A DNA stretch of 64,000 bases from Methylocystis echinoides (GTDB taxonomy: Bacteria; Pseudomonadota; Alphaproteobacteria; Rhizobiales; Beijerinckiaceae). The position numbers were made by a program, and so were the translations under genes. The notes beneath the pieces are model-generated. The model searched no databases, was not told the origin of the DNA, and was given only the letters and a program-made list of their open reading frames with translations. Below, piece by piece: positions 1-64,000 of this stretch. Location of the stretch: positions 3,038,501-3,102,500 of the forward strand of contig NZ_CP156084.1 in NCBI RefSeq assembly GCF_040687965.1. The letters are read 5' to 3'. Within the stretch, counting starts at the first letter, position 1, and every line of letters begins with the position of its first letter.

Positions 1-1
1 C

Positions 2-388
2 ATGGGCGGATGGGGCGCCTGGGGTCTGGTCGGCCGGTGGAGCGTTCTCAACCTGAACAACGGTCCGTTCTCTGGAGGCAATATCAACAACGCCCTGTTC
101 GTCGCGAACAACGGCTTCGGCTTGTTCGGCCCTCTGCCGGGGACCCCCGCGCAGATCGCCAATGCGACGCTTCTGCAAAACGCCATCGCCAATTCCGGCA
201 TCTACGGCGGCTATCAGCAAAACATCACGGCTGGCGTGAACTGGTATCCGGATAATGGCGTCGCCTTCCAGTTCAACGCCACGCACGTGCTGTCGCTGAA
301 GTCGCCGCTGAACTGGAACCCGCAATCATCCTATGAGGGCGGCTCGCATCCGACCTTCCTCGAAATGCGCGCCAAGGTGTACTTCTAG
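2..388 (+). CDS. Outer-membrane porin, C-terminal part (OprP/OprO-like)
   Basis: Last 128 residues of a beta-barrel porin whose start lies left of the window; the codon boundary is at base 2. It shows alternating aromatic and polar strands (for example AGVNWYPDNGVAFQFNATHV) and ends in Phe (AKVYF), the C-terminal signature of outer-membrane proteins inserted by the BAM machinery. The NWYPD strand near the C-terminus resembles phosphate-selective porins of the OprP/OprO group, so anion uptake across the outer membrane is the likely role. Family assignment rests on a partial sequence. A strong intrinsic terminator follows 20 bases after the stop. Confidence 0.6.
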   Translation: MGGWGAWGLVGRWSVLNLNNGPFSGGNINNALFVANNGFGLFGPLPGTPAQIANATLLQNAIANSGIYGGYQQNITAGVNWYPDNGVAFQFNATHVLSLKSPLNWNPQSSYEGGSHPTFLEMRAKVYF

Positions 389-407
389 TCGTCCTTGTCC
401 CCGAAAC

Positions 408-438
408 CTGCGCCCCCCTCCCGGGGGGCGCAGTTTTT
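408..438 (+). terminator. Rho-independent terminator after the porin gene
   Basis: Perfect 11-bp stem, CTGCGCCCCCC (408-418) with GGGGGGCGCAG (423-433), a 4-base loop and then TTTTT (434-438). It lies 20 bases after the porin stop and also separates it from the convergent small gene. Confidence 0.9.
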
Positions 439-457
439 CAACCTCAATGGCGGTTGC

Positions 458-829
458 TTATTTGTTGTCCGAGGACGCGGCGGAGCTCACCAGCTTCTCG
501 ATGACATAGAGATTGAAGCTGACGTTGGAGACAATCCCGCTGACGCAAATGGTTTTGAGCTGGTCCATTCTGTCATCGGCAGGTCTGGCGTAATCGATGA
601 TCATGACCTGTCGGCCGTTGGTCCAGACCCCATGGGTTCTTCCATCCGAACTCGTTCCCCGCAGCAGCTCCGCGTAATTGTGGTCGGAAATATATTTCTC
701 CGCTTTGGCGCGATCGACGCAACCTGCAATCGGCTCATCGGCCGGCTTTTGCTGAGCAGATTGGGCCCTGACGCCAGGGCAGGCGAAAGCGATAAACACA
801 GCACATGTCAGCAGCCCGAGTTTTTTCAT
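458..829 (-). CDS. Small secreted protein of unknown function
   Basis: 123-residue protein. The start at 829 is preferred over an upstream in-frame ATG because it gives a typical signal peptide (MKKLGLLTCAVFIAFACPGVRA) and has GGAG at a proper distance before the ATG. The mature part has two Cys residues (AGCVDRAK, KTICVSG), compatible with one periplasmic disulfide, and no motif I recognise. It converges on the porin gene across the terminator at 408-438. Function unknown; secretion to the periplasm is well supported. Confidence 0.65.
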   Translation of the reverse strand: MKKLGLLTCAVFIAFACPGVRAQSAQQKPADEPIAGCVDRAKAEKYISDHNYAELLRGTSSDGRTHGVWTNGRQVMIIDYARPADDRMDQLKTICVSGIVSNVSFNLYVIEKLVSSAASSDNK

Positions 830-1197
830 ACGCTCACTCCGGATTGTTGCGCCGGACAGCCAAGGGGGTTGAGATGAGGCCACATTATCTCCCTTTCGCG
901 CCCCTCAGAAGCGATGAAGCGCCGATGGACTGATCTAAGGCCACAAAAGTCGACCTTGGCGAAAACCGTTGACCGCGGCGCGCGCTTCCTGTAGCAACAA
1001 ACCGCTGCGCCGCAGCATGAGGCTGCTCCAGCCGCGTAGATCGGACAAACGCCTTCGGGCGTCCGACCAGCTGTCGAGCCTCCTTCACATTCCCAGACGA
1101 CGGCCCGATACGCGGGGCAGGTCTCCCTTTTACCGGATCGACCCCACCGCGCGCTTGAACGCCCGCCGCGGCGCGATTCCCTTATGAAAGACGCTCA
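830..1197. other. Intergenic region, no gene recognised
   Basis: 368 bases between the divergently oriented small secreted protein gene and the DEAD-box helicase gene. Short frames here have no credible ribosome binding site or recognisable product. It presumably carries the two divergent promoters, but I could not assign boxes with confidence. Confidence 0.5.
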
Positions 1198-2544
1198 GTG
1201 ACCAATTTTTCCGATCTTGGCCTTGCCGAGATTCTGCTTCGCGCCCTCGCTCGCGAAGGCTATGAGACCCCGACTTCCATTCAGGCCCAGGCGATTCCTT
1301 ATCTTCTGCAGGGCCGCGATCTCCTCGGCATCGCCCAGACCGGCACCGGCAAGACGGCGGCCTTCGCCCTGCCGATTCTGGAACGCTTGATCGCCGACCG
1401 GCGCCGGCCGGCGCCCTTTACCGCGCGGGCGCTGGTGCTGGCCCCGACGCGCGAACTCGCCGCGCAGATCGCCGACAGCTTCCGTTCCTACGGCCAATTT
1501 CTGCGGCCGAGCGTCGGCGTCATCGTCGGCGGCGTGTCGCATCGTCCCCAAATCGACATGCTGGCGCGCGGGCTGGACGTGCTCGTCGCGACGCCGGGCC
1601 GTTTGCTCGATCATGTCGCCAGCGGCCGCATGAAGCTGGCGCAGACCGAAGTGCTGGTTCTGGATGAAGCCGATCACATGCTGGATCTCGGTTTCATCAT
1701 CCCGATCCGCCAGATTGTCGCCAAGCTTCCCAAGAAGCGCCAGACGCTGTTGTTCTCCGCCACCATGCCGAAGGAGATCGCCGGCCTCGCGCAGGACATG
1801 CTGAACGATCCCGCCCAGGTCGCCGTGACGCCCGTCGCGACGACGGCGGAGCGCGTCGCGCAGCATGTGTTCCTCGTCGACGGCGGGGCGAAGCGGGACG
1901 TGCTTCTCGAATTGATGAATGACGTCGACATCTCGCGCGCCATCGTCTTCACGCGCACCAAGCGTGGCGCGGATCGCGTGGCGCAGCATCTCGACGCCGC
2001 CGGCGTCGGCGCGGAGGCGATCCACGGCAACAAGAGCCAGAGCCAGCGCATTCGCGCCCTCGACGGTTTCCGCAAGGGCCGTACGCGCGTGCTCGTCGCA
2101 ACGGACATCGCCGCCCGCGGCATCGATGTCGACGGCGTGACGCATGTGGTGAATTTCGAACTTCCGGAGACGCCGGAAGCTTATGTCCATCGCATCGGCC
2201 GCACGGCGCGGGCCGGCGCCTCGGGCCGTGCGATTTCGCTTTGCGACAACGGCGAGCGGCCGCTGCTGCGCCAGATCGAGAAACTCACCCGCCAGTCGCT
2301 GCCCGTGACCGACCGCCGCAGCGACGGCGAGCGCCATGATGAGACCGCCCCGGCTCGCCGCGGCGCGCGCGGCGGCGCCCCCAAGGCCAACGGCGGCGCG
2401 CGCCATGCGCAGAAACATCCTCGCCGCGAGGGGCCGCATCGCGATGGCCCGCGCGCCGAAGGCCGCCGCCCGCCGCGCTCCGGCGCCGGTCAGAAGCGCC
2501 GCGCGCAGGGCGGTACCCATCGTCCGCACCCCACGCAGGGGTGA
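1198..2544 (+). CDS. DEAD-box ATP-dependent RNA helicase (RhlE type)
   Basis: 448-residue ATP-dependent RNA helicase, acting in RNA remodelling such as ribosome assembly or degradosome work. Motifs appear in order: Q motif (TPTSIQAQAIP, about 25-34), Walker A AQTGTGKT (46-53), PTRELA, TPGRL, DEAD (156-159), SAT, the motif V stretch ATDIAARGIDV and motif VI HRIGRTARAG. The last about 70 residues are rich in Arg, Gly and Pro, the usual RNA-binding tail of RhlE proteins. The start is GTG at 1198; the nearby ATG at 1184 is out of frame. A very long antisense frame is a composition shadow. The exact paralogue name cannot be decided from sequence alone. Confidence 0.93.
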   Translation: MTNFSDLGLAEILLRALAREGYETPTSIQAQAIPYLLQGRDLLGIAQTGTGKTAAFALPILERLIADRRRPAPFTARALVLAPTRELAAQIADSFRSYGQFLRPSVGVIVGGVSHRPQIDMLARGLDVLVATPGRLLDHVASGRMKLAQTEVLVLDEADHMLDLGFIIPIRQIVAKLPKKRQTLLFSATMPKEIAGLAQDMLNDPAQVAVTPVATTAERVAQHVFLVDGGAKRDVLLELMNDVDISRAIVFTRTKRGADRVAQHLDAAGVGAEAIHGNKSQSQRIRALDGFRKGRTRVLVATDIAARGIDVDGVTHVVNFELPETPEAYVHRIGRTARAGASGRAISLCDNGERPLLRQIEKLTRQSLPVTDRRSDGERHDETAPARRGARGGAPKANGGARHAQKHPRREGPHRDGPRAEGRRPPRSGAGQKRRAQGGTHRPHPTQG

Positions 2545-2586
2545 GGAGCGGGAGCCATACAACGGCTTCCATCAACGCATAATGAG

Positions 2587-2632
2587 CCCCTCGCGCCAAG
2601 GACCGCCGAAGTCGGCGTCTCGGCGCGAGGGG
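2587..2632. repeat. Nested palindrome between convergent genes
   Basis: Outer inverted repeat CCCCTCGCGCC (2587-2597) / GGCGCGAGGGG (2622-2632), 11 bp and perfect, enclosing a second stem CGCCGA/TCGGCG. It sits between the convergent helicase and small secreted protein genes. There is no clear T-run on either side, so it may act as a weak or factor-assisted bidirectional terminator or RNA-stabilising hairpin. Confidence 0.5.
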
Positions 2633-2647
2633 AGCGCATCGCCCGTT

Positions 2648-2917
2648 TCAGTCGTATTCATGAAAATCGGGGCCATGTCGGTAAGAGTGGTGATCATAGA
2701 CCTTTCGATGGACGCCGCGGTGCATCCTGTCCCGAGGACGATCGGCGTCGACGGCGACTCTCGGCCTTTTTGAGATTGGACGTTCGGCGGCAGGCTGATC
2801 GTCTTGCAGCCACGGAAGCGGGGGCGACAGATCATCGCCGAAATCCGCCTGAGCGGCGCTGATGACAAACAAGGGGCTCGCCACCACGACAAGGGCAAGC
2901 ATCAATTTAGATCGCAT
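2648..2917 (-). CDS. Small secreted His-rich protein
   Basis: 89-residue exported protein. The ATG at 2917 is chosen because GGGAGG lies 8 bases upstream and it opens a clean signal peptide (MRSKLMLALVVVASPLFVISAAQA). The mature part is short, acidic near the N-terminus (ADFGDDL) and His/Arg/Tyr-rich at the C-terminus: six His in the last 26 residues (VHRKVYDHHSYRHGPDFHEYD region), which could bind metal. No known domain recognised. Monocistronic; it converges on the helicase gene. Confidence 0.6.
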   Translation of the reverse strand: MRSKLMLALVVVASPLFVISAAQADFGDDLSPPLPWLQDDQPAAERPISKRPRVAVDADRPRDRMHRGVHRKVYDHHSYRHGPDFHEYD

Positions 2918-3104
2918 GTCGGCATCCTCCCAGCTTCGATAACTACGAGGATGGGACGGCGACGATCCCTTGTCCAATAGAGGGCAAAAATCTAGCTTAT
3001 CGATTATTCCGATAAAACGCAGGCTTGTCGTCTCGAGAGCGTTTTCTTGCACAAGCCGCCAACCGCCTTAGATTGAGCCTGAGACATAAAAGAGCGGCGG
3101 GCGC

Positions 3105-4562
3105 ATGTACGACCTTCTCATCATCGGCGGCGGCGTCAACGGCTGCGCCATCGCGCGCGACGCGGCGGGGCGGGGGCTTTCTGTACGACTGGTCGAGCAG
3201 AACGATCTCGCGAGCGGCACGTCATCCGCCTCGACCAAACTGATCCACGGCGGCCTGCGATATCTGGAACTCTACGAGTTCCGACTCGTGCACGAAGCGC
3301 TTGCCGAGCGCGAACTTTTGCTGGCCGCCGCGCCGCATGTCATTTGGCCGCTCAAGTTCGTTCTGCCGTACGAGAAGGGCCTGCGTCCCGTATGGATGCT
3401 GCGGGTCGGCCTGTTTCTTTACGATCATCTCGCGCGGCGCAAGCGGCTCGAGGGCTCGCACATGGTGTCGCTCAAAGGCAACGAACTCGGCGCGCCGCTG
3501 CGCGACGCTTATTCTGTTGGTTTCACTTACGCCGACTGCTGGGTCGACGACTCCCGCCTCGTCGTGCTCAATGCGCTCGACGCCAAGGAACGCGGCGCAA
3601 CGATCAGCGTGGGCGAGCGGCTGATCGACGCCAGGCGAGAGAACGGACATTGGACCGCGGCCCTCGACAACGGCGTGAGAGTGGAAGCGCGCGTCCTCGT
3701 CAACGCCGCCGGACCCTGGGTGTCGCAGGTGATCGACGGCGCCCTGCATCTGCGCTCGCGCAAGCATGTGCGGCTCGTTAAAGGCTCGCATCTCGTTACG
3801 CGAAGACTCTACGAGGGCGACCACGCCTATATTCTGCAAAATCCCGACGGGCGCATTGTTTTCGCAATTCCCTATGAGCAGGACTTCACGCTTGTCGGCA
3901 CGACCGACGTCGCTTTTGACGGGGCGCCAGGGCAGGTCGACATCAGCGCGTCGGAAACCGATTACCTCATCGCCGCCATCAATCACTTTCTGCGCCGGCC
4001 GCTGAACCGCGACGACATCGTCTGGAGCTATTCGGGGCTTCGGCCGCTTTACGACGACGGCTCGCTCAACGCCTCGGTCGTGACGCGCGACTACGCCTTC
4101 GATCTCGACGCTCCCGAGGGCGCGCCGCCGGCGCTGTCGATTTTCGGCGGCAAGATCACGACGTCGCGACGCCTCGCCGAACATGCGCTCGACGATCTTG
4201 CGGCCTTTCTGCCGCCGCATGGCGGAGCGTGGACGGAACGCGGCGTCTTTCCCGGCGGCGACGTGGCCTTCGACGAGTTCCTCGCGCATTTGTCGGCTGA
4301 GAAGCCGTTTCTCGGACATGCGCTCGCCCGGCGCCTCGCGCGCGCCTATGGGACGCGCGCCGAGCGTTTTCTCAAACATGCGCGGTCGATGGAGGATCTC
4401 GGCCGCGATTTCGGCTGCGGCCTTACCGAAGCCGAAGTGCGTTACCTCGTCGAAAACGAATGGGCGCGCAAGGCCGAGGACGTGTTATGGCGGCGCTCGA
4501 AGCTCGGCTTACATTTGGGCGAGGGCCAGCAGGCGGCGTTGCGGACGTTCATGGCCGCGTAA
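3105..4562 (+). CDS. glpD: Glycerol-3-phosphate dehydrogenase, FAD-dependent (aerobic)
   Basis: 485-residue flavoprotein oxidising sn-glycerol 3-phosphate to dihydroxyacetone phosphate and passing electrons to quinone at the inner membrane. The N-terminal Rossmann FAD motif IIGGGVNGCAIARDAA is at residues 6-21, followed by the GlpD-type SGTSSASTKLIHGGLRYLE stretch; GKITTSRRLAEHA lies near the start of the C-terminal domain. Length is normal for GlpD. No glycerol uptake or kinase gene is adjacent, so it may mainly serve phospholipid turnover here. It converges on the acyl-CoA dehydrogenase gene 24 bases away. Confidence 0.93.
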   Translation: MYDLLIIGGGVNGCAIARDAAGRGLSVRLVEQNDLASGTSSASTKLIHGGLRYLELYEFRLVHEALAERELLLAAAPHVIWPLKFVLPYEKGLRPVWMLRVGLFLYDHLARRKRLEGSHMVSLKGNELGAPLRDAYSVGFTYADCWVDDSRLVVLNALDAKERGATISVGERLIDARRENGHWTAALDNGVRVEARVLVNAAGPWVSQVIDGALHLRSRKHVRLVKGSHLVTRRLYEGDHAYILQNPDGRIVFAIPYEQDFTLVGTTDVAFDGAPGQVDISASETDYLIAAINHFLRRPLNRDDIVWSYSGLRPLYDDGSLNASVVTRDYAFDLDAPEGAPPALSIFGGKITTSRRLAEHALDDLAAFLPPHGGAWTERGVFPGGDVAFDEFLAHLSAEKPFLGHALARRLARAYGTRAERFLKHARSMEDLGRDFGCGLTEAEVRYLVENEWARKAEDVLWRRSKLGLHLGEGQQAALRTFMAA

Positions 4563-4586
4563 TTCGAGCGCGCGCTCTTCGCAGCG

Positions 4587-6320
4587 TTAACCCTTCAACA
4601 TTCCAGCCGCAGTCGTCACGGAAGCGCCGCCTTCCGTCACGCTGCGGGCCAGTCCCGGCGCGGCGACGGCGACGTTCTTGGCGAAAAAATGCGAAAGCGC
4701 TTCGTAGCGCTCGGCGTTGGGGTCGTTCTCGCGGCGGGCGCGTTTCGCCCCTTTCTCCAGAAGCGTCGCGCCGCGCGCGAGCGCGAAAAGTCGGAGATAG
4801 GGCGTCGCGCCGGCCAGTCCTTCCGCAGGCGACGCTTTCATCGCCTGCGCCATGTAGTCGCTTGCCTGCGCGAAGGACTCCACAGCTTCGGCGACATTGG
4901 CGTAATCGCTCTCCCGCGCAAGGGCGCGCATGTCCTCGATCTCCCGACGCACGGCGGCGCCGCCCGACATGGCGAGTTTTCGGCCGACGAGGTCAATCGC
5001 CTGAATGCCGTTCGTGCCTTCGTAGATCGCGCAAATGCGGGCGTCGCGCATGAGCTGGGCGACGCCCGTCTCTTCGATATAGCCCATGCCGCCGAAGACC
5101 TGTACGGCAAGCGACGTCGCTTCGTCGCCGATGTCGGTGGAAAACGCCTTGGCGACGGGGGTCAGCAGACTCGCGCGCTCGTCGGCTTCCTTGGCGCGCG
5201 CGGGGTCGTCGTCGCGATGGGCGCGGTCCTGCGCGGCCGTAGTCTCGAAACAGATCGCACGTGCGGCCGCCGTCAGGCTCGCCATGGTCAGGAGCATGCG
5301 CGCGACGTCGGGGTGATCGACGATGGCGCTCGTCTCCCTGGCGCCCGGCGCGCGACCCTGCCGGCGCTCGCGGGCGTAAGCGAGGGCCGCCTGACTCGCG
5401 CGCTCAGCGAGGGCGACGCCCTGCAGACCGACCGACAGGCGGGCGTTGTTCATCATCGTGAACATGCAGGCGAGGCCATTGTGCTCCTCGCCGATAAGGA
5501 AGCCGGTCGCGTCCTCATAGAGCATGGTGCAGGTTGGCGAGCCATGAATCCCGAGTTTGTGCTCGACGCCGGCGCAGCGCAACGCGTTACGCCGCGTGAA
5601 GGCGCCGCTCGCCTCGGGAAGGAATTTCGGAACCAGAAAGAGCGAAATGCCTTTCACGCCGGCGGGCGCATCGGGCAGCCGAGCCAGCACGAGGTGGATG
5701 ATGTTGTCGACGAGATCGTGCTCGCCATAAGTGATGTAGATCTTCTCGCCGGTGAGGCGGTAGGAGCCGTCGCCGTTGCGCTCGGCGCGCGTGCGCAACA
5801 GCGCGAGATCGGAGCCGGCCTGCGGCTCGGTCAAATTCATCGTCCCGGTCCATTCGCCGCTGACGATCTTGCGCAGATAGGCCTCTTTGAGCGCGGCGCT
5901 GGCGTGCGCCTCGAGCGCCTCGATGGCGCCATGGCTGAGCAGCGGGCAGAGCGCGAAGGAGATGTTGGCGCCGTTCCAGATTTCCGTGCAGGCGGCGTTG
6001 AGGAGGGCGGGGAGCCCCATCCCGCCATGGTCCGGCGCCGCGGCGATGGCGTTCCAGCCGCCCTCCCGCCATTGCGCATAGGCCTCGCGCCAGCCGGGCG
6101 CTGTCGTGACGACTCCGTCCGAAAAGCGTGCGCCGATCCGGTCGCCGGCGCGGTCGAGCGGCAGTAATTGTCCCTCGGCGAATTTCGCCGCCTCGGCAAG
6201 CGTCTGTTCGGCGACGCCGCCGGAAATGTCGGCGTAGAGCCCGTCCGCTTGCAGCGCCTCCCGGCCGGCGGCGAGGCGCAGGGAAAAGATGAGGTCCTGA
6301 AGCGGCGCGCGGTAAGTCAT
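4587..6320 (-). CDS. Acyl-CoA dehydrogenase, long form (DmdC-like family)
   Basis: 577-residue FAD enzyme catalysing alpha,beta-dehydrogenation of an acyl-CoA, with electrons to ETF. The start at 6320 has AGGCAGGA just upstream and gives the family N-terminus MTYRAPLQDL. It shows the ACAD middle-domain signature MNLTEPQAGSDLAL, the ITYGEHD segment, and the C-terminal FGGMGYIEETGVAQLMRDAR block with YEGTNGIQAIDLVGRK. The extra C-terminal region and length near 580-600 match the family that includes 3-methylmercaptopropionyl-CoA dehydrogenase and related FadE-like enzymes; the true acyl substrate is not decidable. No other beta-oxidation gene is adjacent. Confidence 0.88.
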   Translation of the reverse strand: MTYRAPLQDLIFSLRLAAGREALQADGLYADISGGVAEQTLAEAAKFAEGQLLPLDRAGDRIGARFSDGVVTTAPGWREAYAQWREGGWNAIAAAPDHGGMGLPALLNAACTEIWNGANISFALCPLLSHGAIEALEAHASAALKEAYLRKIVSGEWTGTMNLTEPQAGSDLALLRTRAERNGDGSYRLTGEKIYITYGEHDLVDNIIHLVLARLPDAPAGVKGISLFLVPKFLPEASGAFTRRNALRCAGVEHKLGIHGSPTCTMLYEDATGFLIGEEHNGLACMFTMMNNARLSVGLQGVALAERASQAALAYARERRQGRAPGARETSAIVDHPDVARMLLTMASLTAAARAICFETTAAQDRAHRDDDPARAKEADERASLLTPVAKAFSTDIGDEATSLAVQVFGGMGYIEETGVAQLMRDARICAIYEGTNGIQAIDLVGRKLAMSGGAAVRREIEDMRALARESDYANVAEAVESFAQASDYMAQAMKASPAEGLAGATPYLRLFALARGATLLEKGAKRARRENDPNAERYEALSHFFAKNVAVAAPGLARSVTEGGASVTTAAGMLKG

Positions 6321-6458
6321 TCCTGCCTCTCGAAGCGAATCATGCGGTGAATTTAGGGCGCCGGCGCCCTGCGCGCGCCTGCGGCGGCGCCCCGGCTTTT
6401 TCGGACGGCGTCGGCGCGGTAAAGTGCGAGACTTCGTCAACGCTTCGAGGCCGCTTGC

Positions 6459-6683
6459 ATGCCGCTCTACGCTTTTCGTTGTCAGGACTGCGCTCATGAA
6501 TTTGAAACGCTGGCGCGTTTCGAGGAGACCCCGGCCTGCCCGGCCTGCGGCGCGACCCATGTCGAGCGCCAGCTGTCGCTGATCGCCAAGCCCGCCGCTG
6601 GCGGTGACGCCGGACCCGGCGAGAGCTGCGCCGCCATGAGCGGGGGCGCGCCCTGTCCGAGCTGTCCGGCGCTCGCCGGTTGA
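6459..6683 (+). CDS. FmdB-family zinc-ribbon protein
   Basis: 74-residue protein of the FmdB/CxxC regulatory family. It opens with the family signature MPLYAFRCQDCAHEFE and has a second pair CPACG, giving a CxxC...CxxC zinc ribbon in the first 35 residues; two further Cys pairs lie in the Gly/Ala-rich tail (ESCAAMSGGAPCPSCP). The family is named from a gene beside a formylmethanofuran/formamidase locus, but its molecular role is unsettled. The stop overlaps the TTG start of the hydrolase downstream, so the two are probably translationally coupled. Confidence 0.85.
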   Translation: MPLYAFRCQDCAHEFETLARFEETPACPACGATHVERQLSLIAKPAAGGDAGPGESCAAMSGGAPCPSCPALAG

Positions 6684-7552
6684 CGGACGCGGAGAGCCTG
6701 CTTGGCGCGCGCCGCATCCTCGTTTCCGCCAATGGGCTGACCTTCGAGGTCTTCGAGGCGGGGGAGGGGGAGCGGCTGGCGCTGCTGCTGCACGGCTTTC
6801 CCGAAACAGCCGTGATGTGGCGCCATCTCGTCGCGCCGCTCGTCGCCAAGGGTTACCGGGTCTGGGCCGTCAATCAGCGCGGCTATGGCGCCACCACCCG
6901 GCCGCGCAGTCGCGAAGACTATGCACTGGCCGCGCTCACGGGCGACGTCGCGGCGCTGATCGACGCCTCTGGGGCGCCGTCGGTTACGCTCATCGGCCAC
7001 GACTGGGGCGGCATGGTCGCCTGGGTCGTGGCGATCCGCAAGCTGCGGCCGCTAGACCGGCTTGTCGTCATCAATATTCCGCATCCGCTCTGTTTCCGGG
7101 CCGCGCTGCGGGGCTTTCGGCAGAAGCTGAAATCCGCCTACGCCGCTTTCTTCCAGATTCCCGTTCTGCCCGACTGGCTGCTCTCCGCCGGACAGGGTTA
7201 TCTGACGGGGCTTCTCGTCCGCGTCGCGGCCCGCCGCGCCGAAGCGATTCCGCCGAAAGTGCTGGCGCTTTACCGCGATAACGCCGCCGCCCCCGGCGGC
7301 GCGACCGCCATGCTCAACTGGTATCGCGCGGCCGGGCGGGAACTCTTCGCGGCCGCCGACCTCGCCGCGCCGATTGACGTTCCTGTCCTTGTCGTCTGGG
7401 GAACCGACGACGCCGCCTTGGCGTTAGTTTGCCTGGAGGGGACCGACCGCTACGCCCGTCAGCTTCGGATCGAGCTTCTCCCAGGCGTGAGCCATTTCTC
7501 GCCCGAGGACGCGCCGGAGAAGCTCGTTGCGTTGATGGAGAATTTCCTTTAA
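6680..7552 (+). CDS. Alpha/beta hydrolase, epoxide hydrolase/haloalkane dehalogenase-like
   Basis: 290-residue alpha/beta-fold hydrolase. The TTG start at 6680 overlaps the preceding TGA stop (TTGA), which fixes the coupling. It has the oxyanion HGFPE motif (about 36-40), the nucleophile elbow GHDWGG, where Asp rather than Ser is the nucleophile as in epoxide hydrolases and haloalkane dehalogenases, an acid in VVWGTDDAA and the catalytic His in GVSHFSPEDAPEKL. Cytosolic, no signal peptide. The substrate is unknown; coupling to the FmdB-like protein is conserved-looking but gives no clear hint. Confidence 0.85.
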   Translation: MTDAESLLGARRILVSANGLTFEVFEAGEGERLALLLHGFPETAVMWRHLVAPLVAKGYRVWAVNQRGYGATTRPRSREDYALAALTGDVAALIDASGAPSVTLIGHDWGGMVAWVVAIRKLRPLDRLVVINIPHPLCFRAALRGFRQKLKSAYAAFFQIPVLPDWLLSAGQGYLTGLLVRVAARRAEAIPPKVLALYRDNAAAPGGATAMLNWYRAAGRELFAAADLAAPIDVPVLVVWGTDDAALALVCLEGTDRYARQLRIELLPGVSHFSPEDAPEKLVALMENFL

Positions 7553-7713
7553 TGCGCGCTTTCCCGTCAATAATCGGGTCTGGGCCGATATCGACGGTTG
7601 ACTTGCCGCACTTTCGTGAGAATCTCCCGTACTTCGGACTCGGGTCCGAAAAGAGCTTTCCGCGCCTGAAACGGCGCTATTTTTTGATCACGGCCGAGCG
7701 TTTCGGCCACTCG

Positions 7714-7730
7714 AAGGAGAACGATCCATT
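7714..7730 (+). promoter_or_regulatory. Ribosome binding site that fixes the AUU start of infC
   Basis: AAGGAG at 7714-7719 is 8 bases before an in-frame ATT at 7728. The first ATG of the frame (7740) is 20 bases away, too far to use this site. The ATT restores the N-terminal Arg-Arg-Pro seen in related IF-3 proteins. Confidence 0.75.
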
Positions 7731-8267
7731 CGCAGGCCAATGAAGAGCATCGCGGCGCCGCAGAAGGAAGGGCCCCGCACCAACCGCGAGATTCGCGCGC
7801 GAGAAGTGCAGCTGATTGATTCCGAAGGCAAGAATCACGGCGTCGTTCAATTGCTGGACGCGCTGAGCTTGGCGGAGCAGGCGGGCCTCGACCTCGTCGA
7901 GATCGCGCCGAACTCCACGCCCCCCGTCTGCAAGATCCTCGATTACGGACGCTTCCGCTTCGCCGAGCAGAAGAAGGCCGCCGAGGCGCGCAAGAAGCAG
8001 AAGGTGGTCGAGGTCAAGGAAATCAAGCTGCGTCCCGGCATTGACGAGCATGATTACGACGTCAAGATGAAGGCGGTGCGCCGGTTCTTCGAGGAGGGAG
8101 ACAAGGTCAAGGTGACGTTGCGCTTCCGCGGCCGCGAGATCGCCCACCAGGACATTGGCTATCGTCTGCTCACGCGCGTGAAGGCGGAGACGGCGACCCT
8201 CGCCAAGGTCGAGCTCGAGCCCTCCATGGAAGGGCGGCAGATGGTGATGGTTCTGGCGCCGAGATGA
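7728..8267 (+). CDS. infC: Translation initiation factor IF-3, AUU start
   Basis: 179-residue initiation factor that binds the 30S subunit, prevents premature 50S joining and checks the start codon. It shows the N-domain [18 protein letters not shown] and [20 protein letters not shown], a Lys-rich linker, and the C-domain [15 protein letters not shown] and [15 protein letters not shown] ending in [14 protein letters not shown] place the start at ATT (7728) on the basis of the Shine-Dalgarno spacing. AUU is the classical infC start that lets IF-3 repress its own synthesis by rejecting non-canonical starts. No rpmI or rplT follows, unlike in many bacteria; a secreted protein gene is next. Confidence 0.93.
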
Positions 8268-8316
8268 TAATAGCGCTCGCCGGCGCGCCGGCGGGTTTGA
8301 AGGGGGCTGTTTGAGA

Positions 8317-9225
8317 ATGTCGATTGCGCCGTCCTGGACTGTCATTGCTCGGGCGGCGGGGGCAGCCGTCTTTTTATGCGCCTCTGCGCCGACGGCTCCC
8401 GCACAGATGGCGCTCCCCGGAGCTGTGGAGCCGACGCCCGAAGGCACGGTGACCTCGCCGGGACGACCCAAGAAAAAACTGAGCAGCGGCGAGATGGGGT
8501 CGGCGCGCGGCCCCGTTGTCATGCCCAAGGCGCCCTCTGAGGACACGATCCTCGGCAAGACGCTGAAGCTCGACGGCAATGGCAGCTCCATCGAAGTCGC
8601 CCGCAACGGCTCCGATTTGCAAGCGATAAAACTTACGCTCGTCGGCGACCGACTCACGCGCTCGGGCGAAGCCTGCCGCGTCGATGTCACCGGCATGCCG
8701 CTGAAACTGACGCCGCGCGACAGCGGCGCCGGGCTGCGTCGTTACCAGATCGCCTCCCTGGCGGCCTGTCCCTTCACCTTCGACGTTCTCGACGGCGCCA
8801 TCCTCGTGACCAATGAGGGCAAGGCCTGCGAGATCAAGGAGGCCGACTGCCGCGCCGATCCCAGCGGTCTGTGGGGCATGCCCGAAAACGAGTTCGATCC
8901 GAAGAAGGCCGAGGAAATGCTCGGCGCCCGCGCCAGCGTCGAGAAAACGGTGCGCTCCGATTTCCGCGCGCTCTACGACCGCAACAGCAAGGACAAGCCG
9001 GTCCGCAGCTTCGTGGTGAAGGAGCAGGCGGGCTTTTCGTCCTGGCGCGAGGAAGTCTGCCGCTCCTACGCGAGGGAATCCGATTTCGGCTATTGCGCCT
9101 TGCGCCTGACCGAAGCCCGCGTCATCGCGCTCGGCGCGCAGCTCGCGGGCGGCGTGAAGCTGCCCGAGGGTTATGCGGAGACGGTCGCCGCCGAGGAGAC
9201 CGCTGCAAAGGCGAAGAAAAAGTAA
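8317..9225 (+). CDS. Secreted protein of unknown function
   Basis: 302-residue exported protein. ATG at 8317 is chosen over the in-frame TTG two codons upstream because the GGGGG tract at 8302-8306 lies 10 bases before the ATG but only 4 before the TTG. The signal peptide ends near ASAPTAPAQ. The mature part has a low-complexity linker, then a domain with paired Cys (EACRVD, LAACPF, KACEIKEADC, EVCRSY, GYCAL), so several disulfides are likely, and a Lys/Ala-rich C-terminus. I recognise no named domain. It follows infC by about 50 bases across a GC-rich palindrome and converges on the ABC permease gene. Confidence 0.7.
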   Translation: MSIAPSWTVIARAAGAAVFLCASAPTAPAQMALPGAVEPTPEGTVTSPGRPKKKLSSGEMGSARGPVVMPKAPSEDTILGKTLKLDGNGSSIEVARNGSDLQAIKLTLVGDRLTRSGEACRVDVTGMPLKLTPRDSGAGLRRYQIASLAACPFTFDVLDGAILVTNEGKACEIKEADCRADPSGLWGMPENEFDPKKAEEMLGARASVEKTVRSDFRALYDRNSKDKPVRSFVVKEQAGFSSWREEVCRSYARESDFGYCALRLTEARVIALGAQLAGGVKLPEGYAETVAAEETAAKAKKK

Positions 9226-9246
9226 CGCGCGTCGTCGCAAGGGATG

Positions 9247-9352
9247 CTTCGAGACGCCGCCTCCGGCGGCTCCTCAGCATGAGGAGCGCGAGGGTCTTTG
9301 CATCATAGACCCAGGCCTCATCCTGGGACCGAGCGAAGCTCGCGTCTCGAAG
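9247..9352. repeat. Palindromic intergenic repeat, family A copy 1
   Basis: Two inverted arms, each beginning CTTCGAGACG, continuing with a small hairpin (CCGCCTCCGGCGG in the left arm, GAGCTTCGCTC in the right arm read on the minus strand) and ending with a CCTCAG.ATGAGG-like block. Outer arms are 9247-9256 and 9343-9352. A second copy of the same design is at 33476-33594. It lies between convergent genes, the usual place for REP/BIME-like elements. Confidence 0.75.
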
Positions 9353-9386
9353 GACAATTGCCGCTTCGGCAGTTTGTATGCTCGCC

Positions 9387-10214
9387 TCAGCCGCCCTTGC
9401 GCATCAGCATCCCGCGCGCCGGATCATAGGCGATAATCGCGCCGACCATGAACAGGCTCGTATAAGCCAACACGACGGCGAGCGAGGTCCACTCGACCTG
9501 TTGATAGAAGGCGAAGCGGATGAGCTCCACGGCGTGGGTGAAGGGATTCGCCAGACAGACATAATAGAGCCACGGGCTCGACTCCTTCACGCGCCAGAGC
9601 GGATAAAGCGCGGAGGAGGCGAAGAACATCGGGAAGATCACGAAGTTCATCACGCCCGCGAAATTCTCGAGCTGCTTGATCAGCGACGACAGCAGCATCC
9701 CCAGCGCGCCGAGCATGAGCCCGGCGAGGGCGAGCGCCGGCAGCACGGTGAGATAGCCCCATTTCGTCGGCGGCTCGATCTCCCAGAAGTAAGCAATGAG
9801 GAGAAAAGCATAGACCTGCAGGATCGACACCGCGACGCCCGCCATCAATTTCGCGCCGAGCAGGAACCAGCGCGGAAAGGGCGACACGAGCAAAGTGCGC
9901 ATATTGCCCATCTCGCGGTCGTAGACCATGGAGAGCGACGACTGCATGCCGTTGAAGAGCTGGATCATCGCCATGAGGCCGGGCGCGATATAGACCTCGT
10001 AGAGCACATAGGTCTCATAGGGCGGGATGATCGAGACGCCGAGCACCTGCCGAAAGCCGGCCGCGAAGATGAAGAGCCAGACGAGCGGCCGCACCAGCGC
10101 CGAGACGAAACGCTCGCGCTGATGCAGGAAGCGCAAGCCCTCGCGCCAGATGACGCCCATGAGACAGATGAGATATTGGCGGGGCGTAAAGCCGCCCTCG
10201 CTCGGCGTGTTCAT
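9387..10214 (-). CDS. ABC-2 type transporter permease, LutF-like
   Basis: 275-residue inner-membrane permease with six predicted hydrophobic spans (for example VRPLVWLFIFAAG, VYAFLLIAYFW, VVLAYTSLFMVGAIIAY). It carries the ABC-2 family segment YDREMGNMRTLLVSPFPRWFLLG and the FVIFPMFFASSALYPLWR region. Last gene of a minus-strand run starting with the binding protein; only two bases separate it from the ATPase. The same set (binding protein, beta-propeller, ATPase, ABC-2 permease) is known near PQQ-alcohol dehydrogenase genes and as part of the Methylobacterium lanthanide-transport (lut) cluster. Lanthanide transport here is inferred from the neighbouring lanmodulin gene. Confidence 0.85.
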   Translation of the reverse strand: MNTPSEGGFTPRQYLICLMGVIWREGLRFLHQRERFVSALVRPLVWLFIFAAGFRQVLGVSIIPPYETYVLYEVYIAPGLMAMIQLFNGMQSSLSMVYDREMGNMRTLLVSPFPRWFLLGAKLMAGVAVSILQVYAFLLIAYFWEIEPPTKWGYLTVLPALALAGLMLGALGMLLSSLIKQLENFAGVMNFVIFPMFFASSALYPLWRVKESSPWLYYVCLANPFTHAVELIRFAFYQQVEWTSLAVVLAYTSLFMVGAIIAYDPARGMLMRKGG

Positions 10215-10216
10215 CC

Positions 10217-10963
10217 CTAACCCTCTGAGCGGGCGTCGACGCCCGTGATCCTTGCGAAGGCGGCGCCGATCGTGTCGGCGCCGCTTTGCGCGACAACGTC
10301 GGCAGCGCGCCCCGTCGCGAGCACCTTGCCCTGATGCAGAATGACGACCGGATCATCCTCCGCGATTTCGTCGATAAGATGCGTCGTCCACAAAACGCCG
10401 AGCCCCTCGTCGCGCACGAGGCCGCGCACATGGGCGAGGAGATCGGCGCGGGCCTTGATGTCGAGGCCGACGGTGGGTTCGTCCAGCAGCAACAGGCGCG
10501 GCTTGTGCAACAAGGCGCGGGCGATTTCGACGCGGCGCATCTGACCGCCGGAGAGCGCGCGCGCCTTGTCATTGGCGCGCTCGGCGAGCCCCGCGCGTGC
10601 GAGCGCCTCGAGCCCGAGACGGCGCGCCTCGAGCGGACCGATCCCATGCAGCGCCGCGTGATAAATCAAATTCTGCATGAGGCTCAATTCGAGATCGAGC
10701 GTGCGCGCCTGAAAAACCACGCCGAGCCGCCGCAGCGCCGCCCCCGGCGCGCGCATGACGTCGGCGCCCAGAATCTCGATCTCGCCGCTTCGCGCCGCAT
10801 AGAGCCGGGTGACCAGCGAAAACAGCGTGCTCTTGCCCGCGCCGTTCAATCCGAGCAGCACGGTGAAACTGCCGGGCGCGACGGTGAAGGAGACGTCGTC
10901 GAGCGCCTTGCGCGTCCCGTAGGAATGGCTGACGTTCTTGATGTTGAGGGCGGGGACGCTCAT
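10217..10963 (-). CDS. ABC transporter ATP-binding protein, LutE-like
   Basis: 248-residue ATPase energising the permease encoded immediately downstream. Walker A GLNGAGKST (about 37-45), signature LSGGQMRR, Walker B LLLLDEPTVGLD and the switch His in TTHLIDEIAE are all intact, so it should be active. A single ATPase and single ABC-2 permease imply homodimers of each. It sits 13 bases after the beta-propeller gene. Direction of transport is not decided by sequence: ABC-2 systems commonly export, yet the associated periplasmic binding protein suggests uptake; the lut homologue is implicated in lanthanide uptake. Confidence 0.88.
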   Translation of the reverse strand: MSVPALNIKNVSHSYGTRKALDDVSFTVAPGSFTVLLGLNGAGKSTLFSLVTRLYAARSGEIEILGADVMRAPGAALRRLGVVFQARTLDLELSLMQNLIYHAALHGIGPLEARRLGLEALARAGLAERANDKARALSGGQMRRVEIARALLHKPRLLLLDEPTVGLDIKARADLLAHVRGLVRDEGLGVLWTTHLIDEIAEDDPVVILHQGKVLATGRAADVVAQSGADTIGAAFARITGVDARSEG

Positions 10964-10976
10964 GACCGCGCCGCTC

Positions 10977-11957
10977 TCATTGCGGCGCGACCACGACGCC
11001 CCAGGGAAAGGAGCCGACAGGGATCGACTTTAAGACCTTGAGACTGGCGACGTCGATCACCGAGACGTCGTTGGAGACGCCATTGGCCGTGATGAGATAT
11101 TTCTCGTCCGGCGTGAAGGCCAGATGCCAGACGCGCTGACCCACGAGGAGATATTTTTCGATTTTCTTTGTCTCGGCGTCGATCACTGCGACGCGGTTGG
11201 CGGGGCCCAGCGCCACGAAGGCGCGCTTGCCGTCCTTGGTGATGGAAATGCCGATGGGCTGAATCGCCTCTTTCGACATGCCGGGAATTTCGAAGCTGAT
11301 CTTCTGCTTCAACTCACGCTTGACGGGATCGATGACGGCGACCGTCCCGCCCACCTCGGAGGACACCCAAAGCTCGGAGCCGTCCTTTTTGAATTCGGCG
11401 AAGCGCGGGCGTCCGTCGACGAGGATATTGGCGACGATCTGCTTCGTCTGCGTATCGATGAGATGCGCCATATTTGTCGTTTCGGACGTATTCACGAGCA
11501 GCTTGCCGTCCGGGCTCACCGCCATCCCTTCGGGCTCGACGCCGACCGGAATGTCGCCGATCTGCTCCTTGCGCTTCACGTCGATCATCGTGACGAGATT
11601 GTCGTTTTCATTCGAGACGTAAATCGTGTCGCCGCCGGGGCTGAGCGCGAGCAACTCCGGATCGGGACCGGACGGCAGCTTGCCCGTAAGCTTCAGGGTC
11701 TTGGTGTCGAGCACCTGAATGGCGTCGTCGTCTCCGGCGCAGATGTAAAGCTCGGAGCCGTCCTTGTTGAGGGCGATTCCGCGCGGACGCCGCCCCACTT
11801 TCACCGTCGCCGTGGCTTGCAGCTTGTCGGTGTCGATGACGGTGATGGAGTTGCCCTTCTCGTTGCTGACATAGGCCGTGTAGGCGTTCGCCGGCGGCAG
11901 GGGGGCGCAAATGAGCGCCGCGGCGCAGGGCAGGCACAGGGAAAAGGTTTTCTTCAT
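10977..11957 (-). CDS. YVTN-type beta-propeller protein, PQQ/lanthanide-associated (LutD-like)
   Basis: 326-residue periplasmic protein. The start at 11957 forms an ATGA overlap with the stop of the binding-protein gene and has AGGTTGAA upstream; an ATG four codons earlier is possible. Signal peptide MKKTFSLCLPCAAALICAPLPPANA. The rest is a run of about seven blades with YVSNEKGNSITVIDTDKL, ELYICAGDDD, TIYVSNENDN and similar motifs, the YVTN repeat pattern. Proteins of this type accompany PQQ-dependent alcohol catabolism ABC clusters and correspond to LutD in the lut cluster. Possible role: holding metal or cofactor for the transporter; the biochemistry is not established. Confidence 0.82.
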   Translation of the reverse strand: MKKTFSLCLPCAAALICAPLPPANAYTAYVSNEKGNSITVIDTDKLQATATVKVGRRPRGIALNKDGSELYICAGDDDAIQVLDTKTLKLTGKLPSGPDPELLALSPGGDTIYVSNENDNLVTMIDVKRKEQIGDIPVGVEPEGMAVSPDGKLLVNTSETTNMAHLIDTQTKQIVANILVDGRPRFAEFKKDGSELWVSSEVGGTVAVIDPVKRELKQKISFEIPGMSKEAIQPIGISITKDGKRAFVALGPANRVAVIDAETKKIEKYLLVGQRVWHLAFTPDEKYLITANGVSNDVSVIDVASLKVLKSIPVGSFPWGVVVAPQ

Positions 11958-13132
11958 TTCAACCTGCATTTCGTTTCGGGCTGATCAAAGCCCAGCGTGT
12001 CGAGTTCGCTCACCTGATGCAGGAAGCCTTCCTGCGGGGAGACGGAGACGGTCATGCGGCCGTCGGAGAGAAGGATCGGCTGACGTAACTGCTGGTTCCA
12101 CACGCGCAGCGTCTGCCGCACGCCCTTGAACGCCGCGATCGAGAACTCGGGGCCTATCATGAATGCGCGCAGCTTTTCGGGATCGTCGGAATTGGCGCGC
12201 GTCGCCGCTTCGCCGACCATGCGCATGGCGAGCCAGGCGTTGTTGTCGCGCGCATTCATCAGGCGGCGGAACGTCGCCATGAAACGGTTCTGCAATTGAT
12301 GCGCGCCCCATTGCTCGTGAGCCGCGTCCCAGTTCGTGGGATAGAGGCCGGCCGAACCCGCGACGGGACGCGGATCCCATGTGCGATAGGGAAGATAGCC
12401 GGCGAACACGTCGCTCTCGTCGACGGCGAGCAGCGCGTCATAAGCGGCCGCGTTCTGAGTGAGCGCCGGCATCTGACGCTGCGTCTGCACCGAGCCGGAG
12501 TCGCTGCGCCTCCCGCCGCCGGTGTCTTCATAGACGCGTTCTTCGACGATCTTTGCGCCGAATTTTTTCGCCGCGCGGCGATAGGCCTGCGCCAGCAACT
12601 CGTCTTCCGGATGCGAACCCTTGATGAGCAGCCATTTGCGCCACTGCTTCCAGACGAGATATTGCGCAAGTCCGTCGGCGAGCATGGCGCGCGACGGCGC
12701 CACATGGATCACATTGGCGCGGCAGTCCTCTTCGCGCAGCCGCTCGTCCGGCGCCGACACGTTGAACAGCAGCGCGCCTTTCGCCTTGGCGCGTTCGCTC
12801 GCCGCAAGCAGGCGATCGGCCGAGAGGTCGGCGATGATGAAACGCGCGCCTTTGTCGACGAGCGCATCGACCGCGCCGCCAACGTCGGCCTCCGCATCGA
12901 GCTTCTCGTCGATCGCCTGGTACGATTGATTGGTGAATTTGCCGGTGGTGTTATTGTCCGCCGCGCCGAGAAGGGCGCCGGCGAGCGTGTCGTCGGCGGC
13001 GGGAATGTCGAGAATGGAGAGCGTCTCGCGGGAATGCTCCTGTCGCAGAACGCCGACTTTGAGGGCGAGCGTCTCCGCCGTGGCGGGCGCGGCGGCAAGC
13101 AGCAGAAAGAAAGCGGCGGCGAGGCTTTTCAT
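11954..13132 (-). CDS. Periplasmic substrate-binding protein, PQQ-alcohol/lut ABC system (LutA-like)
   Basis: 392-residue exported binding protein of the type I periplasmic fold, family found with PQQ-dependent alcohol dehydrogenase ABC systems. Signal peptide MKSLAAAFFLLLAAAPATA. Recognisable stretches: FIIADLSADRLLAASERAKAKG, VIHVAPSRAMLADGLAQYL and WRKWLLIKGSHPEDELLA. AGGAGG ends only two bases before this ATG, closer than usual, but no better start keeps the signal peptide. First gene of the four-gene transport operon (binding protein, propeller, ATPase, permease), 64 bases after lanM. The likely ligand is a lanthanide complex, by analogy with LutA and from the neighbour lanM. Confidence 0.82.
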   Translation of the reverse strand: MKSLAAAFFLLLAAAPATAETLALKVGVLRQEHSRETLSILDIPAADDTLAGALLGAADNNTTGKFTNQSYQAIDEKLDAEADVGGAVDALVDKGARFIIADLSADRLLAASERAKAKGALLFNVSAPDERLREEDCRANVIHVAPSRAMLADGLAQYLVWKQWRKWLLIKGSHPEDELLAQAYRRAAKKFGAKIVEERVYEDTGGGRRSDSGSVQTQRQMPALTQNAAAYDALLAVDESDVFAGYLPYRTWDPRPVAGSAGLYPTNWDAAHEQWGAHQLQNRFMATFRRLMNARDNNAWLAMRMVGEAATRANSDDPEKLRAFMIGPEFSIAAFKGVRQTLRVWNQQLRQPILLSDGRMTVSVSPQEGFLHQVSELDTLGFDQPETKCRLK

Positions 13133-13153
13133 GCCTCCTAAATGGCCGCTTTG

Positions 13154-13185
13154 GCGCGCGGGATCAAGTCACGTCTCCCGCGCGC
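13154..13185 (-). promoter_or_regulatory. Hairpin between lanM and the transport operon
   Basis: Perfect 10-bp inverted repeat GCGCGCGGGA (13154-13163) / TCCCGCGCGC (13176-13185) with a 12-base loop, without a T-run on the minus strand. Placed just after lanM and before the binding-protein gene, it could protect the lanM mRNA 3' end or partly attenuate read-through, letting lanM be made in excess over the transporter. Inference only. Confidence 0.45.
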
Positions 13186-13196
13186 TGGCGCGAGGA

Positions 13197-13613
13197 TCAG
13201 CGGGTGACGCGCAGCACCGCCTTGCCCTGCTTGGAAGCGAATTCCTTATCGTCGAGCGTTCCGTCGTTATCCGGATCGGCGCCCTTGAAGAGCGAGGAGA
13301 CAGCCGAGAGGAATTCATCCTTGGTGAGCGTCCCGTCCTTGTCCGGATCGGCGGAGGCGAAGGCCTCCTTGCTCAGGCGGCCCTGGAGCTCCTTCTTGTC
13401 CAGCGTGCCGTCATTGTCCTTCTCGAGCTTGCCGAACAGCGCTTCCGCCGCCTTGTTCAGCTCGTTCAAATCGACGGTCGAGTCATTGTCCGTATCGAGC
13501 GTCGCGACAGGCGAAGCCTTGGGCGCCTTTTTTGCGAGCGCCGGCGAGAGCGGCGCCGCCAGCACCGCGGAAAGCGCGACTGCGCCGGCGAGAAGCAATT
13601 TGTTCACTCTCAT
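13197..13613 (-). CDS. lanM: Lanmodulin, lanthanide-binding EF-hand protein
   Basis: 138-residue periplasmic protein with signal peptide (cleavage after PALA, about 27). Four 12-residue EF loops begin at residues 40 (DTDNDSTVDLNE), 64 (EKDNDGTLDKKE), 89 (DPDKDGTLTKDE) and 113 (DPDNDGTLDDKE). Loop spacings of 24, 25 and 24 are those I recall for Methylobacterium extorquens lanmodulin, and flanks such as KKELQGRLS and the end KAVLRVTR also resemble it. Lanmodulin binds lanthanides with very high affinity and folds on binding. Unlike the M. extorquens protein, loops 1 and 2 lack Pro at position 2 and loop 2 starts with Glu. GGAG is 6 bases before the ATG. Flanked by a TonB receptor and lut-like genes on the same strand. 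Confidence 0.92.
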   Translation of the reverse strand: MRVNKLLLAGAVALSAVLAAPLSPALAKKAPKASPVATLDTDNDSTVDLNELNKAAEALFGKLEKDNDGTLDKKELQGRLSKEAFASADPDKDGTLTKDEFLSAVSSLFKGADPDNDGTLDDKEFASKQGKAVLRVTR

Positions 13614-13644
13614 TGTCAGCTCCGTATTCGGGAAGAACGCCCAA

Positions 13645-13669
13645 GATATATTGGAGCTGCGCGCGCTTC
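13645..13669 (-). promoter_or_regulatory. Possible lanM promoter
   Basis: Between the upstream terminator and lanM there is an AT-rich island reading AATATATCTT on the minus strand; TATATC (13645-13650) could be a -10 box, with a weak CTGGCG -35 about 18 bases upstream. This would start transcription some 24 bases before the lanM ATG. Suggested by position, not proven. Confidence 0.35.
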
Positions 13670-13690
13670 GCCAGTAGCGCGCCGTGCGAC

Positions 13691-13717
13691 AAAAAAAGGC
13701 GGCCCCGAGAGGCCGCC
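13691..13717 (-). terminator. Rho-independent terminator after the TonB receptor gene
   Basis: On the minus strand GGCGGCC (13717-13711) pairs with GGCCGCC (13704-13698) across a 6-base loop, followed by seven T (13697-13691). It is 14 bases after the receptor stop and upstream of lanM, so lanM must be transcribed mainly from its own promoter. Confidence 0.88.
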
Positions 13718-13730
13718 CAGTCAGTCGAGG

Positions 13731-16154
13731 TCAGTAGGTGAACGTGATGCCACCGTATATACCCGTCGGCGGGCCGAGCGAGACCATCCGCGGATTGGTG
13801 TAGGTCAGGAAGGCGATGTCGTTCGTGTCGAACCACGTGCCGAAGGTCCGAGCCCGGGTGTTGGTGACATTCTCGAACAGACCGTAGACCTGCAGGTTCG
13901 GCGTGATCTGGTAAGAGGTCCGCAGATTGAGGAAGGTGTAGGACGGGAGCCTGGCGCCAATGTTGATCTCGTCGCCGCGGATGTAGGAGCCTGCCGTATA
14001 TTGCACGTCCGCGCCTACTCTCCACTGTGGGGTAACCGCGTAGTCGGCGCCGGCCTTGAAGCGGTGGGGCGCAACGGACGACAGATTAGCCCCCGGCGTC
14101 ACCATGATCGAGCCGTTGCCGTAAAGCTGCGCCAGCGGATTATCCGGGGCCCCGAGCACGATGTTCGACCGAAAGGTCGCGATCGTCATCGTATAGTTCA
14201 TATAGGCGGAGAGGCGTTCGTCGCCGTAGCGAAGCGCAACCTCGACGCCTTCGCGGCGGGTCGCGCCGGCGTTGGTGAAATAGCCGCGGCCGTTGATGGA
14301 GCTCGGCACCGCCAGAATGTCGTTGAAGTTGTTCGTGCGGTAGACGCCGGCGCTCCATGTCAGCAGACCGGGGAAATAGTCGCCGCCATAGGGCAGAACC
14401 TTCGGGACCTCGACCGTGCCCCGCATGCCGAGTTCCGTCGTGTTCGATTCGACCTGCTTGAGCGGCGGATCGGCGACGAGGAAGGTGTCGATGAGGCAGG
14501 GACGCGCTGGATCGGCGCAACCGAGCTCCAGCGGCGTCGGCGCGCGATTGGCTTCCGAATAGCTGCCATAGGCGAAGGTGTTCGGCAGCACCTCATAGGT
14601 CGCGCCAGCGATGGGATTGATGCGGGTATAAACGTCCGCGCCGTTGAGCGCCGTGCCGCGCAGGTCGTAAAGGCTGACGCCCGCGCGGTTGAAGCGCGCG
14701 CCCGCGGTGATTTTCAGCCGGTCGGTGACGTCGAGCGTATCGAGCGCATAGACGCCGAGATAGGAGTTGCCCGCGGTGACGTTGACGGGGGCGACGCCGC
14801 TCCCGGGCTCATCGACATAATAGTTGAAGCCGTTCACATAGAGATTGGCCGGTATGACGCCGAGCTCCTGGCTGGCGGCAAAATATGACCAGCCTTGATC
14901 CAGACTCGCGCCAAACGTGATTTTGTTGTGGAAGCCGAAAAAGACGTCCTCATTCGTCGCCTGCACCGTGCCGCCGATCGTGCGCGACCTTGTCCACGTG
15001 CGGTCGACCGCGCCGAGCTGAACCTGCCCGTTGAAGAAATTGGGAATCGAGGTCGGATTCCCGAGATCGTTTTCGCAGAAGGGTTCTGGATCCTCCCCTT
15101 CCTCCGGCGGCTCACACTCGAATTCGGTCGTATTGCCGTCGACGCGGGCCTGATCGAAGGCGCGGTAATGGACGTCGCCAAAAAGCTTCCACGTCGGACT
15201 CGCCTGAACGTTGCCGTTGAGGTCGAACATCGACAGCGTGTTCTTTTGCGACTGCGGCGTCGTGTAGACAGCCCAGGAATTGCGCGTCACGTCCTCCACC
15301 GGCGCGGGACCGGTGCCGTTGATCTTGTTGCCCGCGAGCGTCATGTTGGCGTGAATTTCGCCGCTGTCGCCGCGATAGCCGATGTCGCCGTAGAGCCGCT
15401 TGATATGCGCGCCCGAAAAGTAGCGGTAGCCGTTGTCGCCCAAGGCCTCCATGGCGAGATAGCCGGCGTAGGGGCCGGCCTGCACGCCATATTGGGCGTA
15501 GCCCTGCCGGCGGCCGCGGCTACCGCCGCGCCCGTCGATTTCGAATCCTTGGTAGGTGAAGCCATTCTTCATATCGAGCACCACAGCGCCGCCGATGGCG
15601 TTGAGGCCGAAGAGCGGGTTGCCGGTGACGACAGTGGAGCGATCGATCGCGATATTGGGAATCATATCCCAATAGACGTTGTCGCCCCAGGCCTCGTTGA
15701 TACGGATGCCGTTCTGATAGACGGCGAGGCCCTGCGGCGTGCCGGCGATGGGCGAGGCCACGAAGCCGCGGAAATCCACTTCCGGCTGAAGCGGATTGCC
15801 GGCGACGTCATTGACGCTGACGCCCGGCGCCTGACGAAACAGATTGTTGACGACTTCGAAGCCGCGCGTGTTCTGCAGCTCTTTCGAAGACAGCGTGTAG
15901 GTCGCCGCCGGGACAGCGTATTGGACGACGACGGGCGAGACGGGGGCGACTTCAGCGCTTGGCGCCGGCGTCGGCGTCGCCCGCGCTGCGGCGGGGCGGC
16001 TCGGGCCCTGGGCTGTGGAAGGTTTCGCGGGGCGCGGCGTCGTGGAGCGGAGCGGCGCGCCGCCGACTTCGATGGTCGGGAGCGTTTGCTGCGCCAGCGC
16101 CGTCGACGACAAGAGCACGGCGCTGAGAGCGGTCAAAGATCTGAGTCGAGCCAT
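13731..16154 (-). CDS. TonB-dependent outer-membrane receptor, candidate lanthanide-complex receptor
   Basis: 807-residue receptor: signal peptide MARLRSLTALSAVLLSSTALA, TonB box near TLPTIEV, Pro/Ala/Thr linker, plug domain (about 95-225: RGFEVVNNLFRQAPGVSVND, VDFRGFVASP, NPLFGLNAIGGAVVLDMKNG) and a 22-strand barrel ending GGITFTY with a terminal aromatic. ATG at 16154 is preferred over an in-frame TTG at 16166. A predicted extracellular loop (about 342-366, bases 15070-15130) holds a Glu/Asp/Pro cluster between two Cys (FECEPPEEGEDPEPFCEND). It uptakes a scarce ligand using ExbBD-TonB energy; the adjacent lanM and lut-like genes suggest a lanthanide chelate, in the position LutH holds in the lut cluster. 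Siderophore use is the alternative. Confidence 0.85.
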   Translation of the reverse strand: MARLRSLTALSAVLLSSTALAQQTLPTIEVGGAPLRSTTPRPAKPSTAQGPSRPAAARATPTPAPSAEVAPVSPVVVQYAVPAATYTLSSKELQNTRGFEVVNNLFRQAPGVSVNDVAGNPLQPEVDFRGFVASPIAGTPQGLAVYQNGIRINEAWGDNVYWDMIPNIAIDRSTVVTGNPLFGLNAIGGAVVLDMKNGFTYQGFEIDGRGGSRGRRQGYAQYGVQAGPYAGYLAMEALGDNGYRYFSGAHIKRLYGDIGYRGDSGEIHANMTLAGNKINGTGPAPVEDVTRNSWAVYTTPQSQKNTLSMFDLNGNVQASPTWKLFGDVHYRAFDQARVDGNTTEFECEPPEEGEDPEPFCENDLGNPTSIPNFFNGQVQLGAVDRTWTRSRTIGGTVQATNEDVFFGFHNKITFGASLDQGWSYFAASQELGVIPANLYVNGFNYYVDEPGSGVAPVNVTAGNSYLGVYALDTLDVTDRLKITAGARFNRAGVSLYDLRGTALNGADVYTRINPIAGATYEVLPNTFAYGSYSEANRAPTPLELGCADPARPCLIDTFLVADPPLKQVESNTTELGMRGTVEVPKVLPYGGDYFPGLLTWSAGVYRTNNFNDILAVPSSINGRGYFTNAGATRREGVEVALRYGDERLSAYMNYTMTIATFRSNIVLGAPDNPLAQLYGNGSIMVTPGANLSSVAPHRFKAGADYAVTPQWRVGADVQYTAGSYIRGDEINIGARLPSYTFLNLRTSYQITPNLQVYGLFENVTNTRARTFGTWFDTNDIAFLTYTNPRMVSLGPPTGIYGGITFTY

Positions 16155-16266
16155 TTGCCGGGTCAACGTTAAGGAAATCGGATACTCGGCTTATAGCGCC
16201 AATCCCCGCACCCGTATCGCGGCCACCTGGCCCAGGCGGCAATATTCCCGCGCTGTGGCGCCCTCG

Positions 16267-17673
16267 CTACACTTCTGAAATATAACGCTTTTCGTGGGAT
16301 TGAGTCCTGTGCTGGTCGGGAAAATTTCCCGACCCGTCCGGCCCTGAAAAGGCCGGGGCCGCTCCGGCCGGCGACTCCAGTTTGAGAGAGGCGGAGAGCC
16401 TGACGCCGCCAGCGGGCAGGTTGGCCAGCGTCAACGTCCCGCCGAGCGCCGCGACGCGTTCGCTCATGCCTCTCAGGCCCAGGCCGCCGCCGCCCGGCGT
16501 CGCGGGCAATCCGGCGCCGTCGTCGACGACGTCGACCGTTAAGCGCCCGCCGTCGCGCGTCACGCTGAGGCCGACGCGGTTCGCGTCCGAATGTCTGAAG
16601 GCGTTGGTCAAGCCTTCCTGCGCCACGCGATAGGCGGTGAGCGCCGTCGTTTCGTCGATCGGCCCGCGCGCGCCCTCCAACGCGAGGTCAATCGTCACGT
16701 CGGCCCGCGTCTCGCGCCAGCCGCGCGCCAGCGCCTCCAGCGCGTCGGCGAGACCCATTTCAGAGAGCGCCGCGGGACGCAGCCGGCCGAGGATGCGGCG
16801 GTTGACCTGCTGGAGCGCGGCGATCTGCGCGTCGATCTTCGCGCAGTCTTCGGCCAGAAGCGCCGGATCGGCCCCGGCCGCGCCGACTTTGCGCGCCAGC
16901 GCGCCCACGCCGGCGCGAATGGTGAAAAGGAAGGGGCCGATCTCGTCGTGAAGGTCGCGCGCGATATCGCGCCGCTCCTCGTCCTGCACATGAATCATGC
17001 GGCGCACCAGCCGCCGGTTTTCATCGTCGAGCCGGTTCAGCGTGGCGGCGAGGGCGTTGATCCGCTCAGCGATGGCGATGAACTCGGGCGCGCCGTCGGC
17101 GCCCGCGCGCACGTCATAGTCTCCTTGCTCCAGCCGTCGCAGGGCGCCGGAAAGCGCGCCGATCGGGCTGAGCGTGCGCGAGACGACATAGGAGACGAGC
17201 GCGAAGGCCAAACCGGCGACCCCCGCCGCGCCGATGGCGAGCCAGACGATCTCCTCCCAAATTTCCGCAATCTCGTCGGCGGGATTGGCCGCGATTTCGA
17301 GGGCGCCGAGCGGCGTCGCGATGCGTGTGGCGGGCGGCGCGCGAAAGACCAGCGCGCTGAACCAGTCCGGCGCGGGATTTTTCGCCGGTCCCGCCGCCTC
17401 GGACTCGCCTTCGACGCTGACGCGCACGTGGCGCAACCTGCGCGCGTCGGCGAGTAAGTCGGCGAGTTCGGCCCTGGGGTCCTTCGCGGCGCCGAGGCGG
17501 GGCAGGGTGGCCTCGACGAGGTCGCGCGCGAGCCGCGTCGCGCCGTCAGCCTCGGCGTTGACGCGCGCCCCGGCATGGAGGATCAGCAGGCCGACGCCGA
17601 AAGCGAGGCCCGCGAGGAGGACGCCCCCGAGCAGGAGCGAGAGCCGGGCGCGCAACGACAGACAGTGAACCAT
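16267..17673 (-). CDS. Membrane sensor histidine kinase, NarX/DegS-like
   Basis: 468-residue two-component sensor. The start at 17673 has GGAAGGAAAG upstream. TM1 about 11-33, a periplasmic sensor of about 130 residues, TM2 about 165-190, HAMP, a HisKA_3 dimerisation domain with the phosphoacceptor His242 in ARDLHDEIGP, and a HATPase with N-box LTNAFRHSD, G-box DDGAGLP and GLGLRGM. The C-terminal tail after LKLE is low complexity. It is divergent from its probable partner regulator with 73 bases between starts, and lies upstream of the receptor-lanM-transport genes on the same strand. The signal is unknown; metal status is a reasonable guess from context. Confidence 0.88.
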   Translation of the reverse strand: MVHCLSLRARLSLLLGGVLLAGLAFGVGLLILHAGARVNAEADGATRLARDLVEATLPRLGAAKDPRAELADLLADARRLRHVRVSVEGESEAAGPAKNPAPDWFSALVFRAPPATRIATPLGALEIAANPADEIAEIWEEIVWLAIGAAGVAGLAFALVSYVVSRTLSPIGALSGALRRLEQGDYDVRAGADGAPEFIAIAERINALAATLNRLDDENRRLVRRMIHVQDEERRDIARDLHDEIGPFLFTIRAGVGALARKVGAAGADPALLAEDCAKIDAQIAALQQVNRRILGRLRPAALSEMGLADALEALARGWRETRADVTIDLALEGARGPIDETTALTAYRVAQEGLTNAFRHSDANRVGLSVTRDGGRLTVDVVDDGAGLPATPGGGGLGLRGMSERVAALGGTLTLANLPAGGVRLSASLKLESPAGAAPAFSGPDGSGNFPDQHRTQSHEKRYISEV

Positions 17674-17746
17674 GGCCACTTTCCTTCCAGAGGCCGGGAC
17701 TTTACGAAGGGCGCGCCTTTGGTCAATCTCGCTCTCGAGGAGCACG
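17674..17746. promoter_or_regulatory. Divergent control region of kinase and regulator
   Basis: The 73 bases between the two start codons must hold both ribosome binding sites (GAGGAG at 17737-17742 for the regulator; GGAAGGAAAG on the minus strand for the kinase) and probably overlapping promoters, so the pair is likely co-regulated. No operator repeat is obvious. Confidence 0.45.
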
Positions 17747-18364
17747 ATGCGCGTTCTGATTGTCGACGATCATCCCATCATTGTCGCCGGCTGCGCCGCC
17801 ATGCTGGCGGGCGAAGGCGACATTGACGTTGTCGACGCGCGCGATGCGGAGACGGGCCTCGCCGCCTTTATCGCGCACAGGCCCGACGTCACGGTCGTCG
17901 ACATCGCCATGCCAGGCGTCTCGGGGCTGGAATTGACGCGCCGAATTTTGCAGGAGGATCCCGCGGCCCGCATCGTCGTCTTCAGCATGAACGACGACCC
18001 GATCTTCGCCGCGCGCGCCATCGAGGCCGGCGCCAAAGGCTACGTCACCAAGAACGACGACCCGTATCTGCTGCTGAAGGCCGTGCGCGAAGTTGCGGCC
18101 GGCGGCGTGTTTTTGATGCCGAAGATCGCCAATCAGCTCGCCTTCGAGAAAGGCGGCGGCGCCGGCCCGCTCGGGTCGCTCACGGCGCGTGAGCTCGAGA
18201 TCTTGCGCATGCTCGGATCTGGCCTCGGCATGGCTGAAATCGCCGAGGCGACGCAGGTGTCCTACAAGACCATCGCCAACAGCTGCTCGATCATGAAGCG
18301 CAAGCTCGGCGCCCGCACGCCGATGGAGCTGATGAAAATCGCGCTGGAGCAGAAGCTCGCGTAA
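17747..18364 (+). CDS. LuxR/NarL-family response regulator
   Basis: 205-residue DNA-binding regulator. Receiver domain with the acidic pocket D7/D8, phosphoacceptor D52 (VVDIAMPG), Ser80 and Lys102 (GYVTKND), all intact, followed by a NarL-type helix-turn-helix (LTARELEILRMLGSGLGMAEIAEATQVSYKTIA split by a short turn). ATG 17747 is used because it opens the receiver MRVLIVDDHP and has GAGGAG four bases upstream. Divergent from the HisKA_3 kinase, the class that pairs with NarL regulators. By position it may control the receptor, lanM and transport genes; targets are not shown by the sequence. Confidence 0.9.
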   Translation: MRVLIVDDHPIIVAGCAAMLAGEGDIDVVDARDAETGLAAFIAHRPDVTVVDIAMPGVSGLELTRRILQEDPAARIVVFSMNDDPIFAARAIEAGAKGYVTKNDDPYLLLKAVREVAAGGVFLMPKIANQLAFEKGGGAGPLGSLTARELEILRMLGSGLGMAEIAEATQVSYKTIANSCSIMKRKLGARTPMELMKIALEQKLA

Positions 18365-18389
18365 GGCCTGTCCATGCGGCCATGCGCGG

Positions 18390-18977
18390 TCACGCCGGGA
18401 CGATGGTCTCGCGCTCGGTCAGCAGATAATCGAGCCGTTGGTCATGCGGCTCAGTCGGGACGTGGTCGGTCTCCTGGCAGGAATAGGCGACGCCAATCGC
18501 CGTGACCTGTTTCCTCGATCTCAGTTCGGAGAGGGTCGCGTCGTAAATGCCGCCGCCATAGCCGAGGCGAAAGCCCCGCCGGTCGAAGGCGGCGAGCGGC
18601 GAGAAGAGGATGTCGGGATCGCGCGCGATCTTGTCCTCGGAAGGCTCGGACAGGCCAAAGGGCCCCTTCACCAGATCGTCGCCGGGCGTGAAGTCGCGAA
18701 ACACCAGCGGATGCCTCACTTTGTGCATGACCGGCAGGACGACGCCATAGCCCCTTGCGGCGAGCGCGTCGATCAGCGGGCGCGTGTTGAGCTCGCTGCG
18801 GATCGGCCAATAAACCGAGATGACCGGCGTGGCCACGCCGGCCTTGGCGGCGATCTTCGTGACCAGCGCCAGCCCCCTTGCGGCGGCGGCGGCCGCGGCG
18901 GCATGGGCTTCCTGCGGGGTCACGAGGTCGCGGCGCGCCAGGGCATGCCGGCGCAGGTCGGTTTTCGGATCGGTCAT
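18390..18977 (-). CDS. fau: 5-formyltetrahydrofolate cyclo-ligase
   Basis: 195-residue ATP-dependent enzyme converting 5-formyl-THF to 5,10-methenyl-THF, returning a storage folate to the C1 pool, which matters in a methylotroph. It shows VISVYWPIRSELNTRPL, LVKGPFGLSEPSE and the family signature FRLGYGGGIYDATL near residue 150. The ATG at 18977 gives the normal length; the open frame upstream runs through the 6S RNA region and is not coding. The gene directly follows the 6S RNA on the same strand, the widespread ssrS-ygfA arrangement. Confidence 0.9.
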   Translation of the reverse strand: MTDPKTDLRRHALARRDLVTPQEAHAAAAAAAARGLALVTKIAAKAGVATPVISVYWPIRSELNTRPLIDALAARGYGVVLPVMHKVRHPLVFRDFTPGDDLVKGPFGLSEPSEDKIARDPDILFSPLAAFDRRGFRLGYGGGIYDATLSELRSRKQVTAIGVAYSCQETDHVPTEPHDQRLDYLLTERETIVPA

Positions 18978-19010
18978 CGGGAAACAGGCCGGGGAAGAGA
19001 CAAGATGAAA

Positions 19011-19162
19011 GCGCGGGCCACGTGAGCCGTGGGACGTCGATCCCGGGAACCTACAACGTAGGTGGGCGCCGTATAGCCAAGCCCACGGGCAAGGCCAGGG
19101 ACAGCTCCCTTCAGGATCGATAAGGCCCCGGGGAATAAAGTCCTGCACGCACCCCGCAGCGC
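19011..19162 (-). ncRNA. ssrS: 6S RNA (ssrS), regulator of RNA polymerase
   Basis: About 152 bases directly upstream of fau, where proteobacterial 6S RNA genes usually lie. On the minus strand the ends pair (GCGCTGCGGGGTGCG at 19162-19148 with CGTGGCCCGCGC at 19022-19011), followed by the motif CCCCGGGGCCTTATCGATCC, a small AGGGAGCTGTCCCT hairpin, an apical GTGGGC/GCCCAC stem, a CCTACGTTGTAGG hairpin and CCCGGGATCG that pairs back with CGATCC. This closing stem, interrupted central bubble and apical stem is the 6S plan that mimics an open promoter and traps sigma70 polymerase. Ends are approximate; covariance-model scoring was not possible. Confidence 0.72.
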
Positions 19163-19207
19163 CGCTCTCAACATTTAGCGCAAGGCGCGGCTCGGCGCCA
19201 GCGCGCT

Positions 19208-19930
19208 TCAGGCGTATTCCGGTTCGGCCGGCGTTTCCTGCGGCTGCGCCGTGACGTCGACCGGCAGGCGCTTGATGCGGATGAGCGTGAACAGGCCGAA
19301 GGGCGGAAGCAGGCGGCGCTCGACGAGCTGCATATCGGCGCGCTGGTCGACCCAGTCGCCGATGATCGACCAGGGGAATTGCGGCCGCCAGCCCAGTTTG
19401 GGGGCGACATGCCGGTCGAGCCATGTCTCCAGAATCGCCAAAGGATCGTCCTTGCGGCTGACATGGTTGACGAGAACAATCTCGCCGCCGACGCGCACCA
19501 CGCGCGCCAGTTCGTCGAGCATGGCCTCGGGCTCCGGCGCGACCGTCAGCACATAGGGCGCCACGACGCAGGCGAAGGCGCCGTCGGCAAAGGCCATCCG
19601 CGTGGCGTCCATCTTGGAGAGGCCGGCGACATGACGCAGCGATTCGCGATCGACGCGCTGGGCGGCGCGGCGCAGCATCGGTTCGGAGAGGTCGACGCCA
19701 TAGACCTCCGTGTGCGGTTCGAACATCGGCAGTTCGAGGCCGGTGCCGACGCCGACGTCGAGAATCGGGCCGTCGGCCTTCGAGGCGGCGGCGGCGGCGG
19801 CGCGGCGGCCGGGCTTGAGGATGGCGGTGAAGGTCAGGTCATAGATGGGCGCCCAACGCGCATAGGCCGCCTCGACGTCGCAATTGTCGAGCGTTTCGGA
19901 CTCGCGGGTGTAATCTCTGGCTTCGCTCAT
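19208..19930 (-). CDS. pmtA: SAM-dependent methyltransferase, phosphatidylethanolamine N-methyltransferase-like
   Basis: 240-residue class I methyltransferase. It opens with [23 protein letters not shown], then SAM motif [25 protein letters not shown], and the later [16 protein letters not shown]. This combination is that of Rhodobacter-type PmtA, which methylates phosphatidylethanolamine three times to phosphatidylcholine, a common membrane lipid of alphaproteobacteria with internal membranes. The start overlaps the mnmA stop (ATGA at 19930-19927), so it is co-transcribed with mnmA. The last 15 residues are a Pro/Glu-rich tail. A related methyltransferase of another substrate cannot be excluded. 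Confidence 0.7.
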
Positions 19931-21168
19931 CTGGGCGCCCCTCGCGCGGTTACGGCGCGCGGCGTCGGCGCCATGACTGAAATTGTTTGTTTTGCAGGCT
20001 CGACGGCGGAGATGAAGCCGCCGCCCAGCACGCGTGCGGCGTCATCGGCGCGGTCGTAGAAAACGCAGGCCTGGCCCGGAGAAACCCCAAATTCGCCCGC
20101 CGCGAACACGACCGTCGCCTCATTGCCCTCGCGCGCAATGAGCCGCGCGGGCACGGGCGGGCGGGTGGAGCGGACGCGGGCCATGATGTCGATCCCTTGC
20201 GGCGGCAGTTTTGAGAACGCGCCGGGGCCGATCCAGTTCACATCGCGCAGCGCCACGGCGCGCGTTTCCAGCGCCTCGCGGGGGCCGACGACGACTTGCG
20301 CTTTGGCTGCGTCGAGACGGACGACGAAAAGTGGCTGGGCGTCGCGGCCCGCGACGGCCGCGCCGAGCCCGAGCCCGCGCCGCTGGCCGATCGTGTAGTG
20401 GACCACTCCGGCGTGCCGTCCGAGCACGCGGCCGTCGACATGCACGATCTCTCCCGGCACGACGGCTTCGGGGGCGAGGCGCTGCACGACGTCCGTATAT
20501 TTGCCGCTCGGGACGAAGCAGATGTCCTGACTGTCGGGCTTGTCGGCCACCTCGAGCGAAAAGCGCCGCGCCATCTCGCGCACGTCGGCTTTGGTGAAGT
20601 CGCCGAGCGGGAAACGCAGCATCTTCAACTGTTCGCGGGTGGTCGCGAACAGGAAATAGCTCTGGTCGCGGGAGGCGTCCTTGGCGCGGTAAAGGGCGCG
20701 TCCGCCCTCGCCGTCGTCGCGCGAGGAGATATAGTGGCCCGTCGCCAGAAAATGCGCCCCGAGGTCCTTGGCGGTCTCGAAGAGGTCGGCAAATTTGATG
20801 AACTGGTTGCAGGCGATGCAGGGGACCGGCGTCTCGCCGCTCGCATAGGAGGCGGCGAATTCGTCGATCACCTTCTCCTGGAACTGGCGCTCGTAATCGA
20901 GCACGAAATGCGGGATGCCGAGCCGCGCCGCCACGGCGCGGGCGTCCTGGATGTCCTGGCCGGCGCAGCAGGCGCCCCGGCGGTGCGTGGCTTCGCCATG
21001 GTCGTAAAGCTGAAGCGTGACGCCGACGACGTCATAGCCCTGTTCCTTGAGCAGGGCTGCGACCACGCTCGAATCCACCCCGCCGGACATGGCGACGACG
21101 ACGCGCGTCTCTCCTGGGGACGCCGGCAAGGTCGGCAGTTCGTCCGAAACAGGGGTGCATAACGTCAT
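19927..21168 (-). CDS. mnmA: tRNA-specific 2-thiouridylase
   Basis: 413-residue enzyme making 2-thiouridine at the wobble base of tRNA Lys, Glu and Gln. ATP-pyrophosphatase P-loop [18 protein letters not shown], the [13 protein letters not shown] segment, and the two catalytic Cys in [11 protein letters not shown] and [11 protein letters not shown] are present. The start at 21168 gives a typical length and N-terminus; there is no good Shine-Dalgarno there, and an in-frame ATG at 21246 cannot be excluded. The 3' end overlaps the methyltransferase gene by four bases. The intergenic region to prs on the other strand carries both promoters. Confidence 0.92.
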
Positions 21169-21376
21169 TTTTGAGGAGGATACGCGTTCGAGGGATACGA
21201 GCCCCGCCGCTCCGCCCACAATGGGCTGGCGCCGGAACACTGACATTTAGAGCATTATGCGTCTGAGACGCAATCGCATCTGCGAGATGGCCCGCCGACA
21301 TCCTCGCGTCATATTGTTCCCCGGACGCATGGCTGCTAAGACGCCGCGAGCTGTAGCGGGGTGTGGGGACAAGTCC

Positions 21377-22318
21377 ATGGGTGCGATGAAACTTCTGGCG
21401 GGCAACTCGAACCGGGCGCTCGCGGAGGCGATCGCAGCGCATCTCAACGTCCCGCTTTGCCGGGCCCATGTGCGCCGCTTCGCCGACCAGGAGATATGGG
21501 TCGAGGTCCTGGAAAACGTCCGCGGGCAGGACACCTTCGTCATCCAGTCGACGTCCTTCCCGGCCAACGACCACATGATGGAGCTGCTCATCATGATCGA
21601 CGCGCTGCGCCGCGCGTCGGCGCGGCGGATCACGGCGGTCATCCCCTATTTCGGCTACGCCCGGCAGGACCGCAAACAAGGGCCGCGCACGCCGATCTCG
21701 GCCAAGCTCGTCGCCAACCTCATCACCCGCGCCGGCGCCGACCGCGTGCTGACCGTGGATCTGCACGCCGGCCAGGTGCAGGGCTTCTTCGACATTCCGA
21801 CGGATAATCTGTTCGCCGCGCCGGTCATGGTCGCCGACATCAAGGCGCATCGCCTCTTGAAGAACGTCATGGTTGTGTCTCCGGACGTCGGCGGCGTGGT
21901 GCGCGCCCGGGCCCTCGCCAAGCGCATCGACGCCCCGCTCGCCATTGTCGACAAGCGCCGCGAGCGCGCCGGCGAATCCGAAGTGATGAACATCATCGGC
22001 GACGTGCGCGGCCACAATTGCATCCTGGTCGACGACATCGTCGATTCCGGCGGCACGCTCTGCAATGCCGCCGAGGCGCTGCTCGCCGCGGGCGCCGAGT
22101 CGGTTCACGCCTATATCACCCACGGCGTGCTGTCCGGCGCGGCGGTCGAACGCATCGCCGCCTCCAAGCTCAAGGAGCTGGTGATCAGCGACACCATCCG
22201 CGAAACGGAGGCGGTGAAGGCGGCGCACAACATCCGCGTGATCCCGATCGGCCCGCTGATCGGCGAGGCGATCGCCCGCACCGCGCGCGAAGAGAGCGTG
22301 TCGAGCCTGTTCGACTAG
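21377..22318 (+). CDS. prs: Ribose-phosphate pyrophosphokinase
   Basis: 313-residue enzyme transferring pyrophosphate from ATP to ribose 5-phosphate, giving PRPP for nucleotide, His and Trp synthesis. It contains the ATP/regulatory flexible loop [27 protein letters not shown], and the PRPP-binding loop [17 protein letters not shown]. Length fits bacterial class I enzymes (about 310-315). GGGGA (21364-21368) is 8 bases before the ATG at 21377; an ATG three codons later is possible. Upstream at 21250-21300 a short perfect palindrome, GCGTCT-G-AGACGC, sits in the leader or promoter. It converges on the acyltransferase gene. Confidence 0.94.
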
Positions 22319-22354
22319 CCCGCTCGGGGCGGTCTTAGCGGATGGCAAGGCCCG

Positions 22355-24361
22355 TCAAAGCCAACCCTTCTGCTTCATCGCGGCGACAATCTGTTTGGCG
22401 ACCAGCGTGGCGCCATGCTTGTTGAGATGATTGTCGTCAATGAAGAGCGGCAGACCGCCGCGCTCGAAGATGCAGCGCCCGGCGACGAGCGAGTTGCAAA
22501 ACAGCTCCGACGGCCTGACGCGCAGAAGCGACGGGTTGTCGCCGAGCAGGTCGAGCTGCTCCGTGAAAGCATGGGTGCGTTCTTCGAAGAACGCGTAGCT
22601 GACGCTGAAGGGCGCCTCTCCCGCCGCGCCGAATAATTTGTTGCGCGCGAAAGAGATGGCGACGTCCCGACCCGCCTCTGGCAAGGGATAGACCAAGACG
22701 ACGTTTCTGCCCATGCGCAGCAGTTCGTCGACGCTTTCTCGGAAGATCGCTCCGACAGAAGCAATTCTGCCGGCGTCCTTATAAAACTCCGCGCCCTTTG
22801 AACTCGGCAAAGCGAGAAAATATTTCTTCGCTCCCTCCGTTACCCCGCCTTCGCCATTGTCGTATCCGAAGCCCTCGAAATAGACGGGCCAGCGCGCGAC
22901 GAGGACGATGTCTTTGAATTCGGCGTGCGCCTTCAGATAGTCGAAGACGGCCCTGTTATATTCCGGGCAAAGTTGGCGTTCGATTTCGGCGAAATGAACG
23001 CCGAGAATTGGCGGGCACCCTGAGAAACTGAATTGCTGGAGCGACGCGTGCGCTTCACCGAGCTGTTCGGCAAGATCATTGGCCAGGGCGGCGGCGTGAC
23101 TATCGCCCCATAGAGCCACTTTTCTCGCCTCCTGCGCATGATAGACGCAAGATTTTTCCGGCGGCACGAAACTGAGGACGTCGCCGAAACATTCGCTTAC
23201 CCGGGGCACGCGATAGTCGACTTCCGTCGCCAGCGCCGCCATTTCGGGGGAATATCTGTTGGGCAGGCCGCCGCTCGCGCCGACGATGACGGCGAAGCCG
23301 AGCAGGGCCGCCGCAGCGAAGCCGGCGTTTGCAAATATCGCGCGTCGCGAGAAACGGCGCGGATTTCTGAACGGCGTCTCGACGTATCGCCACGTCAAAA
23401 CGGCAAGCGCCGTGATCAGGCCAAATAACAGCAGCGTCGTTGCAGCCGTCGGGGTCGATTGCAGGCGTAGCCTTGCGAAAGCGAGCACCGGCTGGTGCCA
23501 GAGATACAGGCTGTAACTGATGAGGCCGACGCCGACAAAGAGGGGTTGTGACAAGAGCCGTGCGCCAGCCGTTCCCTCGACGGCGTAGATGAGCATGAGA
23601 CAGGCCCCGAGGACAGGCGCAAGCGCATACAACGAGGGGAAAGGCGTTGTCTTATCGAAGAGGAAAATCGACGCGAGAATGAGGCTGAGGCCCAAAATCG
23701 ACAGGCCGTTGTCGAGCGCGGCCCGACGCTTGACCACAACGAAAGAGGCGAGCGAACCCGCCGCAAGCTCCCATGCGCGCGTCGGCGCGAGATAGAAGTT
23801 GAAGAAGGGGTCCAGCCGCGACATGTGCTGGCAATAGGCCAGGCTTAGAAAGAAGCACAGGCCGATAACCGAGATGACGGCGGCGCGCCCATATTTCCAC
23901 GCCGCCAACAGCGCCAAAGGAAACAGGATATAAAATTGCTCCTCGATTGCGAGGCTCCATGTGTGGAGAAGCGGCTTGAGTTCGGACGCCGTGTCGAAAT
24001 AGCCGCTCTGGCTCCAGAAAAAGAAATTCGAAACGAAAAGCGTTGTGGCGGCGGCGCTCTTGGCGAGTTCGTCGAACTCGCGCGGAAGCATCCACCGCCA
24101 TCCGACGGCGATGCAGGCCAGCATGACCACGAAGAGCGCCGGCAAAATGCGCCTGGCTCGGCGCTCGTAAAAGCGGGCGAACGAAAACGCGCCGTCCGTC
24201 ATTTCGCCGACAATGATGGAGGTAATGAGATAACCCGAGATTACGAAAAAAACGTCGACCCCGACAAAGCCGCCTCGAAACAGAGAAAAGCCGGCGTGAA
24301 AAAGGATAACTGGCACGACGGCGATGGCGCGAAGACCGTCAATCTCGGCTCGATACTTCAT
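22355..24361 (-). CDS. OafA/YrhL-type acyltransferase fused to an SGNH domain
   Basis: 668-residue inner-membrane protein. Residues 1-370 are an acyltransferase-3 domain with about ten spans, beginning YRAEIDGLRAIAVVPVILFH (His22 is the likely catalytic base), GGFVGVDVFFVISGYLIT and FYERRARRILPAL. Residues about 400-668 form a periplasmic SGNH esterase-like domain with block I VALWGDSHAAAL (about 416-427) and the block V region FIDDNHLNKHG. This fusion O-acetylates surface polysaccharides: the membrane domain passes acetyl groups across, the SGNH domain moves them to the sugar. No glycan synthesis genes are adjacent, so the target is unknown. Confidence 0.9.
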   Translation of the reverse strand: MKYRAEIDGLRAIAVVPVILFHAGFSLFRGGFVGVDVFFVISGYLITSIIVGEMTDGAFSFARFYERRARRILPALFVVMLACIAVGWRWMLPREFDELAKSAAATTLFVSNFFFWSQSGYFDTASELKPLLHTWSLAIEEQFYILFPLALLAAWKYGRAAVISVIGLCFFLSLAYCQHMSRLDPFFNFYLAPTRAWELAAGSLASFVVVKRRAALDNGLSILGLSLILASIFLFDKTTPFPSLYALAPVLGACLMLIYAVEGTAGARLLSQPLFVGVGLISYSLYLWHQPVLAFARLRLQSTPTAATTLLLFGLITALAVLTWRYVETPFRNPRRFSRRAIFANAGFAAAALLGFAVIVGASGGLPNRYSPEMAALATEVDYRVPRVSECFGDVLSFVPPEKSCVYHAQEARKVALWGDSHAAALANDLAEQLGEAHASLQQFSFSGCPPILGVHFAEIERQLCPEYNRAVFDYLKAHAEFKDIVLVARWPVYFEGFGYDNGEGGVTEGAKKYFLALPSSKGAEFYKDAGRIASVGAIFRESVDELLRMGRNVVLVYPLPEAGRDVAISFARNKLFGAAGEAPFSVSYAFFEERTHAFTEQLDLLGDNPSLLRVRPSELFCNSLVAGRCIFERGGLPLFIDDNHLNKHGATLVAKQIVAAMKQKGWL

Positions 24362-24495
24362 TAAGACTTGCGTGGCTCCGTGACTGCCAGCTTACTGCCA
24401 GGGCTAAGCTAAGGCGTTGCTCGATGAGAGATATCCAGCCTAACGAGCGCTTTCGTCAACAGCAGGGGCGCGGGGCTTGCCGCGGCGTTGGGCGG

Positions 24496-26037
24496 ATGCA
24501 AAAAGAAGCCGTGCTGTTATCGATCTCCGCCCGCGAACCCGTTCCCGCCCGGTTTAACCTCGCCCGCTACTGCCTGGCCGAGAACGCCAGGGTGCGGCCG
24601 GACGCCGTCGCTCTGACGGTGGTCGGCGACGCCGGCGCGCAGCGCTGGACGCATGCGGCGCTCGATCTCAAGGTGCGCCGCCTCGCCGCGGGTCTTGCGT
24701 CGCTCGGGCTTAAGCCCGGCGCGCGGGTGATGATCCGCATGGGCAATGAAGCCAACGCTGCGCTCCTCTATTTCGCCGCCATTGCCGCGGGGTTCGTCCC
24801 CTTGCTGGCTTCCTCCCAGCTCACTTTCGAGGAGGCGGATTTCCTGCTGAAGGATTGCGGCGCGGCCGTGCTGGCGCTGGGCGTCGCCTTCGAGGAGGAG
24901 GCGCATGGCGGCGGCTTATTCGTGCTGCGCGGCGCCGATATAGAGCGTCTCGCCGACCATGCGCCGCTCGACGAATACGCCGACACCGCGGCCGACGATC
25001 CCGCCTATCTCGTCTACACTTCCGGCACGACCAGCCGGCCCAAGGGCGTGCTGCACGCCCATCGCGCCGCCTGGGGACGCCGGCCCATGCGCGCGCATTG
25101 GACGGGCCTTGGTCCCGGCGACGTGATGCTGCATGCGGGGGCGATCAACTGGACCTATACGCTGGGCGTGGGCATCGTCGATCCGCTCTCCGCCGGCGGT
25201 TCGGCCGTGCTTTATAACGGGCATCCCGACCCCGCCGTCTGGCCTCGACTCATCGCCGAGCGCCGCGCCACCGTCTTCGCCGCCGTGCCGGGCGTTTATC
25301 GGCAGATTCTGAAATACGCCGCGCCGGAGGAGGCCGATCTCTCCAGCCTGCGCCACGGGCTTTCCGCCGGAGCTGCGCTCGCGCCGAGCCTGCTCGCCGA
25401 ATGGCGCGCGCGCACCGGCAAGGAGATTTATGAAGCGTTCGGCATGAGCGAATGCTCGACCTTCATCTCCAGCGGCCCGACGACGCCGGTTCATCCGGGC
25501 TCGCCGGGGCGTCCGCAGCCGGGCAGGGTGGTCGCCGCGCTGCCGCCGGAGGGCGGCGAGACGCCGCTGGCGCCGGGCGAGACCGGCGTGCTCGCCGTGC
25601 GCCGCGACGAGCCGGGGCTGATGCTCGGCTATTGGAGCCGGCCGGAAGAGGAGCGCGAGGCGTTTCGCGGCGACTGGTTCGTCTCGGGCGATCTCGTGGC
25701 CTTCGACGCCGAGGGCTACATGCATCACCACGGCCGCGCCGACGAGGTGATGAACGCCGGCGGCTATCGCGTCTCGCCCGCGGAAGTCGAAAAATGCCTG
25801 CTGACCTTCGACCAGGTGGCGGAAGCCGCCGCCGCCGAGCGACCGGGCCGCGACGCCGATGCGACCATTATCAAGGCCTATGTCGTCATGCGCGACGGGG
25901 CCGCCCATGACGAGGCGGCGCTCCTCGCCCACTGCCAAGCGCATCTCGCCGCCTACAAGCGCCCCCGCGCCGTGGTCTTTCTCGACGCTTTGCCCCGCAA
26001 CGCCAACGGCAAGCTCGATCGCCGCGCCTTGCCGTAA
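24496..26037 (+). CDS. AMP-forming acyl-CoA synthetase
   Basis: 513-residue adenylate-forming ligase making an acyl-CoA from a carboxylic acid, ATP and CoA. Motifs: P-loop-like YTSGTTSRPKG (about 174-184), EAFGMSECSTF, the SGDLVAFDAEGYMHHHGRADEVMNAGGYRVSP block cut here at its hinge, and the catalytic Lys in NANGKLDRRALP at the C-terminus. Intact. The start is uncertain: ATG 24496 gives a normal length, while 24424 adds 24 unlikely residues. Substrate is probably a medium-chain, short-chain or aromatic acid; the N-terminus (FNLARYCL) recalls benzoate/medium-chain ligases. It stands alone. Confidence 0.88.
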   Translation: MQKEAVLLSISAREPVPARFNLARYCLAENARVRPDAVALTVVGDAGAQRWTHAALDLKVRRLAAGLASLGLKPGARVMIRMGNEANAALLYFAAIAAGFVPLLASSQLTFEEADFLLKDCGAAVLALGVAFEEEAHGGGLFVLRGADIERLADHAPLDEYADTAADDPAYLVYTSGTTSRPKGVLHAHRAAWGRRPMRAHWTGLGPGDVMLHAGAINWTYTLGVGIVDPLSAGGSAVLYNGHPDPAVWPRLIAERRATVFAAVPGVYRQILKYAAPEEADLSSLRHGLSAGAALAPSLLAEWRARTGKEIYEAFGMSECSTFISSGPTTPVHPGSPGRPQPGRVVAALPPEGGETPLAPGETGVLAVRRDEPGLMLGYWSRPEEEREAFRGDWFVSGDLVAFDAEGYMHHHGRADEVMNAGGYRVSPAEVEKCLLTFDQVAEAAAAERPGRDADATIIKAYVVMRDGAAHDEAALLAHCQAHLAAYKRPRAVVFLDALPRNANGKLDRRALP

Positions 26038-26181
26038 GGCGGCGTCTCGACGCGCGGCAAGCGACAGCGCCCGAATCTGACCCGAAAATGAACGGCGCAG
26101 ACAGGCCCCGTTCAGGCGCGTTGCTCCAGGATCGCGTCATGAGGTCGAACCCCCGGCGGCCTCTCGCGAGTGGAGCTCCCC

Positions 26182-26523
26182 ATGGGCCGACAGTTTCGTG
26201 TGATCTCCGCCGCTGCTCTCGCGGCCGTTCTTGGCGCCGGCGTCCTCCCCGCCGCCGCCGCTGACTGGGACGATGGTTATCGAGACTGGGGCCCCGAGCG
26301 TCGCTGGGACGACGAAGATGGGGGACGCCGCGGCTGGGGCGACCGTCGCGGCTGGGACAATGGCGGCGACGCCGCCGCCGCCGCGCTGGGCGGATTCGCG
26401 CTCGGCGCGACGGCCGGCGCCATGGCGCAGCCCCCATATGGCGGCTGTTACATTGTTCAGCGCCCTGTCGTCGACGCGTGGGGCGACGTCATGGATTACC
26501 GCAGCGTCGAAGTCTGCGAGTAG
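26182..26523 (+). CDS. Small secreted Trp/Asp/Gly-rich protein
   Basis: 113-residue exported protein. ATG 26182 is preferred over a GTG at 26170: GGAG at 26172-26175 lies six bases before it and it opens the signal peptide (ISAAALAAVLGAGVLPAAAA). The mature part begins with repeated Trp-Asp/Arg units (DWDDGYRDW, RRWDDED, RRGWGDRRGWDNGG), then an Ala/Gly hydrophobic stretch and a C-terminal part with two Cys (GGCYIVQRP, VEVCE). Similar short proteins are common and uncharacterised in Hyphomicrobiales. A strong terminator follows. Confidence 0.65.
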   Translation: MGRQFRVISAAALAAVLGAGVLPAAAADWDDGYRDWGPERRWDDEDGGRRGWGDRRGWDNGGDAAAAALGGFALGATAGAMAQPPYGGCYIVQRPVVDAWGDVMDYRSVEVCE

Positions 26524-26594
26524 CGTATCCCGTTCGCGTTTGTCAGCGTTTCCGCCGCCTCCCTCCCCGCCCCCTCGCATGGCGGCGGACGACG

Positions 26595-26625
26595 AGCCTC
26601 CCGGAGCGATCCGGGAGGCTTTTTT
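26595..26625 (+). terminator. Rho-independent terminator
   Basis: Perfect 11-bp stem AGCCTCCCGGA (26595-26605) / TCCGGGAGGCT (26610-26620), GCGA loop, then T-run to 26625. It ends the small secreted protein transcript just before the convergent gene. Confidence 0.92.
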
Positions 26626-26626
26626 C

Positions 26627-27001
26627 TCAAGGAATGGGCTTGAAGGCGAGGGCGGACTTGCCGCCCTCCTTGGCGTCCCGGCGCCACACGCCGGCGTCGT
26701 CCTTCTCGAAATGCGCCTTGTGGCCCTTGCGGGCGGTCAGCGCCAGGCGGCCGTGATCCATGGCCCAGCGCACCGGGTCGAAGACGACGATGCCATTGTC
26801 GCGGCAGGCCGGCGCGAGTTGCGCCTTGCCCCCGCCGAACAGCGTCAGCATGCAGCCGGTGTCCTTGTCCTCGCGCAGCACTGAATAGCGCCCCGCGCCG
26901 TCGCCGGCGGCCACAGCGCCCGCCGCTGGCAGGAAAAGAAAGAGCGCCGCCAGCAGGCCGAGACGCTGCAGCTTTCTCGGGCCGGAAATCTTCGTCGACA
27001 T
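26627..27001 (-). CDS. Putative AprI/Inh-family protease inhibitor, secreted
   Basis: 124-residue exported protein. The signal peptide ends about PAAGAVAA. The mature domain (GRYSVLREDKDTGCMLTLF, APACRDNGIVVFDPVRW, RLALTARKG, GVWRRD) has the pattern of Inh/AprI metalloprotease inhibitors: a small lipocalin-like barrel with one disulfide between two Cys and the CxLxL and W spacing. GGAG lies 10 bases before ATG 27001 and only one base before an ATG three codons earlier (27010), so 27001 is preferred. No serralysin-type protease gene is in the window, so the target is unknown. Confidence 0.65.
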   Translation of the reverse strand: MSTKISGPRKLQRLGLLAALFLFLPAAGAVAAGDGAGRYSVLREDKDTGCMLTLFGGGKAQLAPACRDNGIVVFDPVRWAMDHGRLALTARKGHKAHFEKDDAGVWRRDAKEGGKSALAFKPIP

Positions 27002-27194
27002 CGACTTCATGCTCCAAGAACAAGGAGGGAATCGCGATCAAGTCTCCTCTTTTAGCACAGGAGCCGCCAGGGCCGATTCGCCAAAAGGCCCCTTCCTGCG
27101 CGGGCGCTGCGCGGGCGCGGTAATGTGTAGCAGTGCGCAAGCGGCGCCCGTGCGGTAAGCTCGGGGAGCATCAGCACAAGGAGAACCGAGCGTC

Positions 27195-28541
27195 ATGGAC
27201 CCGGCCGCTCTCGCTCTCGCCGAACGTTCCGCGCCGCGCTACACGAGCTATCCGACCGCGCCGCATTTCTCCAAGGAGATCGGCGACGCCGAGATGCGCG
27301 ACTGGCTCGCCGCGCTCGATCCGCACGCGTCGCTCTCGCTCTATTTCCACGTGCCCTTCTGCCGGGAAATCTGCGCCTATTGCGGCTGCCACACCAAGGC
27401 GGTGCGGCAGGAGGCGCCGCTCACGGCGTATAAGGAAACGCTGCTGCGGGAAATCGAAATGACCGCGCAGGCGACGCGCGCGCGGTCGGTCGCGAGCATC
27501 CATTGGGGCGGGGGGACGCCGAGCATTCTCGGCCCGGCGCGCTTCGGCGAAATCATCTCGCGGCTGCGCGACCTGTTCGACTTCTCGCCCGAGATTGAGC
27601 ACGCCATCGAGCTCGACCCACGCCTGCTCGACGCGCCCATGGCCGAGGCCCTGGCGCGGGCGGGGATCACCCGCGCCTCTTTCGGCGTGCAGGATCTGAA
27701 CGAACACGTTCAGGAGGCGGCCGGCCGCGTGCAGCCGTTCGAGATCGTCGCAAGCGCGGTGGCGCTGCTGCGCGGCGTGGGCGTTACCGCGATCAACCTC
27801 GATCTGATGTACGGGTTGCCCGAGCAGAGCGTGGAGGATGTGGCGCGCACGGCGGCGATGGCCGCGTCGCTCGAGCCGCAGCGGCTCGCCGTGTTCGGCT
27901 ACGCCCATGTGCCCTGGTTCAAGGCCAATCAGAAGCTCATCGACGCCGTGGCGCTCCCCGGCGCCGCGGAGCGTCTCGCTCAGGCCGCGGCCGTGCGCCG
28001 CACGCTGGAGCACGCGGGCTTCGAGGCGATCGGGCTCGACCATTTCGCGCGGCCGGACGATCCGCTCGCGGTCGCTTCGCGGGAAGGGAGCATGCGCCGC
28101 AACTTTCAGGGCTATACGATCGACGCGGCGACGGCGCTGCTGCCTTTCGGCGTCTCCTCCATCGGCCGCCTGCCGCAGGGCTTCGTCGGCAACGCCACCG
28201 ATCTCGCCGGCTGGCGACGCGCAGTAGAGGCGGATCGCTTCCCCATTACCCGCGGCCTCGCCTTTTCGGTCGAGGACCTGGCGCGCGGCGAGATCATCGA
28301 GCGGCTGATGTGCGATTTCGCCGTCGACTACGGCGCCATCGCGCAGGAGCACGGCTTCGCCGCCGAATCTTTCGACGACGCGCGCATGTCGTTGCGGCGG
28401 CTCGAAAGCGACGGGGTGGTCGAGGTGATCGACCGGCGCGTCACGGTGACCGAGCGCGGCCGGCCTTTCGTGCGCCTTGCCGCCGCGGCCTTCGACGCCT
28501 ATCTGGAGGCGTCAGCGGCGCGCCATTCGGCCGCGGTCTGA
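27195..28541 (+). CDS. hemN: Oxygen-independent coproporphyrinogen III oxidase
   Basis: 448-residue radical-SAM enzyme converting coproporphyrinogen III to protoporphyrinogen IX without oxygen. The 4Fe-4S ligands are C56, C60 and C63 in FCREICAYCGC (CX3CX2CXC), with the HemN N-terminus RSAPRYTSYPTAPHF, WGGGTPSIL, and the C-terminal HemN domain (EIIERLMCDFAVDYG). It is a true HemN rather than the shorter HemW: it has the extra N-terminal segment and the CXC end of the motif. A small membrane protein and a deaminase follow closely on the same strand. Confidence 0.93.
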   Translation: MDPAALALAERSAPRYTSYPTAPHFSKEIGDAEMRDWLAALDPHASLSLYFHVPFCREICAYCGCHTKAVRQEAPLTAYKETLLREIEMTAQATRARSVASIHWGGGTPSILGPARFGEIISRLRDLFDFSPEIEHAIELDPRLLDAPMAEALARAGITRASFGVQDLNEHVQEAAGRVQPFEIVASAVALLRGVGVTAINLDLMYGLPEQSVEDVARTAAMAASLEPQRLAVFGYAHVPWFKANQKLIDAVALPGAAERLAQAAAVRRTLEHAGFEAIGLDHFARPDDPLAVASREGSMRRNFQGYTIDAATALLPFGVSSIGRLPQGFVGNATDLAGWRRAVEADRFPITRGLAFSVEDLARGEIIERLMCDFAVDYGAIAQEHGFAAESFDDARMSLRRLESDGVVEVIDRRVTVTERGRPFVRLAAAAFDAYLEASAARHSAAV

Positions 28542-28575
28542 AGCCGCCGGGCGGGGGCGATCAGGAGAGAGCGGC

Positions 28576-28965
28576 ATGTCGCCGACGACGGTCTATCTCG
28601 CCAAGCTCATGGGCGCCTATTCTCTGTTTGCGGCCGCCTGGCTCTATTTCCGCCGCGAGGCGGCGCTCGGGCTCATCGACCGCCTCTCCAGCGATCCCGT
28701 CTTCGAGTCGATGATCGGGACGCTGCGGTTGACCGTTGGCCTTGCGATCATCGTTGGCCATAACCGCTGGGACGGCTGGGTCGAGGCCCTGGTGTCGCTC
28801 ATCGGCTGGATCGCCTTTTTCAGCGGCGTCGCGACCATGTTCCTGCCGACGGGCGCGCTGCGCCGCGCCATCGCGTGGATGCGCTTCAAGGAAAAGCTGC
28901 CGCTCTACGCGCTCGTCTCCTCGCTTCTCGGCGCGGCGCTGTTCATCGGCGGCGTCGCGGCGTGA
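28576..28965 (+). CDS. Small integral membrane protein of unknown function
   Basis: 129 residues with about four hydrophobic spans (LAKLMGAYSLFAAAWLYF, LRLTVGLAIIVGH, ALVSLIGWIAFFSGVATMF, ALVSSLLGAALFIGGVAA). AGGAGAG is six bases before the ATG. No domain recognised. Its TGA overlaps the GTG start of the deaminase gene (GTGA), and it begins 34 bases after hemN, so the three genes probably form one transcript. Confidence 0.7.
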   Translation: MSPTTVYLAKLMGAYSLFAAAWLYFRREAALGLIDRLSSDPVFESMIGTLRLTVGLAIIVGHNRWDGWVEALVSLIGWIAFFSGVATMFLPTGALRRAIAWMRFKEKLPLYALVSSLLGAALFIGGVAA

Positions 28966-29591
28966 ATTTGACGGACGTTCCTCAGCTCGAGGTGCTGGGC
29001 CGCAAGCTGCTCGCGGAGGCGCAGCCGAAGGATGCGCGTCAGGCCGCGCTGAAAGAGCGTCTCGCCGCCTACGCGGCCGAAGGGTTTCTGTCCTTGAGCG
29101 ACGAAGCCGGCTGGGCGGCCTGCGTGCTCGCCTTCGATTCGCTGTGTTGCGGGAATTTTGGCGTTGGCGCGCTGATCGTCGACGACGAAGGCCGGGTCTT
29201 CGCTTACGGCCACAATGAAATCTGCGCCCCGCGCTTTCGCAGCGACGCTCATGCGGAAATGGTCGTCATCTCCGACTTCGAGACGCGCTGGCCAAACTGC
29301 AAAAAGACCGGCCTGTCGCTTTACACCTCTCTCGAACCTTGCCCGATGTGCTATACGCGCATCCTCATTTCAGGCCTTGCGCGCGTCTTTTGGGTCGCCG
29401 ACGACGACGCTGGCGGCATGGCGCGGCGCGCGCATCTGATGCCGGACTATTGGCGCGCGATGGAAAACCGCTGCCGCTTCGCGCGCGCCGAGACGCGGGC
29501 GCCGCTGCCGGGACTGGCGGTGGATATTCTGAATTACAATCTGAATGCGCTTGGGGGGACGGTCGCGTTGCGGCCGATCGGGGGCGACTGA
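28962..29591 (+). CDS. Nucleoside/tRNA deaminase-like zinc enzyme
   Basis: 209-residue protein of the cytidine deaminase fold. The zinc/catalytic motif DAHAEMVVI (HAE) and the Cys pair PCPMC (LEPCPMCYTRILISGL) are both intact. The GTG start at 28962 overlaps the upstream stop. It has about 75 residues before the catalytic core and about 60 after, longer than guanine deaminase or TadA, so the substrate (guanine, cytosine, adenosine in tRNA, or other) is open. Translationally coupled to a membrane protein and downstream of hemN. Confidence 0.78.
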   Translation: MNLTDVPQLEVLGRKLLAEAQPKDARQAALKERLAAYAAEGFLSLSDEAGWAACVLAFDSLCCGNFGVGALIVDDEGRVFAYGHNEICAPRFRSDAHAEMVVISDFETRWPNCKKTGLSLYTSLEPCPMCYTRILISGLARVFWVADDDAGGMARRAHLMPDYWRAMENRCRFARAETRAPLPGLAVDILNYNLNALGGTVALRPIGGD

Positions 29592-29779
29592 CGAGACAGC
29601 CGGCGTAAGTGTTGGGTTAATCTCGCGCTGTCGCGAGTGATTTTGCGTCTCCCGGATGAAATGATTTGCGTTTCTATTCGCGATATTCGTCGCGCCCGGG
29701 CTGAATCTGAGAGCTCGACGACGCGAGAACGCCCCCAGCGCGTAGGTGGCGCGGGACGTTCTCGGTTCCGTAAATTGCG

Positions 29780-31213
29780 TCAGCTCACGGCCTTCACCGG
29801 CGGTATGACCCAAGAATTATCCAGGATCGACGGCTTGTGTTCCTTGGGCCAGTATAGACGAAGCATCAGCACGAATTTTCCCTTCGGCGCCGGAAGCCAG
29901 TTTGCTTCCTTGTCCGGCCCCGGCGACTCGTTTTGGATGTAAATCACCAGCGAACCGTCCTTCTCCAGAGTGGGATTCGTCCGCATGCTCATGGAATAAC
30001 GGTTGATGGGGTTCGCGACGAAGAAATACTGTTCGTCATACATTGTGAGCGACCAGAAGCCTCTCGCCGGCGGCAGCTGACCCGGCGGAAACCGCATGAC
30101 CCATTTCTTCGATCCGTCGTAAGACTCCAAGATCGAAGGCTTCAAAGAGGTCGGATAGACGGCGTCCTGCGGTCTATTGGCCCCGAGCCCGATCGCCGTG
30201 ACTAGCGCCCGCTGGATATAGTCCGCGCCATAAAGCCCCGTCTTAGTCGTGTAGCCCCAGCCGTTAACGTTGGTCACGTCGCCATCGCTGAACTTGAAGT
30301 GCATCATGATGCGGTCGAAAGAAATTTTCGGGATCCGCATCTCCCAGGCGCCGTCAATCAGTTTGCCGTCGAAAGACTTGCCGGGCGCGAGGCCGATCTT
30401 GGCGAAGCGCTCCAGCGCCGGCGCGTCTTTGGGAGACGGCGGATTTCGCTTCATCAGTTCCGCCAGCAGCGTGAAATACTGCGTCGCCGTCATCCGGTTC
30501 ACTTGATCCCGGACAGCCGTCTTCATGTCGATCGACGGATCGACCTTTCCGGGCGGCGGCGTCCAATCTTTGCCCCACGCGCTGAAGGGATAGAGCTTGA
30601 ATTTGTCCTGAAGAGCGTGGACGGCCGCGTAGTCCTCCGGCGTGCCCGTGCAATAAATTCGGCCCAATAGCCAGACAATGCTCGTCGGCGACTCGACATG
30701 CTTTAAGCCGGCGGGGACCTTTCCTTTCCAGCCGGGGCCGGAGATCAGATAGGTTTGAGCCTTTTCTCCGCTCGTGCGGGAGCCGGGCGCGTCGAAGACG
30801 GTCGTCCAGCCGTCGAGCAGCGGAAGCAGGAAATAGCGGTTGCCCATATCAGGCGCGTCGAGCACCCAAGGCTCGTCGCCAACATCGAAGAAAGCCGATG
30901 TGTAGAGCGTGTCTGCATTCGGCGCCGTGACGTCTCGGAATGAGGCGTCTGGGTAAGACCGCAACTTGATCAACTGACCCATTGGCGCCCGCGTCCCTTC
31001 GGGCGCTGCAACATTGGTCATGACACGCCGCGTCATCTCCATCGTCACGAGCGGATAGCCGTAGACATAGGCGTCGGACGCGATCTTAAAGGCCTCCACA
31101 TCCTCGATTGCGTCGAGCAAGATCCTGTCCCAGGCAAAGCCCCGCGACGGAAGGCCGCCCGCAGCGATCAGACTAACGCCCCCAAGCGTAGCGGCGCGGC
31201 GTGTGAATTTCAT
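29780..31213 (-). CDS. DUF1254/DUF1214 domain protein, probably Tat-exported
   Basis: 477-residue exported protein. The start at 31213 has GAGGAG nine bases before it and opens a twin-Arg-type signal (MKFTRRAATLGGVSLIAAGG). The DUF1254 region (about 45-180: FKIASDAYVYGYPLVTMEMT, VTAPNADTLYTSAFFDV) is followed by DUF1214 (about 330-450: RGFWSLTMYDEQYFFVANPI, DGSLVIYIQNESP, LMLRLYWP). Such proteins are widespread and uncharacterised; some resemble cell-envelope or secreted enzymes. Monocistronic. Confidence 0.88.
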   Translation of the reverse strand: MKFTRRAATLGGVSLIAAGGLPSRGFAWDRILLDAIEDVEAFKIASDAYVYGYPLVTMEMTRRVMTNVAAPEGTRAPMGQLIKLRSYPDASFRDVTAPNADTLYTSAFFDVGDEPWVLDAPDMGNRYFLLPLLDGWTTVFDAPGSRTSGEKAQTYLISGPGWKGKVPAGLKHVESPTSIVWLLGRIYCTGTPEDYAAVHALQDKFKLYPFSAWGKDWTPPPGKVDPSIDMKTAVRDQVNRMTATQYFTLLAELMKRNPPSPKDAPALERFAKIGLAPGKSFDGKLIDGAWEMRIPKISFDRIMMHFKFSDGDVTNVNGWGYTTKTGLYGADYIQRALVTAIGLGANRPQDAVYPTSLKPSILESYDGSKKWVMRFPPGQLPPARGFWSLTMYDEQYFFVANPINRYSMSMRTNPTLEKDGSLVIYIQNESPGPDKEANWLPAPKGKFVLMLRLYWPKEHKPSILDNSWVIPPVKAVS

Positions 31214-31562
31214 ACGTTTCTCCTCGAGGCCGTTGGCGTGAACTCCGCATAAACGCGCGTGATCGTTACGCTCAGCTTGAGCGAAAGCAATACCCCAATA
31301 CGTCGCGGGCCTACCTGGATGAATTCCAGTCGGGCCCGCGCGGCGACGCTCCAGCCACTTGCGTTCAAGCCCAGCCAACCGCCCGCGCTTGCCCTTCCGC
31401 CCCCTCGCGCCCTTGTCTAAGTTAGCCAGCAGGCGCACATTTTCTGACCGGGGAGCTCTGGCGGATCGCAGTGCTGGGTCGAGCATACGCTGGCCGTCCG
31501 AACCTCTTTGCTGGAGACGCTGAACCGGCGAGCGCGGGTTTGCGCTCTCGGGGAGTCTGTTC
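31214..31562. other. Intergenic region, no gene recognised
   Basis: 349 bases between the DUF1254 gene and a kinase remnant. Both strands have open but unconvincing frames with Arg-rich translations typical of non-coding GC-rich DNA. Nothing further seen. Confidence 0.5.
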
Positions 31563-31861
31563 GTGGGCGATAAGGTTCAAGGCGAACAAGCAGCGCATGG
31601 ACGAGGCGCGCGCGGCGGCGAAGGCGACATGGAGCCGCTGATCGGCAAGGCCAATGAATGCGTCGACGGGACGGCGCAGCTCACGCATAGCCTGCTGGCC
31701 TTTTCGCGCCAGCAGCCGCTCGCGCCGCAGGTCGTCGACGTCGACAAACTCGTCGCGGCCATCACCAATGCGTGCTCGATTCCGGCGTCAATTTCCTGGC
31801 CAAGCCGTTTTCGATCGAACAGCTCGGCAAGATGATCGCGACAGTTCTTCAGAGGGGCTAG
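31563..31861 (+). pseudogene. Remnant of a hybrid histidine kinase
   Basis: Up to base 31771 one frame encodes kinase DHp/linker sequence (LIGKANECVDGTAQLTHSLL, AFSRQQPLAPQVVDVDKLV). From 31772 a different frame encodes the end of a receiver domain, VLDSGVNFLAKPFSIEQLGK and on to the stop at 31859-31861, including the conserved Lys-Pro. The ATPase domain and most of the receiver are missing, so a large internal deletion joined the two ends out of frame. No start codon or binding site for translation is evident. Confidence 0.75.
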
Positions 31862-31971
31862 ACTCGCGCCGTCGAGGGTGCGGTACGTACTATCACGTGA
31901 TTGAAGATCTCTATCGAATGCGGTCATATGCGGCAAGCTGTCGCATGTGGACAGGCAATCGGGAGTTCGAG

Positions 31972-32241
31972 ATGAAGGGCGAATGTGTGAACCGCGAAGG
32001 TGGAAATTGGGGCGCGGGAGGTCACATTGCTCGCTCGGAACGGCATTGCCGGTTGCTGGACAGCTATTTGTTGAATCTGGACCGGGGCGTCGGCGCCGTC
32101 CGCAGCATGATCGCCGGCGATCTGCGCCGGTTCACCGAAATGGGGGCGAACCGCTACGCGGCGGATTTGGCCATCGTTCTTGACTGCTTCGTCGCCGAGG
32201 TCGAGGGGGCAGGCGCGATCGGTTGCGAACCCGCCGCCTGA
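31972..32241 (+). CDS. Small protein of unknown function
   Basis: 89-residue cytosolic protein starting at ATG 31972 with GGGAG six bases upstream. The sequence is predicted mostly helical from RSERHCRLLDSYLLNLDRGV to LAIVLDCFVAEVEGAG; no domain recognised. It lies just downstream of the kinase remnant, in a stretch of poorly conserved small genes. An in-frame ATG at 31945 is an alternative start. Moderate confidence that it is real: good ribosome binding site and normal codon use. Confidence 0.5.
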   Translation: MKGECVNREGGNWGAGGHIARSERHCRLLDSYLLNLDRGVGAVRSMIAGDLRRFTEMGANRYAADLAIVLDCFVAEVEGAGAIGCEPAA

Positions 32242-32355
32242 GCGACAGTCGTCGGACGTAGCGCAGCGCGTACTAAGAGGATTGGCCGGCGGCCTTGTGA
32301 CGGGCGGCGCGCTCCTGCATCGTGCCTCTCCCGATTCGACCGACTTTCGCGACTC

Positions 32356-33453
32356 ATGCCCGTCTGGACCCCCGAGCAGGATCATGCGCTGACAGCGGTC
32401 GCCCGCTGGCTCGCGACGCCGGGCGGGCCGCAGGTGTTTCGCCTGTTCGGCTATGCCGGCACGGGCAAGTCGACGCTGGCGCTGCATCTCGCCGACCATG
32501 TCGACGGCGACGTCGCTTTTGCGGCCTTCACCGGCAAGGCGGCGCTGGTCATGCGCTCCAAGGGCTGCAAGGACGCCCGCACCATTCACAGCCTGATCTA
32601 TCGCGCGACGGATTCGGAGACGGAGGAGCCCAGCTTCGTCCTGAACGACGACAGCGACGCCGCCCACGCCAAGCTCATCGTCATCGACGAGTGCTCCATG
32701 GTCGACGAGGAGCTTGGCCGCGATCTGCTCTCCTTCGGCAAGAAGGTTCTGGTGCTCGGCGATCCCGCGCAACTGCCGCCGGTGAAGGGCGGCGGCTTCT
32801 TCACCGAGGCCGAGCCGGAGGTGATGCTGACGGAAGTGCATCGTCAGGCGGCCGACAATCCGATCATCCGCCTCTCCATGACGATCCGCGAGGGCGGGGC
32901 GCTCGCGCGCGGCGTCTATGGCGAGACGCAGATCGTCGCGCGCGAGGGGCTCGACCCGGCGCTGATCACCGGCGCCGATCAGGTGCTCGTCGGCCTCAAC
33001 AAGACGCGGCGCGCCTATAACGGCCGGCTGCGCGAATTGCGCGGCTTCACCGGCGCCTTTCCGCAATCGGGCGAGAAGCTCGTGTGTCTGCGCAACAATC
33101 GCAAGAAAGGCCTGCTCAATGGCGCTCTGTTCACGGTGAAAAGCGCGGGGGCGCTGAGGCGCGGCAAGATCAGAATGCTCGTGACGCCCGAAGAAGGCGA
33201 GGCCGGCAAATTCCAGCGCGTCGCCGTCATTCCGCAATTCTTCGAGGGCGGCGAGGGCGAAATTCCCTACGCGCTGCGCAAGGAGTCGGACGAATTCGAT
33301 TTCGGCTATGCGCTGACCGTGCACAAGGCGCAGGGCTCGCAATGGGACAGCGTCGCGCTCTTCGACGAATCCTTCGCCTTTCGCGAACATCGCGCGCGCT
33401 GGCTTTATACGGGCGTGACTCGGGCGGCGAAGAAGCTGACGCTGGTGATGTAG
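32356..33453 (+). CDS. RecD-like/Dda-type DNA helicase
   Basis: 365-residue superfamily 1 helicase without the N-terminal extensions of RecD. Walker A FGYAGTGKSTLALHL (about 32-46), motif Ia AFTGKAALVM, Walker B KLIVIDECSMVDEEL, motif III LGDPAQLPPVKGGGFF, and the C-terminal UvrD_C_2 block FGYALTVHKAQGSQWDSV followed by YTGVTRAAKKLTLV. All ATPase motifs are intact. Size resembles phage T4 Dda and stand-alone AAA_30 helicases, probably acting in 5'-3' unwinding during repair. A palindromic repeat follows immediately. Confidence 0.85.
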   Translation: MPVWTPEQDHALTAVARWLATPGGPQVFRLFGYAGTGKSTLALHLADHVDGDVAFAAFTGKAALVMRSKGCKDARTIHSLIYRATDSETEEPSFVLNDDSDAAHAKLIVIDECSMVDEELGRDLLSFGKKVLVLGDPAQLPPVKGGGFFTEAEPEVMLTEVHRQAADNPIIRLSMTIREGGALARGVYGETQIVAREGLDPALITGADQVLVGLNKTRRAYNGRLRELRGFTGAFPQSGEKLVCLRNNRKKGLLNGALFTVKSAGALRRGKIRMLVTPEEGEAGKFQRVAVIPQFFEGGEGEIPYALRKESDEFDFGYALTVHKAQGSQWDSVALFDESFAFREHRARWLYTGVTRAAKKLTLVM

Positions 33454-33475
33454 GGGTTTGCGGTTGTTGGCGGAC

Positions 33476-33594
33476 CCTTCGAGACGGCCGCTTCGCGGCC
33501 TCCTCAAGGTGAGGGATTATTAGAATCCGGGGGCGTGGGCTTGCATCAAAATCTTCATCCTGAGAAGGCGGCGAAGCCGCCGTCTCGAAGGATG
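33476..33594. repeat. Palindromic intergenic repeat, family A copy 2
   Basis: Left arm from 33476 (CCTTCGAGACGGCCGCTTCG) and right arm ending at 33594 that is its near-complement; both contain an inner hairpin of the form GGC(C/G)GCTTCGC(G/C)GCC and a CCTCA.G.TGA tail. Same design as 9247-9352, so it is a dispersed REP/BIME-like family. Confidence 0.8.
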
Positions 33595-33620
33595 GGCCGC
33601 GAGCACGGAGGGAAACGCAG

Positions 33621-33908
33621 ATGCTCATCGAAATGCGCCGACTCTCCGACGGCGCCGTTTATCGCTTCCATCCCGCGCCCGCCGGCGACGACGGTTCTCC
33701 GCGTTACAAGCGGGCGGACAAGGACGTCTGGATTCTCCACGAGCCCGCCTTCGGCTGGATCGTCTGGGACGCCGGCGAGCAGGCTTTGATGGGCCGCCCC
33801 TGGGAGATTCCGGTCGACGAGCAGGGCGCAACGCCGCCCGAAGGCGTCTGGGTCAGCCGCAAGGGCGCGCATTCGTTCGTCTACGAGCTTGCTTTCGCGG
33901 AGAGCTGA
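33621..33908 (+). CDS. Small conserved-looking protein of unknown function
   Basis: 95 residues, no signal peptide, GGAGGGA nine bases before the ATG. It is rich in Trp and aromatic residues (KDVWILHEPAFGWIVWD, EGVWVSRKGAHSFVYELAF), suggesting a compact beta fold; no domain recognised. The stop abuts the stop of the convergent Pro-rich membrane protein gene with no space between. Confidence 0.6.
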   Translation: MLIEMRRLSDGAVYRFHPAPAGDDGSPRYKRADKDVWILHEPAFGWIVWDAGEQALMGRPWEIPVDEQGATPPEGVWVSRKGAHSFVYELAFAES

Positions 33909-35243
33909 CTATCGACCCCAGGAGTCGATTGCGTCCGCAAACACGCGCTCGCCGGACGGGCCTTTCTCCATATTGATCGTTGCGGCGCGGCCGTCGGCGA
34001 ATTGCAGCGGCAGATCGAGCACCGCGAGCGAGCGGAGGAGCTGCACGTTGCGCATTTCGCGGTCGCCGCGCATCAGGCCGATGAGGAAGTTGTTCTCCGT
34101 GATCGGCACGGGAATGCCGACAACCTTCTCGCCCGCCTGCGCATCGGCGCGCCGCATCTGGATCGGGCCGATGGCTTTCACATTGCCGAGCGGGCTGCCC
34201 GGCTGCGGCTTGAAGGAGATCGTGATCGTATGCGACGCCGACAGCGCCGTGTCGGTGTTCTTCTGGAACAGCAGGCTCATTTTGAGCTTGGCGTCCGGAA
34301 TGTCGAGCTCGCCGCGAATCGCCGACGTCATCGGCTGGCCGGGTCCGCCGCCGACATTCTCGAGCCGCCAGACGATGGAGCCATTGTAGATGCGGTCGAC
34401 CTTGTCGGGCTCTTGCAGCGAAGCGACCCAGAGTTCGGCCTTCTGCGCCACGGGGATCGAGGTGACCCGCTTGGGCCCCGCCTGCGTGGCGCCGCCCTCG
34501 ACGCGGTCGCCGAATTTCCCGCCCTCCGCGCCGGCGGCGGCGTTTTCCGCGGGTTTGAGCTTTGCGAGGTCTTCCGGGCGTTCGCGCAGATACCACGCGA
34601 GCACGCCGACGACCACGAGCAGCGCCACGAGCACGCCGCCGAGCGCCAGCATCCGCGCCGGCGGGCGCTGCGATTTCGGCGGGCGGGGCAGGGGAGCGGC
34701 CGGCCGCTGGGCCTCGCGCGGCTGAGGCGGCGGCGCGGTCTCGGCGAGCGTGTCGCGCCAGGCGTCTTCGACGGTGCGCGACGGCGCGGGCTCGGGCGGC
34801 GCGCCATTCGCCGGCTCCAGGATGCGGGCGGGAGCCGGCGCGGGCGTCGCGGGTTTCGAAACGCCCGGTTTGGCGGGCGCCGGTTTGGCGGGCGCGGCTC
34901 TTGCGGGCGCCGGAGTCGAGGCCGCCGGCTTCGTCGGAGCGGGCTTGGCGGGGGGTGGCGCGGTCGTCGCGGCGGGCTTTGTCGCGGCGGGCTTGCCGGC
35001 GCCGGGGGGCGTCGGCGGCGTCTGCGGACCCTTGCCCGCATATTCGAGTTCGACCCGGGTGATCGCCTCTTCGAGCGCGCGCCCTTCGGCGGCGATGTCC
35101 GCGTCGGGGACCGGCGGCTGGATGCCCCGCAACTGGCTGTGCAGCGCCTTTCGCGCCCGGTCATAGACCGCCTGTCTTGCGTCGGGCCTTTGCTGCGCAA
35201 GTCCAGAAATGGCGCGGGAGATCAGCGAATAATAGTCAGCCAT
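33909..35243 (-). CDS. Membrane-anchored Pro/Ala-rich protein of unknown function
   Basis: 444 residues. An N-terminal helical segment (about 1-70: YYSLISRAISGLAQQRPDAR) is followed by a long Pro/Ala/Lys-rich spacer (about 75-195), one transmembrane helix (RMLALGGVLVALLVVVGVLAW, about 197-217 cut to fit) and a C-terminal domain of about 200 residues, probably periplasmic (KAELWVASLQEPDKV, IRGELDIPDAKLKMSLLFQK, ERVFADAIDSWGR). The plan is conserved in Hyphomicrobiales, function unknown. The spacer could cross the periplasm or act in the cytosol. No clear Shine-Dalgarno. Confidence 0.75.
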   Translation of the reverse strand: MADYYSLISRAISGLAQQRPDARQAVYDRARKALHSQLRGIQPPVPDADIAAEGRALEEAITRVELEYAGKGPQTPPTPPGAGKPAATKPAATTAPPPAKPAPTKPAASTPAPARAAPAKPAPAKPGVSKPATPAPAPARILEPANGAPPEPAPSRTVEDAWRDTLAETAPPPQPREAQRPAAPLPRPPKSQRPPARMLALGGVLVALLVVVGVLAWYLRERPEDLAKLKPAENAAAGAEGGKFGDRVEGGATQAGPKRVTSIPVAQKAELWVASLQEPDKVDRIYNGSIVWRLENVGGGPGQPMTSAIRGELDIPDAKLKMSLLFQKNTDTALSASHTITISFKPQPGSPLGNVKAIGPIQMRRADAQAGEKVVGIPVPITENNFLIGLMRGDREMRNVQLLRSLAVLDLPLQFADGRAATINMEKGPSGERVFADAIDSWGR

Positions 35244-35373
35244 GGCGGGTTAAGAGCATTTCCCAGGGGGGGCGTCAATCCTGAGTCCCTTGCAAAACCG
35301 CGAAAAACCGGCGATTCCAGCGCGCTTGCGCTCGACCCGACGCGGGCGCCGCCTGTGACGTTGGAGATAGACC

Positions 35374-35982
35374 ATGTGTTCGTTCGCTTCGCTGGCGCGC
35401 GCCGCGCCAGCGTTTCTCGTCGCCGCGGCTCTCGTCGCTCTGCTTGCCCCGCTCCCGGCGCGCGCCATCAGCATGGACAAGTCCTCGACCATCCGCGACC
35501 AGTGCGAAATCTCCATCGGGCCAGACCTCATTGGCATTGTGTCTTACGTGCCTGATCGCTCACGCGATCGATTCTGTGGCGAGTTCCCGGCGCCGGGGCG
35601 AATTATCCTGACCATCGACCTTATCGCCGAGCGCTTGCGCGAACTTCCCATCGAGGTGCGCATCGTCAAGGAGCCGAAAGGGCCGCTCAGCGAAGAGGAC
35701 GATCTGACGCCCTTCACGGTCGCCTATGTCGCGCCGCGCCTCTATCCAGGCGGCGCGGTCCCTGTGGAGCATGTGTTCGACGAGAGCGGCGAATACGCCG
35801 CCTTCATCACCGTCACCGAACACTCGGGCACGAAACGCACCACGCGATTCGGCTTCACGATCGGCGGGTTCCTGCAGTTCTACGCGACGGCGATTCTCGC
35901 TGGCGTGTTTCTGAGCGGGGCGGCGTTCGTTTACTGGCGACACGCCGCCGATCTGCGACGCGAGATCAAGGAGAAGAAGTAA
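35374..35982 (+). CDS. Secreted, C-terminally membrane-anchored protein (paralogue of 60789-61397)
   Basis: 202 residues. Signal peptide ending near LPARA; a periplasmic domain of about 135 residues with two Cys (DQCEISIGPDLIG, DRFCGEFPAPG), then IEVRIVKEPKGP and a beta-rich part (GEYAAFITVTEHSG); a single C-terminal transmembrane helix (ATAILAGVFLSGAAFVYW) and a basic cytosolic tail. The same order and many identical positions are found in the gene at 60789-61397, so these are paralogues. GGAG is eight bases before the ATG. Function unknown; the fold suggests a periplasmic beta-sandwich held at the membrane. Confidence 0.72.
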   Translation: MCSFASLARAAPAFLVAAALVALLAPLPARAISMDKSSTIRDQCEISIGPDLIGIVSYVPDRSRDRFCGEFPAPGRIILTIDLIAERLRELPIEVRIVKEPKGPLSEEDDLTPFTVAYVAPRLYPGGAVPVEHVFDESGEYAAFITVTEHSGTKRTTRFGFTIGGFLQFYATAILAGVFLSGAAFVYWRHAADLRREIKEKK

Positions 35983-36472
35983 GGTCTTCCACTGGGGCGC
36001 GCTTTGGCCCCGGCCCCGCGATCAGCCAGTAGATCGCCCCGGTCAGCGCGCCGGTGAGGAAAAACAGCAAAGCGAGGCGCCCCTCGGCGTCGGTCATTGC
36101 CTGCGAGCGCTCCAGCCCTTTCGCCGCGCGCGCGATCCACGGCGACGCGCCCGCCAGCAGGCCGCATGCGCCGGAATACCAGACAAGAGACCGCACGCCA
36201 GCGGCTTCGCCGATGAGCGCCGCAATGGCGAGCGGCGCGGCGCATGTCGCGATGATGACCGCCCAGATCACGAAGCCAACGGCGCCGAGGGCGTCCGCGG
36301 GATCGCCATCGATCAGCGCCTGGTCGAAGGCGGCGAAAAGCCCCGTCATGACGGAGGCCAGTCCCAATTCGCGCGTCGCGGGGTCGAAGAGCGCGGAGAC
36401 GATGAGAAACACCGCGCCGACGCCGGCGGCGATGAGATAGCCGAAGATCATCACGACGATCCGGCGCAGCAT
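35966..36472 (-). CDS. Integral membrane protein of unknown function
   Basis: 168 residues with about four transmembrane spans (VVMIFGYLIAAGVGAVFLIV, AVGFVIWAVIIATCAAPLAI, LVWYSGACGLLAGASPWI, LLFFLTGALTGAIYWLIAG). The 3' end overlaps the convergent gene by 17 bases. No family recognised; it precedes neither transport nor regulatory genes. Confidence 0.65.
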   Translation of the reverse strand: MLRRIVVMIFGYLIAAGVGAVFLIVSALFDPATRELGLASVMTGLFAAFDQALIDGDPADALGAVGFVIWAVIIATCAAPLAIAALIGEAAGVRSLVWYSGACGLLAGASPWIARAAKGLERSQAMTDAEGRLALLFFLTGALTGAIYWLIAGPGPKRAPVEDLTSSP

Positions 36473-36498
36473 GGGCCTGTTCTCCGGGCGGGCCTTTA

Positions 36499-37071
36499 CT
36501 AGGGCTCCAGCACCGTATCCCAGTAGAGATAATCGAGCCAGCTGTCGTGCAGGTAGTTGGGCGGGAACAGCCGGCCGTTGCGATGCAGATCGACGATGGT
36601 CGGCTGAAACGGTTTCTGCGCGGGCGTCATATGCGCGTCATGCGGCAGCCGGTCCCCCTTGCGCAGATTGCAGGGCGAGCAGGCCGCGACGACATTTTCC
36701 CACGTGGTCGCTCCGCCCTTTGAGCGGGGAATCACGTGATCGAACGTCAGCTCATCGTGCGCGCCGCAATATTGGCAGGTGAAGCGGTCGCGCAAGAAGA
36801 CGTTAAAACGAGTAAAGGCCGGCTGACGGGCCGGCCTTACATATTCCTTGAGCGACACCACGGAGGGGAGGCGCATTTCGAAGCTCGGACTCTTAACCAC
36901 CTTGTCATATTCCGAGACGATGTTGACCCGATCCAGGAAGACCGCCTTGATCGCGTCCTGCCAGCCCCAGAGCGAGAGCGGATAATAGCTCAGGGGCCTG
37001 TAATCCGCGTTGAGCACCAACGCCGGACACGCCTGAGGCGAGACATTTTGTGTTCTGAAGTGAGCGGTCAC
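36499..37071 (-). CDS. HNH endonuclease-domain protein
   Basis: 190-residue protein with an HNH nuclease domain: zinc-binding CQYCG (C-x2-C), the DHVIPRSKGGATTWENVV core and the second CSPCN pair. The N-terminal part (VSPQACPALVLNADYRPLSY, PSVVSLKEYVRPAR) and the end PPNYLHDSWLDYLYWDTVLEP, split here, are highly conserved in alphaproteobacteria, so this is a housekeeping rather than phage protein. GTG start at 37071, with AGAGG eight bases upstream, gives the family N-terminus TAHFRTQNV. Role unknown, perhaps DNA repair. Confidence 0.85.
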   Translation of the reverse strand: MTAHFRTQNVSPQACPALVLNADYRPLSYYPLSLWGWQDAIKAVFLDRVNIVSEYDKVVKSPSFEMRLPSVVSLKEYVRPARQPAFTRFNVFLRDRFTCQYCGAHDELTFDHVIPRSKGGATTWENVVAACSPCNLRKGDRLPHDAHMTPAQKPFQPTIVDLHRNGRLFPPNYLHDSWLDYLYWDTVLEP

Positions 37072-37592
37072 CCTGCCAGCCTCTCGGTTGCGAGAAGGGC
37101 CTGAATGGACCGCGCCAAGGTCCAAAAGGCCTTTTGCGACGGCGCATAGTTTACAGGCAGTACGACGCGGTTGTGAAGGCGTCTGGGCGGATTCGCCGCG
37201 GGTCTCTCGACTCTGGGGCTCTGAACCTCGTCCTTCCGACCGCCTGCGCGTCACGGCCCATCCGGCGCGGGGTCGGCGTCGGCGCGCCCGGCCGTCGCAA
37301 AATCTACGAAAATCAAGCAATATCAGAGGTATAGACGTTGCCAGCGCTCTGCGCCGCGCCCGGCGACTTGCGGCGGCGCCGACGTTGCAGCAGCCGTGGT
37401 CACGGTTGCCCGCGCGCCGGTTTCTGTGCCGCCTTGGCGCAGACTGCGATTGAAGCGGGCGATCTTTCTCGCGCCGTCTTCCGCACAGCTACGAATGCGG
37501 GCGTGGATCGCGAGGGAGCGGCGGCAGGCCGAAGCAGGCGCGTAGCATATTGCTTGCCTCCGGCCTGCCGCCTGCGTCTAACTGAAGCCAAG
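37072..37592. other. Intergenic region between HNH gene and sbcD
   Basis: 521 bases with no recognisable gene. It holds a 12-bp perfect palindrome AAAAGGCCTTTT (37124-37135) and the inverted repeat at 37520-37572. The frame upstream of sbcD stays open but its Arg/Ala-rich translation is not protein-like. Confidence 0.5.
37520..37572. repeat. Inverted repeat upstream of sbcD
   Basis: GGCGGCAGGCC (37520-37530) and GGCCTGCCGCC (37562-37572), a perfect 11-bp pair with a 31-base loop, ending 20 bases before the sbcD start. Could be a leader hairpin or part of a dispersed repeat. Confidence 0.55.
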
Positions 37593-38813
37593 GTGATTCG
37601 ACTCCTCCACACCGCCGATTGGCATCTTGGCGCGGCGCTGCAAGGCTGGTCGCGCGAGGCCGAGCATCGGGCTGCGCTGGCCCAGCTCGTGGCGCTCGCG
37701 AAAGCGCGCGACGTCGACGCCGTGATCGTCGCCGGCGACATTTTCGACAGTCTCAACCCCTCCGCCGAGGCGCAGCGGTTGCTCTATGACACGCTGAGCG
37801 ATCTGCGCGCCGCCTGTCCCCGCGCCGCCATTGCGCTCCTCGCCGGCAATCACGATCCCGCCGGCCGCCTCGAGGCGCCCCGCGCGCTGTTCGAAATGGC
37901 GGGTGTGCGGTCGGTCGGCGTCGTGGCCCGTCGCGACGGCGCGGTCGATCCCGAACGCCATGTGTTGCCGATCCGCGACGTCTCCGGCGCGATCGGGGCC
38001 TATCTGCTGGCTTTGCCTTACCCCCGCGCGGCCGATCTGCCGGTGGCCGGGGAAGATGTCGTCGGCTCCTCGGTTGTCTGGGGCGTGCGCGCGCTCTATC
38101 GCGAGGCGGTCGCCGCCGCGCGCGCCCAAATCGGCGGCGCGCCGCTGGTCCTCACCGGCCATCTCCATGTCGCGGGCGGGCTCGAATCGGAAGGCGCCGA
38201 GCGGCGCATCCTGGTCGGCGGCGAACATGCCGCCCCGCCCGATATCTTCCCTGCCGACGCGGCCTATGTTGCGCTCGGCCATCTCCACCGCCCGCAAAGC
38301 GTCGGCCGCGACACCATTCGCTACAGCGGCGCGCTCCTCCCGATGTCGAAAGCCGAGATTGCTTATCGGCACGGGGTGACGCTCGTCGAGATCGACGCGG
38401 CGGGCAAGGCGACGGCGGAGCATGTCCCGCTGGAGCGCAGCGTGCCGCATTTGCGCCTGCCCGTTGCGGGCGCGCTGGCGTTGGCCGATGTCGAGCCGGC
38501 GCTTGCGGCGCTGGCGCTCGATCCGCGAACGCCCGACGCGGCGCGGCCCTTCGTCCATCTGACCGTGCGGGTCGAGGGGCCCGCCGCTGGCCTCAAATCA
38601 GAGATCGACGCCATCTGCGAGAAATATCCTATTCGCCTCGTGTCGCTCGCCGTCGAGCGGCCGCGCGCGTCGGACGCGCCCGCCGCCCTCCCGCTGCGCC
38701 TCGCCGAGCGTCAGCCCGTCGATCTCTTCCGCGAGGCCTTCGAGGCGACGCATTGCGCGGCCCCATCCGAAGAGCATCTGCGCTTTTTCGGCCAGCTCGC
38801 TGAGGAAGACTAA
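37593..38813 (+). CDS. sbcD: Nuclease SbcCD subunit D (Mre11-like)
   Basis: 406-residue manganese-dependent nuclease subunit of the SbcCD complex, which opens hairpins and processes double-strand breaks. Phosphoesterase motifs: LLHTADWHLG, VIVAGDIFDSLNP, LAGNHDPAGRL, LTGHLHVAGG and LGHLHRPQ. GTG start at 37593 is chosen because it opens directly on IRLLHTADWH. It abuts sbcC with no intervening base (TAA-ATG). Complete. Confidence 0.92.
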   Translation: MIRLLHTADWHLGAALQGWSREAEHRAALAQLVALAKARDVDAVIVAGDIFDSLNPSAEAQRLLYDTLSDLRAACPRAAIALLAGNHDPAGRLEAPRALFEMAGVRSVGVVARRDGAVDPERHVLPIRDVSGAIGAYLLALPYPRAADLPVAGEDVVGSSVVWGVRALYREAVAAARAQIGGAPLVLTGHLHVAGGLESEGAERRILVGGEHAAPPDIFPADAAYVALGHLHRPQSVGRDTIRYSGALLPMSKAEIAYRHGVTLVEIDAAGKATAEHVPLERSVPHLRLPVAGALALADVEPALAALALDPRTPDAARPFVHLTVRVEGPAAGLKSEIDAICEKYPIRLVSLAVERPRASDAPAALPLRLAERQPVDLFREAFEATHCAAPSEEHLRFFGQLAEED

Positions 38814-41800
38814 ATGCGCATCCTCGCGATCAGGGGCGAGAACCTCGCAAGCCTCGCCGCGCCCTTCGCGCTCGAATTCGAACGCGAGCCGCTGCGCTCG
38901 GCCGGGCTCTTCGCCATCACCGGCGAGACGGGCGCGGGAAAGTCGACGATCCTCGATGCGCTGTGTCTGGCGCTTTACGACAAATTTCCGCGCGTCGTTG
39001 CGGCGGGAGGCAATGAGGGCGCGCCCGATCCGTCCGGCGAGACGCTGGCCTCCGGCGATCCGCGCGCAATCCTGCGGCGCGGCGCTGGGCGGGGCTATGC
39101 GGAGGCGGATTTCGTCGCGCGCGATGGCGGACGTTATCGGGCGCGCTGCGACTTGTTGCGCGCAAGGGGGAGGGCGGCTGGCAGGCTGCAAAATCGCGCG
39201 CGCAGCCTGTGGCGGATCGACGAGAGCGGCGAGGTTGTCGAGGCGATCGAATCGGGCGTCGAAGCCGTCAACCGGCGCGTCGTCGAGCTCACCGATCTCA
39301 CCTTCGACCAGTTCCGTCGCACGGCGCTCCTCGCGCAGGGAGACTTCGACGCGTTTCTGCGCGCCGACGCGAAGGAGCGCGCCGATCTTCTGGAGAAGAT
39401 TACCGGCGCGGAAATCTACGGCCGCCTTTCAACGCGCGCATTCGAAAAGGCGCGAGAGGCGCGGGACAAGGTCGCGCGCCTTGAAGAGAGCCGCCGAGAG
39501 ATCGGCGCGATGAGCCAGGACGAGCGCGCGGCGCTCGTCGCCGAGAAAGAAGGTCTTGTAGAAAGGCGCGGCTCGCTCGACGCCGAACAGCGCGTAGTCG
39601 TCGAGGCGCTGCGCCGCCTCGACGCGCATACGCAGGCCGCAGCAAAATTGGCGCAGGCTGACGCCGATTGCGCGGCCGCCGCGCAGACGTTCGCCAAGCT
39701 GGCGCCGGAGGGGCAAACGCTCGACGCGCTCGATCGCGTGGGTCCCTTGCGCGGGCCGCGCGAGGAGGCAAAAAAGGCTCGAGATCTCCTGGCGGAAAAG
39801 GAGGCGGCTGCGACGCGCTCGGCGCAACAAGCCGACGCTGCGCGCGCGTCGCTCGTCGCTGCGCAGGAAGAGGCGGGTCTGGCGGCCGAAGCGCTCGATG
39901 CGAGCCAGAAAGACCTCGAGGCGATGAAGCCGCTCTGGGAGAAAGCGGCCGCGCTCGATGCGCAGATCGGGACCCAGAAGCAGGAGGTCGAGCAGGCGTG
40001 CGCCGCCGAAGAGATGGCGAAGCAGGTCGCCGCGCAAAAAGCCGAACTGCTGGCGCAGGCCTGCGCCGAGGCGCAGGCCGCGCGGACGGCGCGCGACGCG
40101 GCGCGTGCGGCTCTCGACGCGGTCGCGGCCGCGCGGCCGCTGAGCGAGCGCTGGCAGGAGATCGACGACCAGCTTGCAAAACGCGCGGAGGTCGCGCGGG
40201 ACAGGCGCGAAGCTGCTGACGACTTACGTAAGGCGCAAGAGATCCTGGCGCAGTCGGGGAAAACGCGGCAGGCCTTCGACTTCGCTGACGAGAAAGACCG
40301 CGCCGCGCTTGCGCAAGCGCTCGCGCAGCGCGGCGAGCGTCTGGCGGCGCGCGAGGCGCTCGACGCCCCGGCGGCGCGACGGCGCCACGCCGAGGCCCTG
40401 CGCGCGCTCGACGCCTTGCTGGCGCTGGCGCGTCTGTCGCGCGATCACGATCAGGCGCAGGACAAGGCCGCCCGGGCGACGGCCGATATGACGCGCTTCG
40501 CCGAAGAAGCGTGCGAGCGCGCCGCGTCCTTATCCGATCTGCAGGCGAGGCGCGCGGCGCAGGCGGCGCGCAAGGAGGAGGCCGAGCGTCTCGGCGAACT
40601 GGCTGAAGCCGCGGCTGATCCCCATGCGCTGAAACTGCGCGCTTCGCTCGAAGTCGGCGAGCCCTGCCCCGTGTGCGGCGCGACGGATCATCCTTTCGCG
40701 AAGGCGCAGGACGCCGCCAATCGACTGGTCGAGGCCTTGCGGGCCAAGCGCGACGCCGCGCGCCGCGCCCTCCAGACGACCGAAGTCGAGATAGCTGAGA
40801 CGACGGCGGCCAAAGCAAGAGCGCTGGCGCGCCACGAGGAGGCGACGCAGCGGCGCGACGAGGCGCAGGCGGCGCTGTCTCAGGCAGCGCAAGACTATGC
40901 GGCGCGGCTTGCCCGCGATCCGCTCAACGCCGCGCTCGCGGCGATCGCCGGCGCCGCCGAAAGAATTCAGGCTTTGCTCGCGGAATCGGAGGCCCTGCGG
41001 GACGCGCAGGAGAAAATCATCGAGACCGACGAGAAGCTCGGGGCGGACGTCGAATGGCTCGCCAAGGCCGCCGAGGAGAGGCGGTCGGCGCTCGACGTGC
41101 GCCGGGTCATGCGCGACGCGGAAGAGGCGCGCGCCCGGCAGGCGGGAGAGGCGTGCGCCCGGCTCGCGCAGGCGGTCGCTGGGGCGCAGGAGCGCGTCGA
41201 GTCGATTGACCGCGCGCTGGCGGATCATCTTTCCCTCTGCGATCTCGTGGCGGCCGATCTCGACCGCGACCCGCAGGCGGCGCGACGGCGTCTCGCCGCG
41301 ACGGGCGCGAAATTCAAAGAGGCCGAGACCGCGCTGGCGGGCGCCGAGCAGCGCCTCGCAGAGGGGGAGCGGCGCGCCGCCGCGCTGGAAGTTGACGCGC
41401 GCGCCGGAACGGAAAAGGCGGCGGAGGCTGTCGCCGCCCATGGCGCCCGCCGCGACGCGTTCGCGCGGCTCGAGGCCGAGCGTGGGCGTTTGCTCGGCGG
41501 CGAGGCGACGGCGCGACATCGCGCGCGGGTCGAAGAAAGGAACGCGGCTGCGCGGCGGGGTTACGACGCGGCGCGCGATAAGCTCGCCGCGGCGGATAAA
41601 GAGAAAGCTGCTTGTGACGCCCGCAGTTTCGCCGCCGCGCAGGATCTCGCCAACGCCCACGCGGCTCTCGACGCCCGACAGGCGGAGTTTGCAGCGGCGC
41701 TGTCGCGGACGGGCTTGACGGAAGAAGCCGCGGCGCCGCTCCTCGCAATCTCGCCGCAGGCGGCCGAGGAGATGCGCCAGCGCGTCGACGCGGCGAAAGC

Positions 41801-42572
41801 CAGACTGGCCTCGGCGGAGCGGGCGGCCGCCGAGCGGCGCGCCGATCTCGCCGAAGCGGAGGCCCAGGGTCTGCCGCAGACCCCACAGGCTGAACTCGAG
41901 ATCCAGCGGGCCAAAAGCGCGGCGCAGATCGAATCCCTGCTCACGCGCCTCGGCGTGTTGCAGCAGCAGATCGTGCAGGACGACGCGGCGCTCGCCCGCA
42001 TGGAAGCGCTCTCCGGCGAGATTGCCGAGGCGCGTTCGATCAGCACGATTTGGGAGGAAATCAACGCCGCGATCGGCTCTCGCGAGGGCGACAAGTTCCG
42101 CCGCTTCGCGCAGAGCGTGACGCTCGAACAGTTGGTCGCCCTCGCCAACCAACGGCTCGCGCTCCTGTCGCCGCGTTACAGGCTGGAGCGCGCTGGCGAG
42201 ATGGGCGCGCTCGGGCTTCAGATCGTCGACCGCGATCTCGGCGAGGAGCGGCGTTCGACGCGCTCCCTGTCGGGCGGCGAGCGCTTCCTCGCTTCGCTGG
42301 CGCTCGCCTTGGCGCTCGCCGGGCTCGAAGGGCGCGACTCATTCGTCGATACGCTCTTTATCGACGAGGGCTTCGGCGCGCTCGACGCCGCGACCCTCGA
42401 CGTCGCCATCGACGCGCTGGAAAATCTCCAGGGTCAGGGCCGCAAGGTCGGCGTCATCAGCCATGTCGAATCGCTGCAGAGCCGGATCGCGACGAAAATC
42501 TGCGTCGAGCGGCGCGGCGGCGGGATCAGCGCTGTGCGCCTGCGGGCGCCCGCCCCCGCGGACTTCGCGTAA
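38814..42572 (+). CDS. sbcC: Nuclease SbcCD subunit C (Rad50-like ATPase)
   Basis: 1252-residue SMC-like ATPase partner of SbcD. N-terminal Walker A GETGAGKSTILDALCLALYD (residues about 35-54), two very long Ala/Glu/Arg-rich coiled coils, the zinc hook CPVC (Cys618-Cys621 in GEPCPVCGATDHPF) that joins two molecules, the ABC signature TRSLSGGERFLASLALALAL and Walker B TLFIDEGFGALDAATL. All essential motifs intact. The coiled coils cause several very long antisense open frames that are not genes. Confidence 0.94.
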   Translation: MRILAIRGENLASLAAPFALEFEREPLRSAGLFAITGETGAGKSTILDALCLALYDKFPRVVAAGGNEGAPDPSGETLASGDPRAILRRGAGRGYAEADFVARDGGRYRARCDLLRARGRAAGRLQNRARSLWRIDESGEVVEAIESGVEAVNRRVVELTDLTFDQFRRTALLAQGDFDAFLRADAKERADLLEKITGAEIYGRLSTRAFEKAREARDKVARLEESRREIGAMSQDERAALVAEKEGLVERRGSLDAEQRVVVEALRRLDAHTQAAAKLAQADADCAAAAQTFAKLAPEGQTLDALDRVGPLRGPREEAKKARDLLAEKEAAATRSAQQADAARASLVAAQEEAGLAAEALDASQKDLEAMKPLWEKAAALDAQIGTQKQEVEQACAAEEMAKQVAAQKAELLAQACAEAQAARTARDAARAALDAVAAARPLSERWQEIDDQLAKRAEVARDRREAADDLRKAQEILAQSGKTRQAFDFADEKDRAALAQALAQRGERLAAREALDAPAARRRHAEALRALDALLALARLSRDHDQAQDKAARATADMTRFAEEACERAASLSDLQARRAAQAARKEEAERLGELAEAAADPHALKLRASLEVGEPCPVCGATDHPFAKAQDAANRLVEALRAKRDAARRALQTTEVEIAETTAAKARALARHEEATQRRDEAQAALSQAAQDYAARLARDPLNAALAAIAGAAERIQALLAESEALRDAQEKIIETDEKLGADVEWLAKAAEERRSALDVRRVMRDAEEARARQAGEACARLAQAVAGAQERVESIDRALADHLSLCDLVAADLDRDPQAARRRLAATGAKFKEAETALAGAEQRLAEGERRAAALEVDARAGTEKAAEAVAAHGARRDAFARLEAERGRLLGGEATARHRARVEERNAAARRGYDAARDKLAAADKEKAACDARSFAAAQDLANAHAALDARQAEFAAALSRTGLTEEAAAPLLAISPQAAEEMRQRVDAAKARLASAERAAAERRADLAEAEAQGLPQTPQAELEIQRAKSAAQIESLLTRLGVLQQQIVQDDAALARMEALSGEIAEARSISTIWEEINAAIGSREGDKFRRFAQSVTLEQLVALANQRLALLSPRYRLERAGEMGALGLQIVDRDLGEERRSTRSLSGGERFLASLALALALAGLEGRDSFVDTLFIDEGFGALDAATLDVAIDALENLQGQGRKVGVISHVESLQSRIATKICVERRGGGISAVRLRAPAPADFA

Positions 42573-42716
42573 GCATCCGGCAAAGACGAAGCTGGCGGTC
42601 TGGCGCCCTTGATGCTTGGGGCGCCCGCCCGCGGGTCGTCGGCCCCCTTGTCGCCGCTTTCTTTGGCGTCGGGGCAGGGCTATAAGGCGGGCGCGCAGTT
42701 CGAGGATCGATCAGAC

Positions 42717-43928
42717 ATGCAGAAGATCAAAGTGGCCAATCCCGTCGTCGAACTCGACGGCGATGAAATGACCCGCATCATCTGGGCCTTCATCAAGGAC
42801 AAGCTGATCCGGCCCTATCTCGACATCGATCTTCTTTATTACGATCTCTCGATCCAGAATCGCGACGCCACCAACGATCAGGTCACCGTCGACGCCGCCA
42901 ACGCGATCAAGCAGCATGGCGTCGGCGTGAAATGCGCCACCATCACGCCCGACGAAGCGCGCGTGAAGGAATTCAACCTCAAGGAAATGTGGAAGTCGCC
43001 GAACGGCACGATTCGCAATATCCTGGGCGGCGTCATCTTTCGCGAACCGATCATCTGCGCCAACGTCCCGCGGCTCGTGCCGCACTGGACGCAGCCGATC
43101 GTCGTCGGCCGTCACGCCTATGGCGACCAGTATCGCGCCACCGACTTCAAGGTTCCGGGCAAAGGCCGCCTCACGATCAAATTCGAGGGCGAGGATGGCC
43201 AGGTCATCGAGAAGGAAGTCTTCAAATTCCCAGGCGCCGGCGTCGCCATGGCGATGTACAACCTCGACGAGTCCATTCTGGAATTCGCGCGCGCCTCGTT
43301 CAACTACGGCCTGCAGCGCAAATTCCCCGTCTATCTCTCCACGAAGAACACAATCCTGAAGGCCTATGACGGCCGCTTCAAGGACATCTTCCAGGAGGTC
43401 TACGAGAAGGAATTCAAGTCGCAATTCGAGGCGCTGGGCCTTTGGTACGAACATCGGTTGATCGACGACATGGTGGCGTCGGCGCTGAAATGGTCGGGCG
43501 GTTACATCTGGGCCTGCAAGAACTACGACGGCGACGTGCAGTCGGACATCGTCGCGCAGGGTTTCGGTTCGCTCGGCCTGATGACGAGCGTGCTGATGAC
43601 CCCGGACGGCAAGACCGTCGAGGCGGAGGCGGCGCATGGCACGGTGACCCGCCATTATCGCGAGCACCAGAAGGGTCACGAGACCTCGACCAACTCCATC
43701 GCCTCGATTTTCGCCTGGACGCGCGGCCTCGCCCATCGCGCCAAGCTCGACGGCAACGAGGGACTGGCGCGCTTCTCGAAGACCTTGGAGGAGGTCTGCG
43801 TCAAGACCGTCGAATCTGGGTATATGACCAAGGATCTGGCGCTGCTCGTCGGCCACCATCAGAAGTGGCTGTCGACGACCGGCTTCCTCGACAAGGTCGA
43901 TGAAAATCTCCGCAAGGCGATGGTCTGA
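42717..43928 (+). CDS. icd: NADP-dependent isocitrate dehydrogenase
   Basis: 403-residue TCA-cycle enzyme converting isocitrate to 2-oxoglutarate and CO2 with NADPH formation. It belongs to the dimeric, eukaryote-like class common in alphaproteobacteria: [60 protein letters not shown] and the coenzyme region [18 protein letters not shown] lies ten bases before ATG 42717. Monocistronic, 144 bases after sbcC. Confidence 0.95.
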
Positions 43929-44056
43929 GGTCGATCGATGCGGAAGCCGCGGATTTCGGCCGGCCTCGGGCCAGCTTCGTTGCAAACTTCGATTGTGTCT
44001 GTTGCACGGCGCGTCTATATAGGCGCCGCCTATGGCCCTACGGGAGAATTGCGGCA

Positions 44057-44473
44057 ATGACGGTGGATCTGGACGAGACCTATAAACCGTCGGAAGACGA
44101 ACCTTTCATGTGCGACCGGCACCGCGAATATTTCCGTCGCAAACTGCTGGCCTGGAAAGAAGACATTCTCCACGAAAGCCGCGAGACGCTCGCGGCCCTC
44201 CAGAACGAAAACGAAAACCATCCCGATCTCGCCGATCGGGCGTCTTCCGAAACCGATCGGGCGATCGAATTGCGCGCCCGAGACCGGCAGAGAAAGCTTA
44301 TCGCCAAGATCGACGCCGCGCTGGGCCGTCTCGAAGACGGCACCTACGGCTATTGTGAGGAGACGGGCGAGCCGATTTCGTTGAAACGCCTCGATGCGCG
44401 TCCGATCGCGACCTTGTCGATTGAGGCGCAGGAGCGTCACGAGCGGCGCGAGAAAGTCTATCGCGACGACTGA
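44057..44473 (+). CDS. dksA: RNA polymerase-binding transcription factor DksA
   Basis: 138-residue factor that enters the secondary channel of RNA polymerase and works with ppGpp at stable-RNA promoters. Coiled-coil region ILHESRETLAALQNENENHP with the DLADRASSETDRAIELR tip, and the C-terminal YGYCEETGEPISLKRLDARP and LSIEAQERHERREK. The C4 zinc finger is reduced to one Cys at the usual place (another, C19, is N-terminal), as in alphaproteobacterial DksA. GGGAGA is nine bases before the ATG. A strong bidirectional-looking terminator follows. Confidence 0.93.
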   Translation: MTVDLDETYKPSEDEPFMCDRHREYFRRKLLAWKEDILHESRETLAALQNENENHPDLADRASSETDRAIELRARDRQRKLIAKIDAALGRLEDGTYGYCEETGEPISLKRLDARPIATLSIEAQERHERREKVYRDD

Positions 44474-44508
44474 CGCGTCCGTTCTTCTTCGCTGCCCATT
44501 TGGAAAGA

Positions 44509-44544
44509 AAAGGGCGTCGCCAAGCGCGACGCCCTTTCTTTTTA
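44509..44544 (+). terminator. Rho-independent terminator after dksA
   Basis: Perfect 12-bp stem AAAGGGCGTCGC (44509-44520) / GCGACGCCCTTT (44526-44537) with loop CAAGC, followed by CTTTTTATT on the plus strand. The A-rich left flank makes it usable from the convergent gene too. Confidence 0.9.
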
Positions 44545-45426
44545 TTCCTTGTCGGGCCGGCCGAGCAGGCGGGCCATTTCCGCTTCGAGCGACTCCAGCG
44601 GATCGACGTCGGGCGCCGCGGGCGGGGAAGGGGGCGGCGGAGCCGCAGGCGGCGGGCCCGGCGGGGCCGCTGGGGGAGCCGGGGGTCTGGCGCCTAAGGG
44701 CGGCGTGGCCGGCGCCCCGGGTCCCGCCGGCGGAGCCGGCGTCGGGGCAGCGGGGGGCGGCGGCGTGTCCGGTCTGGGTTGGATGGTCCGCTGCGTCCGG
44801 GCGAGGAACGGCGGCGTCGCCGGGCGCGGCGCGGCCGGACGCGGCGGCGGCGCGGCGGGACGCTGCAGCGGCGGCGGCGGCGGGGCGGGCGGCGGCGGGG
44901 GCGCGCTCGCCGCGGGCGCCGGCGCAGGAGCAGGCTCGGACGGCCCCTGCTTGCTCGGCGCGGGCGCAAAGAGATCCGGCGGCAGGTTGAGCGGACCGAC
45001 GGCGGCGGGTTTGGGCGCAGGCCCGAGGGCGGGTTTCTGCCCCGGGACAGGCGCCGGCGGCGCGGGCTCGGGGGAGGGACCGGGCGGCCACCCCGCGGCG
45101 GCGGGCTGCGCAGGCCGCGCCTCCCGAGCCGGGCGCGCGGCCAGGGCCTCGGAGGGCGAAATCGAGCCCTCGACGAGGAGGTCGTTGGGGCCGCCGATCA
45201 ACAGCAGATGTTCGGTGTCGTCGCGGCGCACAATGACGAGCTGACGTTCACGATCGAGGTCGAAAACGTCGACCACGTCCAACCGGCGGGGGCCCTTCTT
45301 GGGAGCCGCCGAGCGGATCCGGCGCCCGAACAGCAGGCGAATGATATAGAGGACGAGGAGCGCGGCGATGAGGAACGCCACGATTGCCCCAAGAATTGGG
45401 AGCAGTTGGGAGAATCGGTCTTGCAT
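44542..45426 (-). CDS. FliO-like membrane protein with long Pro/Ala-rich tail
   Basis: 294 residues. N-terminal transmembrane helix (LPILGAIVAFLIAALLVLYI), then RRLDVVDVFDLDRERQLVIV and TEHLLLIGGPNDLLVEGSI, the small FliO domain that in flagellar export assists FliP assembly, and about 190 residues of Pro/Ala-rich low complexity ending DVDPLESLEAEMARLLGR. No other flagellar gene is in the window, so it may be a FliO-like protein with another role; many Hyphomicrobiales carry such a stand-alone gene. It is divergent from cckA across a CtrA-like box. The GC-rich antisense frame over the tail is a shadow. Confidence 0.72.
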   Translation of the reverse strand: MQDRFSQLLPILGAIVAFLIAALLVLYIIRLLFGRRIRSAAPKKGPRRLDVVDVFDLDRERQLVIVRRDDTEHLLLIGGPNDLLVEGSISPSEALAARPAREARPAQPAAAGWPPGPSPEPAPPAPVPGQKPALGPAPKPAAVGPLNLPPDLFAPAPSKQGPSEPAPAPAPAASAPPPPPAPPPPPLQRPAAPPPRPAAPRPATPPFLARTQRTIQPRPDTPPPPAAPTPAPPAGPGAPATPPLGARPPAPPAAPPGPPPAAPPPPSPPAAPDVDPLESLEAEMARLLGRPDKE

Positions 45427-45502
45427 GAAGTGAGGGTCTCTCTTCGAACGCGCTTTGACGTCGCCAATTTAACAGTATTTCGGGCAAGCCTGCGCCAAAA
45501 GG

Positions 45503-45517
45503 TTAATTATTGGTTAA
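45503..45517. promoter_or_regulatory. CtrA-like binding site between fliO-like gene and cckA
   Basis: TTAA (45503-45506), seven bases, TTAA (45514-45517): the TTAA-N7-TTAA core of the CtrA box. It lies 77 bases before the fliO-like start and 213 before cckA, in a 303-base intergenic region that otherwise has no gene. Further TTAAC half-sites occur near 45470 and 45656. CtrA is the regulator activated by the CckA phosphorelay, so feedback is plausible. Confidence 0.6.
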
Positions 45518-45729
45518 TTTAGCTCGGAAAACCCCGCAACCCTCTTTCGGGGCCGTTGCCATGACCGTCGTTGACCGCCATTCTTTCGTCCGATTCCGCG
45601 CCCCGCGTGGTTTTCAAACGGACGAGGCTGGGCTTATTTGGAGCTGCGCCTTCATTAACCATAGTCTGGCATGCACAATCCAATAGCCCGGATCGCTATG
45701 CTGCGGGCGCGGGACCCAGAGCGTTCAGG

Positions 45730-48249
45730 ATGACCGACAGGACGGCGTCGTCTGCATTTGACCGAAGCGAGCGCCCCGGCAGCGCCGGGCTCGTGCTCGC
45801 GCTGGCCCTCGCGATTCTCGCGGTTCTCGGCGCCTATTTTCTCGCCCCGGCGACCCTGACGCCGCGTTTCGTCCTGCTCGCCCTCGCCTTGTTCGCCGTG
45901 GCCGGCGTCTTCTTCTTGTTCGCCTATGCGGTTGGGCTGATCCAGGTCTCGCCGCGCGTCGCGGGCAACGACATTACGAGGCTCATCGCCGAATCCACGA
46001 CCGAGGGCCTGCTCGTCACGAGGGGCGACAGGCAGATCGTGTACGCCAACGCGGCCTATATGGACCTCTGCGGCGCCCGAGACGCATCGGGCCTCCAGGT
46101 CGTCGAGCGGCTGTTCTCGGGGCCGCCGGAGGTCTCCGAGGCGATCTACCGGCTTGCCCAGGCGGCCCGCGCCGGGACCCCGCATGTCGAGGAGCTGCGC
46201 CTGTCGCCGCCGCTCACCGGCGGCGCCGCCGTCGGCTGGTACCGGATCAAGGTGCGGCCGCTGCCGCAATCCGGGTCGCGGGCGTCGCTGTGGCGGGTCG
46301 CCGACGTGACCGGCGAGCGCCAACGGCAGGAAGGCGTGTTCCAGGAGCTTCAGCACGCGATCGACTTTCTCGACCATGCGCCAGCCGGCTTCTTCTCGGC
46401 CGCGCCCGACGGCGCCGTGCCGTATATGAACAGGACGCTCGCCACCTGGCTCGGCTATGATCTCACGCAGGTCGGATCGGGCGGCGCGACGATCGCCTCG
46501 ATCGTGGCCAACAACGGCGCGGCGCTGCTCGCGGCGGTGTCCGGCGCGCCGGGCGAGGTGCTCACCGAGCAGATCGACCTCGATCTGCGCTGCCGCGATG
46601 GCCGGCCGCTGCCGGCGCGGCTCTTACATCAGGTCGCGTTCGGGCAGGACGGCGCGGCCGGTCCGTCGCGCACGCTCGTGCTCAACCGCGCCGCCGGCGA
46701 GAAGTCGGAAGAGGGGCTGCGCGCGGCCGAGGTGCGATTCGCGCGCTTCTTCAACTCGACGCCCATGGCGATCGCAACGCTGGACGCGAACGGGCGCGTG
46801 CTCGACTCCAACGCCGCTTTCGCCAAGCTGCTGCCGCGGGCGCTCAAAGCCGGCGCGGCGAAAGAGGGCTGGTCGCTTCTCGCGGGGCTCGGCGAGCGCG
46901 ACGCCGAGGCGCTGCGCAAGGCCATCGAGGACGCGATCGACGGCAAGGGCGACGTCAAGCCCGTGAATGTCTCCTTCGACGAGGGCGCCGGCCCGCGTTC
47001 GGCGCGCTTCTTCGTGTCGCCCGCGGAAGACGGCGGCCAGAAGGGCGCGACCATCTATGCGCTCGACACCACCGAGCAGCGCAAACTGCAGGAGGAATTC
47101 GCCCAGTCGCAGAAGATGAACGCGGTCGGCCAGCTCGCGGGCGGCATCGCGCACGACTTCAACAATATGTTGACGGCGATCATCGGCTATTCAGATTTCC
47201 TGCTGTCGAGCCATCGCCCGACCGATCCGAGCTTCAAGGACATTCGTCAGATCAAGGCGACGGCCGAGCGCGCGGCGGGCCTCACCCGCCAGCTGCTCGC
47301 CTTCTCGCGTCGCCAGACCCTGCGGCCGCAAGTGCTTCAGCTCGGCGACGCGCTTTCAGAACTGCAACTGCTGTTGCTGCGCGTCGTCGGCGAGAAGAAC
47401 GAGCTCGAACTGCGCCATGGCCGCGATCTTTGGTACGTGAAAGCCGATCTCACGCAGTTCGAGCAGGTGATCATCAATCTGCTCGCCAATGCGCGCGACG
47501 CCATGCCCGAGTCGGGCGGGCTGATGCAGATCCGCACCCGCAATGTTTCCAAGGAGGAATGCGCGAGCTTCAACGAGCCGCATCTCGTCGCCGCCGACTA
47601 TGTCCTCGTCGAAGTCGAAGATAATGGCGCGGGCATTCCCCCGGAGGTGATCGAAAAGATTTTCGAGCCCTTCTTCACCACCAAGGAGGTCGGCAAGGGC
47701 ACCGGACTCGGGCTCTCGACCGTCTTCGGCATCGTCAAACAGTCGGGCGGCTTCATTTTCGCGTCGAGCGACGTCGGCAAGGGCACGACCTTCCGGATTT
47801 TCCTGCCGCGCTACATCCCCGACGAAAAGGAAACCCCGAAGAAGGAGATCGAGGCGAAGCCCCAGGGCGATTATACGGGGCAGGGCGTCATTCTGCTGGT
47901 CGAGGACGAGGATGCGGTGCGCTCGATCGGCGCCCGCTCGCTCAAGACGCGCGGCTTCACGGTTCTCGAAGCAACGACCGGCCTCGAGGCGCTGGAGGTC
48001 GTAGAGGAGGTCGGCGGGAAAATCGACCTTATCGTCTCCGACGTCGTCATGCCGGAAATGGACGGGCCCGCGATGTACGCCGAACTGCGCAAACGCGGCG
48101 TGACCGCCAAGGTGATCTTCGTGTCGGGCTACGCCGAGGAAGCCTTCGCCAAGAACCTTCCCGAAGGAGAGTTCGGCTTCCTGCCCAAGCCGTTCTCGAT
48201 CAAGCAGCTGGTCGAGACGGTGAAGGCGCATCTCCCCGCGCAGGGGTGA
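45730..48249 (+). CDS. cckA: Hybrid sensor histidine kinase CckA, cell-cycle kinase
   Basis: 839-residue bifunctional kinase/phosphatase at the top of the CckA-ChpT-CtrA relay controlling the alphaproteobacterial cell cycle. Two N-terminal transmembrane helices (about 17-62), PAS domains (about 80-190 and on to about 450), HisKA with His475 in [20 protein letters not shown], HATPase ([48 protein letters not shown]) and a C-terminal receiver with phosphoacceptor D771 ([13 protein letters not shown]) and FLPKPFSI. All catalytic residues intact. ATG 45730 opens the protein before the first membrane helix; the Shine-Dalgarno is weak. Confidence 0.93.
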
Positions 48250-48261
48250 GGATGCAAGCCT

Positions 48262-49419
48262 TCAAGGAGCGGCGTCTTTTTTCAAAAACGCCGTCACGTT
48301 TCTCGCGAGACTTTGCATGGCTTCGTCATTGGCCATGCAGTTTAGATGCGCATCCGTCTCGCTCACGCGCCAGTTAGCCATCGTGACGTTGACGCTGAAA
48401 GACGGAAAGCCGTCGTACACTGTCGCCTGGTTGGCGCGCTGTTGCTGGAACGAGGTCTGATAGAAAGACCTGTCTCTCCTGTGCGTGACGACGGCGGGCT
48501 GCGCGGTTACGCCTTCCGCGACCGGCGTCGTCACATTGAGCACGAAGAAGGCGGCGCCGCGGCTCTTCGACAAACTCTCGATGTTCCCGAGGAGTTTTCT
48601 CGTCAACGCGAGGCCGTACGCGGTTCGTTTGCTTGCCGGATACAGCGAGATGGCGAAGTGGCTTTTCTCGGTTTTCAGATTTTCGTTTTCGAGAAAAGGA
48701 TTCCTGTTGTCCGGGTCGGCCGGGTCCCAGTCCGGCGCGACGGGCCCCGAATAATTCACGAGCGGCGCGTAGGGCGGGGGAAGGAACCGCTCCCAATATT
48801 CGTCGAGACCCTTCTGCGGGTTGAAAATCCGATTGAGAAAAACCCCGATCTTCGTCCGCGCGGGCTTCCTGACGACCTCGCCGAGCTGATAGTTCGGACC
48901 CTCGAGCTTGTCTTCCTTGAGAACATAAGTTGGCTTTATCGCCCCGTCTTTCGGCATATGAGTTGGAAAGACGTTGTTCCAGACGTCGTTGGAGAATGTC
49001 TGCCACAGCAGCACCATGTCGGCCCGATGCCTGGCGAGATACTCTTGCAGCGCAAGATATTCCTGGTCGTTTCCATAACCCGCGGTTCCGATGGTGAAGA
49101 CCTTGAATGCGCCGGAGGCCGAAAGATAGTGTTCGAGAAGACGCTCGGGCGTGGACTGCGGCGGGCAGGCGGCCGCCTCCACTTGCGAGTCGCCGAGCAA
49201 GACGATGACAAAGTCCTTGTCGGCGTATTGGATCGGCTGACCGCGGAATCCGAACTCGTTGAGCGCTTCGTTTTCGACATGCGAACGCCAGCCGGCGGTA
49301 ATTTCCGTGTCCCACTTCGGGTAATCGACGATTCTCAGTAGTCCCTCGACGCCGACGACGGCGACGGCAATGGTGGCGAAAGAGACAAACATCCCCATGC
49401 CGGTTTCTTTATATTTCAT
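48262..49419 (-). CDS. SGNH/GDSL-hydrolase-like membrane-anchored protein
   Basis: 385-residue protein with an N-terminal signal anchor (MGMFVSFATIAVAVVGVEGL). Block I VIVLLGDSQVEAAACPP carries the nucleophile Ser; TIGTAGYGNDQEYLALQEYL, LLWQTFSNDVWNNVFP (block III Asn-Asp) and WRVSETDAHLNCMAND near the end (the block V Asp and His) complete an SGNH layout. Such periplasmic proteins deacetylate or acetylate glycans or act as esterases. ATG 49419 is preferred to a TTG two codons earlier. It converges on cckA. Substrate unknown. Confidence 0.75.
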   Translation of the reverse strand: MKYKETGMGMFVSFATIAVAVVGVEGLLRIVDYPKWDTEITAGWRSHVENEALNEFGFRGQPIQYADKDFVIVLLGDSQVEAAACPPQSTPERLLEHYLSASGAFKVFTIGTAGYGNDQEYLALQEYLARHRADMVLLWQTFSNDVWNNVFPTHMPKDGAIKPTYVLKEDKLEGPNYQLGEVVRKPARTKIGVFLNRIFNPQKGLDEYWERFLPPPYAPLVNYSGPVAPDWDPADPDNRNPFLENENLKTEKSHFAISLYPASKRTAYGLALTRKLLGNIESLSKSRGAAFFVLNVTTPVAEGVTAQPAVVTHRRDRSFYQTSFQQQRANQATVYDGFPSFSVNVTMANWRVSETDAHLNCMANDEAMQSLARNVTAFLKKDAAP

Positions 49420-49549
49420 TCTCAAACTCTTGGACTTCGATTCCCGTTTGCGATGATAAAATCACGCGCCCCTGCAGCGGAGGTTTTAAGACCACGCCGC
49501 GACGTATTTAGCAATAATTCAGGCTTCAATCTCGAGGCGGCGCCCGGCG

Positions 49550-50662
49550 CTAAAGCATGGGGGCCACGACCCTCACCCGACGCTTGGCGCCATCCGGTCC
49601 GACGACCTCGCGGAAGACCTCCGGGGGGACGCCGCTCTCCCGCGCCTCAGGAAGGGGGGCCGTTACGGACGCGGCCGCCGGGCCAATCGGTTGCCGGGCG
49701 CGCGGATCGCCGGGCAGGATCGGGCGGGACATTTGCTCGGCCTGTTCGGCCGTGACCATCTGATCCTTGTTGTTGCGCTCGGCGAGAATGCGTTCGGCTT
49801 CCGCCAGCGCCTCGGTCCAGCTTTTTCCGGGCGGCTTGCAGCCGCAGGAAGCGTCGTAGCGCGTCTCGAACTTGTGCGCATTGGGATGGTCGGCATAGGG
49901 CTCGCCGTCGATCGAAACAGCGGATTCGAGGCCTTTCCACTGCGATTGCGTGTAAAGCTTCGCTTCGGCGCCGGGGCACATGGCCTTGCAGAGCGCATCG
50001 AGATCGTCGAGCTGGGAATACTTGGCCGTATAAGTGATGGGAAAGAAGCCGCCGTCGCATCCGCGCACGCAAAGCGCCACAGGGCCGCCCATCCGGCGCG
50101 TCCCTTGCTCGAACGTCTCGTCGTCGGTCAGCCCCGCCTCGGGATTGACCGGCGCCTCGCGCAGGCCGGGAGCCTGATCCGGCGGGCGGACGCCGAACAG
50201 CTCTTCGAAGAAGCTTCCCGGATCGGGCTGGCGGGCGGCGATGGTGGGGTTGCGGCACTCCACCTCGTAGCGCGCCATGAGGGCCTGACGCTGGCTGTCG
50301 TCCAAGGCGGCCTGCTCATAGGCGGCGATGTTGCCGCGAAGGGCGCTGAGACGGGCGTTGATCCCGTCGCACTGGGGCGGGGGCGGCTCGCCGAAAAACA
50401 GGAAAGTCTGCCGGTCGCAGCCCATCGACTGGCCTTTGACCGCAAGGCGGCTGTATTCCGCCCGTAGCTTCGCGGCGCCGGCGCGATAGCGCGCCGCCAT
50501 GCCTTCGGCGCCGGCCTTGGCGATCTGTCCGCGCAGATCCAGGCAACGGGCGCTCTCCGCCCGGGCGGCCGGCGCTGCGAGGCCCAGCGGCGCAAGGACG
50601 GCGGCGCAGCACGCAGCGGTGAAAATTTTGCGGAAGGCCCTTGGCCCCAGAATCGGCCTCAT
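49550..50662 (-). CDS. Secreted DUF2865 protein
   Basis: 370-residue exported protein. Signal peptide ending APAARA; a helical part (residues about 35-130), then the DUF2865 core: VALCVRGCDGGFFPITYTAK, LDALCKAMCPGAEAKLYTQS and YDASCGCKPPGKSW, with several Cys that likely form disulfides, and a Pro-rich end. GGAG six bases before the ATG. The family is restricted mainly to Hyphomicrobiales and is uncharacterised; an envelope role is likely. It is divergent from creA with a 300-base intergenic stretch in which I see no further gene. Confidence 0.85.
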   Translation of the reverse strand: MRPILGPRAFRKIFTAACCAAVLAPLGLAAPAARAESARCLDLRGQIAKAGAEGMAARYRAGAAKLRAEYSRLAVKGQSMGCDRQTFLFFGEPPPPQCDGINARLSALRGNIAAYEQAALDDSQRQALMARYEVECRNPTIAARQPDPGSFFEELFGVRPPDQAPGLREAPVNPEAGLTDDETFEQGTRRMGGPVALCVRGCDGGFFPITYTAKYSQLDDLDALCKAMCPGAEAKLYTQSQWKGLESAVSIDGEPYADHPNAHKFETRYDASCGCKPPGKSWTEALAEAERILAERNNKDQMVTAEQAEQMSRPILPGDPRARQPIGPAAASVTAPLPEARESGVPPEVFREVVGPDGAKRRVRVVAPML

Positions 50663-50962
50663 CCATTGCTCCGGCTGAAGCCTCGTTTCGATCCGACGCT
50701 GGTCGGACCGGTCTCCAGCTCTTTGGTTCTCGACGCGCTTTTCGGCGAAGCGATCGTTCGCCCGAAAACGCCAGCGCGGACCCGATCCCCGCCAGTGTTG
50801 GCTGAATCCCGCCGCGGATCAACTTTCGGCGATTTTCCAGCCTTTCTTGTCCGTAACAAGGCGGTCGCGCGGCTGCGACGGGCGCGCTTTTTTCGGCGCG
50901 GCCCTTCCCTTGAGCGCGGTCTTCGCCCATATCCGGCGCGGACGCCACTGGAGATCGGCCCG

Positions 50963-51493
50963 ATGAAGTCTTCTGTTGAAACGATTTCGCTTTGCACGAT
51001 TGCCCTGGGGGCGGCGCTCGCCGCCGGCTCGGTCTCGGCGCAGGAAGGGCCGGATCTGATCTTCCGCAAGTCCACCGACTTCAAGCTGCTCACGCCCAAT
51101 GACAAGCTCGCGACCTATGTCGTCGACGACCCGATCATCGAAAACGTCGCCTGCGCCTATACGGCCCACGAAAAAGGCGGCGTCGCCGGCATGTTCGGCG
51201 TCGCCGAGCAGACCTCGGAAGTCTCGCTCGCCTGCAATCAGTACGGACCCGTCAAGCTGCGCAAGGAAAACGAGAAATTTTCCCAGGGAGATCTCGTGAT
51301 CAGCGAGCGCCGGTCGCTGCTGTGGAAGCAGATGCATATCGTGCGTGGGTGCGACGCCAAGCGCAACATGCTGATCTACATGATCTATTCTGACAAGCTC
51401 ATTGAAGGCTCGCCGGAAAATTCGACCTCCGCGGTCCCGATCCAGCCCTGGGGCGGCGCGACCCCGCCGCAGTGCAAGGACTGGGTCAAGTAA
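50963..51493 (+). CDS. creA: CreA-family periplasmic protein
   Basis: 176-residue exported protein with signal peptide MKSSVETISLCTIALGAALA to SVSAQ. CreA core: VDDPIIENVACAYTAHEKGG, GMFGVAEQTSEVSLACNQYG, SLLWKQMHIVRGCDAKRNML and a C-terminal Cys (PPQCKDWVK). Four Cys suggest two disulfides. GGAG (50950-50953) is nine bases before the ATG. The family is widespread in proteobacteria; the biochemical role is not known. It converges on a small secreted protein gene three bases away. Confidence 0.88.
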   Translation: MKSSVETISLCTIALGAALAAGSVSAQEGPDLIFRKSTDFKLLTPNDKLATYVVDDPIIENVACAYTAHEKGGVAGMFGVAEQTSEVSLACNQYGPVKLRKENEKFSQGDLVISERRSLLWKQMHIVRGCDAKRNMLIYMIYSDKLIEGSPENSTSAVPIQPWGGATPPQCKDWVK

Positions 51494-51496
51494 CCC

Positions 51497-51829
51497 TCAG
51501 TCTGCGCAGGCGATCACCATCGCGTCGGTCTGCTGCGACGGACGCGACGCGGCGGCCGGAATGGCGGCGGTCACGTCGTCGGCGCGGCCATAGGCCTGGG
51601 CGGGTCCGTGGCCGTGGGCTTCGCACCAGGCGTCGGCGACGATGCGGCCGCAGTCGGACTTGCCCTTGAGGCATTCCGTGACCCCATAGCCGTCGTCGGG
51701 AACAAGGAAGGTTTCCGGCGCGGCCTGTGCATTGGCGCTCAGCGCCGCCGCCACGAGCGCGCCGGCGACGAGGGGCACGGCGATCCGGAACCAGAGGGTG
51801 CTTTCGATCTTCGACGACTGGATGAACAT
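51497..51829 (-). CDS. Small secreted protein of unknown function
   Basis: 110 residues: signal anchor/peptide (FRIAVPLVAGALVAAALSANA, cleavage after AQA) and a mature domain of about 75 residues with four Cys (VTECLKGKSDCGRIVADAWC split, VIACAD). The pattern ECLKGKSDCG followed by ADAWCEAHGHG looks like a conserved small periplasmic domain seen in Hyphomicrobiales. No clear Shine-Dalgarno. Function unknown. Confidence 0.6.
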   Translation of the reverse strand: MFIQSSKIESTLWFRIAVPLVAGALVAAALSANAQAAPETFLVPDDGYGVTECLKGKSDCGRIVADAWCEAHGHGPAQAYGRADDVTAAIPAAASRPSQQTDAMVIACAD

Positions 51830-51985
51830 TGAGGCGCCCGCTCATGCGCCGCCGGAAGATAGGGCGGCCACGGTCGATCGTGGCGGGGCCGGGTAAAATA
51901 AATGTTAAGCCGCCTTGATTCCGCCCGAATGCGGCGCCGCCACAACGCGCTTGACGCGGCGGCGCGCCGGGCGCATGGTCGCGCC

Positions 51986-52042
51986 ATGAGGCTCTTCCTG
52001 ACGCTCTATTGCCGAATTTGCGGCCGGATCATCATCAGCTAG
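51986..52042 (+). CDS. Possible leader peptide upstream of cysS
   Basis: An 18-codon frame, MRLFLTLYCRICGRIIIS, with two Cys codons close together, ending 92 bases before cysS. TTGACG (51951-51956) and a weak CATGGT 17 bases later would place transcription start at about 51986, making it leaderless; there is no Shine-Dalgarno. TGAGGCTC at 51987-51994 can pair with GAGCCTCA at 52059-52066, and a GGCC-GGGCT-GGCC hairpin lies just before cysS. Suggests Cys-dependent attenuation; unproven. Confidence 0.35.
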   Translation: MRLFLTLYCRICGRIIIS

Positions 52043-52134
52043 CGACCATCGCTGGCCGGAGCCTCACGTCGTTCCTAAAGAGCCTGATCCAAACGACATG
52101 AAACGCGCCGGCCGGGCTGGCCCGAGAGGATTTC

Positions 52135-53532
52135 ATGTCGACGCCTGCGCTCAAGATCTACAACACGCTGACGCGGACGAAGGAGCTGTTCCGCCCCATC
52201 GACGCCGCCAATGTGCGCATGTATGTCTGCGGGCCGACGGTCTATGATTTCGCCCATATCGGCAACGCCCGGCCGCTCATCGTCTTCGACGTGCTGTATC
52301 GGCTGCTGCGGCATCTTGCAAAGCAGGGTGTTTGGGATGGCGGCAGAGGCGAGACTAAGGTCACCTATGTCCGCAACATCACCGACGTCGACGACAAGAT
52401 CAACGCCCGCGCCGCCGAGCGCGGGATCACCATCCGCGAACTGACCGAAGAGACCAACAGGGTCTTCCAGGAAGACGTGCGCGCGCTCGGGTGCCTCGAG
52501 CCCGACGTGCAGCCGCGCGCGACGGAACACATCGCGCAAATGATCGCGATCATCGAGCGGCTGATCGCTTCGCGCCACGCCTACGCAGCCGACGGCCATG
52601 TGCTCTTCGACGTGCCGTCGATGGAGGCTTACGGGCGTCTGTCGCGCCGTTCGCTCGACGAAATGCTCGCGGGCGCGCGCGTCGACGTCGCGCCCTATAA
52701 GCGCGGCGACATGGATTTCGTGCTGTGGAAGCCGTCGAAGGAGAGCGAGCCCGGCTGGGAGAGCCCCTGGGGCAGGGGGCGTCCCGGTTGGCATATCGAA
52801 TGCTCGGCGATGTCCTGGGCGCATCTCGGCGAGACCTTCGACATACACGGCGGCGGCATCGATCTCGTCTTTCCGCATCACGAGAACGAAATCGCGCAGA
52901 GCTGCTGCGCCTTCGGCCGCGACGTGATGGCGAATTACTGGATGCATAACGGATTCCTGCAGGTCGAGGGCGAGAAGATGTCCAAGAGCCTGGGGAATTT
53001 CGTGACGATTCACGAATTGCTGCATACGGACAAATTCGGCGGGCGGAAGTGGCCGGGCGAAGTGCTGCGGCTCGCGATGCTGAGGACGCATTACCGGCAG
53101 CCGATCGATTGGACCGTGAAGGCGCTCGAGGAGGCGGAATCATCTCTGCGGCGCTGGGCCGAGTTTGTGCAAAAGGGAGAGACGACCGGGAACAGCGGCA
53201 ACTTCTCTCACGAGTTTGCTGCGGCGCTTGCCGATGATCTCAATACGCCGCTCGCAGTGTCGCTGCTCCATGAGGTCCTTGACCCGATGCAGCTCGATGA
53301 GGCGTTGAAGCTTCTTGGCGTTGACGTTCGGAATTACGCGAGTTGGATCGAAAACGAAAAGCGCCACGCGGTCGACGCGCGAGCAATTGAATCGCTCATC
53401 TCCGCCCGTCTCGCCGCCCGCGCCGCCAAAAACTGGGCCGAGTCCGACCGCATCCGCGACGAGCTGGCCGCCATGGGCGTTGCGCTCAAGGATAATAAGG
53501 ACGGCACGACGACGTGGGAGGTCAAGCGGTGA
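52135..53532 (+). CDS. cysS: Cysteine--tRNA ligase
   Basis: 465-residue class I aminoacyl-tRNA synthetase charging tRNA-Cys. Motifs: zinc/active-site Cys and HIGH-type sequence in [30 protein letters not shown], zinc ligands in [13 protein letters not shown] and [11 protein letters not shown], and KMSKS in [18 protein letters not shown]. Complete and of usual length. GAGAGGA just before the ATG. The end of the gene merges directly into the palindromic repeat array: its TGA is followed at once by TGACGGACCCC. Confidence 0.95.
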
Positions 53533-53536
53533 TGAC

Positions 53537-53723
53537 GGACCCCACCCGGCCCGCTTCGCGGGCCACCCTCCCCGCAAGGGGGAGGGATTCGCGCACGCAG
53601 GTTGGCGAGCCTTCTGAGAGGCTTGTGCAGCTTCAAATCTTTCAGGCGATTGGCGGTCTCGATGCAGTGCAATCCCTCCCCTTTACGGGGAGGGTGGCCC
53701 GCGCAGCGGGCCGGGTGGGGTTC
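53537..53723. repeat. Palindromic repeat family B, unit 1 (two inverted arms)
   Basis: Left arm from 53537: GGACCCCACC, hairpin GGCCCGCTTCGCGGGCC (53548-53564), second hairpin CCCTCCCCGCAAGGGGGAGGG (53567-53587). Right arm 53671-53723 is the inverse (ATCCCTCCCC to GGGCCGGGTGGGG). About 80 bases between the arms (GCACGCAGGTTGGCGAGCC and on) recur in unit 2. Together they frame the space between cysS and the DUF559 gene. Confidence 0.85.
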
Positions 53724-53735
53724 GAGGGCTAGCGC

Positions 53736-54089
53736 ATGACCGTCGCCCGCGCCCGCGCTTTGCGCAAGACCATGACGCCGCAGGAGGTGAAGCTGTGGGT
53801 TCAGCTGCGCAAGCTGAGGCCCGAGGGCTTTCACTTTCGCCGTCAGGCGCCGGTCGATGGATTCATTCTGGACTTCGCGTGTTTTAAACATAGGCTCATC
53901 GTCGAGATTGACGGCTCTCAGCACGCGGAAGACAGCGGCCTGCGCCACGATGCGCGCCGGGACGCCCACTTCGCGGCGCAAGGCTTTCGGACGCTGCGGT
54001 TCTGGAACAGCGAGGTTGATCTCAACCTGCATGGGGTCGTCGAGACGATCCTCGCCCGGGCGCGTGAGACTGAAGGGGAGGCGTTGTGA
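53736..54089 (+). CDS. DUF559 (Vsr/restriction-endonuclease-like) protein
   Basis: 117-residue protein of the DUF559 family, a PD-(D/E)XK-like fold related to Vsr endonucleases. N-terminal ARALRKTMTPQEVKLWVQLR, then FHFRRQAPVDGFILDFACF and LIVEIDGSQHAEDSGLRHDA, carrying the catalytic Asp (DFA) and Glu-Ile-Asp (EID/GSQH), and FRTLRFWNSEVDLNLHGVVE. Intact. It is bracketed by family B repeats and followed by a truncated copy of itself, so gene and repeats were duplicated together. Cytosolic; target DNA unknown. Confidence 0.88.
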   Translation: MTVARARALRKTMTPQEVKLWVQLRKLRPEGFHFRRQAPVDGFILDFACFKHRLIVEIDGSQHAEDSGLRHDARRDAHFAAQGFRTLRFWNSEVDLNLHGVVETILARARETEGEAL

Positions 54090-54093
54090 TGAC

Positions 54094-54261
54094 GGACCCC
54101 ACCCGGCCCGCTTCGCGGGCCACCCTCCCCGCAAGGGGGAGGGATTGGAGCACGCAGGTTGGCGAGCCTTCTGAGAGGCTTGTGCAGCTTCAACTCTTTC
54201 AGGCGGTTGGCGGTCTCGATGCAGTCCAATCCCTCCCCTTTACGGGGAGGGTGGCCCGCGC
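54094..54261. repeat. Palindromic repeat family B, unit 2
   Basis: Near-identical to unit 1: left arm from 54094, the same spacer, right arm from 54228, but the right arm breaks at GGCCCGCGC and passes straight into the DUF559 remnant. In unit 1, 30-40 further bases lie between two copies of GCCCGCGC; here they are lost. Confidence 0.85.
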
Positions 54262-54397
54262 CCGCGCTTTGCGCAAGACCATGACGCCGCAGGAGGTGAA
54301 GCTGTGGGTTCACCTGCGCAAGTTGAGGCCCGAGGGCCTTCACTTCGTCGAGACGATCCTCGCCCGGGCGCGTGAGACTGAAGGGGAGGCGTTGTGA
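54254..54397 (+). pseudogene. Decayed duplicate of the DUF559 gene
   Basis: Encodes ARARALRKTMTPQEVKLWVH and onward to RPEGLHF, then jumps to VETILARARETEGEAL: the first about 30 and last about 16 residues of the intact neighbour, with the catalytic middle (about 70 residues) and the start codon missing. Nearly identical to the intact gene in what remains, so the duplication is recent. Confidence 0.88.
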
Positions 54398-54401
54398 CGG
54401 C

Positions 54402-54454
54402 GGACCCCACCCGGCCCGCTTTGCGGGCCACCCTCCCCGCGAGGGGGAGGGATT
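54402..54454. repeat. Palindromic repeat family B, unit 3 (single arm)
   Basis: One arm only: GGACCCCACCCGGCCCGCTT, hairpin and CCCTCCCC/GGGGGAGGG stem, after the decayed DUF559 copy. It differs from units 1 and 2 at a few bases (TTTGCGGGCC, CGCGAGGGG). Confidence 0.82.
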
Positions 54455-54523
54455 CGCGCACACGAGTGCGCCTTCCCTCTGAAACTGCGCCCTGCGCCGT
54501 ATCTGAGAGACAAGGAGAAAGCC

Positions 54524-54658
54524 ATGTCCAATGACGACTGGAAAAGAACGCTGCCCTTCAAGCGCCATTGGGCGGTCTATCTCCTGTTCAAGCTCTTCGT
54601 GCTGGCGCTCGCCGCCGTCGCAGCCTGGCATCTGCTGCGCGCGTTCGAGGTCGTGTAA
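54524..54658 (+). CDS. 44-residue single-span membrane protein
   Basis: Short protein beginning MSNDDWKRTLPFKRHWAVYL, then a hydrophobic helix (LLFKLFVLALAAVAAWHLL) and RAFEVV at the end. AAGGAG is seven bases before the ATG, the best binding site in this region. Its TAA overlaps the ATG of the acetyltransferase gene (TAATG), so it is coupled to the next two genes. No family recognised; a real gene by binding site, coupling and clear topology. Confidence 0.68.
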   Translation: MSNDDWKRTLPFKRHWAVYLLFKLFVLALAAVAAWHLLRAFEVV

Positions 54659-55158
54659 TGGCGACAGCGCCGGGACTTCGACCCTATCTTCCGGCAGACG
54701 CCGCAACGCTCGCGGCGCTGTTTCGCGCCAGCGTCGAAGAGCTTGCGGCCGAGGATTATGACGCCGATCAACGCGAGGCCTGGGCCTCGGCCGCTGATGA
54801 CGAAGCGGCTTTCGCGTCGCGACTGGCCGGCGAACTGACGATTGTCGCGCTGCTTGGCGGCGACGTCGCCGGCTTCGCCTCGCTCAAGGATAATGCAATT
54901 TTCGACATGCTCTATGTGCGACCCGATCTCGCGGGGCAGGGCGTCGGCGCCACGCTCGCGGACGCCATCGAGAAGCTTGCCGCGGCGCGCGGAACGAAAA
55001 AGCTCACCGTCGAGGCCTCCGACTCGGCGCGCGACTTTTTCGCGGCGCGCGGCTATGTCGCACAGAGCCGAAACACTGTAACGATCGCCGGCGAATGGCT
55101 CGGCAACACCACAATGACCAAGGAACTGGCGGCGCCCGCCGCCGGGGGACTGCAGTGA
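54658..55158 (+). CDS. GNAT-family N-acetyltransferase
   Basis: 166-residue acetyl-CoA-dependent acetyltransferase. The fold is recognisable from LRPYLPADAATLAALFRASV, a beta bulge FDMLYVRPDLAGQGVGATLA with the acetyl-CoA loop (G-x-G-x-A near Q/R), and the C-terminal ARDFFAARGYVAQSRNTVTI. The start overlaps the stop of the 44-residue protein and the stop overlaps cimA (TGATG). Substrate unknown; it could be a small metabolite or protein. Confidence 0.85.
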   Translation: MATAPGLRPYLPADAATLAALFRASVEELAAEDYDADQREAWASAADDEAAFASRLAGELTIVALLGGDVAGFASLKDNAIFDMLYVRPDLAGQGVGATLADAIEKLAAARGTKKLTVEASDSARDFFAARGYVAQSRNTVTIAGEWLGNTTMTKELAAPAAGGLQ

Positions 55159-56753
55159 TGATGAAGGAACGCGTCACGCTTTACGACACGACGCTGCGCG
55201 ACGGCGCGCAGACGACAGGCGTCGATTTCTCGCTCGAAGACAAGCGGCAGATCGCCGCCCTGCTCGACGACCTCGGCGTCGATTATGTCGAAGGCGGATA
55301 TCCCGGCGCCAATCCGCTCGATACGGAGTTTTTCACGACGCGGCCGAAACTGCGCGCCCGCTTCTCCGCCTTCGGCATGACGCGGCGGCAGGGCCGTTCG
55401 GTCGAGAATGATCCCGGCGTCGCGGCGCTGCTCGACAGCGCGGCGGATGCGGTGACCTTTGTCGCGAAGAGCTGGGATTATCAGGTCAAGGTCGCTTTGC
55501 GCTCCACGGAAGAGGACAATCTCCAGGGCATTACGCAATCCGTGAAGGCCGCCGTGTCGAAGCAGAAGGAAGCGGCCGTCGACTGCGAGCATTTCTTCGA
55601 CGGCTTCAAGGCCAATCCGGACTATGCGCTGGCCTGCGCCAAGGCCGCCTATGACTCTGGCGCGCGCTGGGTCGTGCTCTGCGACACCAATGGCGGAACG
55701 CTGCCGCATGAGGTCGAGCGCATTGTCGCCGAAGTGGTGAAGGTAATTCCGGGCGACCATATCGGCGTGCATTGCCATGACGACACCGGTCAGGCGGTCG
55801 CCAATTCGCTCGCCGCGCTGCGCGCCGGCGCGCGGCAAATTCAGGGCACGCTCAATGGTCTCGGCGAACGCTGCGGCAACGCCAATCTCACGACGATCAT
55901 CCCGACGCTGCTCCTCAAGGAGGAGTTCGCCGAGCGGTTCGAGATCGGCGTGAGCCGCGACAAGCTCACCCACCTGACGCGCGTCAGCCATGCGCTCGAC
56001 GAGCTGCTCAACCGCGCGCCGAACCGCCACGCGCCTTATGTCGGCGCGAGCGCCTTCGCCACCAAGGCGGGAATTCACGCCTCGGCCGTGCTCACCGATC
56101 CGCGCACCTATGAGCATGTGCCGCCGGAGAGCGTGGGCAATATGCGCCGCGTGCTGGTCTCGGATCAGGCGGGACGCTCGAACATCATTTCCGAACTGAC
56201 GCGGCTCGGCGTCAACGTCGACAAGAAGGATCCGAGGCTCACGCGCCTCCTCGACGAAGTGAAAGACAAGGAGGCGCAGGGCTACGCCTATGAGGGCGCC
56301 GACGCCTCCTTCTTCCTGCTGGCCAAGCGCGTCCTCGGCGAAGCGCCGCATTATTTCGATATCGAGCGCTACAGCGTTGCGGTCGACCGCCGTTTTGCGA
56401 AGAACGGCGGCTTCGAGGACCTCGGCGCCGAGGCCATCGTGAAGGTCAATGTGCACGGCGAAAGCCGCATTTCGGCGGCGGAGGGCAACGGCCCCGTCAA
56501 TGCGCTGGACCTCGCCCTGCGCAAGGATCTCGGCGCCTATCAAAGATTCATCGACGACGTGCGCCTCGTCGATTACCGCGTGCGCGTCTTTCAGGGCGGC
56601 ACGGACGCCGTGACGCGCGTGCTGGTCGAATGCGCCGATGGCGCGGGCAATCGCTGGTCGACGGTCGGCGTCTCCGCGAATGTCATCGACGCGTCATTCG
56701 AGGCGATTGTCGACGCGATCAATTACAAGCTGCTGATCTCGGGGGCGACCTAG
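55158..56753 (+). CDS. cimA: Citramalate synthase
   Basis: 531-residue enzyme condensing acetyl-CoA and pyruvate to (R)-citramalate, opening the threonine-independent route to isoleucine. N-terminal TLYDTTLRDGAQTTGVDFSL (catalytic Arg and Asp), YVEGGYPGANPLDTEFF, metal His-x-His in HIGVHCHDDTGQA, NGLGERCGNANL, and the C-terminal allosteric LeuA dimer domain (VDYRVRVFQGGTDAVTRVLV). The motifs and length are those of the CimA-type long enzymes rather than 2-isopropylmalate synthase. Starts on ATGATG overlapping the GNAT stop. A family B repeat follows the stop. Confidence 0.9.
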   Translation: MMKERVTLYDTTLRDGAQTTGVDFSLEDKRQIAALLDDLGVDYVEGGYPGANPLDTEFFTTRPKLRARFSAFGMTRRQGRSVENDPGVAALLDSAADAVTFVAKSWDYQVKVALRSTEEDNLQGITQSVKAAVSKQKEAAVDCEHFFDGFKANPDYALACAKAAYDSGARWVVLCDTNGGTLPHEVERIVAEVVKVIPGDHIGVHCHDDTGQAVANSLAALRAGARQIQGTLNGLGERCGNANLTTIIPTLLLKEEFAERFEIGVSRDKLTHLTRVSHALDELLNRAPNRHAPYVGASAFATKAGIHASAVLTDPRTYEHVPPESVGNMRRVLVSDQAGRSNIISELTRLGVNVDKKDPRLTRLLDEVKDKEAQGYAYEGADASFFLLAKRVLGEAPHYFDIERYSVAVDRRFAKNGGFEDLGAEAIVKVNVHGESRISAAEGNGPVNALDLALRKDLGAYQRFIDDVRLVDYRVRVFQGGTDAVTRVLVECADGAGNRWSTVGVSANVIDASFEAIVDAINYKLLISGAT

Positions 56754-56757
56754 GGGC

Positions 56758-56810
56758 GGACCCCACCCGGCCCGCTTCGCGGGCCGCCCTCCCCGCGAGG
56801 GGGAGGGATT
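56758..56810. repeat. Palindromic repeat family B, dispersed single arm
   Basis: GGACCCCACCCGGCCCGCTT, hairpin GGCCCGCTTCGCGGGCC and CCCTCCCCGCGAGGGGGAGGG, immediately after the cimA stop and facing the convergent LOG-family gene. Shows that the family also occurs away from DUF559 genes. Confidence 0.85.
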
Positions 56811-56823
56811 AGCACGCAGGTTT

Positions 56824-57420
56824 TCACATCCGCTCGGTAATCGCCGTTTCCTCGACTTTCGGCATGCGGCGCGCGGTCGTCTGGATCATCGGCAGAATGT
56901 CCTCGACGCGTTCCGCCACGAGATAGCGCACTTCATATCCCTCGCGGATAAAACCCGAATTGTGCATATGGGCGAAGAGCGTCAGCAACGGGCGCCAGAA
57001 GCCGGCGATGTCGGCGATGACAAGCGGCTTGGTATGCCGCCCGAGCTGAATCCAGGTCAACTGCTCCGTCAGCTCCTCGAGCGTCCCGACGCCGCCGGGC
57101 AGGGCGACAAAAGCGTCCGATTTTTCGAACATCAGGCGCTTTCGGGTATGCATATGGTCGACGACGATCAAATCGGTCATTCCCTGCATAGCCAGTTCGC
57201 GCTCTTCCAGAAAGTCGGGGATGATACCGGTCACCCGGCCGCCGGCGTTCAGCACGGCGCGCGCGGTTATCCCCATGAGGCCGCAGGAGCCGCCGCCAAA
57301 GACGAGTCCGACTCCGGCTTTGGCCAGAATGCGCCCAAAAGTTTCCGCCGCCGCGGCGTAGCGCAGGTCGTCTCCCTGGGCGGAGCCGCAGTAGACGCAA
57401 ATGTTCTTGATCTTCTGCAT
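56824..57420 (-). CDS. LOG-family protein (TIGR00730-type nucleotide phosphoribohydrolase)
   Basis: 198-residue Rossmann-fold protein: KNICVYCGSAQGDDLRYAAA, GLVFGGGSCGLMGITARAVL, and the signature LPGGVGTLEELTEQLTWIQL containing PGGxGTxxE, with the preceding Arg (TRKRLMFEKSDAFVAL). The family hydrolyses nucleoside 5'-monophosphates, including cytokinin-type nucleotides, and was formerly called lysine decarboxylase. ATG 57420 gives the normal N-terminus. Cytosolic. Divergent from the Atm1-type exporter. Confidence 0.88.
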   Translation of the reverse strand: MQKIKNICVYCGSAQGDDLRYAAAAETFGRILAKAGVGLVFGGGSCGLMGITARAVLNAGGRVTGIIPDFLEERELAMQGMTDLIVVDHMHTRKRLMFEKSDAFVALPGGVGTLEELTEQLTWIQLGRHTKPLVIADIAGFWRPLLTLFAHMHNSGFIREGYEVRYLVAERVEDILPMIQTTARRMPKVEETAITERM

Positions 57421-57542
57421 AAGCTTCTTTCCGTCAACTGGCGCCATCGGCCCGCCGGTCAAGCGGGGTGCGCGAAAGAGTTAAAGGCCTTATATGACAC
57501 TTGCCTCTTTCGCCGAGGCTTCCATTCATCATTGGACTCCGA

Positions 57543-59435
57543 ATGCTCAGAATTGGCCAACGCGCGTCGGGCGCCTATGGCGCGCCCGATCCGCAGGACG
57601 CTTCCCTTTCCGAAGCCTCGCTCCTTGGAACAATCCGCCGGCTGTGGCCCTATATCTGGCCGCGCGGCCGGCGCGATCTGGAGCTACGCGTCGCTGTCGT
57701 CTTCGGGCTGCTGATCGTCAGCAAGCTGTTCAACGCCATGACGCCCTATGCTTTCAAATGGGCGACCGATGCGCTGGCGGAAAGCGGAGCAGCGGCCCTG
57801 CCCGTTCTGGGCGCGAGCGCCGTCGGCTTTACGCTGCTCATGGGCGCGATCCGCATCGTGTCCGTCATCCTTATGCAGGCGCGCGACGGCATTTTCGCGG
57901 CGGTGGCCATGCATGCCGTCAGGCGGCTGGCGACCGACCTTTTCATCCATATGCACGAACTGTCCCTGCGCTTTCACATCAGCCGCAAGACAGGCGGGTT
58001 GACGCGCGTCCTGGAGCGTGGCCGCAACGCGATCGAGACGCTGTCGCGGCTCGTGATGTCCACCGGCGCGCCGACCGCGCTCGAAATGGCGCTCGTGCTG
58101 GGAATCTTCATCTATCAGTTCGACTGGCGCTACGGCCTCGTGCTCATTGTCACCCTGGGGGCCTATTTCGCCTATACCACGCTCGCGACCAACTGGCGCA
58201 TCGCGATCCGCCGCACGATGAACGAGAGCGACACGGACGCCAACCAGAAGGCGATCGACAGTCTGCTCAATTACGAGACGGTAAAGTATTTCAGCGCCGA
58301 GCGGCGCGAAGCCGAGCGCTACGACAGATCCATGGCCTTTTACGAAAAGGCCAGCACCCATTCCTATATTTCGCTCGCCATCCTCAACGCCGGCCAGACG
58401 GTGATCTACATCATTGGCGTGACGACGATGATGGTCATGTGCGTCTACAGCATTCGCGCCGGCCAAAACACGGTCGGCGATTTCGTGCTCATCAACGCCA
58501 TGATGTTGCAGCTCGCCCAACCGTTGAATTTCATGGGCACTTTCTATCGCGAGGTGCGGCAGGCGATCATCGACATCGAGACCATGTTCTCGATCCTGTC
58601 GCGCAGTCCCGAGATTTCGGACAAGCCGGACGCCGAGCCGCTTGTCGTGAACGAGGGGCGCGTCGTCTTCGACAATGTGCAGTTTTATTACGATTCCGAT
58701 CGGCCGATCCTGAAGGGCGTGAGCTTCGACGCGGCGCCCGGCCAGACGATCGCCATTGTCGGGCCGTCAGGCGCCGGCAAATCGACGATCTCGCGGCTCA
58801 TGTTCCGCTTCTACGAGCCGCAGGGCGGCCGGATCACGATCGACGGGCGGAATATTCTCGACGTCACCCAGGCGAGCCTGCGCGCCGCCATCGGCATGGT
58901 GCCGCAGGACACCGTGCTCTTCAACGACTCGATCGGCTACAACATCCGTTACGGCCGCTGGGACGCGACCGACGCGGAGGTGCGCGAGGCCGCGCAGCTC
59001 GCCCAGATCGACGCGTTCATTCAGAGCGTGCCGGGCGGGTATGAAGCGCAGGTGGGCGAGCGTGGGTTGAAGCTCTCCGGCGGCGAGAAGCAGCGCGTCG
59101 CGATCGCCCGCACCATCCTCAAGGGCCCGCCCATCCTCATTCTGGACGAAGCGACCTCGGCGCTCGACAGTTTCACGGAGCATGAAATTCAGGAGGCGCT
59201 GCGCCGCGTCGCCAAGGGCCGCACGACGCTCGTCATCGCCCATCGGCTCTCGACCGTCGTGGACGCGGATGAGATTCTCTTCCTCGACCATGGGCGCATC
59301 ATCGAGCGAGGCCGCCATGCGGAGCTGCTGGCGCTCGGCGGCCATTACGCCGCCATGTGGAACCGCCAGCGCGAGGCCGCCGAAGCGCGCGCCAAACTGC
59401 TCGAGGCCGAGCGCGAGGAGGCCGAGGCGGAGTAG
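57543..59435 (+). CDS. Atm1-type ABC exporter
   Basis: 630-residue half-transporter: six-span membrane domain (VFGLLIVSKLFNAMTPYAFK, LEMALVLGIFIYQFDWRYGL) and an ATPase with Walker A VGPSGAGKSTISRL (about 404-417), signature KLSGGEKQRVAIARTIL, Walker B ILILDEATSALDS and the switch His in VIAHRLSTV. The NYETVKYFSAERREAERYD segment is typical of ABCB7/Atm1 exporters, which move glutathione-bound sulfur or metal adducts and help Fe-S assembly and metal detoxification. ATG 57543 is chosen; upstream in-frame ATG 57501 gives an atypical extension. Complete. Confidence 0.9.
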   Translation: MLRIGQRASGAYGAPDPQDASLSEASLLGTIRRLWPYIWPRGRRDLELRVAVVFGLLIVSKLFNAMTPYAFKWATDALAESGAAALPVLGASAVGFTLLMGAIRIVSVILMQARDGIFAAVAMHAVRRLATDLFIHMHELSLRFHISRKTGGLTRVLERGRNAIETLSRLVMSTGAPTALEMALVLGIFIYQFDWRYGLVLIVTLGAYFAYTTLATNWRIAIRRTMNESDTDANQKAIDSLLNYETVKYFSAERREAERYDRSMAFYEKASTHSYISLAILNAGQTVIYIIGVTTMMVMCVYSIRAGQNTVGDFVLINAMMLQLAQPLNFMGTFYREVRQAIIDIETMFSILSRSPEISDKPDAEPLVVNEGRVVFDNVQFYYDSDRPILKGVSFDAAPGQTIAIVGPSGAGKSTISRLMFRFYEPQGGRITIDGRNILDVTQASLRAAIGMVPQDTVLFNDSIGYNIRYGRWDATDAEVREAAQLAQIDAFIQSVPGGYEAQVGERGLKLSGGEKQRVAIARTILKGPPILILDEATSALDSFTEHEIQEALRRVAKGRTTLVIAHRLSTVVDADEILFLDHGRIIERGRHAELLALGGHYAAMWNRQREAAEARAKLLEAEREEAEAE

Positions 59436-59609
59436 GGCCCGGGGTCGCCCCGCTCCCTCAAGAGTCGGGCTTCGCGCGCCCGTCAGAATGACGCCAGAAA
59501 AAAAGGGTTTGGTCTGCGGTAGCGCCAGGCGCTGGCTTCGAGGCGCGCGGCGTAAATTGTCTAAAATGCCCGGCGCAAATAGGCGCATTCCAATCAGACG
59601 CGAGTCTTA

Positions 59610-60602
59610 ATGTCCGAACAGCGAACCACGATTTACAGCCTTCAGGCTGGCCGCGCTCTCGCTGCGATTGCGGTGGTCGTTCACCACGCCGCGTTAGCGG
59701 CTCGTGATTTCGGCGGCGGCCTGCGATACGAAGACATATTTTCGCTCGGCTACTTGGGCGTGGATTTCTTTTTCGTCCTTTCCGGATTCATCATTTACTA
59801 CTCGACTGTCGGTCGTTCCAAGAGCGCGGCGGATTACGCAAGGTCCAGGGCCGTAAGAATATACTTTCCCTATCTCCCTATCGGGCTGGCGATAGCGATA
59901 CTCTATTGGCTGCTTCCCGGAGCTTCGCTGGGCGATCGCCAGTGGAATTGGCTGACAACCATCACGCTCGCGCCGATCGGCGCCCCGGCGCTCAGTGTCG
60001 CGTGGACGCTTCAACACGAAGTCATGTTTTACGCTTTATTCGGGATTTTTTACTTTTCCGGTCGCCTGTTCTTAGGTCTATTTCTCTGGTTCGGCGCAAT
60101 TGCCGCCAATGGCTTGATCGGCGCAGTGGATGTGATTCCGCTACGCCCCATCGATCTTGAATTCCTTTTTGGCGTCGCAGCGGCTGTAATGGCGCAGCGA
60201 GGGCGATGGCATGTGGCAATGGCGCCGGCCGCGCTTATCTGCTTTGTCCTATGGGGCTTTCAGGGATTTCACCGTGAATCGTCGGTGCTTGTCGGGCTCG
60301 GGTTCGCCTTGCTCGTGCCCGTCATCGTCGCCGCTGAACGCGAACAGTGGTTGAGGATTCCCCGCACCTATATTTTCCTGGGCGCAGCGTCCTATTCGAT
60401 CTACCTCTCGCACGGCTTGGCCATTTCTATCGCGGCCCGTATCCTTCATGGATCCTGGGTCATCATGATCGGGTCGACCTTAGCCGGCGTTCTTGGCGGC
60501 GTCGCCTACTACCTGGTTATTGAACGTCCAATCCTAAATCTTGCTGGGTCCAGAAAGGTCCCTGCGCGGTCCAAGGCGCGCGACGAGATCCATGCCGAGT
60601 AG
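59610..60602 (+). CDS. Acyltransferase-3 family membrane protein
   Basis: 330-residue inner-membrane O-acyltransferase with about ten spans. YSLQAGRALAAIAVVVHHAA (the catalytic His), SLGYLGVDFFFVLSGFIIYY, Arg-rich SRAVRIYFPYLPIGLAIAIL, and a final FLGAASYSIYLSHGLAISIA segment. It lacks the SGNH domain present in the protein at 22355-24361. It probably modifies a cell-surface glycan or lipid; the target is unknown. The weak Shine-Dalgarno leaves the start moderately sure. Confidence 0.85.
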   Translation: MSEQRTTIYSLQAGRALAAIAVVVHHAALAARDFGGGLRYEDIFSLGYLGVDFFFVLSGFIIYYSTVGRSKSAADYARSRAVRIYFPYLPIGLAIAILYWLLPGASLGDRQWNWLTTITLAPIGAPALSVAWTLQHEVMFYALFGIFYFSGRLFLGLFLWFGAIAANGLIGAVDVIPLRPIDLEFLFGVAAAVMAQRGRWHVAMAPAALICFVLWGFQGFHRESSVLVGLGFALLVPVIVAAEREQWLRIPRTYIFLGAASYSIYLSHGLAISIAARILHGSWVIMIGSTLAGVLGGVAYYLVIERPILNLAGSRKVPARSKARDEIHAE

Positions 60603-60788
60603 CGCCTCGCGGTTGCCGGGGCTTGAGCGCCGCGCCGACCGGTGACGTGACGGATTGCCCCCCGGAAGGGCCCCCGAGCCCCGCGCTGGCAAAATTCGCC
60701 TGCCCTTTGGCGAGGATTATTCTTTGCCGAAGATCAATTGCCGACGCACCCTCAAAGGCAAAGGCGCCTTAAGCCCCGGGAGGGTTCG

Positions 60789-61397
60789 ATGCTCAAAAAA
60801 TTTATTTTCTCCTCGCTGGCCGCCTTCGGCGCCGCCACGGCCGCTCAGGCCCAGATCAAGGCCGAGCATCCGCGCTTCTGCGTCATGAGCGTCGGGCCGA
60901 CGCAGATGATGTTCAGCGCCTTTCAGGAGAACAAGACCGACGAAATCTTCTGCCAGCACATCGGCGACGTCGGCAAGACGATGATCATCCTCGACGCCAA
61001 GAGCAACGAGCTTCGGGATATGAACATCGAGGTTCGTCTGCTCAAGAACATCGGCCAGGCGGATTGGCGCGACGACCTCGACGCGACGACCGTAACCGTC
61101 CTCCCGGCAAAGAAATATCTCGAGGGGCGCGGCACCACGAGCTTCACCTACGACTTCACCAAGGAGGGCGACTATCTCGCGCTCGTGCGCGCCACGAGCG
61201 ACGACGGGGCGAAGGAATATGTCGGGCAGTATTACTTCACCGTGGGCGCAAGCTATTTGCAGACCGTCGCCACGGGCGCTCTCGCGGCTGCCGTGGCTTG
61301 CGTCGGTCTCGCGATGTGGCGGCGCGGCCAGTCCGGGAAGACGGCCAAGCCGGCGCAGGCGAAGCCCGCCCCCTCAGCCGCTCGTCAGTCGTCGTAG
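60789..61397 (+). CDS. Secreted, C-terminally membrane-anchored protein (paralogue of 35374-35982)
   Basis: 202 residues. Start at 60789 has GGGAGG seven bases upstream and opens signal peptide MLKKFIFSSLAAFGAATAAQA. Periplasmic domain with Cys pairs (RFCVMSVGPTQMM, EIFCQHIGDVG), MNIEVRLLKNIGQADW, DDLDATTVTVLPAKKYLEGR, GDYLALVRATSDDG; a transmembrane helix (VATGALAAAVACVGLAMW) and a Lys/Ala-rich tail. The aligned features (Cys positions, IEVR-(I/L)-(V/L)K, DDL.P/TV, G-(E/D)-Y, Y/F-x-F-x-(I/V)G) match the protein at 35374-35982. Function unknown. Confidence 0.75.
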   Translation: MLKKFIFSSLAAFGAATAAQAQIKAEHPRFCVMSVGPTQMMFSAFQENKTDEIFCQHIGDVGKTMIILDAKSNELRDMNIEVRLLKNIGQADWRDDLDATTVTVLPAKKYLEGRGTTSFTYDFTKEGDYLALVRATSDDGAKEYVGQYYFTVGASYLQTVATGALAAAVACVGLAMWRRGQSGKTAKPAQAKPAPSAARQSS

Positions 61398-61661
61398 GTT
61401 CCGCTCGACGCGCTTCTTGTAGATTGCGACGGCGCGGCCGGCGGCGTGATGCGGCTCGCCTGCGGCAAAGCTGCGGGCGGCTTCCAGAGTGGCCTCGGCG
61501 GCGGCGTCGATCTTCTCGGCGACCATCAGGGTGCCCTCGCGATTCGGGTCGACGACTCCAAAGGCCATTTTGGTCAGCCGGACGGCGATGACGGCGTTCG
61601 CCGCCACGCTCAGGACGAGCGTATCCGAAAGAAGCGTGGTCAGACCCGGCCGGTTGTTCAT
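61374..61661 (-). CDS. Small helical protein of unknown function
   Basis: 95 residues, GGAGG eight bases before ATG 61661. One hydrophobic stretch (LLSDTLVLSVAANAVIAVRL) and an Ala/Glu-rich helix (AEKIDAAAEATLEAARSFAA) with a basic end. Resembles short uncharacterised proteins of Hyphomicrobiales. Its 3' end overlaps the convergent gene by 24 bases. Confidence 0.6.
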   Translation of the reverse strand: MNNRPGLTTLLSDTLVLSVAANAVIAVRLTKMAFGVVDPNREGTLMVAEKIDAAAEATLEAARSFAAGEPHHAAGRAVAIYKKRVERNLRRLTSG

Positions 61662-61803
61662 CTGCTCGACCTCCGCAGCAAGTCGCCGAGTTTGCGCCAG
61701 TTCGAACTGAAATGCAAAGGTCGGGCCGGGGAAAGGTTAAGCTTCGGTCGCCGGGGGATCGCCCCGCTTCCATCCCGTCCCAACAACCCCCATATTCGCG
61801 GCC

Positions 61804-64000
61804 ATGGCGAAGTCTCCCGAAAAACCCAAGGCGGCGAAGAAAGACCCGGCGCGTCCGACGCGCGCCAAGGCGTCCAAGCCCGACGTCGCGCCGCTCGCCC
61901 CCCATCTCGCTCAATTGCTCAATCCCGCCCTGGCGCCCGGCTTTGAAGACATGGGGCAGGCGGCCTATGACGCGGACGCCGTCCCCGTCGGCGCGGACGA
62001 GCTCTCGACATGGGGGCTCGGTGCGTCGCCGCCGCAGGGCGCGGGCGTTCAGGCCACGGCGGATTCACTTGCGGAACTGCTGCGCCTTGGCGATCCGAAT
62101 CTGCGCGACCGCAAGCCCTGGGTTCCGCATCGGCCGGAGCGGCCGGAAAAATCCGAGGGCGGCGTCAGATTCGAGCTTGTCTCCGACTATACGCCCAAGG
62201 GCGACCAGCCGGCGGCGATCGACGAGTTGGTGAAGGGGGTCGCGGCGCAGGAGCGCGATCAGGTGCTGCTCGGCGTCACCGGCTCGGGCAAGACCTTCAC
62301 AATGGCGAGCGTGATCGCCCATACCCAGCGTCCGGCGCTGATCCTCGCCCCCAACAAGACCCTGGCGGCGCAGCTCTATGGGGAATTCAAAAGCTTCTTC
62401 CCGAATAACGCGGTCGAATATTTTGTCTCTTACTATGACTACTATCAGCCCGAGGCCTATGTGCCGCGGTCGGACACCTATATCGAGAAAGAATCCTCGG
62501 TAAACGAGCAGATCGACCGCATGCGCCACGCCGCGACGCGCGCGCTCCTGGAACGCGACGACGTCATCATCGTCGCTTCGGTCTCCTGCATCTACGGCAT
62601 CGGCTCGGTCGAGACCTATACGGCCATGACCTTTTCGGTGCAGCTCGGCGAGAAGCTCGAACAGCGACAGCTCGTCACCGATCTCGTCGCCTTGCATTAC
62701 AAGCGGGTCAGCGCCGATTTTACGCGCGGAACGTTCCGGGTGCGCGGGGATACGGTGGACGTGTTTCCGGCTCACTATGAAGATCGCGCCTGGCGAATCT
62801 CCTTCTTCGGCGACGAGGTGGAGTCGATTTCCGAATTCGATCCGCTCACCGGGAGGAAGACGGTCGACCTCGAATTCGTGAAGATCTACGCCAATTCGCA
62901 CTATGTCACCCCGCGCCCGACGCTCCTGCAATCGATCAAGGCGATCAAGGAAGAGTTGAAGCAGAGATTGGACGAACTCCACCGCGCGGGCCGCCTGTTG
63001 GAGGCGCAGCGACTCGAACAGCGCACGCGTTTCGATCTGGAAATGATGGAGGCGACGGGCGCTTGCGCCGGTATTGAGAATTACTCGCGCTATCTAACCG
63101 GCCGCAAGCCGGGCGAGCCGCCGCCCACGCTGTTCGAATATCTTCCCGACAATGCGCTCGTCTTCGCAGATGAAAGCCATGTTTCGATCCCGCAGATCGG
63201 CGGCATGTATCGCGGCGACTTCCGCCGCAAGGCGACGCTCGCCGAATACGGCTTCCGTCTGCCGTCCTGCATGGATAACCGCCCGCTGCGTTTCGAGGAA
63301 TGGGACGCCATGCGGCCCCAGACGATCAGCGTCTCCGCGACGCCGGGCAACTGGGAACTGGAGCAGACGGGCGGCGTCTTCGTCGAACAGGTCATTCGTC
63401 CGACGGGGCTCATCGATCCGCCCGTCGAAGTGCGTCCGGCGCGCTCGCAGGTCGACGATCTTCTCGATGAAGTGCGCGCCACTTCACAGATCGGCTATCG
63501 AACGCTCATCACTGTGCTGACCAAGCGCATGGCTGAGGACTTGACCGAATATCTGCACGAGAATGGCGTGCGCGTGCGCTACATGCATTCGGACATCGAC
63601 ACGCTGGAGCGCATCGAGATCATCCGCGACTTGCGGCTCGGGGCCTTCGACGCGCTCGTCGGCATCAACCTCCTGCGCGAGGGCCTCGATATTCCCGAAT
63701 GCGGCCTCGTCGCCATTCTCGACGCCGACAAGGAGGGCTTTTTGCGCTCCGAGACGTCGCTGGTGCAGACCATCGGCCGCGCCGCGCGCAATGTCGACGG
63801 GCGTGTGATCCTTTACGCCGATCACATCACCGGCTCGATGAAGCGGGCCATGGACGAGACCGAACGCCGTCGCGCCAAGCAGCAGGCGTATAATGTCGAA
63901 CACAACATCACGCCCGCGTCGATCAAGCGCGGCATCGCCGACATTCTCGGCAGCGTCGCCGAGCAGGATCATGTCACGGTCGACACGGGCTACGACATCG
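61804..64000 (+). CDS. uvrB: Excinuclease ABC subunit B, N-terminal part
   Basis: 732 codons visible; the gene runs off the right edge. UvrB is the helicase-like damage-verification subunit of nucleotide excision repair, acting with UvrA and UvrC. After an Ala/Pro/Lys-rich N-terminal extension of about 110 residues comes [20 protein letters not shown], Walker [19 protein letters not shown], the beta-hairpin [20 protein letters not shown], Walker B region [40 protein letters not shown] and [20 protein letters not shown]. All motifs intact. Start ATG 61804 gives the long N-terminus typical of alphaproteobacterial UvrB; no strong Shine-Dalgarno. Confidence 0.95.

Follow-up and report, generated by a model that had tools for sequence, protein, structure and literature searches.

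A lanmodulin-containing lut-type locus adjoined by an MxaYB-type two-component system in Methylocystis echinoides

Introduction

How do cells sense rare earths? In the locus described here the uptake genes and lanM adjoin a kinase/regulator pair that has a known rare-earth switch among its kin, and the locus may therefore show how this is done. We analysed a window (the whole 64-kb stretch of DNA under study) from a Methylocystis echinoides genome for its lanthanide genes, its regulatory pair and the recurrence of both in relatives. We consider it fairly probable that this is a lanthanide uptake locus of known type with an uptake-linked MxaYB-type two-component system, likely sensing lanthanide status.

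Results and Discussion

Gene content and identity

An ORF check of the window verified eight frames at the coordinates and strands below. Histidine kinase, LutH-type TonB receptor, LanM, LutA, LutB, LutE and LutF follow one another on the minus strand from 17673 to 9387, with a regulator divergent at the head:

17747..18364, plus strand: NarL/LuxR-type response regulator, divergent from the kinase (P0002; Response_reg and GerE, Pfam)
16267..17673, minus strand: membrane sensor histidine kinase (P0001; HisKA_3 and HATPase_c, Pfam)
13731..16154, minus strand: lutH, TonB-dependent receptor (P0003; TonB plug and barrel, Pfam)
13197..13613, minus strand: lanM, lanmodulin (P0004; NF053806, 149.3 bits, cut-off 135)
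11954..13132, minus strand: lutA, periplasmic binding protein (P0005; TIGR03863, 463.3 bits, cut-off 413.6)
10977..11969, minus strand: lutB, PQQ-catabolism-associated YVTN beta-propeller (P0006; TIGR03866, 512.2 bits, cut-off 287.3)
10217..10963, minus strand: lutE, ABC ATPase (P0007; TIGR03864, 336.7 bits, cut-off 302.25)
9387..10214, minus strand: lutF, ABC-2 type permease (P0008; TIGR03861 PedC, 396.3 bits, cut-off 241.35)

Five of the eight proteins are named by NCBIfam above curated cut-offs; the receptor, kinase and regulator match general Pfam families only and were named from their Pfam domains and by comparison. The lutH frame is open from a TTG at 16166, with an ATG at 16154. ORFs, NCBIfam and Pfam together bear out the gene order of the original prediction, and the eight-gene observation is confirmed; since L117 and L118, from two more genomes sampled in the genus, have the same eight genes in the same order, the set is not due to chance. 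That prediction also called the lut cluster complete and its propeller LutD-like, both wrong in detail because of the published naming of LutB and the results of searches for LutC, LutD and LutG. The YVTN protein is LutB in published naming (PMC9291206), and its TIGR03866 match ruled out a LutD identity. With queries all drawn from one Methylobacterium-type locus (L093), LutC had no match in the 4.35-Mb genome and LutD a best match of only E = 0.06, both searches being without a positive control in this genome, so that an empty result shows little. LutG matched (E = 3e-32) outside the locus at C1:1353323, beside a xoxF copy. The ABC importer (LutA, LutE, LutF) and the LutH receptor are thus present together, and the full ten-gene AM1 set is not.

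LanM exceeds the cut-off of its equivalog model and has four EF loops, at residues 40, 64, 89 and 113, separated by 12, 13 and 12 residues; such 12-13 residue spacing is a hallmark of lanmodulin. Its N-terminus is signal-like, and its nearest solved structures are those of lanmodulin (PDB 8fns and 6mi5). Proline occupies EF-loop position 2 in loops 3 and 4 and is absent there from loops 1 and 2; the Methylobacterium-type LanMs of L093 and L094 have it in three of four loops. Published expression of LanM varies, being strongly raised in Methylocella (PMC9291206), without confident detection in Methylosinus trichosporium OB3b (PMC12482762), and unchanged in one AM1 transcriptome (as reported in PMC9291206).

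Elsewhere in the genome LutA has no second match, LutH only two further matches, both N-terminal, and LanM one further partial match (E = 8e-5). Seven genes for PQQ alcohol dehydrogenases were found, one MxaF-like with the motif WDYA, five with D replacing that A and one without the motif; D at this position we take to be the lanthanide-type residue. A gene of the AMO family occurs at two places. These AMO-family matches, the MxaF and PQQ dehydrogenase set and kinship together make it very probable that the host is a methanotroph of the Alphaproteobacteria. The strain presumably uses lanthanides. A plasmid search, with records very near the window excluded, gave named context and no match of at least 60% identity. 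Insertion of the locus next to a tRNA was considered and rejected, the 64-kb window containing zero tRNA genes.

The receptor also matches siderophore and haem models weakly, below their cut-offs, as would be expected if the locus carried another metal or chelate, such as iron, and the lut-like names were misleading. We consider this very improbable given the LanM score, the uniqueness in the genome of strong LutA, LutH and LanM matches and the lanthanide-type dehydrogenase motifs encoded alongside them. In addition, LutABEF match families in which lut/ped members have a demonstrated role in lanthanide-dependent growth, as seen for M. extorquens and for P. putida (PMC7391723; PMC6839425).

The kinase and response regulator

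The kinase likely starts at ATG 17673 rather than GTG 17745, because its orthologues align from there, and the regulator likely at ATG 17747, leaving a divergent gap of 73 bp. Regulator orthologues in L117-L119 are 85-90% identical. In the same genome, the mxaF region (L097) is occupied by another pair, whose regulator is 52% and whose kinase 38% identical to those of the lut locus. The lut-locus kinase and the MxaY-type kinase next to the genome's own mxaF are paralogues. In a kinase tree the former falls in the same 32-row clade as mxaF-linked kinases, in a separate subclade, the tree being built from loci chosen partly for holding LutH, LutA or kinases and omitting three long-branched rows (L098, L154, L175) and two with internal stops (L182, L205), with L168 also absent. 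Neither the ped-type kinases nor the LutH-linked kinases of Methylobacterium were accepted as orthologues, given their positions in the tree: the ped-cluster kinase, for which L192 of Pseudomonas borbori stands in for PedS2, lies in a different deep clade, and the Methylobacterium LutH-linked kinase (L187, presumably of the MxcQ/MxcE kind) in another clade.

Residues of about 31-144 form a LapD/MoxY-like periplasmic domain, recognised from weak family-wide matches at a loose Pfam limit, which are below the Pfam cut-off in the window kinase itself, and from a fold match to LapD of modest Z. With Foldseek by itself this domain had no convincing match among solved structures, the LapD match coming from a second comparison, and the 50 matches listed for the full-length kinase are other kinases or kinase cores that say little about the sensor part. 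The HAMP domain scores 24.3 bits, just below the Pfam cut-off of 25. A HisKA_3 kinase with a LapD/MoxY periplasmic domain and a NarL-type regulator is the combination of MxaY/MxaB, and it is present here.

The LapD periplasmic domain works via a protein partner. A kinase of this fold might likewise bind no metal and read instead the state of LanM, LutB or XoxF as a reflection of lanthanide supply, which we regard as possible but doubtful. The shared location of lanM and the kinase fits this idea, as does the change in mxcQE expression on lanM deletion in M. aquaticum (PMC9260416). Against it, acidic residues (D or E counted) at E41, E134 and E137 are kept in 40, 41 and 40 of 41 compared kinases, respectively (D133 is conserved less strictly), and Bradyrhizobium keeps the kinase, regulator and LutABEF, with LutH in seven of eight loci, with no LanM match in the fetched stretch.

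Transcription units and conserved non-coding elements

The lutA, lutB, lutE and lutF genes overlap or are separated by 2-13 bases, and larger gaps lie between lanM and lutA (64 bases), lutH and lanM (117) and the kinase and lutH (112). Four non-coding features were recorded:

17699..17726, minus strand: promoter-like kinase site TTGACN-16-TAAAGT, found by scan, with a 16-base spacer
16240..16300 (approximate limits), minus strand: conserved element upstream of lutH, with core CGTTATNTTTCA at 16276-16287
13697..13718, minus strand: intrinsic-terminator-like hairpin in the lutH/lanM gap, a 9-pair stem followed by a T-run
13125..13195, minus strand: stem-loop region between lanM and lutA, fold z = -2.9, conserved in its 3' part

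Positions 8200-18600 contain 17 terminator-like sites, against 7.9 in shuffles, and this hairpin comes first among them; its region folds with z = -3.6. L117 and L118 have a hairpin in the corresponding position, with a weaker T-run in L117, so that all three loci of the window's arrangement carry one; the comparison was confined to these, leaving out L093, L094 and L116 though lutH precedes lanM there. A single eight-gene operon was rejected because this hairpin splits lutH from lanM, which are probably separate transcription units. Of the compact lanthanide island originally envisaged, the compact uptake locus with LanM next to a candidate pair for sensing is supported, and the single island or operon is not. 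A separate lutH unit fits the published opposite behaviour of lutH and lanM, lutH being repressed by La in AM1 (PMC7391723) and LanM raised in Methylocella (PMC9291206), but the OB3b and AM1 results for LanM given above do not show such a rise.

The scan for the kinase promoter-like site found one instance where shuffles lead one to expect 1.0, and the site with its 16-base spacer is kept in all four orthologous loci examined. The CGTTATNTTTCA core is an imperfect inverted repeat that overlaps the 3' end of the kinase frame in the window; the region upstream of lutH folds no better than shuffles (z = 0.24). Besides the window, the core is kept in L117, in L118 and ahead of the lutH of G114 (L076), a gene unlinked to the locus there. 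It is exact at three of 36 lutH places outside the window and has at least three mismatches at the other 33, and it has no exact match in the mxa or xoxF stretches fetched. As the motif is limited to four related genomes and absent from those mxa and xoxF stretches, we draw no regulon from it. In the lanM-lutA region, CTTGATCCCGCGCGCC is exact in L118 and L119 and not in L117. An Rfam search at gathering thresholds returned only 6S RNA, outside the locus, and an RNA element in the locus was rejected.

Distribution among relatives

We searched 149 family genomes, which are related and not independent, scoring up to 10 kinase and up to six LutH candidates per genome, with co-location cut-offs of 400 bits for LutH, 115 for the kinase, 90 for LanM and 340 for LutA; the counts drop weaker or split places (for example G003 and one two-piece LutH of G049), and also a 415-bit partial LutA at a contig start in G050. 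Of the 53 strong LutH places, 22 (in 21 of 48 genomes) have a related kinase no more than 5 kb away, against about 0.6% at a random position by a simple estimate of chance; for LanM and LutA the corresponding figures are eight of 49 and 11 of 85 places. The 21 genomes represent ten genera, and their kinases fall in several clades.

These counts bear on a further reading, in which the pair's targets are genes for methanol dehydrogenase or PQQ enzymes, its signal is alcohol or apo-XoxF, and its place beside the uptake genes, which are controlled otherwise, is incidental. It can draw on the close kinase/regulator paralogue in the mxaF region, on some kinases of the wider group that adjoin PQQ dehydrogenase genes (L115, L137, L141, L175) and on the 31 of 53 LutH places without a nearby kinase. 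Adjacency of LutH and kinase across ten genera and several kinase clades, far above chance, argues against it, and we think it unlikely. A pair linked to lanthanide uptake remains our preferred reading.

LutH with both a kinase and LanM within 5 kb was found in three of the 149 genomes (G000, G135, G017), which are three of the six sampled from the window's genus. Other arrangements include that of the window without lutH (G114), a kinase with LutABEF only (G057), and LanM and LutH apart from LutABEF (G089). In four genomes of one genus (g42: G042, G078, G128, G146) LutFEBA-LanM is accompanied by either a single kinase/regulator pair or two, at a distance of about 10 kb in G146, and lutH is at another place. 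Another member of that genus, G105, has LutA-LutH, and its 15-kb stretch gave no kinase match. G113 has LutFEBA-LutH-kinase/regulator and no LanM in the stretch. LutABEF and LutH are also found without lanM. As far as examined, we did not encounter what was originally named as contrary evidence, namely an association of the transport genes with a PQQ system of non-lanthanide type while lanM is unrelated: LanM lies within 5 kb of LutA at 12 of its 49 places, and not at the other 37.

Beyond the family, a phylum sample of 398 genomes yielded TIGR03863 matches in 55. Eleven of 40 LutA stretches fetched from these 55 have a kinase match, including L139, L141, L142 and L146, and also L168, L169 and L172, which have LutH as well. 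Among the best 80 loci listed in a wider kinase search none is titled Methylocystis or Methylosinus, and past about the sixteenth they are mostly kinase-core matches.

Comparison with known systems

The locus shares homologues of LutA, LutB, LutE, LutF, LutH and LanM, in one locus, with the lut cluster of Methylorubrum extorquens AM1 (lutA-lutI and lanM), and differs in that LutC and LutD were not found and LutG lies elsewhere. The order also differs from that of the AM1-like loci L093 and L094, A-B-[C-D]-E-F-[G]-H-LanM, where C, D and G were named from their position relative to the published AM1 gene list (PMC7391723). No kinase or regulator match occurs in the 20-kb stretches of L093, L094, L096 and L116. 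With MxaY/MxaB, encoded at the ends of mxa clusters in Methylocella, Methylocystis and Methylosinus and in M. buryatense, the pair shares its kinase type, LapD/MoxY-like domain and divergent regulator, but it adjoins lut genes and not mxa.

In the lanthanide-responsive ped cluster of Pseudomonas (pedC-B-A2-A1-S2-R2, with PedS2/PedR2; PMC6115532; PMC12997753), four ABC genes lie beside a HisKA_3 kinase and a LuxR-type regulator, as in the window. The P. borbori locus, LutFEBA-kinase-regulator among the matches listed, is unlike the window in having no LutH or LanM match and in its distant kinase, which has no LapD_MoxY_N match at E <= 1. At TonB_Ln-mxcQE of M. aquaticum 22A a LutH-type receptor adjoins a kinase and regulator, again as in the window (PMC9260416). 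Among the matches listed, Methylobacterium platani L187 has LutH-kinase-regulator, by its arrangement presumably mxcQE; unlike the window, it has a kinase of another clade and no LutABEF match in the stretch. Among the Bradyrhizobium matches listed (L177-L183, L185), all eight have the divergent pair and LutABEF, with kinases 40-45% and regulators 53-58% identical to those of the window, and LutABEF lies on the regulator's side, or split to both sides in L185. The kinase/regulator pair is therefore not the distinguishing mark that it was first taken for: many relatives, as well as Bradyrhizobium and Pseudomonas-type ped loci, have related pairs next to LutH or LutABEF.

Proposed working of the locus

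From the gene identities, order and conservation, kinase kinship, domain likeness, hairpin and conserved upstream elements observed here, together with the published roles of LutH, LutABEF/PedA1A2BC, MxaY and PedS2, we infer the ligand or metal sensed, the target genes (regulon) and the sign of control as follows. LutH would serve as the outer-membrane entry for a lanthanide chelate and LanM as the periplasmic buffer of the ion, which LutA and LutB would hand to LutEF for passage into the cytoplasm. The LapD/MoxY-like domain of the kinase would read periplasmic lanthanide status, directly or via a protein, and signal to the divergent regulator, which would tune at least lutH, and probably mdh genes as well; that the pair controls the island is plausible. 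The hairpin after lutH would allow lutH (lanthanide-repressed in AM1) and lanM (lanthanide-induced in several species) to be set separately. The literature conflicts on the place of lanthanide sensing: the ABC importer is dispensable for pedE repression in P. putida (PMC6839425), whereas the ion must enter the cytoplasm according to PMC7391723 and PMC12997753.

A more specific version can be offered tentatively, as an idea we hold less probable than the general one. Alphaproteobacterial lanthanide users may have an uptake-dedicated two-component lineage, distinct from mxa-linked MxaYB, whose linkage with lutH/lutABEF predates the arrival of lanM at the locus in the lineage studied here. The LapD/MoxY-like domain of such a system, through E41, E134, E137 and less strictly D133, might sense lanthanide directly and set lutH against lanM via the upstream elements and the terminator.

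Implications

The components, and the idea of uptake genes near a kinase, are already known singly, from TonB_Ln upstream of mxcQE (PMC9260416), ped (PMC12997753) and MxaYB at mxa (PMC9291206). In the literature searched, mostly outside subscription journals, we found no account of an MxaYB-type pair inside a lut/lanM locus or recurring beside LutH. M. trichosporium OB3b and M. buryatense are described as without close homologues of mxcQE and mxbDM (PMC9291206). For lanthanide sensing in methanotrophs the pair offers a concrete candidate, of the MxaY kind, beside the uptake receptor and lanmodulin and recurring by LutH across the family. Should the kinase sense the metal, a naturally occurring sensor module for rare earths would be at hand in its small periplasmic domain.

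XoxF copies and a LutG homologue

The genome of Methylocystis echinoides encodes three copies of XoxF, one of which carries an N-terminal extension (C1, coordinates on its own contig; L-numbers, fetched loci):

C1:600805 (L032), XoxF
C1:1356142 (L033), XoxF
C1:1531544 (L034), XoxF
L034 775-3255 (C1:1530818 on), XoxF with a 218-residue N-terminal part in frame
C1:1353323-1353907 (L259), LutG homologue (37%)

Both L032 and L033 align to the L034 copy at 97.5% identity over ~600 residues, a near-identity suggesting recent duplication or gene conversion among the three. At its end the 218-residue extension has a membrane-anchor-like stretch and an Ala/Pro-rich linker; L034 XoxF is possibly a membrane-anchored form. 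Matches to the N-terminal part were found in 2 of the 149 family genomes, own genome counted; the match in G017, a genome of the same genus, spans residues 155-219 only, within a 691-aa frame. The first 150 residues of the L034 frame may represent a separate gene. The LutG homologue adjoins a xoxF copy and is not placed in the lut locus.

Kinase/regulator pairs and LanM-like genes in other genomes

Two adjoining kinase/regulator pairs of different subclades lie beside lanM-lutABEF in family genome G042 (L122 9480-14413). On Methylobacterium nodulans plasmid pMNOD02 (L263), genes for a TonB receptor (42% to LutH), a response regulator and a LanM-like EF-hand protein are consecutive, with an mxa-type cluster near this gene row.

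Other genes of the window and genome

Window 8311-9225, plus strand, gene convergent to lutF, encoding an exported-looking 304-aa protein
Window 19012-19165, minus strand, 6S RNA (RF00013, 69 bits)
C1:2150832 (L260), AMO-family gene, 359.4 bits
C1:3280913 (L261), AMO-family gene, 359.4 bits

The equally scoring AMO-family genes perhaps represent duplicate pmo operons. At E <= 0.001, neither NCBIfam nor Pfam gave a match to the 304-aa protein. We found its lutF-adjacent position to be conserved in loci L117-L120 and L126, and partially at the edge of L108; it is possibly an unrecognised partner of the lut locus.
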